DNA of 37,122 nt from Deltaproteobacteria bacterium (GTDB lineage Bacteria > Myxococcota > XYA12-FULL-58-9 > JABJBS01): assembly GCA_018668695.1 (NCBI GenBank), contig JABJBS010000409.1, positions 1 through 37,122 of the forward strand. The letters run 5' to 3'. Position numbers and translations under genes: made by a program. The notes below the pieces were generated by a model. That model did no database searches. It saw only the letters and a program-made list of their open reading frames with translations, and was not told the DNA's origin. Positions within the stretch are counted from its first letter, which is position 1. Every line of letters begins with the position of its first letter. This document shows positions 1 through 37,122 of this stretch, piece by piece.

Positions 1-945
1 AAATAGAAACGCAGCAAAGAAGCTCATGTAGTGTGCGGGGTCAGCATCGTGGTGGTGGACCAACCAAGCCAAGACGCCGAGGAGCAACGCGAGAGCTACC
101 GCACCGAGTATCTCCATGATGGGAGTGCGGACGGCACGAATAAAATAACTTATGAGCATCTGCGAGTAATAATGAAGTCCGGCTTGGTGTAGGCGCTCTT
201 CTTCGCGTTTCTCACCGCCAAAGGCCTGAACGACCTGAATGCCTGCGAGAGCCTCATAGGAAACCGTATTGATGGAAGCTTGAGCTTGCTGTCCACGGCC
301 GCTTACTTTTTTGAGCCACTTGGTAAATCGAACAAGTGGAATCACTGCAACAGGAACGGTGATGAAAGTAAGAAGTGCAAGTTTTGCGTCGGTGTAAAAA
401 AGGTAACCAAGAAGGGCGAAGAGTACGAGAGGCTCGCGAAAGAGTGGCCCCACGCCGTAAAATAGAGCTTGTTCAACTTGGTTTGCATCGTTGGATAACC
501 GGCTTAGTAAGTCTCCGTGTGAGCGCTTGACGAAAAAAGAAGGTGGTTGGTTCACCAGGGCTCTGAAAACATCGCGGCGCAGCTCTAAAAGACTTCGCTG
601 AGATGCCTTACCCATAAGATAAAATTGCCCCGCCTGAGCAAACCCCTTGGCGGTTGCGGCAACGACAATGACCGCAGGCAGTAGCCAGAGGGCGTAGTCT
701 TGAGCAAGATTTTCCAGACCGGTGAGCCATGAGTCCGGCAAGGTTTTCCAGGCAGAACGAATTTCACCGGTAGAGTCTTTTAAAACGTCTTGGACGTCGC
801 CTGTAAAAATATATTTGAGGGCTGGGCCGGAGATGAAGGCATAGAACGCTGTGGTGATAGCGTAGAAAATCATACAACCAAAAGCCATGGCGACCGTTTG
901 CCACTGTGATTGCAGATATGGGAATAGTCGCCGCATGGATTTCAT
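1..945 (-). CDS. MsbA-like ABC exporter, transmembrane half (partial, runs off left edge)
   Basis: The reading frame is open from the ATG at 945 to the window edge and gives about 315 residues of an ABC type-1 exporter transmembrane domain. Hydrophobic helices are seen near residues 14-45, 88-105, 165-200 and 280-300. The stretch RRDVFRALVNQPPSFFVKR followed by GDLLSRLSNDANQVEQAL is typical of MsbA/lipid exporters (first intracellular loop). The nucleotide-binding domain lies outside the window. The ATG shares an ATGA with the stop of the upstream glycosyltransferase, which in turn is coupled to lpxB, so a role in flipping lipid A or a related lipid across the inner membrane is likely. That role is inferred from context; the family call is from the sequence. 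A second Met three codons in is an alternative start. Confidence 0.85.
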   Translation of the reverse strand, partial: MKSMRRLFPYLQSQWQTVAMAFGCMIFYAITTAFYAFISGPALKYIFTGDVQDVLKDSTGEIRSAWKTLPDSWLTGLENLAQDYALWLLPAVIVVAATAKGFAQAGQFYLMGKASQRSLLELRRDVFRALVNQPPSFFVKRSHGDLLSRLSNDANQVEQALFYGVGPLFREPLVLFALLGYLFYTDAKLALLTFITVPVAVIPLVRFTKWLKKVSGRGQQAQASINTVSYEALAGIQVVQAFGGEKREEERLHQAGLHYYSQMLISYFIRAVRTPIMEILGAVALALLLGVLAWLVHHHDADPAHYMSFFAAFLF

Positions 946-1652
946 CGTCTACGCCTTTGCCGAAGCATGGGCACACGAAGGATTGCTTCGACGACGATGT
1001 TGCCAGACATCTTTGATTCTCCGAGTTGACGCTCAGTGAAAATTATTGGCGTTTCATAAACGGAGAATCCCGCCTGAATGGCCAAGTATGTCATTTCTAT
1101 TTGAAAGACATAGCCCGCCGATTGTAGCTCATCTAAATTGATGGTTTCCAGTACTTCGCGTTTAATACATTTTAATCCGCCGGTAACGTCGCGAATTGGG
1201 ATTTGTAGAATCTTACGCGCATAGAATGAGCCGCATTTAGAGATGAGTTGACGTACTTTAGACCAATTCTCGGTGCCGCCCCCATCTACCCATCGTGATC
1301 CTAGAACCATGTCGTAGTGATTTGTGAGTTCTAATAATTTGGGAATCACCGCAGGTGGATGACTAAGGTCGGCATCCATTTGGATGATGTGGGTGTACCC
1401 TCTTGCCATTGCCCAGTGAAAGCCGCTGACATAGGCCTTGCCCAGCCCCGCCTTAGCTGCTCGATGAAGAACAAATACGTTGGGGCAACGTTCTGCTAGG
1501 TTGTCGGCGAGTTCACCGGTTCCATCAGGAGAGTTGTCATCAATGATGAGGATATCAATCGGTGCCGCTTGGCAAATGGCGTCGACGACCTTCTGAATAT
1601 TAGCGATCTCATTGTAGGTGGGTAGGAGTACGACGGCTTTGAACTGACTCAT
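942..1652 (-). CDS. Polyprenol-phosphate mannose synthase-like GT2 glycosyltransferase
   Basis: A 236-residue family 2 glycosyltransferase of the DPM1 type, which transfers a sugar from a nucleotide donor to a polyprenyl phosphate at the membrane face. The N-terminus has LLPTYNEIANI, then IDDNSPDGTGELAD (nucleotide binding), QMDADLSHPP (DxD-like metal site) and GSRWVDGGGTENW, all hallmarks of the dolichyl-phosphate-mannose synthase subfamily. There is no C-terminal transmembrane pair, so it is the soluble short form, and it ends in a basic RQRRRR tail that could contact the membrane. It overlaps lpxB upstream by ATGA and the ABC exporter downstream by ATGA, implying translational coupling in one operon. 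The donor sugar cannot be read from sequence; a lipid A or polyprenyl-linked sugar modification is an inference from neighbours. Confidence 0.88.
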   Translation of the reverse strand: MSQFKAVVLLPTYNEIANIQKVVDAICQAAPIDILIIDDNSPDGTGELADNLAERCPNVFVLHRAAKAGLGKAYVSGFHWAMARGYTHIIQMDADLSHPPAVIPKLLELTNHYDMVLGSRWVDGGGTENWSKVRQLISKCGSFYARKILQIPIRDVTGGLKCIKREVLETINLDELQSAGYVFQIEMTYLAIQAGFSVYETPIIFTERQLGESKMSGNIVVEAILRVPMLRQRRRR

Positions 1653-2809
1653 GATTTTGGTTCCGCCGGTTTAATAAATTCCGAGATCGCGTCAGCCACC
1701 CGCCCAGCCACCGCCCCATCGCCAAGGCTTGCTCGAATTTTTTCGAATCCCTCCTGAAGGGAACTTTGTTTATCGGAGTTGTCGAGTATCTCTTTGAGTT
1801 CGTCTTTAAGCCGGGGAGCTGTAAAAGCGTTTTGGACAAGTTCAGTGACAAGCTCTTTGCCGGCAATCAGATTGACTAAGGCGATGTAGGCAACCTTCAC
1901 GAGACGCTTCAATATAAAATGTGTGAACCAGGATACTTTATAGACCACAACCATAGGTTTATGGAGAAGCGCGGTTTGAAGGGTGGAGGTGCCCGAGCAC
2001 ACAACGGCTGCATCACAGGCACGAACAATTTCTACGGCTTGGCCGTCGATGACCTGCGCTTTGACATCTGCCTCTTCCACCAAGGTTTCTACCCAGCTTT
2101 TGGAAATGGTGCTGGCAACAGGAATAAAGGCGTGAATGTTTGGCGAGTCTTGCCGGAGCAAACCTACGGCTTCAAGCATAATAGGTAGGTGGCGACTGAC
2201 TTCTTTGTGCCGGCTTCCAGGTAGGAGAGCGAGGATAGGCCCGTTTGGTTTTTGAAGACCGAGCTGTGTGCGTGCAATGGCCTGGGTGGGGGCATCGGCG
2301 AGTTCTTCCACTAAGGGGTGACCGACGAATTCGACGTCGACATCATGGCTTTTGTAAAAGTCTTTCTCGAAGGGAAGGATAACCAGCATTTTATCAACGA
2401 ATCGCCGAATTTGTTCAACACGCCCTTGGCGCCAAGCCCAAATTTGGGGACTGATATAATAGACGACTGGGATGCCAAGTTTCTTGAGGCGCTTAGCGAG
2501 GCGGATGTTGAAGTCGGGTAAATCAATAAGCATGACGACATCGGGGCGGCGGGTCTGGGCTGCTTGGGTAAGCTCCCCCATGATCCGGAACATGCGGGGA
2601 AGGCCCATGAGAACTTCAGTGAGACCAGCCAATGACATCTCTTCGGCGGGCACCAGAGCCTCAAATTTATGTGAGCGCATCGCCTGGCCACCGACGCCAA
2701 AAATCTTCAAATCGGGGTCTCGGCGGTTGAGTTCCGCGACCACCTCGGCGCCGTGCAGGTCTGCGGAGGCTTCGCCCGCTACGATCATCATGGAATGCGA
2801 TCTGGTCAT
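1649..2809 (-). CDS. lpxB: Lipid-A-disaccharide synthase
   Basis: LpxB joins UDP-2,3-diacylglucosamine and lipid X (2,3-diacylglucosamine 1-phosphate) to make the tetra-acyl disaccharide of lipid A. The N-terminus MMIVAGEASADLHGAEVV matches the family signature near IVAGEASGDLHGA, followed by GVGGQAM, DLPDFNIRLAK, YYISPQIWAWRQGRV, LPFEKDFY and FVGHPLVEE; the C-terminal half has LLPGSRHKEV and CSGTSTLQTAL. The frame stays open to a TTG at 2881, but the ATG at 2809 gives 386 residues, close to the usual family length, and places the conserved motif near the N-terminus. No strong ribosome site precedes it. First gene of a coupled lpxB-GT2-ABC exporter operon, divergent from ftsY. Confidence 0.95.
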   Translation of the reverse strand: MTRSHSMMIVAGEASADLHGAEVVAELNRRDPDLKIFGVGGQAMRSHKFEALVPAEEMSLAGLTEVLMGLPRMFRIMGELTQAAQTRRPDVVMLIDLPDFNIRLAKRLKKLGIPVVYYISPQIWAWRQGRVEQIRRFVDKMLVILPFEKDFYKSHDVDVEFVGHPLVEELADAPTQAIARTQLGLQKPNGPILALLPGSRHKEVSRHLPIMLEAVGLLRQDSPNIHAFIPVASTISKSWVETLVEEADVKAQVIDGQAVEIVRACDAAVVCSGTSTLQTALLHKPMVVVYKVSWFTHFILKRLVKVAYIALVNLIAGKELVTELVQNAFTAPRLKDELKEILDNSDKQSSLQEGFEKIRASLGDGAVAGRVADAISEFIKPAEPKS

Positions 2810-2903
2810 GGCTGGGCTGCTATCACAAAGAATCTCTCTCGGAAATTCAATTAAGCGCGATTTCACAGCTCTTAATCTCAAGGCTTATTGACACCCTTCA
2901 CCC

Positions 2904-4175
2904 ATGCCAGCTACATCCGGCTGCATGAACGGCGAAATGATTGGCATGATTGTCCTAGCCTCCCTCACGGTTGGCTTTGTTTGGTTGGCTTTTAAGGCCA
3001 TAAAACGCTCTGCTGAGCGCAAAAAAGAGCTTTACGCTGAGGAAGATTCGGCCGAGTTCGCTGAGCCCACGGCTCAGGTTGCACCTAAGGCCGAGCCGGA
3101 ACCCGTTGTTGAAGCTGTTCCCGAGCCAGAACCAGTTGTAGAAGCCGCTGCCGAGCCAGAATCAGTTGTAGAAGCCGCCGCTGAGCCAGAACCGGTTGTA
3201 GAGGCCGCTGCTGAGCCGGAACCGGTTGTAGAAGCTGCTCCTGCCGGGGACGATCTTCGTCTTAAAGAAGGCATGAAGCGTACCAATGCCTCCTTCATGG
3301 GTAAGCTCGCATCCATTTTTAGTCGCAAAGGCTCGGTGGATGATGACGTGATGGACGAGCTCGAAGAGGCTTTGCTAACTGCCGACGTGGGTGTTCGCTT
3401 GGCCATGGAGATGGTCGACGACTTAAGGGCTAGAGTAGCATCTAAGGATCTCTCCTCGGGCGAAGAAGTTCGCGCGGCGCTTCGTGAGCACATCGAAAAG
3501 GCGCTGGATAAGGTCTCGAACGACGACGATCCTTTAGCCAAAGAGCCGAATGGATCAAAAGTGATCCTATTTATCGGTGTAAATGGAGTCGGAAAGACGA
3601 CATCGATCGGTAAAATTGCCTCATTACTCAAATCTCGTGGTCATTCTGTGGTGATGGGGGCCGGCGATACCTTTCGAGCCGCCGCTGTTGAGCAGCTAAA
3701 GGTCTGGGGTGAGCGAACCGATTGTAAGGTCATCACGGGCGATGAAGGCTCGGATCCTGCCAGCGTTATTTATAATACGGTCCGCCATGGCTGCGAAGTT
3801 AATGCAGATTTTATTCTCGCAGACACAGCCGGTCGTCTTCATACCAAGAACGATCTCATGGAAGAGCTCAAGAAAGTAGGACGTGCGGCCGGCAAGTCTT
3901 TGGATGGAGCCCCACATGAGACCTGGTTGGTCGTGGATGGCACCACCGGGCAAAATGCTGTCCTGCAAGCACGCCAATTTAATGAAGCAGTCGGACTTAC
4001 TGGCGTAATTCTTACGAAGCTCGATGGCACGGCCAAAGGCGGTGTGGTAGTAGGCATTGCAAATGAGTTAGCAATACCAGTTCGTTTTGTAGGTGTAGGT
4101 GAGCAAGCAGATGATCTGCGCCCATTCCATGCACCATCTTTTGTGAACGGACTATTTGAATCTTCTGCTGCTTGA
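2904..4175 (+). CDS. ftsY: Signal recognition particle receptor FtsY
   Basis: A 423-residue SRP-receptor GTPase that docks ribosome-SRP complexes at the inner membrane. An N-terminal hydrophobic helix (about residues 12-33) is followed by a charged stretch and five tandem copies of a 10-residue Glu/Pro/Val/Ala unit (residues 63-112), then the four-helix N domain and the GTPase: GVNGVGKTTSIGKIA (P-loop), DTFRAAAVEQL, DTAGRLHTKNDLMEEL, TKLDGTAKGG and GEQADDLRPF, all intact. The hydrophobic N-terminus means this FtsY is probably membrane-anchored, unlike the E. coli protein. Start codon is uncertain: ATGs at 2925 and 2937 are also possible and none has a clear Shine-Dalgarno. The divergent lpxB lies 94 nt away, so both promoters probably sit in that gap. 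Confidence 0.96.
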   Translation: MPATSGCMNGEMIGMIVLASLTVGFVWLAFKAIKRSAERKKELYAEEDSAEFAEPTAQVAPKAEPEPVVEAVPEPEPVVEAAAEPESVVEAAAEPEPVVEAAAEPEPVVEAAPAGDDLRLKEGMKRTNASFMGKLASIFSRKGSVDDDVMDELEEALLTADVGVRLAMEMVDDLRARVASKDLSSGEEVRAALREHIEKALDKVSNDDDPLAKEPNGSKVILFIGVNGVGKTTSIGKIASLLKSRGHSVVMGAGDTFRAAAVEQLKVWGERTDCKVITGDEGSDPASVIYNTVRHGCEVNADFILADTAGRLHTKNDLMEELKKVGRAAGKSLDGAPHETWLVVDGTTGQNAVLQARQFNEAVGLTGVILTKLDGTAKGGVVVGIANELAIPVRFVGVGEQADDLRPFHAPSFVNGLFESSAA

Positions 4176-4230
4176 CCCTTGCGGCAAACCTTGGGTAGAG
4201 CAACAATCAGAGCTGGGGGCAGGAATATTC

Positions 4231-4563
4231 ATGACACAATATGGTGGTAACGGCGGAAGCAGAACACAGACTCAAGAAGCGGTTGAAGTGACCATTCTCG
4301 GCCAGCGCATGCGCTTGAAGGCTGATGATGATCCTAGGCGTATTGAACAGCTCGCGACTTATATTCAACGTAAGGTGGATGAAATCTCGGCAGGTGCTGC
4401 GGTTGCGCCCACAAAACTGGCCGTGCTTGCGGCCTTGAATATTGCTGATGACTATTTTCGGGCCCTTGATGATAATCGACAATTCAAGCGTGAAGTCGCC
4501 GGTCGTTCTCGTGCGCTGCTCACAGAACTTGATGCCATAGGCCAAAATAATTCCAACGATTGA
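4231..4563 (+). CDS. zapA: Cell division protein ZapA
   Basis: A 110-residue ZapA-like protein, which cross-links FtsZ filaments at midcell. The core reads VEVTILGQRMRLKADDDPRRIEQLATYIQRKVDEI, matching the conserved ZapA N-terminal globular domain, followed by the long C-terminal helix expected to form the dimer coiled coil. The frame is open upstream to an ATG at 4156 inside ftsY, but the ATG at 4231 is preceded by GGGGCAGGA about 7 nt upstream and gives the normal family length, so I chose it. It lies 55 nt after ftsY and 7 nt before the heptose kinase, and probably shares a transcript with them. Confidence 0.85.
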   Translation: MTQYGGNGGSRTQTQEAVEVTILGQRMRLKADDDPRRIEQLATYIQRKVDEISAGAAVAPTKLAVLAALNIADDYFRALDDNRQFKREVAGRSRALLTELDAIGQNNSND

Positions 4564-4570
4564 GGCGCGC

Positions 4571-5578
4571 GTGACTGCTACTGTTGCCAGTGCTCTCCAA
4601 AAGTTTTCCAATTGCCGGATTCTTGTTGTGGGAGACATGATTCTCGATGCCTATGTTTACGGCCAAACTTTGCGGGTCAGTCGGGAAGCTCCCGTTTTGG
4701 TTGTCCGTAAAGAGTCCAAAGAATATCGACTCGGTGGCGCCGCAAATACAGCTTTAAATCTAAGGGCACTCGGTGCTGATGTGGAAGTGGTCACCGGCCT
4801 GGGAAACGATGCCAACGGTGAAGTTGTCCGTAAGATGCTGCACGATGCCGGGATGGATATCCAAGGCGTTGTGGGATCGAAGACAACAACCTCTGTGAAG
4901 ACGCGCGTGATGGCGGGTGCAGCGGGTACAGCACGTCAGCAGGTCATTCGTTTAGATGACGAACCAGACTCTTTGCCAGAAGAAGTTCACCAAGTGATCA
5001 CAAAGCACTTGGCTGAGCGGGCCGAAATGGTCGATGCGATAATTATCAGTGATTATGGGCAAGGCGTTATTTCGCAAGCCACCATCGACTTAGCGGTAAA
5101 GCTTGCGGCCGACGGTAAGATTGTTTGTGTCGACTCCCGTTACCGGCTCAGCGCCTTTAAAGGCGTGACTGCGATAACTCCCAACGTGCCCGAAGCTGAA
5201 GCGGTGATTGGTTTTGAAATTGAATCACCGGACCAGGCATTGCGCGCTGGGCATGCGCTTAAAGAAAAACTTGGCGTGAAAGCTGTCCTTCTTACTCTGG
5301 GGCGCGGCGGCATGTCTTTGTTTACCGATGATGATGTTTCACATGTTGATATTGTTGGTGAGGAAGAAGTGACCGATGTTACAGGGGCAGGGGATACCGT
5401 TATGGCAACCTTTTGTCTGGCTGTCGCGGCGGAGCTTGGAATGGAAAATGCCATGCGCCTTGCCAATTGTGCCGCGGGTGTCACGGTAAACAAGAGCGGT
5501 GCCGCAACATGCAGTCCTGAGGAGCTTATCGATGCTTCCGTCCAGGCGTCCATGGAGCTTAATCCATGGGGCTCCTAG
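4571..5578 (+). CDS. hldA: D-glycero-beta-D-manno-heptose-7-phosphate kinase (HldE N-domain as separate gene)
   Basis: A 335-residue ribokinase/PfkB-family enzyme that phosphorylates heptose-7-phosphate at C1 on the way to ADP-heptose for the LPS inner core. VVGDMILDAYVYGQTLRVSREAPVLVV and the GGAANTALNLRALGADV stretch are characteristic of RfaE1/HldE; the C-terminal VTDVTGAGDTVMATF holds the anion hole and catalytic Asp. The start is GTG, 7 nt after the zapA stop. Its last 13 bases overlap the next gene, which encodes the adenylyltransferase half that is fused to this domain in E. coli HldE. The split arrangement is real: the frames differ and each half has its own start. Confidence 0.93.
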   Translation: MTATVASALQKFSNCRILVVGDMILDAYVYGQTLRVSREAPVLVVRKESKEYRLGGAANTALNLRALGADVEVVTGLGNDANGEVVRKMLHDAGMDIQGVVGSKTTTSVKTRVMAGAAGTARQQVIRLDDEPDSLPEEVHQVITKHLAERAEMVDAIIISDYGQGVISQATIDLAVKLAADGKIVCVDSRYRLSAFKGVTAITPNVPEAEAVIGFEIESPDQALRAGHALKEKLGVKAVLLTLGRGGMSLFTDDDVSHVDIVGEEEVTDVTGAGDTVMATFCLAVAAELGMENAMRLANCAAGVTVNKSGAATCSPEELIDASVQASMELNPWGS

Positions 5579-6045
5579 TCAATCTTGACGAGTTAACACT
5601 CCTAACGGACGCAGCCCATGAGCGCGGCGAAACAATTGTTCTAGCCAATGGTGCCTTTGACTTATTGCATGTGGGTCACGTGCGATATCTGCAAGGTGCC
5701 GCGGAGCATGGAGAGCGTGTGGTTGTCGCGGTGAATTCAGACAGCTCAGTGCAATTGTCAAAAGGTCCCAACCGGCCCATGATTCCAGATGCTGAACGAG
5801 CTGAAATCGTCGCAGCGCTGGCGGGAATCGATTGGGTTGTTGTTTTCGATGACAAGACCGTCGAACCTATCATTGAGGCTATTCGGCCGCATGTACACGC
5901 GAAAGGAACAGACTACACGGTAGAGTCTGTGCCTGAGGCTGCATTGGTGAAACGGTTGGGGGGCCGTGTGGAAATTGTGGGGGATCCTAAAGACCATTCA
6001 ACCACAGAGTTGTGTGAGCAGCTGAAAGAGAAGCCTTCCGAATGA
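5566..6045 (+). CDS. hldC: D-beta-D-heptose 1-phosphate adenylyltransferase (HldE C-domain as separate gene)
   Basis: A 159-residue nucleotidyltransferase that makes ADP-heptose from heptose-1-phosphate and ATP. The motif GAFDLLHVGHVRYL contains the HxGH signature of the cytidylyltransferase-like fold, and HAKGTDYT plus DHSTTELCEQL match the RfaE2 subfamily. It begins 13 bases inside the kinase gene in another frame, so its translation is likely coupled to it, and its end overlaps gmk by ATGA. Together with the kinase it completes the last cytoplasmic steps to ADP-glycero-manno-heptose, before the HldD epimerase, which is not in this window. Confidence 0.92.
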   Translation: MGLLVNLDELTLLTDAAHERGETIVLANGAFDLLHVGHVRYLQGAAEHGERVVVAVNSDSSVQLSKGPNRPMIPDAERAEIVAALAGIDWVVVFDDKTVEPIIEAIRPHVHAKGTDYTVESVPEAALVKRLGGRVEIVGDPKDHSTTELCEQLKEKPSE

Positions 6046-6665
6046 GTGAGTCAGTTTCTAAAAGAGGTAAGGCAATCGTTGTCTCGGCGCCGAGCGGCGG
6101 CGGGAAGACTACCCTGTGTCGGCGTTTGATGGATGAGTTGCCCGGACTATCGTTCTCGATTTCGCACACCACGCGGGCACCGCGCGGCCAAGAAAAAGAC
6201 GGCGTAGATTACCACTTCGTTGATGAAGCAGAGTTTAAAGCATTGATTGAACAAGACGCTTTTTTAGAGTGGGCTCAGGTGCACGGTAATTATTATGGGT
6301 CCAGCTTAAGTGCAGCCAAGAGTCAGCTTGAGAGTGGTATCAACGTTTTATTCGATATTGATATTCAGGGCGGTTACCAGATCAAAGAGAAGATGCCAGA
6401 GGCATTATTAATTTTCATCGTACCCCCTTCAATGCAGGTTTTAGAGGAGCGTTTGAGAGGGCGTGCGAGCGATGTAGAGGATGTGATTCAAAAACGCCTA
6501 GAAGCTGCTCGTCAAGAGATTGAAGGTGCGGTCAATTACTCTTCTTGGATTATCAACGACGACCTAGAGCATGCTCTGCAAACATTTGCTGAGGTGGTGA
6601 CCACGGGGCGCGTTGCGGAATTCAATAAAGACGAGTTGAAAAAACGCGTCCTCGGGGACGATTAG
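6042..6665 (+). CDS. gmk: Guanylate kinase
   Basis: A 207-residue guanylate kinase converting GMP to GDP with ATP. The P-loop reads SAPSGGGKTT near residue 15, followed by the GMP-binding segment SISHTTRAPRGQEKDGVDYHFV, EWAQVHGNYYGSS, and the DIDIQGG stretch of the family. Length is normal. The start ATG overlaps the stop of the adenylyltransferase gene (ATGA), so it is the last gene of the rightward ftsY-zapA-hldA-hldC-gmk run. A short hairpin with a T-run lies over its stop codon, and the next gene is convergent. Confidence 0.96.
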   Translation: MSESVSKRGKAIVVSAPSGGGKTTLCRRLMDELPGLSFSISHTTRAPRGQEKDGVDYHFVDEAEFKALIEQDAFLEWAQVHGNYYGSSLSAAKSQLESGINVLFDIDIQGGYQIKEKMPEALLIFIVPPSMQVLEERLRGRASDVEDVIQKRLEAARQEIEGAVNYSSWIINDDLEHALQTFAEVVTTGRVAEFNKDELKKRVLGDD

Positions 6666-6672
6666 TTTTTTT
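6647..6672 (+). terminator. Candidate intrinsic terminator at the end of gmk
   Basis: A 5-bp perfect stem CGTCC/GGACG with a TCGG tetraloop (6647-6660) sits over the last codons of gmk and is followed, after the stop, by seven consecutive T (6666-6672). The stem is short and the T-run is 5 nt from it, so efficiency is uncertain. Its position at the end of the rightward operon, facing a convergent gene, supports the call. Confidence 0.45.
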
Positions 6673-6675
6673 GAT

Positions 6676-7827
6676 TCAGCGCGGCCGATTGAAGGTCGCA
6701 GGGTTCAATTGATCAATAAAATCAAATGTTAGGCTACGCAGCTCAGCGCGAGACTGATCGTTTTCAAATTCTCTCCAGTGAATCATAGCATGCGGTACTT
6801 CTGCTTCAGTCGGGAAATGGTACCAGCCCCGGGTTGCGGTATTGGCTTCATAAACTTCTTTAAGAAGTGTACGGCTGACCACATTGCTTTCATATTCTGA
6901 ACTAACGATTTGTAATGGTACCGATGAGTTTCCCGAGTCTGCTACAGCACGTTGACCATATTGAGACAGACCGAAAATCATTCCACCATCGAAATCAACA
7001 TGCCCATCTCGTCCCCATGCATCTCGGTCGCTTTTTGCATTGCCAAAAACGATGGGGATGAGTCGTAAAAGATAGCTGGCAAAACCAAAGGTAAATCTAT
7101 CTATGAATTGTGCGGCATTAACCAAGGCTTCTGCTGGGTTTGCTGGACTTAAGAAGGGGTCATAGAGTGTGGCGGATTGAATGTCTGGATACCGCCCAGC
7201 AATATCAAGGGCAATCGCACCGCCCCCTGAAAGTCCGACAATGCTGATTGGAAGCCCAACTGAAGCAGCCTCAGCGTAGGTTGCATCGGCGTAGTCGCGG
7301 TAAATTTGAGACTCATCGTTTTGAGGAAACCCGGTGGATACAGCTTTACCGGAGGAGTTTACGAGACCGTGCCCGGGAAGCCGTGGCGCGTACACATGGT
7401 ACCCTTGGTCGGTGAGCTGGGTTGCCATGTGTTCGAATTGCCAAGTTCCGGCCGACCAGCCATGCAGTGCAAGAACAACTCCCTTTACGGGCTCGATTTG
7501 TGACTTTAGAAAACCACTGCGATTGCCAGGCTGTAGGTTCAACGCGGCCTCCGCGCTGAGCTTTTCTGCAATCACGCTGAACTCTTGAATGTCCACGAGA
7601 GGGGATGATGGAAAAACCGGGTTTTCAGTCCGTGCTATTTTTTCGGACTCAATTGATTGAAGGAGCCGAGGATCAACACCTGTTTTGGCATGATCGGCAG
7701 CGATGCGCTCGAAGCTATCAATAGGTAATGGCGTAGGTTGAGCTTTGTCTTCTTGGCGAGCGGTAGGAGCTTTGGCAGAGTTTATTAAAGTGGCAGCTTG
7801 TAGGGCGTGTGTTGTGATAGCAGTCAT
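6676..7827 (-). CDS. Alpha/beta hydrolase (lipase/esterase-like)
   Basis: A 383-residue protein whose residues from about 110 form an alpha/beta-hydrolase domain. VVLALHGWSAGTWQFEHMATQL carries the HGW oxyanion region, YAPRLPGHGL follows, and SIVGLSGGGAIALDIA holds the nucleophile elbow (G-L-S-G-G) with the catalytic Ser. DPFL and the late VPHAMIHW segment are candidates for the acid and His of the triad. The first ~100 residues are polar, show no convincing signal peptide and resemble nothing I recognise. It is monocistronic, convergent with gmk and divergent from the cyclase gene. The substrate cannot be predicted; a carboxylesterase or lysophospholipase-type role is possible. Confidence 0.75.
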   Translation of the reverse strand: MTAITTHALQAATLINSAKAPTARQEDKAQPTPLPIDSFERIAADHAKTGVDPRLLQSIESEKIARTENPVFPSSPLVDIQEFSVIAEKLSAEAALNLQPGNRSGFLKSQIEPVKGVVLALHGWSAGTWQFEHMATQLTDQGYHVYAPRLPGHGLVNSSGKAVSTGFPQNDESQIYRDYADATYAEAASVGLPISIVGLSGGGAIALDIAGRYPDIQSATLYDPFLSPANPAEALVNAAQFIDRFTFGFASYLLRLIPIVFGNAKSDRDAWGRDGHVDFDGGMIFGLSQYGQRAVADSGNSSVPLQIVSSEYESNVVSRTLLKEVYEANTATRGWYHFPTEAEVPHAMIHWREFENDQSRAELRSLTFDFIDQLNPATFNRPR

Positions 7828-7939
7828 GATTTTTTCTTAATGTACTTGAGGGTAGATATTTAGGTTATCGGTACCATGAGCTAAAAGTTGCTGGCTTTTT
7901 TTTGTACCCGGCGGATTTTAATAATCTCGTGATAAATCA

Positions 7940-10111
7940 ATGGCTTGGGAGCTTCAAATAAGGTTCAATAAGGGTATGCATTTGGTCAAGCTCAGGTGGG
8001 CGTCTTTATTGAGATGTGCGATTTTTATCGGCCTACCACTGCTCTTAAGTTCGGCGCTGCTCCTGGCGGAGTCTATTCAGGTCCCTGTTTTGGCTGGCCA
8101 AGCTCGAATACCTGTCAAAGAGATTTTTTTAATAGTCGATGATGCGGCACAACTTGAACTGAATGATATTCGAGACGCCAGCTTTGATTCTGTTTGGGAG
8201 CTGCGTGAGGGAACGCTTAATTTAGGTTACACAAAAAGCCATGCGTGGTTGAAGCTTCCGATCAGAGTTGATTATTCTGGTCAAGATTCGTGGTTGCTTG
8301 AACTGGCATATGCAAATCTCGACCAAGTGGATGTTTGGATCTTCAGTGGAGAACGGCTTTTGTCCGTTTATGAGACTGGAGACAGTCTGCCATTTGTTAC
8401 CCGGCCTGTGGAACATCGAAACTACCTGTTCCCATTGCCTACCAAGGGTGTGGAAGAACTTACGGTTTATTTACACATCGCATCGACCACCAGTTTACAG
8501 GTTCCTTTAATGCTTTGGCGGTCGTCGGAGTTTTATCGGTCAGATCAGCGGGTCCAACTCATACAAGGTATGTTTTTTGGAATCATGTTGGTGATGGCAA
8601 TTTACAATTTCTTTATATTTTTAGCGATCCGGGAACGCGCTTATTTACTCTACGTTGCTTTTGTTATGATGGAAGCTTCTTATCAGGGCTTTCACCAGGG
8701 TTTTACCTATCAGAACCTTTGGCCCAATAATTCATGGTGGCATTCTATCAGCGGTGGAGTTGCGATTTCATTAACCATCGCTTTTGCGGCATTCTTCTCC
8801 AACGAGATTCTAGAGCTTCGAAAACGCGGTCTAAAAAGTTATCGCTTTTTTGACGGGGTCGGGGCGATTGCCGTTGGTATAGCGGCGTGTGCGTTTGTCG
8901 TCGAATATTCATGGATAGCTCGCACAGTTTCCGTATTGGCCATTGTGGCTGCGGGAGGAATCATCTTTGTGGGGGTAGGTCGATGGCGAGAAGGCTTTCG
9001 TCCTGCCAAGACTTTCACCCTGGCTTGGTCAGCTTTCTTATTAGGTGCAGTTGTCTTCTCCCTGAGCAAGCTGGGTTTGGTTGGGCACAATGTTGTTACC
9101 GAATACGGTTTGCAAATTGGAGCAACGCTTGAAGTGATGCTTCTTTCAGTTGCTCTGGGTCAGCGTATCAACGAAGAAAGACGAGATAAATTTCATACCA
9201 AAGCGAGATTACTCGATGAGCAAATGCGTTTGGTGAAATCTTATGAGAGGTTTGTTCCGAGCCGTTTTCTAGCCCTGCTGGGTAAAGACAGTATTACGGA
9301 GGTAAAGCTTGGTGATCATGTGGCTATGAACATGACTATCCTTTTCTCAGATATCCGAAAGTTTACTTCTATGTCGGAGAAAATGAGTCCGAAGGATAAT
9401 TTTATCTTTTTAAATGATTATTTAAAGCGCATGGAGCCCGTTATCGATTCTCATAATGGGTTTGTCGATAAATATATCGGCGACTGCATCATGGCATTAT
9501 TCGACCGCAGGCCGGACGATGCTGTAGATTCCGGGATCTTGATGATGAAGGCTTTGGCTGACTTCAATGTGGAGCTTCGGGAGGCAGGCAAAGAGACCTT
9601 CGATATAGGTATGGGTATCAATTGGGGCGAGATGATGCTGGGTACCATTGGCGCGACGGGGCGTATGGAGGGCACGGTGATCAGCGATGCCGTCAATACA
9701 GCCAGCCGTATCGAATCGTTGACTAAGGTCTATGGGGCGCCGTTGTTGATCAGTGAGGCCGTTTTCGACCGGCTGGAAAATCCTGCAAAATTCACGGTGA
9801 GAATTTTAGATCGGGTACGGGTTAAAGGGCGGGTTGAACCGGTTGTGCTTTATGAAGTTTTGGATGTGCTGGAGCCTGCGCTACTGCAGCGAAGGGGCTC
9901 ATACAAAAAAGATTATGAGCGAGCATTGCGGCAATTTTGGGCTGCGGATTTTAAGGGGGCCTTAGAGACCTTTGAACACTGCGCTGAGGTTGATCCAAGC
10001 GACTTGGCTGTAGCGCTGTTTATTCGCCGCTGTGAATGGCAAAGTCGTCAGGCCGTAGATACGAATTGGACCGGAGCCTTTGAAATCGAAGCTTTAAAGG
10101 AGCAAGGATAA
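7940..10111 (+). CDS. 7TMR-DISM receptor adenylate cyclase (class III)
   Basis: A 723-residue membrane receptor cyclase. An N-terminal signal/anchor (about residues 20-42) precedes a periplasmic beta-rich domain of the 7TMR-DISMED2 type (about 60-200), then a seven-helix 7TMR-DISM region (about 204-410), a short linker helix, and a class III cyclase domain (about 455-645). Catalytic residues appear intact: the metal aspartates in LFSDIRKFT and GDCIMALF, the Lys of DKYIGD, and the Asp plus Asn/Arg pair in SDAVNTASRIES, which favours ATP as substrate. A C-terminal ~70-residue tail looks TPR-like (YERALRQFWAADFKGALETFEHCAEVDP). It should make cAMP in response to an extracytoplasmic ligand. A downstream ATG at 7976 is an equally good start. 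Confidence 0.9.
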   Translation: MAWELQIRFNKGMHLVKLRWASLLRCAIFIGLPLLLSSALLLAESIQVPVLAGQARIPVKEIFLIVDDAAQLELNDIRDASFDSVWELREGTLNLGYTKSHAWLKLPIRVDYSGQDSWLLELAYANLDQVDVWIFSGERLLSVYETGDSLPFVTRPVEHRNYLFPLPTKGVEELTVYLHIASTTSLQVPLMLWRSSEFYRSDQRVQLIQGMFFGIMLVMAIYNFFIFLAIRERAYLLYVAFVMMEASYQGFHQGFTYQNLWPNNSWWHSISGGVAISLTIAFAAFFSNEILELRKRGLKSYRFFDGVGAIAVGIAACAFVVEYSWIARTVSVLAIVAAGGIIFVGVGRWREGFRPAKTFTLAWSAFLLGAVVFSLSKLGLVGHNVVTEYGLQIGATLEVMLLSVALGQRINEERRDKFHTKARLLDEQMRLVKSYERFVPSRFLALLGKDSITEVKLGDHVAMNMTILFSDIRKFTSMSEKMSPKDNFIFLNDYLKRMEPVIDSHNGFVDKYIGDCIMALFDRRPDDAVDSGILMMKALADFNVELREAGKETFDIGMGINWGEMMLGTIGATGRMEGTVISDAVNTASRIESLTKVYGAPLLISEAVFDRLENPAKFTVRILDRVRVKGRVEPVVLYEVLDVLEPALLQRRGSYKKDYERALRQFWAADFKGALETFEHCAEVDPSDLAVALFIRRCEWQSRQAVDTNWTGAFEIEALKEQG

Positions 10112-10232
10112 AGACTCGGTGCGGAGAATTCGTGTCTGTGGTGGAAGCTTTATGTAACGCCAATTTTATGGGAAAGTCGCTAACGGTTATTTCAAGAGCG
10201 CCCACTTCAGGGAATGTGAGAACACGTTTTAA

Positions 10233-11561
10233 GTGACAATATTATATCAAATTTCAAGGTGGTTGGTTGTTATTGGGATTGGCCTGTGCCTGGTTTCAGA
10301 GGCGGGAAGTTACCTCGCGCTTCTACTCTCGGCCACTTGTTGGCTCGTTGCGGACTGGCGTAACCATGAGATGACACTCATCAAGTCTTGGAACACCTTC
10401 GCAGAAAGTTTAAGAACCAGGCAATGGTGGGCGTGGTTTGTATTGATTGCGACAGCATGGATTGCCGAGGGGCTGCTGGCTGCTTTGGTTCATGGCAACA
10501 CCCCGCGGGTTTCTCATCTTTATAAGAGCTTGTTCATTTTGACCGCAGTGGTTGGTTACCGTGTCTTGCCTTCCTTTGACCGGTTGTTCTGGCGGCGCTT
10601 AATTGTTGGGGCACTCCTAGGAGCTGGGGTCGCCTCGGCTGCAGGGCTGATGCAATACAAAAAAGGCTCCTTTCCCATGGAGCGACTCTTGATGTCTGAG
10701 GCCGAGAAAACGGAGAAGAGGCATTACCGCGGGCAACTCTATATTCCGGGAACACGAATCAAGGCAGCAACCGGACCGCTGCGAAACCGGATTAAAACGT
10801 CCGTGACCCTTGTTTGGTCGTTGGCGCTTTTAGCTGGGCTTAGTGTGCTCGCAAAGACTTTTACCACCCGGTTGGCTTTGCTACTCGTGGCATCCATTTT
10901 AGGTTGCTTCAGTTTTTTCACGTTTGCAAAAGCGGGTTTTGGTGTCTCGATTCTATGCTTGTTGGGTTTGATTATTCTGGAGCGTATTCCGTCCTTGCGA
11001 GACTTACTCGGTGGTGTTTTGGCGGTAGCATTTACCGCAGGAATGGCGTTCGTCATCACGACAGGGGTGAACTACGCGCCTGATGTCAAAGCACCCATAG
11101 CCTTAGATAAGGTGAGTATTCGAGGCTTTGCTTGGTCCCATGGCGTTAAGGTGGCTTCAGCGCATCCCATCCTTGGTGCCGGACTGGGAACCTATTCAAG
11201 GTCTTCACGGGCCTTCTTCATCGATCCCGAATTGGCTCAGTCATACACCGTCAACAGTCATTGCCAGCACTTAACAGCTTGGGCGGAAGGTGGCCTTATC
11301 GGCGTGGGAGTCTGGCTTTTCCTTATGGCCCTTATTGGTTCTGCGATTCAAAAGAGTTGGCGAGTCCCGGGTCGGGAGTCTGACGATGGCTTTCGCGCGA
11401 AACGTATAGGGATGACGTTCGGATTGGTCGGAGCATTCTTGTTGTCGTTTGTTCACGACTTTTTATTCCACCCTTCGGTGGCTGCTCTTTTTTGGATGAC
11501 GGTTGGCTTGGCAGGGTACTTGGCACTGAATCATCATTGCGATGATTCAGCCCGGGTTTAA
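10233..11561 (+). CDS. O-antigen ligase / polymerase-like polytopic membrane protein
   Basis: A 442-residue protein with about 10-12 predicted transmembrane helices. The large loop near residues 305-350 contains HPILGAGLGTYSRSSRAFF followed by VNSHCQHLTAWAEGGLIGVGVWLF, the typical Wzy_C/WaaL pattern (G-x-G-x-x-x-Y and later N-x-H-x-x-x-L-x-x-x-x-E-x-G). Such proteins transfer undecaprenyl-linked glycans to lipid A core or polymerise O units in the periplasm; the two cannot be told apart from sequence alone. The start is GTG at 10233. The gene is rightward and alone; its stop overlaps by 4 bp the stop of the convergent lipoprotein gene. Confidence 0.82.
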   Translation: MTILYQISRWLVVIGIGLCLVSEAGSYLALLLSATCWLVADWRNHEMTLIKSWNTFAESLRTRQWWAWFVLIATAWIAEGLLAALVHGNTPRVSHLYKSLFILTAVVGYRVLPSFDRLFWRRLIVGALLGAGVASAAGLMQYKKGSFPMERLLMSEAEKTEKRHYRGQLYIPGTRIKAATGPLRNRIKTSVTLVWSLALLAGLSVLAKTFTTRLALLLVASILGCFSFFTFAKAGFGVSILCLLGLIILERIPSLRDLLGGVLAVAFTAGMAFVITTGVNYAPDVKAPIALDKVSIRGFAWSHGVKVASAHPILGAGLGTYSRSSRAFFIDPELAQSYTVNSHCQHLTAWAEGGLIGVGVWLFLMALIGSAIQKSWRVPGRESDDGFRAKRIGMTFGLVGAFLLSFVHDFLFHPSVAALFWMTVGLAGYLALNHHCDDSARV

Positions 11562-12109
11562 AGTGTTAACTCAACACCCGTGGCTACGATTTGAACCTCT
11601 GTGGCTGTACCATCCGCATTCTTGTTCGCGAATGTGGCACCTTCACCTTCGAGGTGATCCACGTGGTCCTTACTAACAATCTCCAGTTTGGCTGTACCAA
11701 CCAGTTGAGCGCTGCTTCCTGCTGAATCTAAAGGTACGAAGAATCCGTAGTCCTTAAAAGTCACTCGGCAACCCGGTGCTTTCGCGTCAGCTGAAGTGGC
11801 AAGCTCCATCCAGCAACCCTTCTTCGTACACGCCTTACGAACATGACCGGTTACACGCGCTGGGCTCTTAACGTATGCCTCGGGACTCTTTAGAAGAGTT
11901 TCAAGGGCTACCGCCGGAACTGCGTCAGTGAACGCCTCTCCGTAGAGCTTAGGGCCGACTGGGGCTTCTTGCTTTACGGGTTGAGCATCCGCTTTGATGA
12001 CCGATTGGGCTTTAGAAGGAGCTGGTTCCACTGATTTGGACGGCTCAGTACCGGAGCTGCAAGCCTGCAAGAGACCTAGAGCCAAAAGAAGAGTCCCGAA
12101 TTTTAACAT
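11558..12109 (-). CDS. DUF4920-type lipoprotein at the end of the sdh operon
   Basis: A 183-residue lipoprotein: signal peptide MLKFGTLLLALGLLQAC with the lipobox LLQAC (Cys16 becomes the lipidated N-terminus), a Ser/Lys/Pro-rich linker to about residue 55, then a compact domain with GHVRKACTKKGCWMELAT, CRVTFKDYGFFVPLDS and a late VEIV-type strand. The KGCWMEL...FKDYGFFVP pattern is what I recall of the DUF4920 family. Only 4 nt separate its ATG from the sdhB stop, so it is almost certainly co-transcribed with sdhCAB. Function unknown; the paired Cys residues and tight linkage suggest a periplasmic accessory, perhaps for redox or cofactor handling, but that is inference. Confidence 0.8.
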   Translation of the reverse strand: MLKFGTLLLALGLLQACSSGTEPSKSVEPAPSKAQSVIKADAQPVKQEAPVGPKLYGEAFTDAVPAVALETLLKSPEAYVKSPARVTGHVRKACTKKGCWMELATSADAKAPGCRVTFKDYGFFVPLDSAGSSAQLVGTAKLEIVSKDHVDHLEGEGATFANKNADGTATEVQIVATGVELTL

Positions 12110-12113
12110 GATG

Positions 12114-12860
12114 CTATTTTCCAGTTAGAACTGAGCGCGTGTACTCCAGGTTCAGTTCTGAAATATACTTAATTTTGATATCTTTAGGACAGACAGCTTC
12201 GCACTCACCTTGGTTGGTGCAGTTTCCGAATCCTTCTTCGTCCATTTGGTCGACCATGTTCTTGGCACGGCTGTCTCGCTCGGCTTGTCCTTGTGGGAGC
12301 CGCGCAAGTTGTCCAACTTTCGCAGAAACGAAAAGCATCGCCGACGCATTCTTACAGGTGGCAACACATGCGCCGCAGCCAATACAAGCAGCTGCATCGA
12401 ATGCGTCATCAGCTATTGTCTTACCAATAGGATTTGCGTTTGCATCAGGCGCTCCGCCTGTGTTCACACTTACGTATCCGCCTTCTTGAATGATCCGGTC
12501 AAAAGACGAGCGGTCCACGACCAAGTCTTTGACGACAGGAAATGCTTTGGCTCTGAATGGCTCGATATAGATGGTATCGCCATCTTTGAATTTACGCATG
12601 TGGAGCTGGCACGTTGTCGTTGCTTTTTCCGGCCCGTGAGGCTGACCGTTGATGACCAAAGAGCACATCCCGCAAATGCCTTCACGGCAATCATGGTCAA
12701 ATGCAATAGGTTCTTCGCCCTTGATAATGAGGCCTCGGTTGACGACGTCGAGCATTTCCAAAAAGGACATGTCTGGACTGATGTTGTCTGGCGTATAGCT
12801 CACCATTTGACCGGGTGTTTGGGCGTTCTTTTGACGCCATATGTGTAGTGTTAACTTCAC
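12114..12860 (-). CDS. sdhB: Succinate dehydrogenase/fumarate reductase iron-sulfur subunit
   Basis: A 248-residue SdhB carrying electrons from FAD to quinone. Three cluster motifs are visible: [16 protein letters not shown] with a later Cys (2Fe-2S), [11 protein letters not shown] (4Fe-4S) and [11 protein letters not shown] (3Fe-4S). The start is GTG at 12860, overlapping the sdhA stop by GTGA and preceded by an AAGGAG site. The spacing of motifs and the [12 protein letters not shown] segment match the type found with single cytochrome b subunits in Deltaproteobacteria and Bacteroidetes rather than the SdhCD type of E. coli. Confidence 0.96.
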
Positions 12861-14770
12861 TTGTAGCTCCTTGTCGCCAGCTTGACGTATTCGAATTCCA
12901 TTTCCTCTTTATGTCGATTGGGAGTGTTGCCATATCCGGCATATTCCCAAACTGCAGCGTGGCAGAAATTCTCATCGTCTCGGCGCGCTTCGCCTTCTTC
13001 GGTCTTGTATTCTTCTCTGAAGTGACCGCCGCAAGACTCTTCACGAGCCAACGCGTCGTTACACATCACTTCACCAAACTCGAGGAAGTCAGCAACACGT
13101 CCAGCTTTCTCAAGCTCCATGTTCAGCTCTGCTCCGCTTCCGGGTATCTTAACGTTGGTCCAAAATTCTTCACGAAGAGAACCTATATCCTGGATAGCCT
13201 GAGTGAGGCCTTCTTTGGTTCGCGACATACCGCAGTGTTCCCAGCAGATTTTGCCGAGGTCACGGTGGAAGTCATCGACCGTTCTCTTCCCATCGAGCGA
13301 AAGAAACTTTTTGGTTCTATCTTCGCAGTCTTTAAGTGCTTGTTTGAACTCAGGGGCGTCGGTAGTGACCTTGCCCTGACCTGAAGTCGCAAAGTAATTA
13401 CCGATGGTGTACGGCAATACGAAGTAACCGTCTGCAAGCCCTTGCATCAAAGCGCTGGCTCCCAGCCGGTTTGCACCGTGGTCGGAGAAGTTTGCCTCAC
13501 CAGCAACGTGTAAGCCTGGAATGTTACTCATCAAGTTGTAATCAACCCACAAGCCGCCCATCGTATAGTGAATCGCTGGATAAATTCTCATCGGCGTTTC
13601 ATATGGGTTGTCGTCGGTGATCCGTTCGTACATGTCGAAGAGGTTACCGTAGCGTGCGCTAACGGCATCCTTACCAACACGCCCGATGGCGTCTTTGAAG
13701 TCGAGGAATACGCCGCGTCCGCCGGGGCCTACGCCCATGCCTTCGTCACAAGCCATCTTGGCTGCGCGGGACGCAACATCACGAGGTACAAGGTTACCAA
13801 ATGCAGGGTAACGACGTTCCAGGTAATAATCTCGCTCGTTTTCAGGAATCTGAACAGGCGTTCTTGTATCGCCTGACTTCTTCGGTACCCAGACACGTCC
13901 ATCGTTTCGCAGTGATTCGCTCATCAGCGTTAGTTTAGACTGATGATCTCCGGAAACGGGGATGCAGGTTGGGTGAATTTGCGTGTAGCAAGGGTTGGCG
14001 AAACCAGCACCTTTTTTGTACGCGCGAGTCGCTGCGGTGACGTTGGAGCCCATTGCATTCGTCGACAAGTAGAAGACGTTTCCGTATCCACCGGTTGCGA
14101 GCACAACGGCATCGGCAGCCCAAGACTCCATCTTACCTGTTAAGAGGTTGCGAGTAATAATACCGCGAGCGTGGCCGTTAACGAGGACCAGTTCGAGCAT
14201 CTCAGTACGGGTGTGCATTTTCACCTGACCCAAGTGGATCTGGCGGGAGAGGGCACCGTATGCACCGAGCAGCAGCTGCTGGCCGGTTTGTCCTCGAGCG
14301 TAGAATGTACGACTTACCTGAGCACCACCGAAAGAACGGTTTGCTAGGTAACCACCGTAGTCACGTGCAAACGGCACGCCTTGGGCAACGCATTGGTCGA
14401 TGATGTTCGTGCTGACCTGAGCCAAGCGATAAACGTTTGATTCACGTGAGCGAAAATCGCCGCCTTTGACGGTGTCGTAAAAGAGTCGGTAAACGCTGTC
14501 GCCATCATTCTGATAGTTTTTAGCTGCGTTGATACCACCCTGTGCCGCAATCGAGTGCGCGCGGCGCGGGCTATCTTGGAAACAAAAGCAATCAACATTG
14601 TAACCAAGCTCGGCCATAGTTGCAGATGCAGCAGCACCAGCCAAGCCAGAGCCAACAACAATCACGCTGAGTTTACGTTTGTTGGCAGGGTTCACCAGTT
14701 TCATGTCGAAACGGTGTTTATCCCATCTGCCTGCAATATCACCTGTTGGTTCATTGGATTCTAACTTCAT
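12857..14770 (-). CDS. sdhA: Succinate dehydrogenase/fumarate reductase flavoprotein subunit
   Basis: A 637-residue flavoprotein that oxidises succinate to fumarate. The FAD fold appears at [19 protein letters not shown], and [21 protein letters not shown] includes the region of covalent FAD attachment. Active-site segments include QIHPTCIP, the catalytic-Arg region near [13 protein letters not shown], and [12 protein letters not shown]. The length (637) and the [26 protein letters not shown] stretch match the longer class paired with di-haem cytochrome b. A strong AGGAGG lies about 8 nt before its ATG and only 1 nt separates it from the sdhC stop. Whether the complex runs as dehydrogenase or fumarate reductase cannot be told from sequence. 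Confidence 0.97.
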
Positions 14771-14771
14771 T

Positions 14772-15476
14772 TCAATGACCTCCTACTAAGCCAACTGCGC
14801 CGGTTAAGATGGCGATGGGCATGGAACAGTTGCCGACAACAACGAAGATAGACAGCGCCGGCCCCACCTTGTCAATCAGGGTATTGTATTTCGCATTTCG
14901 TAGCCCAAGGCTTTGAAAGAGGCTGGTTGCACCGTGATTAAGGTGCAGTCCCAACAAGACCATAGCGATAATATATGCAGCGGATACAGCAGGTTGCTGA
15001 AATCCTAAGACAACCATTTTATAGATGTCTTTGACTTCGGTACCGTCCGCCAGTTGTGTCGTTAAGCCGGTGTGGTCTGGCGTAGCACCGCCAAGCGTAA
15101 AATGCAGCAGGTGATAAACGACAAAGGCCAAAACCACGATTCCGCTCATTTTCATGTAACGCGAGGCAAAAGATGCCTGGACAGTTGTCTCATGAACGTA
15201 ACGAACAGGTCTGGCTGCTTTGTTCAAAGAAGCCAAGCGAAGCCCAGAGGCGATGTGTAATACAACTGCGCCGATGAGCCCAAAACGTGCGACCCAAAGC
15301 AGTCCGCCGAGGTCGTGAAGCATTTTACCGTACGCATTAAGTGTTTCAGGCCCCAGGAAGACCTGAAGGTTGCCGACCATGTGCATGATGACAAAACCAA
15401 TGAGCATGACACCGGTTACGCCCATCACGACCTTTGCGCCGATAGACGATTTAACGAAGTCAACCAACCAACTCAT
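14772..15476 (-). CDS. sdhC: Succinate dehydrogenase cytochrome b subunit (single-polypeptide b558 type)
   Basis: A 234-residue membrane anchor with five hydrophobic helices. Conserved His residues sit within or near helices: [39 protein letters not shown] and [13 protein letters not shown]. This pattern fits the family that binds two b haems in one polypeptide. It is first in the sdhC-sdhA-sdhB-lipoprotein operon. An AGAAGGG site lies 7 nt before the ATG, and a TATAAT on the minus strand (15492-15497) is close upstream, although it would leave a very short leader and lacks a good -35. Confidence 0.93.
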
Positions 15477-15502
15477 GGATGAACCCTTCTCATTATATGT
15501 AG

Positions 15503-15520
15503 GACCGATAAGTCTCGGTC
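15503..15520. repeat. Small inverted repeat upstream of sdhC
   Basis: GACCGA (15503-15508) and TCGGTC (15515-15520) form a perfect 6-bp inverted repeat with a 6-nt centre, 27 nt before the sdhC start. It may be a regulator site or a small leader hairpin for the sdh operon. Nothing in the window identifies a partner protein. Confidence 0.4.
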
Positions 15521-15549
15521 GCTTAATCTAGGAACCACACTAGAAAACA

Positions 15550-15597
15550 TCTCTTACGCCATTGAGCGATTTTTGCAAATCCTGATGGCGTAAGAGA
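15550..15597 (-). terminator. Long hairpin between mdh and sdhC, likely terminator of mdh
   Basis: A perfect 13-bp inverted repeat (15550-15562 with 15585-15597) encloses a second 5-bp stem GATTT/AAATC (15568-15572 with 15577-15581) with a TTGC loop. On the minus strand the hairpin follows the mdh stop by about 58 nt and is followed by TGTTTTCT, a modest T-rich tract. It most likely ends the mdh transcript. It also lies 74 nt upstream of sdhC and could act as an attenuator or RNA-processing site if transcription reads through. Confidence 0.6.
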
Positions 15598-15654
15598 AGA
15601 TCCCCGCCGATTGCGGCCACAAAATTGTAACTTAGATCAGCGGGTAGATGCGAC

Positions 15655-16635
<981 letters not shown>

Positions 16636-16650
16636 TTAAAATTAATGGAA

Positions 16651-16680
16651 TAGGGCAGCACGGTTCATCGTGCTGCCCTA
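16651..16680 (-). terminator. Intrinsic terminator of icd
   Basis: A perfect 12-bp GC-rich inverted repeat (16651-16662 with 16669-16680) with a 6-nt loop starts 8 nt after the icd stop. On the minus strand it is followed by a TTCC-ATTAATTTTAA tract. Position, stem strength and T-richness fit a factor-independent terminator that isolates icd from mdh, or lets mdh be expressed from partial read-through. Confidence 0.75.
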
Positions 16681-16687
16681 ACCCAGA

Positions 16688-17950
16688 TTACATATTGTCT
16701 ACGATGGCCTTACCGAAGTCGCTGCATGAAAGAAGCTTAGCTCCGTCCATTTGGCGCTCGAGGTCATAGGTCACTGTCTTATTGTCGATAGCACCTTCGA
16801 TGCCTTTTTCGATGAGGTCTGCAACATCTCCCCAGCCCATATGTCGGAACATAAGAGCGCCAGAAAGAATCACGCTGGATGGGTTTACTTTATCCTGACC
16901 TGCATACTTCGGCGCTGTACCGTGAGTTGCTTCAAAGACAGCGGCTTCGTCACCAATGTTGGCGCCAGGAGCAAGACCAAGTCCGCCTACCTGTGCGGCA
17001 CATGCATCTGAAAGGTAATCACCGTTCAGGTTCATTGTTGCCATAACCGAGTACTCATCAGGGCGAAGAAGAAGCTGCTGAAACATTGCGTCAGCGATGC
17101 GGTCCTTAACCAGAACTTTTCCTTCTGGAACCTTACCGTCGTGCTTGCTCCACACATCGTCTTCAGTGATTGCCGCATCCATGTAGGACTCTTCAACGAG
17201 CTCATAGCCCCAGTCTCTAAATGCGCCTTCAGTAAACTTCATGATGTTGCCTTTGTGAACGAGCGTCACGGAAGGCAAGTTGTTGTCGATCGCATATTTT
17301 ACGGCACGGTTAATCAAGCGCTTAGAGCCTGTGATACTTACAGGCTTCACACCCAGACCACTGTCTTCACGAATTTTCTTGCCGAGGTCCTTAACTGGAC
17401 CATCGTTGAGATACTTGATCATTGCTGCGGCTTCTTCTGTGCCTTGTTTCCACTCAATGCCCGAGTAGACGTCTTCAGTGTTTTCACGGAAGATAACAAC
17501 GTCGAGTTTCTCTGGGTGCTTCACTGGAGAAGGTACGCCATTGAAATATCGAACGGGTCGTACGCATGCGTAGAGGTCAAGCAGTTGCCGAATCGCAACG
17601 TTCAAAGAACGAATGCCGCCGCCAACAGGTGTGGTCAGTGGCCCTTTGATTGCAACAACGTGCTCGCGGATAGCTTGAAGACTATCTTCCGGAAGCCACT
17701 GGTTGTCGCCGTATTCTGAAACAGCTTTTTCACCCGCGAAAATTTCAAACCATTCGATTTTACGTTCGCTGCCGTATGCTTTTTCAACAGCTGCATCAAA
17801 GACAGGTTGAGAGGCTGCCCAAATATCTGGACCAATGCCGTCCCCTTCGATGAATGGGATAATCGGATTGTTGGGTACATTTAGACTGCCATCTTCATTG
17901 ATGGTAATTTTGTCGCCTGTGGTTGGTGCTGTAAGTTTTTCGTATGCCAT
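16688..17950 (-). CDS. icd: Isocitrate dehydrogenase, NADP-dependent
   Basis: A 420-residue homodimeric-type isocitrate dehydrogenase, oxidising isocitrate to 2-oxoglutarate and CO2. Visible family signatures are [13 protein letters not shown], the substrate loop [33 protein letters not shown], the Lys/Tyr region [15 protein letters not shown] and [28 protein letters not shown]. The [15 protein letters not shown] segment has the Lys-Tyr pair associated with NADP preference in the E. coli enzyme. An AAGGGA lies about 11 nt before the ATG. First of the leftward TCA block (icd, mdh, sdhCAB). Confidence 0.97.
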
Positions 17951-17973
17951 AATTAAAAGATTCCCTTACCCTT

Positions 17974-18097
17974 AAGTATACTTCTTGAGGGCCGCTACTT
18001 ACTCCTCTAGAGAAGGTGTCGCAAGCGCGAGGGGGCCGAGTCTGACGCGTTCTGAGCGGTAATTGGCGGTGTTTTCGTGCTCATCCCGTAATTGGCG
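17974..18097. promoter_or_regulatory. icd-fabI divergent intergenic region with repeats
   Basis: The 180-nt gap between the divergent icd and fabI genes contains a 10-bp palindrome AAGTATACTT (17974-17983, 24 nt before icd) and two direct copies of GTAATTGGCG (18059-18068 and 18088-18097, 29 nt apart) ahead of fabI. The spacing is close to three helical turns, as expected for a dimeric or tandem regulator site. No regulator can be named. Confidence 0.4.
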
Positions 18098-18130
18098 CGA
18101 TATTGTAGCTTTCGATAAGGATCGTACATC

Positions 18131-18931
18131 ATGAAACTCTTAGAAAATCGGCGTGGTTTAATAGTTGGAGTAGCCAATGAGCGCAGTATCGCGCACGGCA
18201 TAGCGCGTGCGTGCGCGGCTCAAGGGGCCAGCCTGGCTTTAACCTACCAAAATGAACGTTTGGCCAAGCGCGTCAATCCCATTGCTGAAGAGCTTGGGGC
18301 CGAGTGGGTGATGCCGTGTGATCTGACGCAACCTGAGTCGCTCGCGAAAGTAAGAGAGCAGATTGAGAAAAAGTGGGGGACTCTAGATTTCGTCGTCCAT
18401 GCCGTTGCCTTTGCCGAAAAACAGGATTTGGAAGGCCGGTTTGTGGATACGAGCTCAGAAGGCTTTAGGACTGCGATGGATGCATCTGTCTACACTTTGG
18501 TAGCTTTGGCGAGAGAAATGGAAGGTTTGTTGGCGAAAAGTGATCATGGAGGCTCAATAGTTACGTTGACGTATTACGGTAGCCAGAAGGTGATTCCAAA
18601 TTACAATGTGATGGGAGTGGCCAAGGCCGCGCTTGAGGCAAGTGTGAGATATCTGGCTGCTGACCTCGGACCTCAAGGTATTCGCATCAACGCCATCAGC
18701 GCCGGACCGATCAAAACTCTCTCAGCTGCAGGTATTAAGGGAATGAGAGGGATATTAGATCAAGTGGCAGATGTGACGCCGCTGGGTCGTAATGTCGATA
18801 TTGACGATGTGGGAGGCGCCGCAGTCTTTGCCCTAAGTGATTTGGGACGCGGTATGACTGGAGATACGATCTTTGTAGATGCGGGCTACCACGCTTTGGG
18901 GAGCTTTGCCGGTTCTGAAGGAAAAGCTTAA
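18131..18931 (+). CDS. fabI: Enoyl-ACP reductase (NADH), FabI type
   Basis: A 266-residue short-chain dehydrogenase-fold enzyme that carries out the last step of each fatty-acid elongation cycle. The glycine motif is GVANERSIAHGIARA, as in FabI; HAVAFAEKQDLEGRF matches the FabI inner strand; TYYGSQKVIPNYNVMGVAKAALE holds the Tyr-x6-Lys pair and the preceding Tyr typical of enoyl-ACP reductases. The C-terminal ISAGPIKTLSAAGIKG is the substrate-loop signature. A GATAAGGA site lies about 9 nt before the ATG. Its stop overlaps the convergent sfsA stop. Confidence 0.96.
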   Translation: MKLLENRRGLIVGVANERSIAHGIARACAAQGASLALTYQNERLAKRVNPIAEELGAEWVMPCDLTQPESLAKVREQIEKKWGTLDFVVHAVAFAEKQDLEGRFVDTSSEGFRTAMDASVYTLVALAREMEGLLAKSDHGGSIVTLTYYGSQKVIPNYNVMGVAKAALEASVRYLAADLGPQGIRINAISAGPIKTLSAAGIKGMRGILDQVADVTPLGRNVDIDDVGGAAVFALSDLGRGMTGDTIFVDAGYHALGSFAGSEGKA

Positions 18932-19635
18932 AGCTCTACGGGAATACTTTCGATGGGATGAACGCTGCCGTCTAGTTTGTATTGGCATCGGTAAGCAAGA
19001 AGCTCAACCTTGTCAGCCACCTCTCTGAGCGCTGCCCCATATTTCGGATCGACCTCGTCGGCTGGGCGAAACTGTTTACAGTCACTGCGCCCGATAAAAA
19101 ATAGCATGACCGCTCGGGACCCTTGTTCAGCCGCGTGAGCGAGTTCGTAGAGGTGCTTTTTACCCCGTTCAGTGACGGCATCTGGAAAAGCGGCGTAGTT
19201 ACCCACGCGCATCGTAGCATTCTTAACTTCGACGTAGCAGTCGGGCTCACCGGGCTTTCCACTTAAATAGACGTCGATCCTGGATTTTTTTTCTCGGCCA
19301 TATTTTACCTCGCGTTTGATCTCGGGGTAGCCGCTTAGCTCGGGGATCTTTTCTAGGGCTATCCAGTTGGCGATGGCCGCATTGGGGGTACCGGTATTGA
19401 CGCCAACCCAGGTTCTTCCCATCTTAATCTGTTCCCAGGTATAGCGTAATTTTCGCTTCGGATTCTCGGAATCACTAATGATAACAGGACTTCCCGGCTC
19501 CGCGCAGGAAGTCATAGCTCCCGAGTTTGCACAGTGGACAGTGATGATCTCACCGGACTCCAGCTCGATATCAGCAAGAAATCTCTTGTACCGTTTGACC
19601 AGGGTTCCGCGTGTAAGAGTGCGGTTAAGTTTCAT
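18928..19635 (-). CDS. sfsA: SfsA family protein (sugar fermentation stimulation homologue)
   Basis: A 235-residue SfsA homologue. The N-terminal OB-like part has LVKRYKRFLADIEL and HCANSGAM; the core has RTWVGVNTGTPNAAI, then a nuclease-like site with RIDVYLS and CYVEVKNATM, followed by FPDAVTERGKKHLYEL and AVMLFFIGRSDC. This D...ExK arrangement is that of the PD-(D/E)XK fold described for SfsA. The family was named for effects on maltose metabolism in E. coli and is reported to bind DNA; its real role in most bacteria is unclear. Monocistronic, divergent from the pseudokinase gene and convergent with fabI. Confidence 0.92.
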   Translation of the reverse strand: MKLNRTLTRGTLVKRYKRFLADIELESGEIITVHCANSGAMTSCAEPGSPVIISDSENPKRKLRYTWEQIKMGRTWVGVNTGTPNAAIANWIALEKIPELSGYPEIKREVKYGREKKSRIDVYLSGKPGEPDCYVEVKNATMRVGNYAAFPDAVTERGKKHLYELAHAAEQGSRAVMLFFIGRSDCKQFRPADEVDPKYGAALREVADKVELLAYRCQYKLDGSVHPIESIPVEL

Positions 19636-19685
19636 GTTTCCGTCCTTCGGTGGCTTGAACCGGTCGTAGTGCAGGGGGCCCTGAG

Positions 19686-19701
19686 TTTCAAGCCCTTGAA
19701 A
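19686..19701. promoter_or_regulatory. Palindromic operator candidate between sfsA and the pseudokinase gene
   Basis: TTTCAAG (19686-19692) and CTTGAAA (19695-19701) form a perfect 7-bp inverted repeat with a 2-nt centre in the 153-nt divergent intergenic region, the usual form of a dimeric regulator site. It lies 14 nt upstream of the candidate -35 of the rightward gene. Confidence 0.4.
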
Positions 19702-19714
19702 TCACCAGCGTTAG

Positions 19715-19743
19715 TTGGTTGCCTCTGGATATCCGGCTATGCT
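19715..19743 (+). promoter_or_regulatory. Possible sigma-70 type promoter of the pseudokinase gene
   Basis: TTGGTT (19715-19720) and TATGCT (19738-19743) are separated by 17 nt. The match to consensus is only partial. Initiation about 7 nt after the -10 would leave a leader of roughly 40 nt before the GTG at 19789. Confidence 0.3.
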
Positions 19744-19788
19744 ATTTCCGGGTTTTTCCCGACACTCTTGAGCGGGTTGGAGGCTTGC

Positions 19789-22119
19789 GTGCTCTGCTAC
19801 AGGTGCGGTGCATATACAGAAGATGGTGCCAAGAAGTGTGGTGAATGCGGAGCTCCGTTTTCTGCCGAGCGGCGCCGGACCGCCCGCAAAGCTTTACACG
19901 AAAATGGTGACGGTCTTCACGGTAGCTTCCCTTTTGAAGTCGGTTATAAAATTGCCGGTCGATACCGGGTCAAATCTTTTCGCGACTCCGGAGCTGCGGG
20001 CTGGATGGTTCGGGCTCGTGACGAGAACACTGAACAAGATGTTGCCGTAAAAGTTATCGATTCGAAACTGATCCAAAGCGAACGCGAAATCAATAATTTC
20101 CTCGCGGTTTGCCGCAAAGCTCGCAAAGTTGATCACATCAATGTGGCCCGCCTCTATGAAGAAGGCCGTGAGGGCAATGTTGTCTATTATGTGATGCAGT
20201 ACCTCGAAGGCCTAACCTTGCGCCGAATTATCGATTTGAGAATCGAGAAGAAGCAAGTTTTTCAGCATAACGAAGTGTTGCCTCTATTCAATCAGTTGGC
20301 AGATGGGCTCAGTAGCCTTGGGCGCTTTAAATTTCATGGAAGTATATACCCGGGTAGTATTACTGTTCTCCCCGATGTTCTGAAAATAACCGGTGTTGCG
20401 CATTATCAGGCCATCCCTCGGCGTCCACTTATTGTTAAGCACGACGGCAACGAATCGAACCATTACCTCGCTCCTGAATCTCGGAATGATACAGGCAAGC
20501 CTGGGCCTCGTTCCGATGTCTATTCTCTTGCCGTAATCTTCGCTGAGATGATGTCTGGCGTGGTTTATGGCCGTGATAGTGCAGCTCGCTGGGATGGTGC
20601 CCGTGAGGTACTCGGCGAGAATATGTTTCAGGTTCTCTCCAAGGCGCTTTCTATAAATCCGGAAGGTCGTTTCGAATCAGCATCATCGTTTGTGGATGCA
20701 CTTTTTAATGAAGTAGATGATAGCGATTTTCCTGTTGTTGAAATCGAAGAGGATGATGGCTTGGAAGCCACACCGGTTGTCATTGCGGAAGAGATGCTCG
20801 CAGCAAATCTACTACCAGACGATGATGATGATGCCGAATCCGTAGAGTTGAACTCAGGCGTTTTTGAGATCGATGAAGTAGAAGCTCTACTGGAAATTGA
20901 GGCAGATGATACGGCATCGGATAACGTTGATATCGAAGAGATTACCGGCGTTGATTTAGTCATTGGCGATGATTCGCAGGTGGAACAAATCGCTGAACTT
21001 GGCGAATTGAAAATCAAAGACCTACCTCCAACCAAAGCCATGCATGTTGCTAAGCAGCCATCGGCGAATGGTCGATGGATTGGTCTTGGAATCATTTTAC
21101 TTGGTGTGGTGGTTTCAGCGGCGATTTTAATCAATTCTGGCAGTGATGTGGCGACCCCGGTTCCGGCTGAGAAAGTCACTGTGATTCCCGTTCCGGAACC
21201 ACCTGTTTTGATTCCTGCGGTCGAGGGTGAAGTAGCAGATATGGCTCCAGGTGATGATGCTGCTCAAAAGCAAGATCAAGCCGGTGATGCCAAACCGGTC
21301 ATTCCAAAGCCGAACGAAACGATTAAAAATACAGGGTCGGTCAATGTGCAGCCGGTGAAAACGGTGGCACCAAAGGTAGCTCAACCCGTAGCAGCGCCAC
21401 CGACCCCATCCTCTGAGCGTCGTTTGACGCAACCTCCACCCCCGCCGCCGCCGCCTGCAGCAGTGGCAACGAAGCGTCCTGCAGCGAAAGATGATTTCGC
21501 AATCGACGATGAGCCAGTGATTGAGCCCGAACCCCGTGAGCCGGGTTGCCGACGAGGCATGATCTTAGTTGAAGCCGGAGCGTTTACTGTGGGAAGCCGC
21601 CAAGGAGACTCCATGAGGGGTTTTGGTGATTTGAACGCACGCCGAATTAGAATGGATGCCTTCTGTATGGACATCTATGAATATCCCAACAGCCGCAACC
21701 GGGCTCCTAAAGTACGTGTAAATTGGTCTCAAGCGCGCTCATCATGCCGCGCCGTGGGTAAACGACTGTGCACGGAACAAGAATGGGAACGGGGCTGTAA
21801 GGGACCCACAGGTACCCGTTTTCCTTTCGGAAACACCTACCGTGAAGGTACATGCAACCTGAGTGAAGATGGTAACGCCTCGGTGAAACCTTCGGGACGT
21901 TTTGATGCGTGCCGCAGTGGTTTTGGGATGGCTGATCTTGCTGGCAATGTGGCAGAATGGACCCAAAGCTCATGGTCGGACGAAATTGCTGACAAGGTTG
22001 TTAAGGGAGGTTCTGCCGAACAAGATATGTATTCGGGGCGATGCAGTGCTCGCTCCAATGAATCTTCCGGCACCAAGGACGCCCTCATTGGATTTCGTTG
22101 TTGCGCAGATGCGAAATAA
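19789..22119 (+). CDS. Zinc-ribbon / pseudokinase / transmembrane / FGE-sulfatase-like fusion protein
   Basis: A 776-residue one-pass membrane protein. Residues 1-21 are a zinc ribbon (CYRCG...CGECG). Residues ~55-330 have the Ser/Thr kinase fold with the ATP Lys (VAVKV, ~88), but HRD reads HGS (183-185), the usual Asn is replaced (PGSI) and the DFG motif has lost Asp-Phe (KITGVA), so catalysis is unlikely. An acidic region follows, then a TM helix (~430-450), a Pro-rich linker with a run of prolines (~548), and a C-terminal Cys-rich FGE/SUMF1-like domain (~585-776). That domain lacks the two catalytic Cys before the RCSARS motif. The frame is open back to 19534 but that part is antisense to sfsA; the GTG at 19789 has GGAGG 5 nt upstream. 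The kinase-like part should be cytoplasmic and the FGE-like part periplasmic. Confidence 0.85.
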   Translation: MLCYRCGAYTEDGAKKCGECGAPFSAERRRTARKALHENGDGLHGSFPFEVGYKIAGRYRVKSFRDSGAAGWMVRARDENTEQDVAVKVIDSKLIQSEREINNFLAVCRKARKVDHINVARLYEEGREGNVVYYVMQYLEGLTLRRIIDLRIEKKQVFQHNEVLPLFNQLADGLSSLGRFKFHGSIYPGSITVLPDVLKITGVAHYQAIPRRPLIVKHDGNESNHYLAPESRNDTGKPGPRSDVYSLAVIFAEMMSGVVYGRDSAARWDGAREVLGENMFQVLSKALSINPEGRFESASSFVDALFNEVDDSDFPVVEIEEDDGLEATPVVIAEEMLAANLLPDDDDDAESVELNSGVFEIDEVEALLEIEADDTASDNVDIEEITGVDLVIGDDSQVEQIAELGELKIKDLPPTKAMHVAKQPSANGRWIGLGIILLGVVVSAAILINSGSDVATPVPAEKVTVIPVPEPPVLIPAVEGEVADMAPGDDAAQKQDQAGDAKPVIPKPNETIKNTGSVNVQPVKTVAPKVAQPVAAPPTPSSERRLTQPPPPPPPPAAVATKRPAAKDDFAIDDEPVIEPEPREPGCRRGMILVEAGAFTVGSRQGDSMRGFGDLNARRIRMDAFCMDIYEYPNSRNRAPKVRVNWSQARSSCRAVGKRLCTEQEWERGCKGPTGTRFPFGNTYREGTCNLSEDGNASVKPSGRFDACRSGFGMADLAGNVAEWTQSSWSDEIADKVVKGGSAEQDMYSGRCSARSNESSGTKDALIGFRCCADAK

Positions 22120-22164
22120 AACGTAGAGCGCTCATTCGAATAGGCTCAATCCAGGAGAAAAATC

Positions 22165-22455
22165 GTGGCAGAATGGACATTTACTTGTTGGTCATGTGGT
22201 GAATCAACAGAGATGGATGACAAAGTAACGCGAAGCGATGAGTGTCCTCACTGTCGCAATGATATGCGTGCTTGTAAAAATTGCGAGTACCATGATCCAG
22301 GGTCACACAATGAGTGCCGCGAGACTATTTCTGAATATATTCCAGACAAAGAACGCTCAAACTTTTGCGGTATGTATAAAGTTTTTCAGGGCGAGCGGGA
22401 GATGCTAGAGGATCCAAACGATGCCTTAGCAAAACTCAATGCCCTCTTTAAATAG
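22165..22455 (+). CDS. Small CxxC zinc-ribbon-like protein, function unknown
   Basis: A 96-residue acidic protein with CWSCG (residues 8-12) and CPHC forming a likely zinc ribbon, then CKNCEYHD, NECRE and NFCGMY, giving nine Cys in all. It resembles short conserved hypotheticals of Deltaproteobacteria, but I cannot name the family with certainty. A CAGGAG lies 7 nt before the ATG. It starts 45 nt after the pseudokinase-FGE gene in the same direction, and may be co-transcribed with it; that protein also begins with a zinc ribbon. Confidence 0.75.
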   Translation: MAEWTFTCWSCGESTEMDDKVTRSDECPHCRNDMRACKNCEYHDPGSHNECRETISEYIPDKERSNFCGMYKVFQGEREMLEDPNDALAKLNALFK

Positions 22456-22463
22456 GGTGTTTC

Positions 22464-22490
22464 CTTAGATTCCCACTAAGAGGTTTATTT
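22464..22490 (+). terminator. Weak hairpin after the CxxC protein gene
   Basis: CTTAG (22464-22468) and CTAAG (22476-22480) can pair around a 7-nt loop 9 nt after the stop codon, followed by AGGTTTATTTGC. The stem is only 5 bp and AT-containing, so this is a tentative terminator. Confidence 0.3.
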
Positions 22491-22620
22491 GCTTTGTCGC
22501 AATTTGCACAGCAAGCCTCACCACTTTTCTACTCTCCGATCGGTATAAAGCGCTTGGAATTGGAAACCCTCGCAAGTTTTGTGTAGAGGGATTTTCTGTC
22601 TTTGGAAAAGGTGCGCGGGA

Positions 22621-22929
22621 ATGGTTATAGATGAGGGCAATCGCCGGGTGGATATACGATTTTCTATGATTTTAGCGATCAGTGAAGTCGGGAAACAGCG
22701 GGCGGTCATGATGGCTTCCAATGTCAGTGCAGGAGGTCTTTATTGTCCTCACGCAAACCCACGGGTAGTGGGAGAGAAGCTCTTGTTGGAGGTGGACCTT
22801 TGCGACGGCCGTATCCCTCTGGTTGTACCGGCACGTGTTGTCCGCTCCAATGGCGGATTGGCGGTTGCGTTTCATATGCGCCAGCCGCGATTTGAAATGC
22901 TTGGACTTCGTAAATCAGGATTAAATTAA
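22621..22929 (+). CDS. PilZ-domain protein (c-di-GMP binding candidate)
   Basis: A 102-residue single-domain PilZ protein. NRRVDIRFS carries the RxxxR arginine motif, and ASNVSAGGLYC carries the (D/N)xSxxG motif, both needed for cyclic di-GMP binding; the remaining residues form the expected beta strands (LLLEVDLCDGRIPLVVPARVVRSNGGLAVAFH). The frame extends upstream to 22579, but the ATG at 22621 is preceded by AAAAGG about 10 nt away and begins just before the domain. Gene-neighbourhood partners include kinase-like signalling proteins; its target is unknown. Confidence 0.8.
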   Translation: MVIDEGNRRVDIRFSMILAISEVGKQRAVMMASNVSAGGLYCPHANPRVVGEKLLLEVDLCDGRIPLVVPARVVRSNGGLAVAFHMRQPRFEMLGLRKSGLN

Positions 22930-22941
22930 CAAGCTGAGCTT

Positions 22942-23778
22942 TTAAGGTGCCTGTATAATGAGAGGCGTTCCGCCCCCGTTTGAGCTGCCGTGCTCTACGG
23001 TAAATATGGCGATGGTGTCGCCGGACTCTGCTTCAACCCAGGTACTAAAGCTTCCGTCAATATTCACTTGTGAAGCCATGGCCATGCTCTGACTTAAGTT
23101 GGCAAGTACGACTGTTAGCCCCGGTAGAAAAGTGCCCGTGGCGCCGCGAAGCTCCAGAGTGTTCCCTGCGGTTTCGAGGCTTAATCCAGAGTCGTCACTA
23201 AATCCCGCATCGCCACTGGAATCTGATTCCGACCATGCTTGATTGAGCGCCAGGCTACTTTCATAGGCAGCAGTGGTGGCATCTGTAAGACCCACCTGGA
23301 TAGCGATATCCGCGTCGGAGTCATTCGAGCTTTGTACTCTAATGCTCTCTGGTAAAGAGGCGTCACTCTCGAGGGCAAATGACCCATCGCTTGCCGATGA
23401 AGTTTGAATCAGCTCGGTGCCTTCCGCATTGAAGAGTTGGACAAGTCCATTTGGATTCACGCTCTCTACTTCGCCGACAACGATCTGACGCTGGTTTGCG
23501 TGGAAAATGCTGTACGGCTCTCTGCCTTGATCATTGGATTCATCAGGTGCGGTATCACAGGTACCCATGTCGCCGGAGTCAGTGGTTGAGTCTGGATCGC
23601 TCGTTTCGTTGGCCTGCTCGTTTGCACCATCACCCGAAGCATTTTCGGCTCCTGCCACAGGGGCTGAGGAATCGTCACTGCTTCCTGGAAAGGGATTGGT
23701 ATCAATGCCACAGCCGGCGAATGGCGAGCAGAGTACCAAAAGAACAAATAAGAGTGTGAACCGCGTTTGATGCATCAT
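22942..23778 (-). CDS. Hypothetical lipoprotein with Asp/Ser/Glu-rich linker
   Basis: A 278-residue predicted lipoprotein. From the Met at 23778 the signal peptide ends in the lipobox PFAGC, followed by a low-complexity region rich in Asp, Ser, Glu and Asn (to about residue 85), then segments such as VVGEVESVNPNGLVQLFNAEGTELI and a C-terminal SFSTWVEAESGDTIAIFTVEH that look like repeated beta-sandwich (carboxypeptidase-regulatory-like) units. A further upstream ATG (23823) would add 15 polar residues before the signal peptide, so I reject it. Convergent with the PilZ gene; probably an outer-membrane or surface lipoprotein of unknown function. Confidence 0.72.
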   Translation of the reverse strand: MMHQTRFTLLFVLLVLCSPFAGCGIDTNPFPGSSDDSSAPVAGAENASGDGANEQANETSDPDSTTDSGDMGTCDTAPDESNDQGREPYSIFHANQRQIVVGEVESVNPNGLVQLFNAEGTELIQTSSASDGSFALESDASLPESIRVQSSNDSDADIAIQVGLTDATTAAYESSLALNQAWSESDSSGDAGFSDDSGLSLETAGNTLELRGATGTFLPGLTVVLANLSQSMAMASQVNIDGSFSTWVEAESGDTIAIFTVEHGSSNGGGTPLIIQAP

Positions 23779-23891
23779 ACTTAAATAACAGCATGATCTG
23801 TGCCATGCTTCTAAATCGTTCATACCTAATAAAAACGGTAGGTTAGATAATTAATTGGCAAAAAATGTCTACCACAGATGTCAGCTTGTAT

Positions 23892-26800
23892 CTATTTGTT
23901 GACATCTATGTCGTATTTGTTGATTTTTTTGTACAATCCCGCTCGGGTTAAACCGAGATTTTTGGCGGCCGCAGCCACCTTACCGTCAACCTCCACCAGC
24001 GATTCTCGAATCACTGAACTTTCAAACTGTGCAACCTGATCTTTGAGGTTGCCACCAAAAGACATGGGCGCTTGGGCTTTGGGATTCATCTTTTTAATTT
24101 TACCCGAGAGGTCATCTGGAATGATGTCTCCTTCGGCCAGGGCACATGCGCGCTGGACTTCGTTTTCAAGCTCACGGATATTTCCGGGCCACGCATAATC
24201 AAGAAGCATCGCTCGGGCGCGTCGGGTAAACGCCGGCGGAGTTCGTCCACCGTGTTTTGCGAGAAAGTGGTCCAAGAGCAAATTTGTATCCTCTTTGCGC
24301 TTGCGAAGCGGGGCCAAATGAACCTCGACCACATTGAGCCGGTACCAGAGATCTTCGCGGAATGTTGCTTCTCGGACCATGTCTTCAAGGTTGCGGTTGG
24401 TGGCGCAGATTACCCGAGCATCGGTGGTGAGTGTTCGTGTGCCGCCGACTCTGCGAAGCTCCTTTTGCTGGAGAACGCGAAGAAGCTTCACTTGAACTTC
24501 GAGGGGCATCTCCCCAACTTCATCTAAGAAAAGTGTGCCTTTATCTGCGATTTCAAAAAGACCAGGCTTGGCCCGAACGGCTCCAGTAAAAGAGCCTTTC
24601 TCATGGCCGAAGAGTTCGCTTTCCCAGAGACCGGGGGAAATTGCGCCGCAGTTTACAGATACAAACTGACCCTTTCGGGGTGAGGCGGCGTGAATGGCTC
24701 TCGCCACCAACTCCTTACCTGTCCCAGACTCTCCAAGGATTGTCACTGGGACGTCTTTGTCGGAGACGCGATTGATGATTTTAAAAACCTGCAACATCGG
24801 GCTGCTGGTTCCAATCATACCGTGCTGCATGGGTTCGCTTGAAGTTATCTCCGTCCGATTTTTACGAACAGCGTCGAGTTCTGCAGCTTGAGCTTTAAGC
24901 TCCTGGGCAAGGCGCTGGTTGAGTTCTTCCACCTCGGCCCGTGTACTTTCAAGCTCTTCGGAGTGGTTGCGCAGGTTGCTTACAAGTTGTGCGTTGGAGA
25001 GTGCGATGGCGGCCTGATCAGCGAAGGCGCCAATCATTGAGCTGTCTACATCTGAGAAAGCATTCACGCGATGCCGGTGATCGAGATAGAGCGCCCCAAC
25101 GGTATGCGGCGGTGCCTGAAGCGGAATACACAAGACGCTTTTTAGATTTAGGCTATGCACAGAGCGGTGCTCGGAAAACCGTTCGTCCCCTTGAGCATTC
25201 ACGGTGTTAATGAGGTTTCCCTCTTCCATCACTTTGATGGCGATTGAATGGCTAAAGGTTTGTTCATCGCCCTCTGGGGCTTCTTGCTCCATATTGCGTG
25301 CCGCACGCATGCTCAGACCATCCGATGAGCTTGAGTCTTGGAGAATGATAAACCCTCGCTCTGCACCTGAGAGCGTGATGGCCGCATCGATGATTCGGTC
25401 GAGGAGTCGTTCAGGATCATGGTCGCGAGAAAGCGCCCGATTGATCGCTAAGATTCGGTCGACGGTTTTTGAGCTATGTCCTGGTGTAAAGTCCATGTCA
25501 CCCTGAAGATATCGCCATAGGTGGAGTCTATGCCATACCTGAGCGTAAGTGATTTCGAATCGGCCGCTGATTCTTGAGAAAGCCAGTCCGGCCGCCGCCC
25601 GACCTTTTTCGTAGAGCTGAGCTGCTTTTTGCGTGTCCTGTCGGCGCGCATAGAGCTGGCAAGCTACCAGATAGAGTGGCCAAAGAATATCTGGTTCAGC
25701 TAGTTTTTCGGCGAGTAAAATAGCTTTATTCACCTCTAGGATGCCAGATTCTACTGGAGAGTCTTTGGGGAGATGTGCGAGTGCCAACCAGACACCCGCT
25801 TGAGCCGCAATTCTCTCTCGTTTGATTCCCAGTGCTTCTTGAACGGTTTGCTGGGCCAATTCACGCGCTTGTTCAAATTGATTCTGCGCGAGAAGAGCCT
25901 GAGTTTGGGCGCCGATGGCTTCGATTTTTCCGGCTTGATTACCAGCCGCTTCAAATTTTTCGATGGCCAAATCCAGAGCTTCTCCCGTGATTTGAGGGTT
26001 GCCTCTCGCAACTTCAACCTCTGCTCCCAGCACTAAAAGATAAGCCCACTCGGTGTGCATGCTTTGTTCTTGTGCAAGCTTTGTCGCCTTGGAAATAAGC
26101 TGGTGGGCCTGCTCTATTTCACCGAGGAAAAAAAGAAGGTTACCTCGGGTCACGCCGATGCGAACTTGTTCCTTGGTGCCATCGATGGCGAAGGCAATTT
26201 CGGCCGCTTCTCGGTAGAGTTTAACGGCATGTTCGAAGTGACCGGTCTCGTGTTTAAACACTGCTAGATTCGTGAGACGAACGACTTGTCGAGGAAGGTG
26301 GTGGTCTTTCCGGGCGGCTTGAAGACTTTGTTCATAGAGGGTTAGGGCGCCGCTGGGATCACCTGATTTGTGCAGGAGCATGGCCAAGGTTGCGCGGATA
26401 AGATCCAGATTCTCAGGATCCTGGAGCCCATGTGCACTCTGGTAAGCCGACTCGATGTCTTTGCGAGCGTCGTCCATTTGCCCGCGGTAGTAGGCGATGA
26501 GGCCGCGGGTAGCCATGAGTCTTGGAGCCAGTGGGTGAGGCTGACCACGGCTGATGGCTGTTTGAATAACCGCGCCGCTTTCCTCAAGTTTGGCACCGAG
26601 TAGCAGTGAGCGAGCTGTAATCACTTCGGCTAAATCACGCTGCGGAATCTCTTGAGCTAGAAGTGGTTCGGCGGCAGTGACCGCCTCTTCATATTTCCCA
26701 GCGAGTAGATGTGCACTGGCAAGCTCTAAAAGTGCCGTCGGATGAGAGCCCGACTCTTGAAAGACGACAATGGCATCTTGATGCTGCCCCCGTGCTACGA

Positions 26801-28808
26801 GAATTTTACCGAGTGCCATGCATGCCGTGAACCTGCGGGAGTCTTCTGGAGGAAGTACCTCCAATACATTTTCATAGAGGTATGCGGCTCGGTTAATGTT
26901 TAGGTTTTCTTGTGCGGCTATAGCGCCCGCGAGCAGGGAGTTGGCGGCAAGATCTTGGTCACCAACTTGGACCAGAAGAAGGCCCAGTTCTGCCTCAACC
27001 GGGAATCTTTCCAGTTGAGCTTTAAGTTGCTCAATGACGTAACTTTTATCATTTGTATCAGCAAGCCCAGCCAGATGATGGCGCAAGCCTTCACCGGCGA
27101 TGCTCACAGCTGGTCCTTGAGAACTTCTCTGGCGGCTAAGTACTTTAGCTTGCAGGAGCGTTTCGATGTCGCGATTGGAGACTGCTCTAGATTCTTGAAC
27201 CCACCAGGCTTGAGGTGATGGTTGCGGTGCCAGCGAGATTCGAAGAGCCAATTGCCGGGCGGCGGGTTCGAGGATGGCAATGCGTTCACTGAGCTGTTCT
27301 GAAGGTGGCAGCACGAGATCTGTGCGCGAGGATGCTTTGAGTAATTCGCGCCCGGGTAGTTTTTTAAGAATCCGCTCGATCTGTGTCGGTTGCCCTGCCG
27401 TCGCCTCGAAGACAGCCTGAGCGACTTTTACATCGTCTGGTCGCAGGGGGCGCCGAGCAGCGATCATGGCCGCCACATTTTGCTGATTGAGGTTTGGAAT
27501 ACTCAGTGATGCTTGTGGAGCGGCTTTGGCATCCGTTTGCCGGTTTTGAGGCGCCGTGGTTTGAATCCAGACGAGACCTTTTGGAAAGCCCCGACGGCTT
27601 AGAAAGCTTGCGAATTCGAAGAGTGGTGATTCTGCCGGTACATCATCAAAAAGCAGCGCCGTAGGGCGTTGTTTACTGATTTTCTCGAGGCCTAGAGCAA
27701 GTTCAGAAAACCGTTGCCATTTTACCGTGGTTGCATCATCGATTGGCTTCTTGGTTTTTTGGGGTTCACCATGAGAGCAGAGCCTCCAGAGTTCACCGAG
27801 ATTACCGCGGCCCGCGGGACGAACGCCGCCAGGTACATCAAAGCCATTTAGAAAAGCTGTTCCTGCAGCCCACTGAGCTAAACTGGTTTTACCGCCGCCG
27901 CTTTCGCCCTCCAGCGTCAGCCCGGCTCCCTCTTTAGTCCCTGATTGAAGGGCTTCTTGGATTGCATTTTTGATTTGGGCTTGTCCCACCGGGGCACCAC
28001 ATATGCCTGTGTCTTGAAGAGCTTCGAGTGCGTCCTGACTTTGTTCAGCTGCGTGGAGCATTAAGAGCTCAAACACTTGGGCGGCCTTGGGCCGTTTGCT
28101 GGGCTCTGGGTGACTCATGGCTTTGAGTTCATTTGTAAAACGGCTGCTTGAAATCGAGTGACCAAGTCCAGAGGGAAGGGGCTCACCGAGGCTAAGAGTC
28201 AACGTGGCGGCCAAGCTGTAGATGTCGGATGCCAAAGAAGCTTGGCCGTTGAGGGCTTCAGGCGCCATAAACCGAGGCGTCCCTCCCTGATTGCCTTGGT
28301 GATTGGTACGCGTGGCCAATCCAAAGTCGATAAGCACAGCGTGCGGGCCAAGGGGAGTTTCCCGTACGAGAATGTTGTCGGGTTTAATGTCGCCGTGGCG
28401 GATATTGTAGGTGCTAAGAGCGGCCAACGCGGCTGCAATTTGCGCTCCGACTACCGCGATTTGGGAGGGCAGAGCTTGAGTGGCCCATGTGGTTAAGGGG
28501 CTACCCTCGGCGAGAGATTCGACCAAACAAAGTCTTTCCGCGAGGCTTTGATTGGCCCGATCAATATTAAAAACCTCAAAAACTTCAACGATATGCGGAT
28601 GTCGTAATCCACAGAGTAGGCCAAACTCTCTGCGAAGATGCATGGCCGACACGGGGCTTGAGACTCGCTGAATTTTGAGAACGACGTCCTCACCGGGCCT
28701 CCATGTATCGGTCGCGCGATAAGCTTGCGCACTCTCGCCTTCGCCCAAAAGGGCATGAGGGCGGTAGCGGCCACCGAGTAAATCAGGAAGAGAGGTAAGA
28801 TCTGCCAT
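23892..28808 (-). CDS. Ser/Thr kinase - P-loop ATPase - TPR - GAF - sigma-54 activator - Fis HTH megaprotein
   Basis: A 1638-residue soluble protein in one intact frame. Residues 12-265 are a Ser/Thr kinase with Lys45 (VLKI), HGDIKPDN (Asp140) and DFG (Asp161) all present. A STAND/AAA-16-like ATPase follows with Walker A GESGGGKTS (301-309). About 600-1100 is helical with TPR-like repeats. A GAF domain (~1125-1275) and a coiled coil (~1280-1320) precede a sigma-54 AAA+ domain: Walker A GESGTGKE (~1356), GSFTGA (~1406; consensus GAFTGA), GTLFLDEVGEMP, and the WPGNIRELENEV region. The C-terminal ~45 residues are a Fis-type helix-turn-helix. No receiver domain is present, so input probably enters via kinase, TPR or GAF. 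Transcribed away from tRNA-Met. Confidence 0.92.
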   Translation of the reverse strand: MADLTSLPDLLGGRYRPHALLGEGESAQAYRATDTWRPGEDVVLKIQRVSSPVSAMHLRREFGLLCGLRHPHIVEVFEVFNIDRANQSLAERLCLVESLAEGSPLTTWATQALPSQIAVVGAQIAAALAALSTYNIRHGDIKPDNILVRETPLGPHAVLIDFGLATRTNHQGNQGGTPRFMAPEALNGQASLASDIYSLAATLTLSLGEPLPSGLGHSISSSRFTNELKAMSHPEPSKRPKAAQVFELLMLHAAEQSQDALEALQDTGICGAPVGQAQIKNAIQEALQSGTKEGAGLTLEGESGGGKTSLAQWAAGTAFLNGFDVPGGVRPAGRGNLGELWRLCSHGEPQKTKKPIDDATTVKWQRFSELALGLEKISKQRPTALLFDDVPAESPLFEFASFLSRRGFPKGLVWIQTTAPQNRQTDAKAAPQASLSIPNLNQQNVAAMIAARRPLRPDDVKVAQAVFEATAGQPTQIERILKKLPGRELLKASSRTDLVLPPSEQLSERIAILEPAARQLALRISLAPQPSPQAWWVQESRAVSNRDIETLLQAKVLSRQRSSQGPAVSIAGEGLRHHLAGLADTNDKSYVIEQLKAQLERFPVEAELGLLLVQVGDQDLAANSLLAGAIAAQENLNINRAAYLYENVLEVLPPEDSRRFTACMALGKILVARGQHQDAIVVFQESGSHPTALLELASAHLLAGKYEEAVTAAEPLLAQEIPQRDLAEVITARSLLLGAKLEESGAVIQTAISRGQPHPLAPRLMATRGLIAYYRGQMDDARKDIESAYQSAHGLQDPENLDLIRATLAMLLHKSGDPSGALTLYEQSLQAARKDHHLPRQVVRLTNLAVFKHETGHFEHAVKLYREAAEIAFAIDGTKEQVRIGVTRGNLLFFLGEIEQAHQLISKATKLAQEQSMHTEWAYLLVLGAEVEVARGNPQITGEALDLAIEKFEAAGNQAGKIEAIGAQTQALLAQNQFEQARELAQQTVQEALGIKRERIAAQAGVWLALAHLPKDSPVESGILEVNKAILLAEKLAEPDILWPLYLVACQLYARRQDTQKAAQLYEKGRAAAGLAFSRISGRFEITYAQVWHRLHLWRYLQGDMDFTPGHSSKTVDRILAINRALSRDHDPERLLDRIIDAAITLSGAERGFIILQDSSSSDGLSMRAARNMEQEAPEGDEQTFSHSIAIKVMEEGNLINTVNAQGDERFSEHRSVHSLNLKSVLCIPLQAPPHTVGALYLDHRHRVNAFSDVDSSMIGAFADQAAIALSNAQLVSNLRNHSEELESTRAEVEELNQRLAQELKAQAAELDAVRKNRTEITSSEPMQHGMIGTSSPMLQVFKIINRVSDKDVPVTILGESGTGKELVARAIHAASPRKGQFVSVNCGAISPGLWESELFGHEKGSFTGAVRAKPGLFEIADKGTLFLDEVGEMPLEVQVKLLRVLQQKELRRVGGTRTLTTDARVICATNRNLEDMVREATFREDLWYRLNVVEVHLAPLRKRKEDTNLLLDHFLAKHGGRTPPAFTRRARAMLLDYAWPGNIRELENEVQRACALAEGDIIPDDLSGKIKKMNPKAQAPMSFGGNLKDQVAQFESSVIRESLVEVDGKVAAAAKNLGLTRAGLYKKINKYDIDVNK

Positions 28809-28904
28809 AGACTCACAAAGTTTCTCGATACTTAGTAAATGTCCAGTGTTGAGACTCTTAAAGCGAAATTGGTGCGTTCATTGATAAATATGGGCTTTGA
28901 TCGC

Positions 28905-28920
28905 GTGAAAATTGTTTCAC
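28905..28920. promoter_or_regulatory. Palindrome between the kinase/sigma-54 gene and tRNA-Met
   Basis: GTGAAA (28905-28910) and TTTCAC (28915-28920) are perfect 6-bp arms around ATTG. It lies 97 nt upstream of the leftward kinase/activator gene and 13 nt before the tRNA -35 box, so it could be an operator for either. The binding protein is unknown. Confidence 0.35.
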
Positions 28921-28933
28921 TTCTTGGGTTTAC

Positions 28934-28961
28934 TTGACACTTCCGCCCCCGAGTCTGTAAG
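28934..28961 (+). promoter_or_regulatory. Promoter of tRNA-Met
   Basis: TTGACA (28934-28939) matches the -35 consensus exactly and TGTAAG (28956-28961) is a 4-of-6 match to the -10, with a 16-nt spacer. The GC-rich stretch that follows the -10 is a possible stringent-control discriminator. The tRNA begins 12 nt after the -10. Confidence 0.65.
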
Positions 28962-28973
28962 AAGGCCGCCGAT

Positions 28974-29050
28974 GCTGATGTAGCTCAGATGGCTAGAGCA
29001 TACGGCTCATAACCGTAGTGTCCGGGGTTCGATTCCCTGCATCAGCACCA
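28974..29050 (+). tRNA. tRNA-Met (anticodon CAT), elongator type
   Basis: A complete cloverleaf: acceptor stem GCTGATG/CATCAGC, T8-A9, D stem GCTC/GAGC, anticodon stem TACGG/CCGTA with loop CTCATAA (anticodon CAT at 29008-29010), variable GTGTC, T stem CGGGG/CCCTG with one G-T pair and loop TTCGATT, discriminator A and an encoded CCA (29048-29050). The first acceptor pair is G-C and the anticodon stem lacks the three GC pairs of initiators, so it is elongator Met; a lysidine-modified Ile tRNA cannot be fully excluded. Confidence 0.95.
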
Positions 29051-29277
29051 TCCTTTCTCTTTTGATTCCCAAACAAACTCATACAGATTCAAGCTCATTT
29101 CGACGAAGCGCCGCTCGATGGCATTATTGTGCGTCTTTGAACTCGTAAAATAAGTGGTTTCAGTAGAAATGGTAATGGCTATTCACCAGCTTCTTGGAGT
29201 AAGGCTTACCGAACATTGGGCCTCATGGGCTCAGTGTAGCTTCTAAAGTAGGGGCTTTTTAGGAGGGGGAAGCAAAG
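29051..29277. other. Gene-free stretch between tRNA-Met and the metallophosphoesterase gene
   Basis: About 227 nt with no credible reading frame or strong hairpin. A good ribosome site (AGGAGGGGG, 29261-29269) belongs to the downstream gene. A promoter for that gene is expected here but I could not single one out. Confidence 0.6.
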
Positions 29278-30324
29278 ATGTTTCAACGTTTTGTACTCTT
29301 GTTTTTAACTGTTGGTTTGTTGAGTTCCAATGCTCAGGCAAAAAACTGGGACACCTTTGAGGTCTGGCAAGATTATCTTTCGCGTCACCGAACGGAATGT
29401 TTTCCTCCTTTTGCAAAGCTACGAAAAAAGCCGAAACTTAAAATAGGTAAAAGCGTTTACCGTTTAGAGGGCACGAAGCTTGTTGAAGTTAAGCCACGCC
29501 GCAGAGCGCAAACGCGTGTCGGTGTGATTTCAGCTCCCAAAGATGGAACACGTTTAACTCTAAGCAATATCGAAAACTTCGTCGCCGCGTTTAAAGCAAA
29601 GAAAGTGCACTGGATAGTCGCCAATGGCGACCTGGCTTACGATTCGAAAGGTTTGCCCGCTGTATTGGAGATTCTAGGTAAGAGTGGGGTGCCGGTATTT
29701 GTAAGCATTGGCAATGGAGAATCTGTAGCGCCTTTCAATGACCACGTGTTGGCGGCGATGGAAAAATATTCGAACCTTTTCAATGCTAATTTCATTCGGC
29801 TTGTGGAAGGTGCGGGGGTGACCATGCTGACGATGCCAGGGTATTACGACCCTGCCTATATTCATCCAGAAGATGGCTGCAAGTATACGCGTAAAAACCT
29901 TCAAAAGCTTTCACTCTTAGCAAGGGCAAGTAAAAGCAAGAAACTGCTCTTGGTGTCGCACGGGCCTCCTAAGGGGCAAGGCAAGAATAGTTTAGATGTG
30001 ATTCACGATGGCACGAATGTTGGTGATGGAATGCTCAACACCATGATGGCCAAAGACAAAATCTCTTTTGGCATATTCGGTCATATCTTGGAGTCGGGCG
30101 GACGCGGTGTGAATGCACAGAATGAGGCTGTGAAGCCAGGCGTGAAGAGTCCTAGCTTGATGGTCAATGTGGGCTCTGCCAGCGCGATTCCTTGGAAAAT
30201 GCTCGATGGTAGCTCAGCTGAAGGTATGGCTATGGTCGTGACGGTTGGACGAGCGGGCGCAAGCTATGAAGTCTTAACTGCCGCTAAGGCAGTTGCTGTG
30301 AAGCGTAAGGCAGGTGTCAAATGA
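29278..30324 (+). CDS. Secreted calcineurin-like metallophosphoesterase with a degenerate active site
   Basis: A 348-residue exported protein: signal peptide to about residue 22 (VGLLSSNAQA), then a metallophosphoesterase-like fold. Recognisable family stations are VGVISAPKDG, VANGDLAYDS, SIGNGESV, LLVSHGPPKGQG and FGIFGHILESGG. The first motif has lost the DxH metal ligands (reads S-A-P) and the GNHE motif reads GNGE, so the usual two-metal site looks incomplete. It may bind nucleotides or phosphates without hydrolysis, or use altered ligands. A strong AGGAGG-type site precedes the ATG. Its stop overlaps the start of a TPR lipoprotein by ATGA. Confidence 0.75.
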   Translation: MFQRFVLLFLTVGLLSSNAQAKNWDTFEVWQDYLSRHRTECFPPFAKLRKKPKLKIGKSVYRLEGTKLVEVKPRRRAQTRVGVISAPKDGTRLTLSNIENFVAAFKAKKVHWIVANGDLAYDSKGLPAVLEILGKSGVPVFVSIGNGESVAPFNDHVLAAMEKYSNLFNANFIRLVEGAGVTMLTMPGYYDPAYIHPEDGCKYTRKNLQKLSLLARASKSKKLLLVSHGPPKGQGKNSLDVIHDGTNVGDGMLNTMMAKDKISFGIFGHILESGGRGVNAQNEAVKPGVKSPSLMVNVGSASAIPWKMLDGSSAEGMAMVVTVGRAGASYEVLTAAKAVAVKRKAGVK

Positions 30325-31529
30325 AGAATTTAGTATTGGTGAGATTTACGGGAACACTGTTTTGCTTGTCGCTCTTGGTGGCTTGTGTGCCAAGGACAGC
30401 TCCAGCACCCCAATTGGCTTCGGCCTCCGCAACGGCAGATGAGACTCCGAAGAAACTCGAACTTGGCGCAACGGTAATCGGTATTGCGCCAGACTCATGC
30501 ACTGGAAAAGGAACTTACACTGCAGCCGAGCTTGCTGAAGTTGGAACCGAGGCCTTTACCGCGCGCGATTGGCAAAAAGCTTCTTTCTGTTATCAGCTTT
30601 TTACCAAGTCCTACGAGAAGCATGCCGACTTCAGTATCGCGGTTTATAATCTGGGCTTGGTGCAGATGCAGTTGAAAGAGTTTGAAAAAGCTCAAAAGAA
30701 CTTTCAAAAGCTTCTTAGAGATTTCCCGGGCCATAAGTTCACAGCCGATGCTCGCCTGTTTTTAGGGAAAGCTTTTCTAGAGCAAGGCAATCATAAGATG
30801 GCGATGCAGATATTGCGCAACATCGCTTATACGCCAGACATTGATTGGTACGACAAAGTTGAAGCCTTCACGCAGATGGGGCGAAGTGAGCTGGCACAAA
30901 AAGACTTTACGTTAGCTGAGGAATATTTTTGGCAAGCTTACCATGCTTATCGTAAAGGTGACCGTGAAGAGGGCTATGCCGATCCCTATGGTCTGGCTCA
31001 GATTCATTACAACCGAACATTGATTAAAGAAATCTTGATGCAAGATGCGGTGATTGAATCGCCTAAAGATGAAAGCGAAGAAGAGAAGCAGCGGGTGTTC
31101 GATAGTCTGGAAAGAAAAGCGAAGTGGTTATTGGACGCACAGAAGGGCTACTTGCAAGTTATTCGGACGGGTCACGCGTATTGGGCTACGGCCGCGGGCT
31201 ACAAAATAGGTGCCCTCTATGAGCGGCTCTACGAAGAGATTGTAAAGGTCCCGTCGCCTCCTGGGATTACAGAGCAAGAAAAAGTCATCTACCAGGATGA
31301 GTTGATCAAGAAGGTCTCCGTTTTACTGCGCAAGTCGTTAACGGCCTTTCGTAAGGTCTGTAAGGTTGCCAAGCGTATCGAAGTTAAAAATGAGTGGGTT
31401 GTGAAAAGCCAAGCCAGCATGGAGCGGCTACTCGAGGTTCTCACAAAGACCGGCCATTTGAAGCCGCCGAAAGAAACGAAGCCCAAAGGGGAGCCGGTAA
31501 AGGCCGAAGAGGTAAAGCCAGCCAGTTAA
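30321..31529 (+). CDS. TPR-repeat lipoprotein
   Basis: A 402-residue lipoprotein with signal peptide and lipobox LLVAC. Residues about 80-220 form consecutive TPR-like helical pairs, for example ARDWQKASFCYQLFTKSYEKH, FSIAVYNLGLVQMQLKEFEKAQKNFQKLLRDFPGH and ADARLFLGKAFLEQGNHKMAMQIL. The C-terminal half is helical and charged, ending in a Lys/Pro/Glu tail. It resembles the periplasmic adaptor lipoproteins common in Myxococcota that support envelope or motility complexes, but no named family is evident. The ATGA overlap with the metallophosphoesterase gene points to a shared product complex in the periplasm. Confidence 0.8.
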   Translation: MKNLVLVRFTGTLFCLSLLVACVPRTAPAPQLASASATADETPKKLELGATVIGIAPDSCTGKGTYTAAELAEVGTEAFTARDWQKASFCYQLFTKSYEKHADFSIAVYNLGLVQMQLKEFEKAQKNFQKLLRDFPGHKFTADARLFLGKAFLEQGNHKMAMQILRNIAYTPDIDWYDKVEAFTQMGRSELAQKDFTLAEEYFWQAYHAYRKGDREEGYADPYGLAQIHYNRTLIKEILMQDAVIESPKDESEEEKQRVFDSLERKAKWLLDAQKGYLQVIRTGHAYWATAAGYKIGALYERLYEEIVKVPSPPGITEQEKVIYQDELIKKVSVLLRKSLTAFRKVCKVAKRIEVKNEWVVKSQASMERLLEVLTKTGHLKPPKETKPKGEPVKAEEVKPAS

Positions 31530-31550
31530 ACGCCCTGGTTTTAAGAGCAC

Positions 31551-32645
31551 CTAAATGGTGTTGAGACCGCGCATTCCTTGGCCGCCGTATCCCATATAAG
31601 CCGGTGGCTTGGTTTGCAGGATGTCCTCGATGGCGCTCATATGGTCATCGGTCAATTTTTCCAGCACCGCAAGACACCCCAGGTTTTCCTCAAGTTGTTC
31701 CGGCTTGGTGGCACCAAGTAAAACTGTGGATACGTTTTTGTTTTTAATACACCAGGCGAGAGCCAGCTGGGTCATACTGCAGCTAAGCTTGTTCGATGCA
31801 TAATCCGTAAGCTTTCGTATTTTCTCAATTGTACCTTTTTCTTTATGAGAATCGAGCATACCGACTAAGAACTCATACCCCTTTTGCGTGAGCCGCGAAC
31901 CTTCTGGGATTCCGTCATTGTATTTCCCCGTGAGAATGCCTGAAGCAAGTGGGCTCCATATGGTTGTCCCAATTTGATACGGCGAGGCATAGAGTGGGTG
32001 GTATTCACTCTCTACCCGTGCTCGGCTGAGCATATTGTATTGAGGCTGCTCAAATTGTGGGGGCTCTAAACCAAGGCTACGGGCCATCCACACAGCTTCG
32101 GTGATTTGCTGTGCTGACCATTCGCTTGTACCCCAAGCCGTTGCACGCCCACTGCGAACCATGTCAGTCATGGAGCGAACCACGGTTTCAGTTGGCGTGA
32201 GTGGATCGGGGCGATGACAGAATACAAGGTCTACATAATCAAGTTGCAACCTCTCGAGGGCAGCATCGAGACCCTCTTGGATATGCTTTCTGGATAGCCC
32301 GCGTTCATTGACGCCCGAGCCACCCCACATGATTTTCGTGGTGATAATAACTTCAGAGCGGCGCCATAGGTCGGGATCTTCGTCCCGCAACTGGCTCATC
32401 GCTTCACCCATGACTTCTTCTGCGGCCCCCATGGGGTTCCCATAGGTCTCGGCATTATCGAATAAGTTGATGCCACTCTTACGAGCGACAGACATGCATT
32501 TTTTCGCCATGGCCACGCCGTCGTCTTCAGTGAGACCATCTTTAACGCCGTAGGTTGCCCAAAATCCGAAAGAAAGAACGGACACTTGCAGCCCGGTGGT
32601 TCCAAGCATGCGGTAATACATTTCAGGGGGATTTTCTTGAGACAT
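31551..32645 (-). CDS. Aldo/keto reductase (Kv-beta/YghZ-like)
   Basis: A 364-residue NADPH-dependent aldo/keto reductase. YYRMLGTTGLQVSVLSFGFW begins the TIM barrel; INLFDNAETYGNPMGAAEEVMG carries the catalytic Asp and Tyr, TTKIMWGG the Lys and VDLVFCHRPDP the His. Later SPLASGILTGKYNDGIPEGSRL and the VLLGATKPEQLEENLG segment are the cofactor-binding signatures of the voltage-gated potassium-channel beta-subunit subfamily. Substrate is unknown, with aldehyde detoxification a common role. Transcribed alone, convergent with the TPR lipoprotein. Confidence 0.9.
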   Translation of the reverse strand: MSQENPPEMYYRMLGTTGLQVSVLSFGFWATYGVKDGLTEDDGVAMAKKCMSVARKSGINLFDNAETYGNPMGAAEEVMGEAMSQLRDEDPDLWRRSEVIITTKIMWGGSGVNERGLSRKHIQEGLDAALERLQLDYVDLVFCHRPDPLTPTETVVRSMTDMVRSGRATAWGTSEWSAQQITEAVWMARSLGLEPPQFEQPQYNMLSRARVESEYHPLYASPYQIGTTIWSPLASGILTGKYNDGIPEGSRLTQKGYEFLVGMLDSHKEKGTIEKIRKLTDYASNKLSCSMTQLALAWCIKNKNVSTVLLGATKPEQLEENLGCLAVLEKLTDDHMSAIEDILQTKPPAYMGYGGQGMRGLNTI

Positions 32646-32726
32646 CTACGGCTCCTGTTTTTTACGGCCCGAAGCCGTATAGGGAAATCTTAGTTAGGTA
32701 AGGATTTCTAGGAATGAGCGTGAAAG

Positions 32727-33050
32727 TCATTCCGGTTCATCGCTTATTTGTTGTGGTTTAACATTTGTCTTGGGCGTGAATACTTCAATAGGCTCGTTGA
32801 AACCTTTGAGGTTTAAGAACCCGGCGCTTGTTAGTTTATCTGGGTGATGGGCTGCAAACCCTCCCGATACGACCAGCGGGGATTGAAGCGAACGGGTCAG
32901 GTTTTCGATACGAGCTGTAAGGTTAACGGCAGGTCCGATAACTGTGAAGTCGAGTCGTTCGACCGCTCCAATATTTCCGTAGAGAAGCTCTGCCGCTGAA
33001 GCTGAAAGACGCTGGAGATTGGAAAGCCAAGTGAGTGCACGGGTGTCCAA
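32727..33050 (-). pseudogene. C-terminal stump of a class III adenylate/guanylate cyclase
   Basis: About 107 residues ending in a normal cyclase C-terminus: LLYGNIGAVERLDFTVIGPAVNLTARIENLTRSL contains the DFTVIG loop and NLTAR motif with the Asn/Arg pair, followed by GFLNLKGFNEPIEVFTP. The first metal-binding part (FxDxxGFT and GDxxMxxF) is missing, and residues before LLYGNIG do not resemble a cyclase. The only start in frame is a TTG, and sequence upstream (33051-33224) shows no continuation. The remaining half could not catalyse alone. It may be a degraded gene or, less likely, a small regulatory half-domain. Confidence 0.65.
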
Positions 33051-33224
33051 GTTAATTTTCCTTATCCATAGCGTCGGGAGGATATAGCTTGCAGGTGAAA
33101 GGGTACCAAATGATAGACTTACACTCCAGGCCGCTTGGGTGCGGGAATACTGGCCGCGTTAGCGTTTGCACTTATGTAAAAAGGCGACGGTTGGGACCAG
33201 GTTAAATGGCGGTAAGGGAACACG

Positions 33225-34127
33225 ATGCAGCGATATATCTTCATGGGCTACTTTTTGGTTTTCATCGTTTTATCGTGGACCGTGGCCGCGTGTAGCCAAA
33301 CCGATACAAACGACTCAGCACAGCATGAACAAGCTGATTCAAGCGATGTCGATGCATCTACGTCCGCAGGAACCGGTGAGACCGATCTACCGGGCGACGA
33401 TGCCGAGCCTGCAGAGCCGGATGACGCAGGCGACCTAAGCGACCCTTCGGACGGCAGCGACTCAGAGCCGAGCGATGAATCCGATCCTGCTGATTGCGAA
33501 CCCAGTGGAGGAGCGATCCCAGGGTTCGGTGACATTACAGGTCTCTGCGGGTTTTTGGAGCCCGAGGTTCGTCAACAACTGGAACCGATGATGGTTATCA
33601 ACGGCATCGATTTCTCGGATGACCCATACGACGAAGAAGATCTACTCCTTTTGACAGAAGGCGGGCAGGAGATCATCGCAGATGGTAATGCCGGTGGCAG
33701 CTCCTTGCTCTCTGAGGTTTTCTCTTTTGAGGTGTTGGCAAGGTGTGAGCAGGCCGAGCTTTTGAAAACCGAGACGGAGATTGTTTACGATGATCCGGCG
33801 GGTAAAAAGACTGACTTATTGGTTCGGGTAGGCCAGTCAGTCCTAGGGGTAAGCGTGACCCGGGCCGTGGGTTTTCCACGAGAGGACCCTTACACTGTTG
33901 AGACGGCGCAAGCTCTTCTTGAACAAAAGCTCTCGGGTGTGAATGCGAGTACCGCCAACATGAGTGACGAAGATATTTGGTCAAAGCAGATATTACACAT
34001 TGTAGCCTATGCTGATGAACACGCCGTCTCGTTGGAAACGGCTTACGACCTCTTATCTGATGAGGTGCGAAACGACACGGTGGTCATTGTGACGGTCTCG
34101 CACGGAGAAGATGGGTTTCTTTACTAA
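33225..34127 (+). CDS. Lipoprotein with acidic linker and a distinctive conserved-looking C-terminal domain
   Basis: A 300-residue lipoprotein: hydrophobic signal FLVFIVLSWTVAAC with lipobox VAAC, then a long Asp/Ser/Glu/Pro-rich linker to about residue 85, then a structured domain. That domain opens with ITGLCGFLEPEV and has LLKTETEIVYDDPAGKKTDLL, LGVSVTRAVGFPRED and AQALLEQKLSGVNAS, ending DTVVIVTVSHG. The spaced Glu, Asp and beta strands loosely recall a restriction-endonuclease-like core, but the usual Lys of the (D/E)xK motif is not seen, so no nuclease activity is claimed. Family not recognised. It diverges from the cyclase remnant. Confidence 0.72.
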   Translation: MQRYIFMGYFLVFIVLSWTVAACSQTDTNDSAQHEQADSSDVDASTSAGTGETDLPGDDAEPAEPDDAGDLSDPSDGSDSEPSDESDPADCEPSGGAIPGFGDITGLCGFLEPEVRQQLEPMMVINGIDFSDDPYDEEDLLLLTEGGQEIIADGNAGGSSLLSEVFSFEVLARCEQAELLKTETEIVYDDPAGKKTDLLVRVGQSVLGVSVTRAVGFPREDPYTVETAQALLEQKLSGVNASTANMSDEDIWSKQILHIVAYADEHAVSLETAYDLLSDEVRNDTVVIVTVSHGEDGFLY

Positions 34128-34337
34128 AGTTTGGACTGAGAGGCCGTCCCTCCTGCGCCGCGTTCTTGAAATGACTGCTTTAAAATATAAAAGCTAATTA
34201 AATCAGCTAATTATACACTAAAGTGGCTTGGGTAGAGCGACTCTCTTTTGGGGTTACCCAAAGCGGTGAATTCATCGGTTCTATTTGCTTTTCCAGGGGC
34301 TCTGGTCGCGGTGCCCGCGTTGGTCTAAGCTGCAGAT
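34128..34337. other. Intergenic stretch with a 9-bp direct repeat
   Basis: About 210 nt with no credible gene. It contains two direct copies of AGCTAATTA (34192-34200 and 34205-34213, 13 nt apart), each holding the palindrome TAATTA. They lie well upstream of the next lipoprotein start and could be a regulator site, or chance in an AT-rich spot. Confidence 0.4.
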
Positions 34338-34985
34338 ATGAAGCTCTCTTTCACCATCATCGCAATCTCTCTCACGCTACTCATTTTGGGCTGCGGAGAA
34401 GAGCAAGGAGCAACTGAGCTATCCGAAGGTCCGGACAACGCTGAGGTGACGGATCCTGAGTCCGAGTCAGTTTTGACTTATACTGGCAGTGTCATCGTGA
34501 CCAACCGGCAGCAGCTGGAAGACTTACGTGGCTATGGGGTGATTCAGGGCAATGTCTTTATCAACCCTTTGGCGATGGCAGATCTGGAGCCTCTATCCAG
34601 CCTTGAACGAATCGAAGGTACGCTGGATATTGCTTATGACCGTTTGCAGGTGCAATCCTTGAAAAGCCTCTACGGGCTACAAGCTCTGAGGGCTATTTCG
34701 GGTTATGTTCAGATTGAGAATTGTAACTTATTGGAGCACCTAGGTGGGCTTGAGGCTCTTCGTGTGGTGGGTGCTTCTTTATCAGTCTACAATAATGATG
34801 GTCTTCGCTCTGTTGATGCGCTCAGCAATATTGAGCTTGTTGGAATGAACTTAAACATTCTTAATAACCCATCCCTTCCCTGTTACGAAGCTGAGGCTTT
34901 GGTAGAAGGACTGGGCGAAAATTCCGTCGGTGGTATCGTCAGTGTGCAAAATAATGGTGATGCGGTGGGAGCCACCTGTCCGTAA
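34338..34985 (+). CDS. Lipoprotein with receptor-L/leucine-rich-like repeats
   Basis: A 215-residue lipoprotein: signal peptide ending LILGC, acidic spacer to about residue 45, then a solenoid-like domain. Repeats of the form G-x-hydrophobic-x-I/V-x-N are visible: VIQGNVFINPLAMADLEPLSSLERI, GTLDIAYDRLQVQSLKSLYGLQAL, GYVQIENCNLLEHLGGLEAL, ASLSVYNNDGLRSVDALSNI. This is the pattern of receptor L-domain proteins found as surface lipoproteins in Myxococcota. A Cys pair near the C-terminus (LPCYEAE and GATCP) could cap the fold by a disulfide. Ligand unknown. Confidence 0.78.
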   Translation: MKLSFTIIAISLTLLILGCGEEQGATELSEGPDNAEVTDPESESVLTYTGSVIVTNRQQLEDLRGYGVIQGNVFINPLAMADLEPLSSLERIEGTLDIAYDRLQVQSLKSLYGLQALRAISGYVQIENCNLLEHLGGLEALRVVGASLSVYNNDGLRSVDALSNIELVGMNLNILNNPSLPCYEAEALVEGLGENSVGGIVSVQNNGDAVGATCP

Positions 34986-35120
34986 TCACGCCCCAGAGAC
35001 CTCGCAATTGAACAAGAAAAGATTCAAGTCCATAAACGACATGTAGCATTCGTTTCTATCCGTGCTTGTGTGCTAGACTGACCTCAAATCTAGGAACCCT
35101 TAGACCAAGACTTTGAGCCA

Positions 35121-37122
35121 ATGAACGGTAAATACGCAGCGAAAACCCACCGTAAATACCTGCTGGGCTTTGTCATTGCACCGTTGGTGATTGGATTCCT
35201 CGCATCATACGCCGATAGTCAGGGCCGATTTGAAAGGCTTAACGGAATCGCGTGGGATTACTTTAAGTCGCAAAGTTACCAGCGTGCTCCAGACCCTCGA
35301 ATCCTTGTCATTGAAATAGACGACAAAACGCATAACGCTTTTGGTTGGCCTTTGGAGCGCGCCGACCTGGGCCGAGTGTTGCGAGCTGCTCGGGTTCATG
35401 GAGCACAAGTCGTTGGTTCAGATATGCTCTTTACTGAGGACAGCGAGTGGGGCGAAGACGACGATCAGGAATTCGCTGACGCCATCACCGCTGCTGAAAA
35501 AATTGTGCTGCCGTCGTCTGCAACGGAACCGTTGATAGAGGTTTTGATTCCCACGCAACCAGCTCTCAGCCACCCAGTCTTGGATATAGGTGATGATGGC
35601 GTCGTTAGACGTGTTCCCTTTGCATTGCCTGGGAAAGCGGAGGTCAACTCGCCTAAATGGATTGCTCTTGGGGTTGAGATGGTCAGCCGCTCCGGCGCAG
35701 GTGTAAGTGGACTAAATGACGACCCCAGTGGCATGGGTTATATTCAGTTTAAGAATCAGTCTGGTTGGCGAAGCGAAAGCTTCTTAGATATTCTTAGCCT
35801 GGTTCAACAAAATGACACCAAGACCCTTCAAGAGTCTTTCAAAGATTCCTTCGTTTTGATTGGGGTGACGGCGAGGGGACGCCACGACAAAATCTATGTT
35901 CCAAGCGTTGGTGAGGTAGCCACCATCTATGGCCATGCAAACGTACTCGACAACGCATTGAACGGCGATTTTTTGCTGCACTTTGCTTCGCGTTCAAAGC
36001 TCTTCCAAAAATTTATTTATGTTTGCTTCGTTTTATTGCTCTCGGCAGCTGCGCTTTATTTAAGACCTAAGTTTGCACTTGGTTTCTTTATATTTAGTTT
36101 CTCAGCATTGTGGCTTTCGGGCTATTTTCTCTTTGTTGAGTACGCGGTTCTAATTGATGTGGCAGGCCCCACTTTTGTTCTCGTTTTTACGCTCTTGTTC
36201 TCAGGGCCCAACCTGACTCGCGAACTACGTCAGGCTTTGGACGTTCAGGAGCGTTTTGCTGCTGAGTTGCAGGTGAAGGTTCAAGAGAGAACCTCGGAAC
36301 TTGAAGAGCAGACCCGAGTGGCCAACTCGCTCAAAGCAGATGCTCAGCGTTACGCAACCGAACTTGAAGTTTTGGATAAGCAGAAAACTTCTTTCTTTCA
36401 GAATATGTCTCATGAACTTCGTACTCCTCTCACCTTGATTCTTAATCCGTTAGAGGAAGCTTCGGCGCGCTACTCTGGTGATGACGATTTAAGAGTTGCC
36501 ATCAACAATGCACGCCGTTTGTTGCGGCTCGTGAATCAACTCCTCGATTTTCAAAAACTGGACGCAGGGCGAAAGACATTGAATTTAAGGCCCGTGAATC
36601 TTAACCAATTTCTCTATGTTTGCGGAGACTACTTCAACTCGGCTTGCTCTACGAAAGGTATTGATTTCGCGATGCGTATCGATGGAGCGATACGAGTGGT
36701 GGAGGCAGATCCAGATGCTCTGGAAAAGATAATCTTCAATTATTTGTCCAACGCTTTGAAGTACACGGAGGGAGGTGGAACGATTGAGCTTGGCTTGGAA
36801 GATGACGAATCAGGCCAGGGTGTGATTCTTTATGTTCGTGATTCAGGGGCAGGTATCAAGCAAGAGGACCAAGCAAAGCTCTTTGAGGTATTTGGTCAAA
36901 TTGAGGATTCCGCGACCCGTGAGTATGAAGGCACAGGTTTGGGTTTGGCTTTAGCAAAGTCTTTGGCTGAAGAAATGGGTGCGTCGGTTGGAGTTGAAAG
37001 TACCTGGGGAGAGGGCGCAACATTCTTCGCCAATTTCGCACTGGCTGAGCAGCCCGCTTCTGAAGTTGACGATATTGAATTCTCCGAGAAGGCTTGGTTG
37101 TTGGCTGATAAAGGTGCGACGG
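35121..37122 (+). CDS. CHASE2-domain sensor histidine kinase (partial, runs off right edge)
   Basis: At least 667 residues are open from the ATG at 35121 to the window end. A first TM helix (about residues 14-30) precedes an extracytoplasmic CHASE2 domain, with WDYFKSQSYQRAPDPRILVIEIDDKTHNAFGWPLERADL and DSFVLIGVTARGRHDKIYVP. Three TM helices (~295-360) and a coiled coil follow, then the HisKA box FFQNMSHELRTPL (His431), the N box NYLSNALKYT, the G box DSGAGIK and GTGLGLALAKSLAEEMG. After the ATPase domain the frame continues (EFSEKAWLLADKGAT), suggesting another domain, possibly a receiver, beyond the edge. The cognate regulator is not visible. Confidence 0.9.
   Translation, partial: MNGKYAAKTHRKYLLGFVIAPLVIGFLASYADSQGRFERLNGIAWDYFKSQSYQRAPDPRILVIEIDDKTHNAFGWPLERADLGRVLRAARVHGAQVVGSDMLFTEDSEWGEDDDQEFADAITAAEKIVLPSSATEPLIEVLIPTQPALSHPVLDIGDDGVVRRVPFALPGKAEVNSPKWIALGVEMVSRSGAGVSGLNDDPSGMGYIQFKNQSGWRSESFLDILSLVQQNDTKTLQESFKDSFVLIGVTARGRHDKIYVPSVGEVATIYGHANVLDNALNGDFLLHFASRSKLFQKFIYVCFVLLLSAAALYLRPKFALGFFIFSFSALWLSGYFLFVEYAVLIDVAGPTFVLVFTLLFSGPNLTRELRQALDVQERFAAELQVKVQERTSELEEQTRVANSLKADAQRYATELEVLDKQKTSFFQNMSHELRTPLTLILNPLEEASARYSGDDDLRVAINNARRLLRLVNQLLDFQKLDAGRKTLNLRPVNLNQFLYVCGDYFNSACSTKGIDFAMRIDGAIRVVEADPDALEKIIFNYLSNALKYTEGGGTIELGLEDDESGQGVILYVRDSGAGIKQEDQAKLFEVFGQIEDSATREYEGTGLGLALAKSLAEEMGASVGVESTWGEGATFFANFALAEQPASEVDDIEFSEKAWLLADKGAT

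Follow-up and report, generated by a model that had tools for sequence, protein, structure and literature searches.

Background

Transmembrane Ser/Thr kinases of the PknB/PknA type carry a kinase fold in the cytoplasm, a transmembrane (TM) segment and an extracytoplasmic sensor. Human SUMF2 (pFGE, 1y4j), a paralogue of the formylglycine-generating enzyme (FGE), is catalytically inactive, and PorK/GldK, a lipoprotein of the type IX secretion ring, possesses an extracytoplasmic PF03781 fold with a structural, non-FGE role. GltJ of M. xanthus consists of a zinc ribbon, a TM segment and a TonB_C domain. The bacterial Ser/Thr pseudokinase families ActPs1-3, GLW, CP1, DYD and DLHK were covered in a 2025 review, in which FGE and Myxococcota are not mentioned (PMC12599244), and in M. 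xanthus, 11 pseudokinases were reported among 99 Ser/Thr kinases (PMC6791715). Bacterial transmembrane pseudokinases are a known class; our literature search found no paper on an FGE-linked or FGE-kinase pseudokinase family, and the architecture described below, with its serial loss of catalytic residues, appears to be undescribed in the literature searched.

Gene model and domain layout

The gene lies at 19789..22119 on the forward strand of the window (the whole stretch of DNA analysed, 37,122 nucleotides) and encodes a protein of 776 aa. It starts with GTG, five bases downstream of a GGAGG, and this start codon is conserved in register in 47/47 relatives: wherever the N-terminal (M)LCxxCG motif was found, the first codon is GTG (25), TTG (17) or ATG (5). 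The reading frame proposed in the original prediction is therefore a real gene. A longer frame of 861 aa in the ORF list, opening at 19534, was rejected, since the conserved start codon is the one at 19789.

The domain order is zinc ribbon, kinase-like domain, one TM helix, Pro-rich linker and FGE-like (PF03781) domain, and this layout, with the TM helix between the kinase-like and FGE-like domains, is kept across the Myxococcota sample. Pfam matches above cut-off in the window protein are PF03781 (92.3 bits, cut-off 23.3) and Pkinase (58.9 bits). The N-terminal zinc ribbon (residues 1-24 with C3, C6, C17 and C20; 19789..19860) stays below the Pfam cut-off with 15.3 bits against 25, but its CxxC-x10-CxxC pattern, present in 48 of 55 rows with the window counted, upholds the ribbon as originally predicted. 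It is followed by the kinase-like domain (residues 52-307; 19942..20709), by an acidic, poorly conserved linker that is predicted to be cytoplasmic (20710..21075; 28 D/E against 5 K/R in residues 331-429), and by the single TM helix WIGLGIILLGVVVSAAILI (residues 430-448; 21076..21132; hydropathy 2.68), and every relative listed has a hydrophobic segment. The Pro-rich linker (21133..21546; 27 Pro in 128 residues, including one run of eight) leads to the FGE-like domain (residues 587-776; 21547..22116). All these features are on the forward strand.

The kinase-like domain

The AlphaFold2 model of this domain (pLDDT 80.7, pTM 0.76) has its best PDB fold matches in the solved Ser/Thr kinases PknA, PknB and PknI and, together with the Pkinase match, agrees with the kinase-like fold of the original prediction. 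The closest solved relatives are StkP and PknB by profile and PknA by fold. Of the residues expected in an active Ser/Thr kinase the beta-3 Lys is present (Lys88), and the alpha-C Glu, HRD Asp, metal Asn and DFG Asp are lacking. The motif alignment places HGSIYPGSI (residues 183-191; 20335..20361) where HxDxKxxN is expected, with HGS at 183-185 instead of HxD, S185 at the position of the HRD Asp and Ser190 at that of the metal Asn. Lysine, HGS and missing Asn had all been read correctly from the sequence, but the alpha-C Glu had been overlooked: it is Val107 in the window and is likewise missing in 38/51 orthologues. Likewise overlooked, the Gly-loop has Asp66 in place of its first Gly; it keeps the later two glycines. 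With a predicted kinase fold that misses at least one of the three catalytic motifs, the domain belongs with the bacterial Ser/Thr pseudokinases.

The stretch KITGVA had been described as a clean loss of Asp-Phe. The DFG Asp is indeed absent, but a deletion was ruled out: LKITGVAHYQAIP aligns with LKITDFGLVKALP of the relatives, and so with KxTDFG, without a gap (KITGVAH, residues 199-205; 20383..20403; G202 at the DFG-Asp position), and KITGVA differs from KITDFG by the substitutions D to G, F to V and G to A. From the DFG-Asp position to APE the window has 29 residues, the commonest length in the family (found in 26 rows, followed by 30 in 21). Because the alignment is gap-free and the segment has a length normal for the family, the motif was substituted and not deleted; by the same segment length, an activation-loop deletion like that of ActPs3 is absent from the window.

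Catalytic residues across the orthologues

We searched 58 genomes, namely that of the window, seven order-mates and others from the rest of the phylum, and inferred a tree from the 51 rows in which the kinase domain was adequate, leaving out the motif columns. The window protein and those of six order-mates form one clade (support 99/100), and the gene is missing from the seventh order-mate, G003. In none of the seven gene-bearing order genomes is the HRD Asp or the DFG Asp present, and Lys88 is kept in each of them, so the alignment of homologues bears out the predicted pseudokinase and the conservation of its losses. Since the whole order clade has it, the loss is not the product of a sequencing error and not an isolated case, and a recent pseudogene is ruled out on the same grounds.

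The retention of Lys88 in all seven order rows, together with two of three Gly-loop glycines, raises the question of whether the domain binds nucleotide and, as a kinase of unusual mechanism, phosphorylates itself or a partner or performs some other reaction. Other chemistry is known from pseudokinase folds, e.g. in the glutamylase SidJ (PMC12599244), and the domain may, going by its residues, carry out an atypical phosphotransfer or an AMPylation- or glutamylation-like reaction as some pseudokinases do. However, the window lacks HRD Asp, metal Asn, DFG Asp and alpha-C Glu together, the two Asp are gone order-wide, and the window and the order-mates G002 and G005 have neither of the metal ligands, which makes such a kinase unlikely.

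Outside the order, the orthologues vary from complete to singly degraded kinases. Across the 51 rows the HRD His is invariant, the beta-3 Lys is present in 50, the metal Asn in 48 and the DFG Asp in 43, as opposed to 27 for the HRD Asp (replaced by Asn in 11) and 13 for the alpha-C Glu; all five catalytic residues occur together in 5/51. Orthologues with intact HRD and DFG motifs, which the original prediction had named as speaking against it, thus exist elsewhere in the phylum (HGD, DFG), but none was found in the order clade. Given these orthologues, the kinase must have been degraded within the family, and repeatedly so. As five orthologues keep all catalytic residues, the ancestral members and some of the present ones may, judging from these motifs, be active kinases. 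The HRD-Asp state changed at least nine times on the tree and that of the alpha-C Glu at least seven times; these parsimony counts carry no direction, but the changes are likely to be losses. Monophyly of the degraded rows is rejected (p-AU 2.8e-43); a caveat is that the group was picked by its trait.

Is the kinase domain then a functionless remnant that is simply being lost? The catalytic residues are variable, and the genome G047 (L106:4315-5952) encodes a relative with zinc ribbon, TM helix and FGE-like domain but without any kinase match. Against such neutral decay, which we regard as quite unlikely, APE and the F-helix Asp are invariant (51/51), Arg294 is kept in 50/51, and none of the seven order genomes has an in-gene stop (the G002 copy is broken up by contig ends). 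For the two pairs of order-mates in which it could be computed, dN/dS of the dead kinase domain is 0.16-0.22, far below 1, against 0.33-0.48 for the linker; the values are rough because dS is near saturation, and as a rough estimate the dead domains of these pairs are still under constraint.

Two records deserve separate mention. In L105 (genome G033) the kinase half and the FGE half are read in different frames that overlap around 2208-2314, a frameshift that is possibly an assembly error. The orthologue in L013 clusters closely with the f13 family of the phylum to which the window belongs; the organism named in the title of this record, Comamonas sp. KCTC 72670, is probably wrong.

The FGE-like domain

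The FGE-like fold of the original prediction is supported by the profile score and by an AlphaFold2 model (pLDDT 87.4). Among the PDB matches listed for this model, human SUMF2 (1y4j) has the highest TM-score, 0.80, compared with 0.68-0.75 for the human FGE entries. By E-value the FGE entries rank first in this fold search; the profile match is best for SUMF2 (106 vs 99.5 bits). The alignment also corroborates the short segment between GGS and RC, which contains no Cys and is three residues shorter than the stretch that houses the catalytic pair (Cys336/Cys341) in human FGE. This spacing is eight residues in 47/47 orthologues, and in 0/47 is there a Cys between GG and RC; the CxxxxC pair was likewise not seen in the FGE-like domains that a simple motif search identified at three further loci in the window's genome. 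The window's domain has ten cysteines in all, each of them invariant in 47/47. This fits a disulfide-bonded extracytoplasmic domain, which we consider it probably to be.

The original prediction had seen in the protein two retired enzymes, a once active kinase joined to a once active FGE, with both halves decaying in the lineage. Half of this stands: the catalytic residues of the kinase occur in orthologues outside the order and were lost within the family. The other half does not, since FGE cysteines are found in no orthologue and the whole family has the short segment; we see no indication that the domain ever was an FGE in the family, and with a spacing of eight throughout, nothing was lost in this half within it. 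As a whole, a history of two decayed enzymes is therefore very unlikely. Rather, its conserved sequence features mark the domain as a non-FGE member of the PF03781 fold as far back as we followed the family, one of the many proteins of this fold that lack the FGE site. To annotate the window gene as 'kinase/formylglycine-generating enzyme' would be a mistake on both counts.

Genomic neighbourhood

The divergent gene upstream is, as we take it from its sequence, SfsA-like. Downstream, at 22165-22455 on the forward strand, a gene encodes a 96-aa zinc-ribbon protein without a Pfam family above cut-off. It has one match per genome in 50/58, is strongly conserved (67-73% identity in most order-mates), is linked to the kinase gene in G001, G006 and G007, and adjoins the FGE half in G002. 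Outside the order, however, it lies mostly on other contigs than the kinase gene, and in G003 it is present without a kinase gene beside it. Single-match occurrence, lack of linkage outside the order and presence in the kinase-less G003 rule it out as a dedicated partner. The window further contains a fusion of a 7TMR-DISM receptor with an adenylate/guanylate cyclase catalytic domain (7940-10111, forward strand) and, on the reverse strand (23892-28808), a 1638-aa fusion of kinase, TPR, GAF, sigma-54 activator and Fis HTH, the kinase motifs of which (HGDIKPDN, DFG) look intact and the layout of which resembles CP1-type ones (PMC12599244).

Domain swaps and proposed function

In addition to the kinase-less relative in G047, the order-mate G005 (L066:3967-5649, minus strand) has a gene in which the pseudokinase and TM helix are followed by TonB_C (45.9 bits) and the FGE-like domain is absent. 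The Pfam scan for TonB_C covered the window protein, in which it was not found, and G005 as the only other orthologue; both variants are single genomes, known from assemblies. Together with the Pro-rich stalk, these swaps suggest from domain composition a TonB-like tether that would span the periplasm. The transmembrane scaffold or ligand sensor of the original prediction remains plausible, and the TonB_C swap and the relative without a kinase domain make it more specific.

Sequence, domain order, the losses and their conservation are observed and the folds predicted; from these we infer an N-in, C-out topology, disulfides, a sensing or tethering role and the absence of activity. The predicted disulfide-rich FGE-like domain would sit outside the cytoplasmic membrane at the tip of the Pro-rich stalk and bind a ligand or partner in the envelope; signal or force would travel through the one TM helix to the cytoplasmic kinase fold, which would no longer transfer phosphate but provide a platform for docking or a switch of conformation, and the N-terminal zinc ribbon may be a second protein-binding module. 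That the protein is such a non-enzymatic envelope protein, coupling envelope and cytoplasm non-catalytically through its kinase fold, is the reading we favour, with a probability somewhat above even. Because the layout persists in the Myxococcota relatives and catalytic residues of the kinase were dropped repeatedly among them, it would be an old signalling or tethering protein. More tentatively, and with the balance of probability still against it, the whole may be one Myxococcota family that gave up kinase catalysis many times independently, once deleted the domain altogether and kept the envelope architecture, its conserved job being a TonB-like coupling of envelope and cytoplasm free of phosphotransfer.

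In a phylum whose kinomes are very large, the orthologues of this one widespread gene span complete to degraded states, which allows one to ask what role a kinase fold plays once phosphotransfer is dispensable. If the reading of serial loss is true, the family offers, inside one gene, a natural series that begins with a near-complete kinase and ends with a pseudokinase.

Comparison with known systems

With the PknB/PknA-type kinases the protein shares the kinase fold and the plan of cytoplasmic domain, TM and extracytoplasmic sensor. In contrast to them, it lacks alpha-C Glu, HRD Asp, metal Asn and DFG Asp, has an FGE-like domain instead of PASTA outside, and bears a zinc ribbon. SUMF2 is similar in fold, gives the best profile match and is also without the FGE cysteine pair at the aligned place, but the window's domain is bacterial and membrane-anchored, measures 190 aa against 284, and has ten invariant cysteines specific to the family. 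PorK/GldK may be regarded as a precedent for the PF03781 fold in a structural envelope role; the GldK model matches the FGE-like domain at 50.4 bits, far below its cut-off of 350 bits, and PorK/GldK has no kinase domain. TonB and GltJ-type proteins resemble the window protein in the succession of TM, Pro-rich stalk and periplasmic domain, and the order-mate G005 even carries TonB_C; the window protein differs in having an FGE-like domain at this place and in that a kinase fold separates its zinc ribbon from the TM helix.

Among the pseudokinase families (PMC12599244), GLW has GLW in place of HRD and Leu/Trp in place of Lys, unlike the HGS and Lys88 of the window, and CP1 has a fused COG3899 and no TM, whereas the window protein has a TM helix and only kinase, zinc-ribbon and FGE-like Pfam matches. 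MviN of M. tuberculosis belongs to ActPs3, with deletions in the activation loop, in contrast to the family-typical activation segment of the window. Nevertheless, MviN and EssB/YukC are alike to the window protein in that a pseudokinase domain forms part of a transmembrane envelope protein and has a non-catalytic role (PMC12599244).
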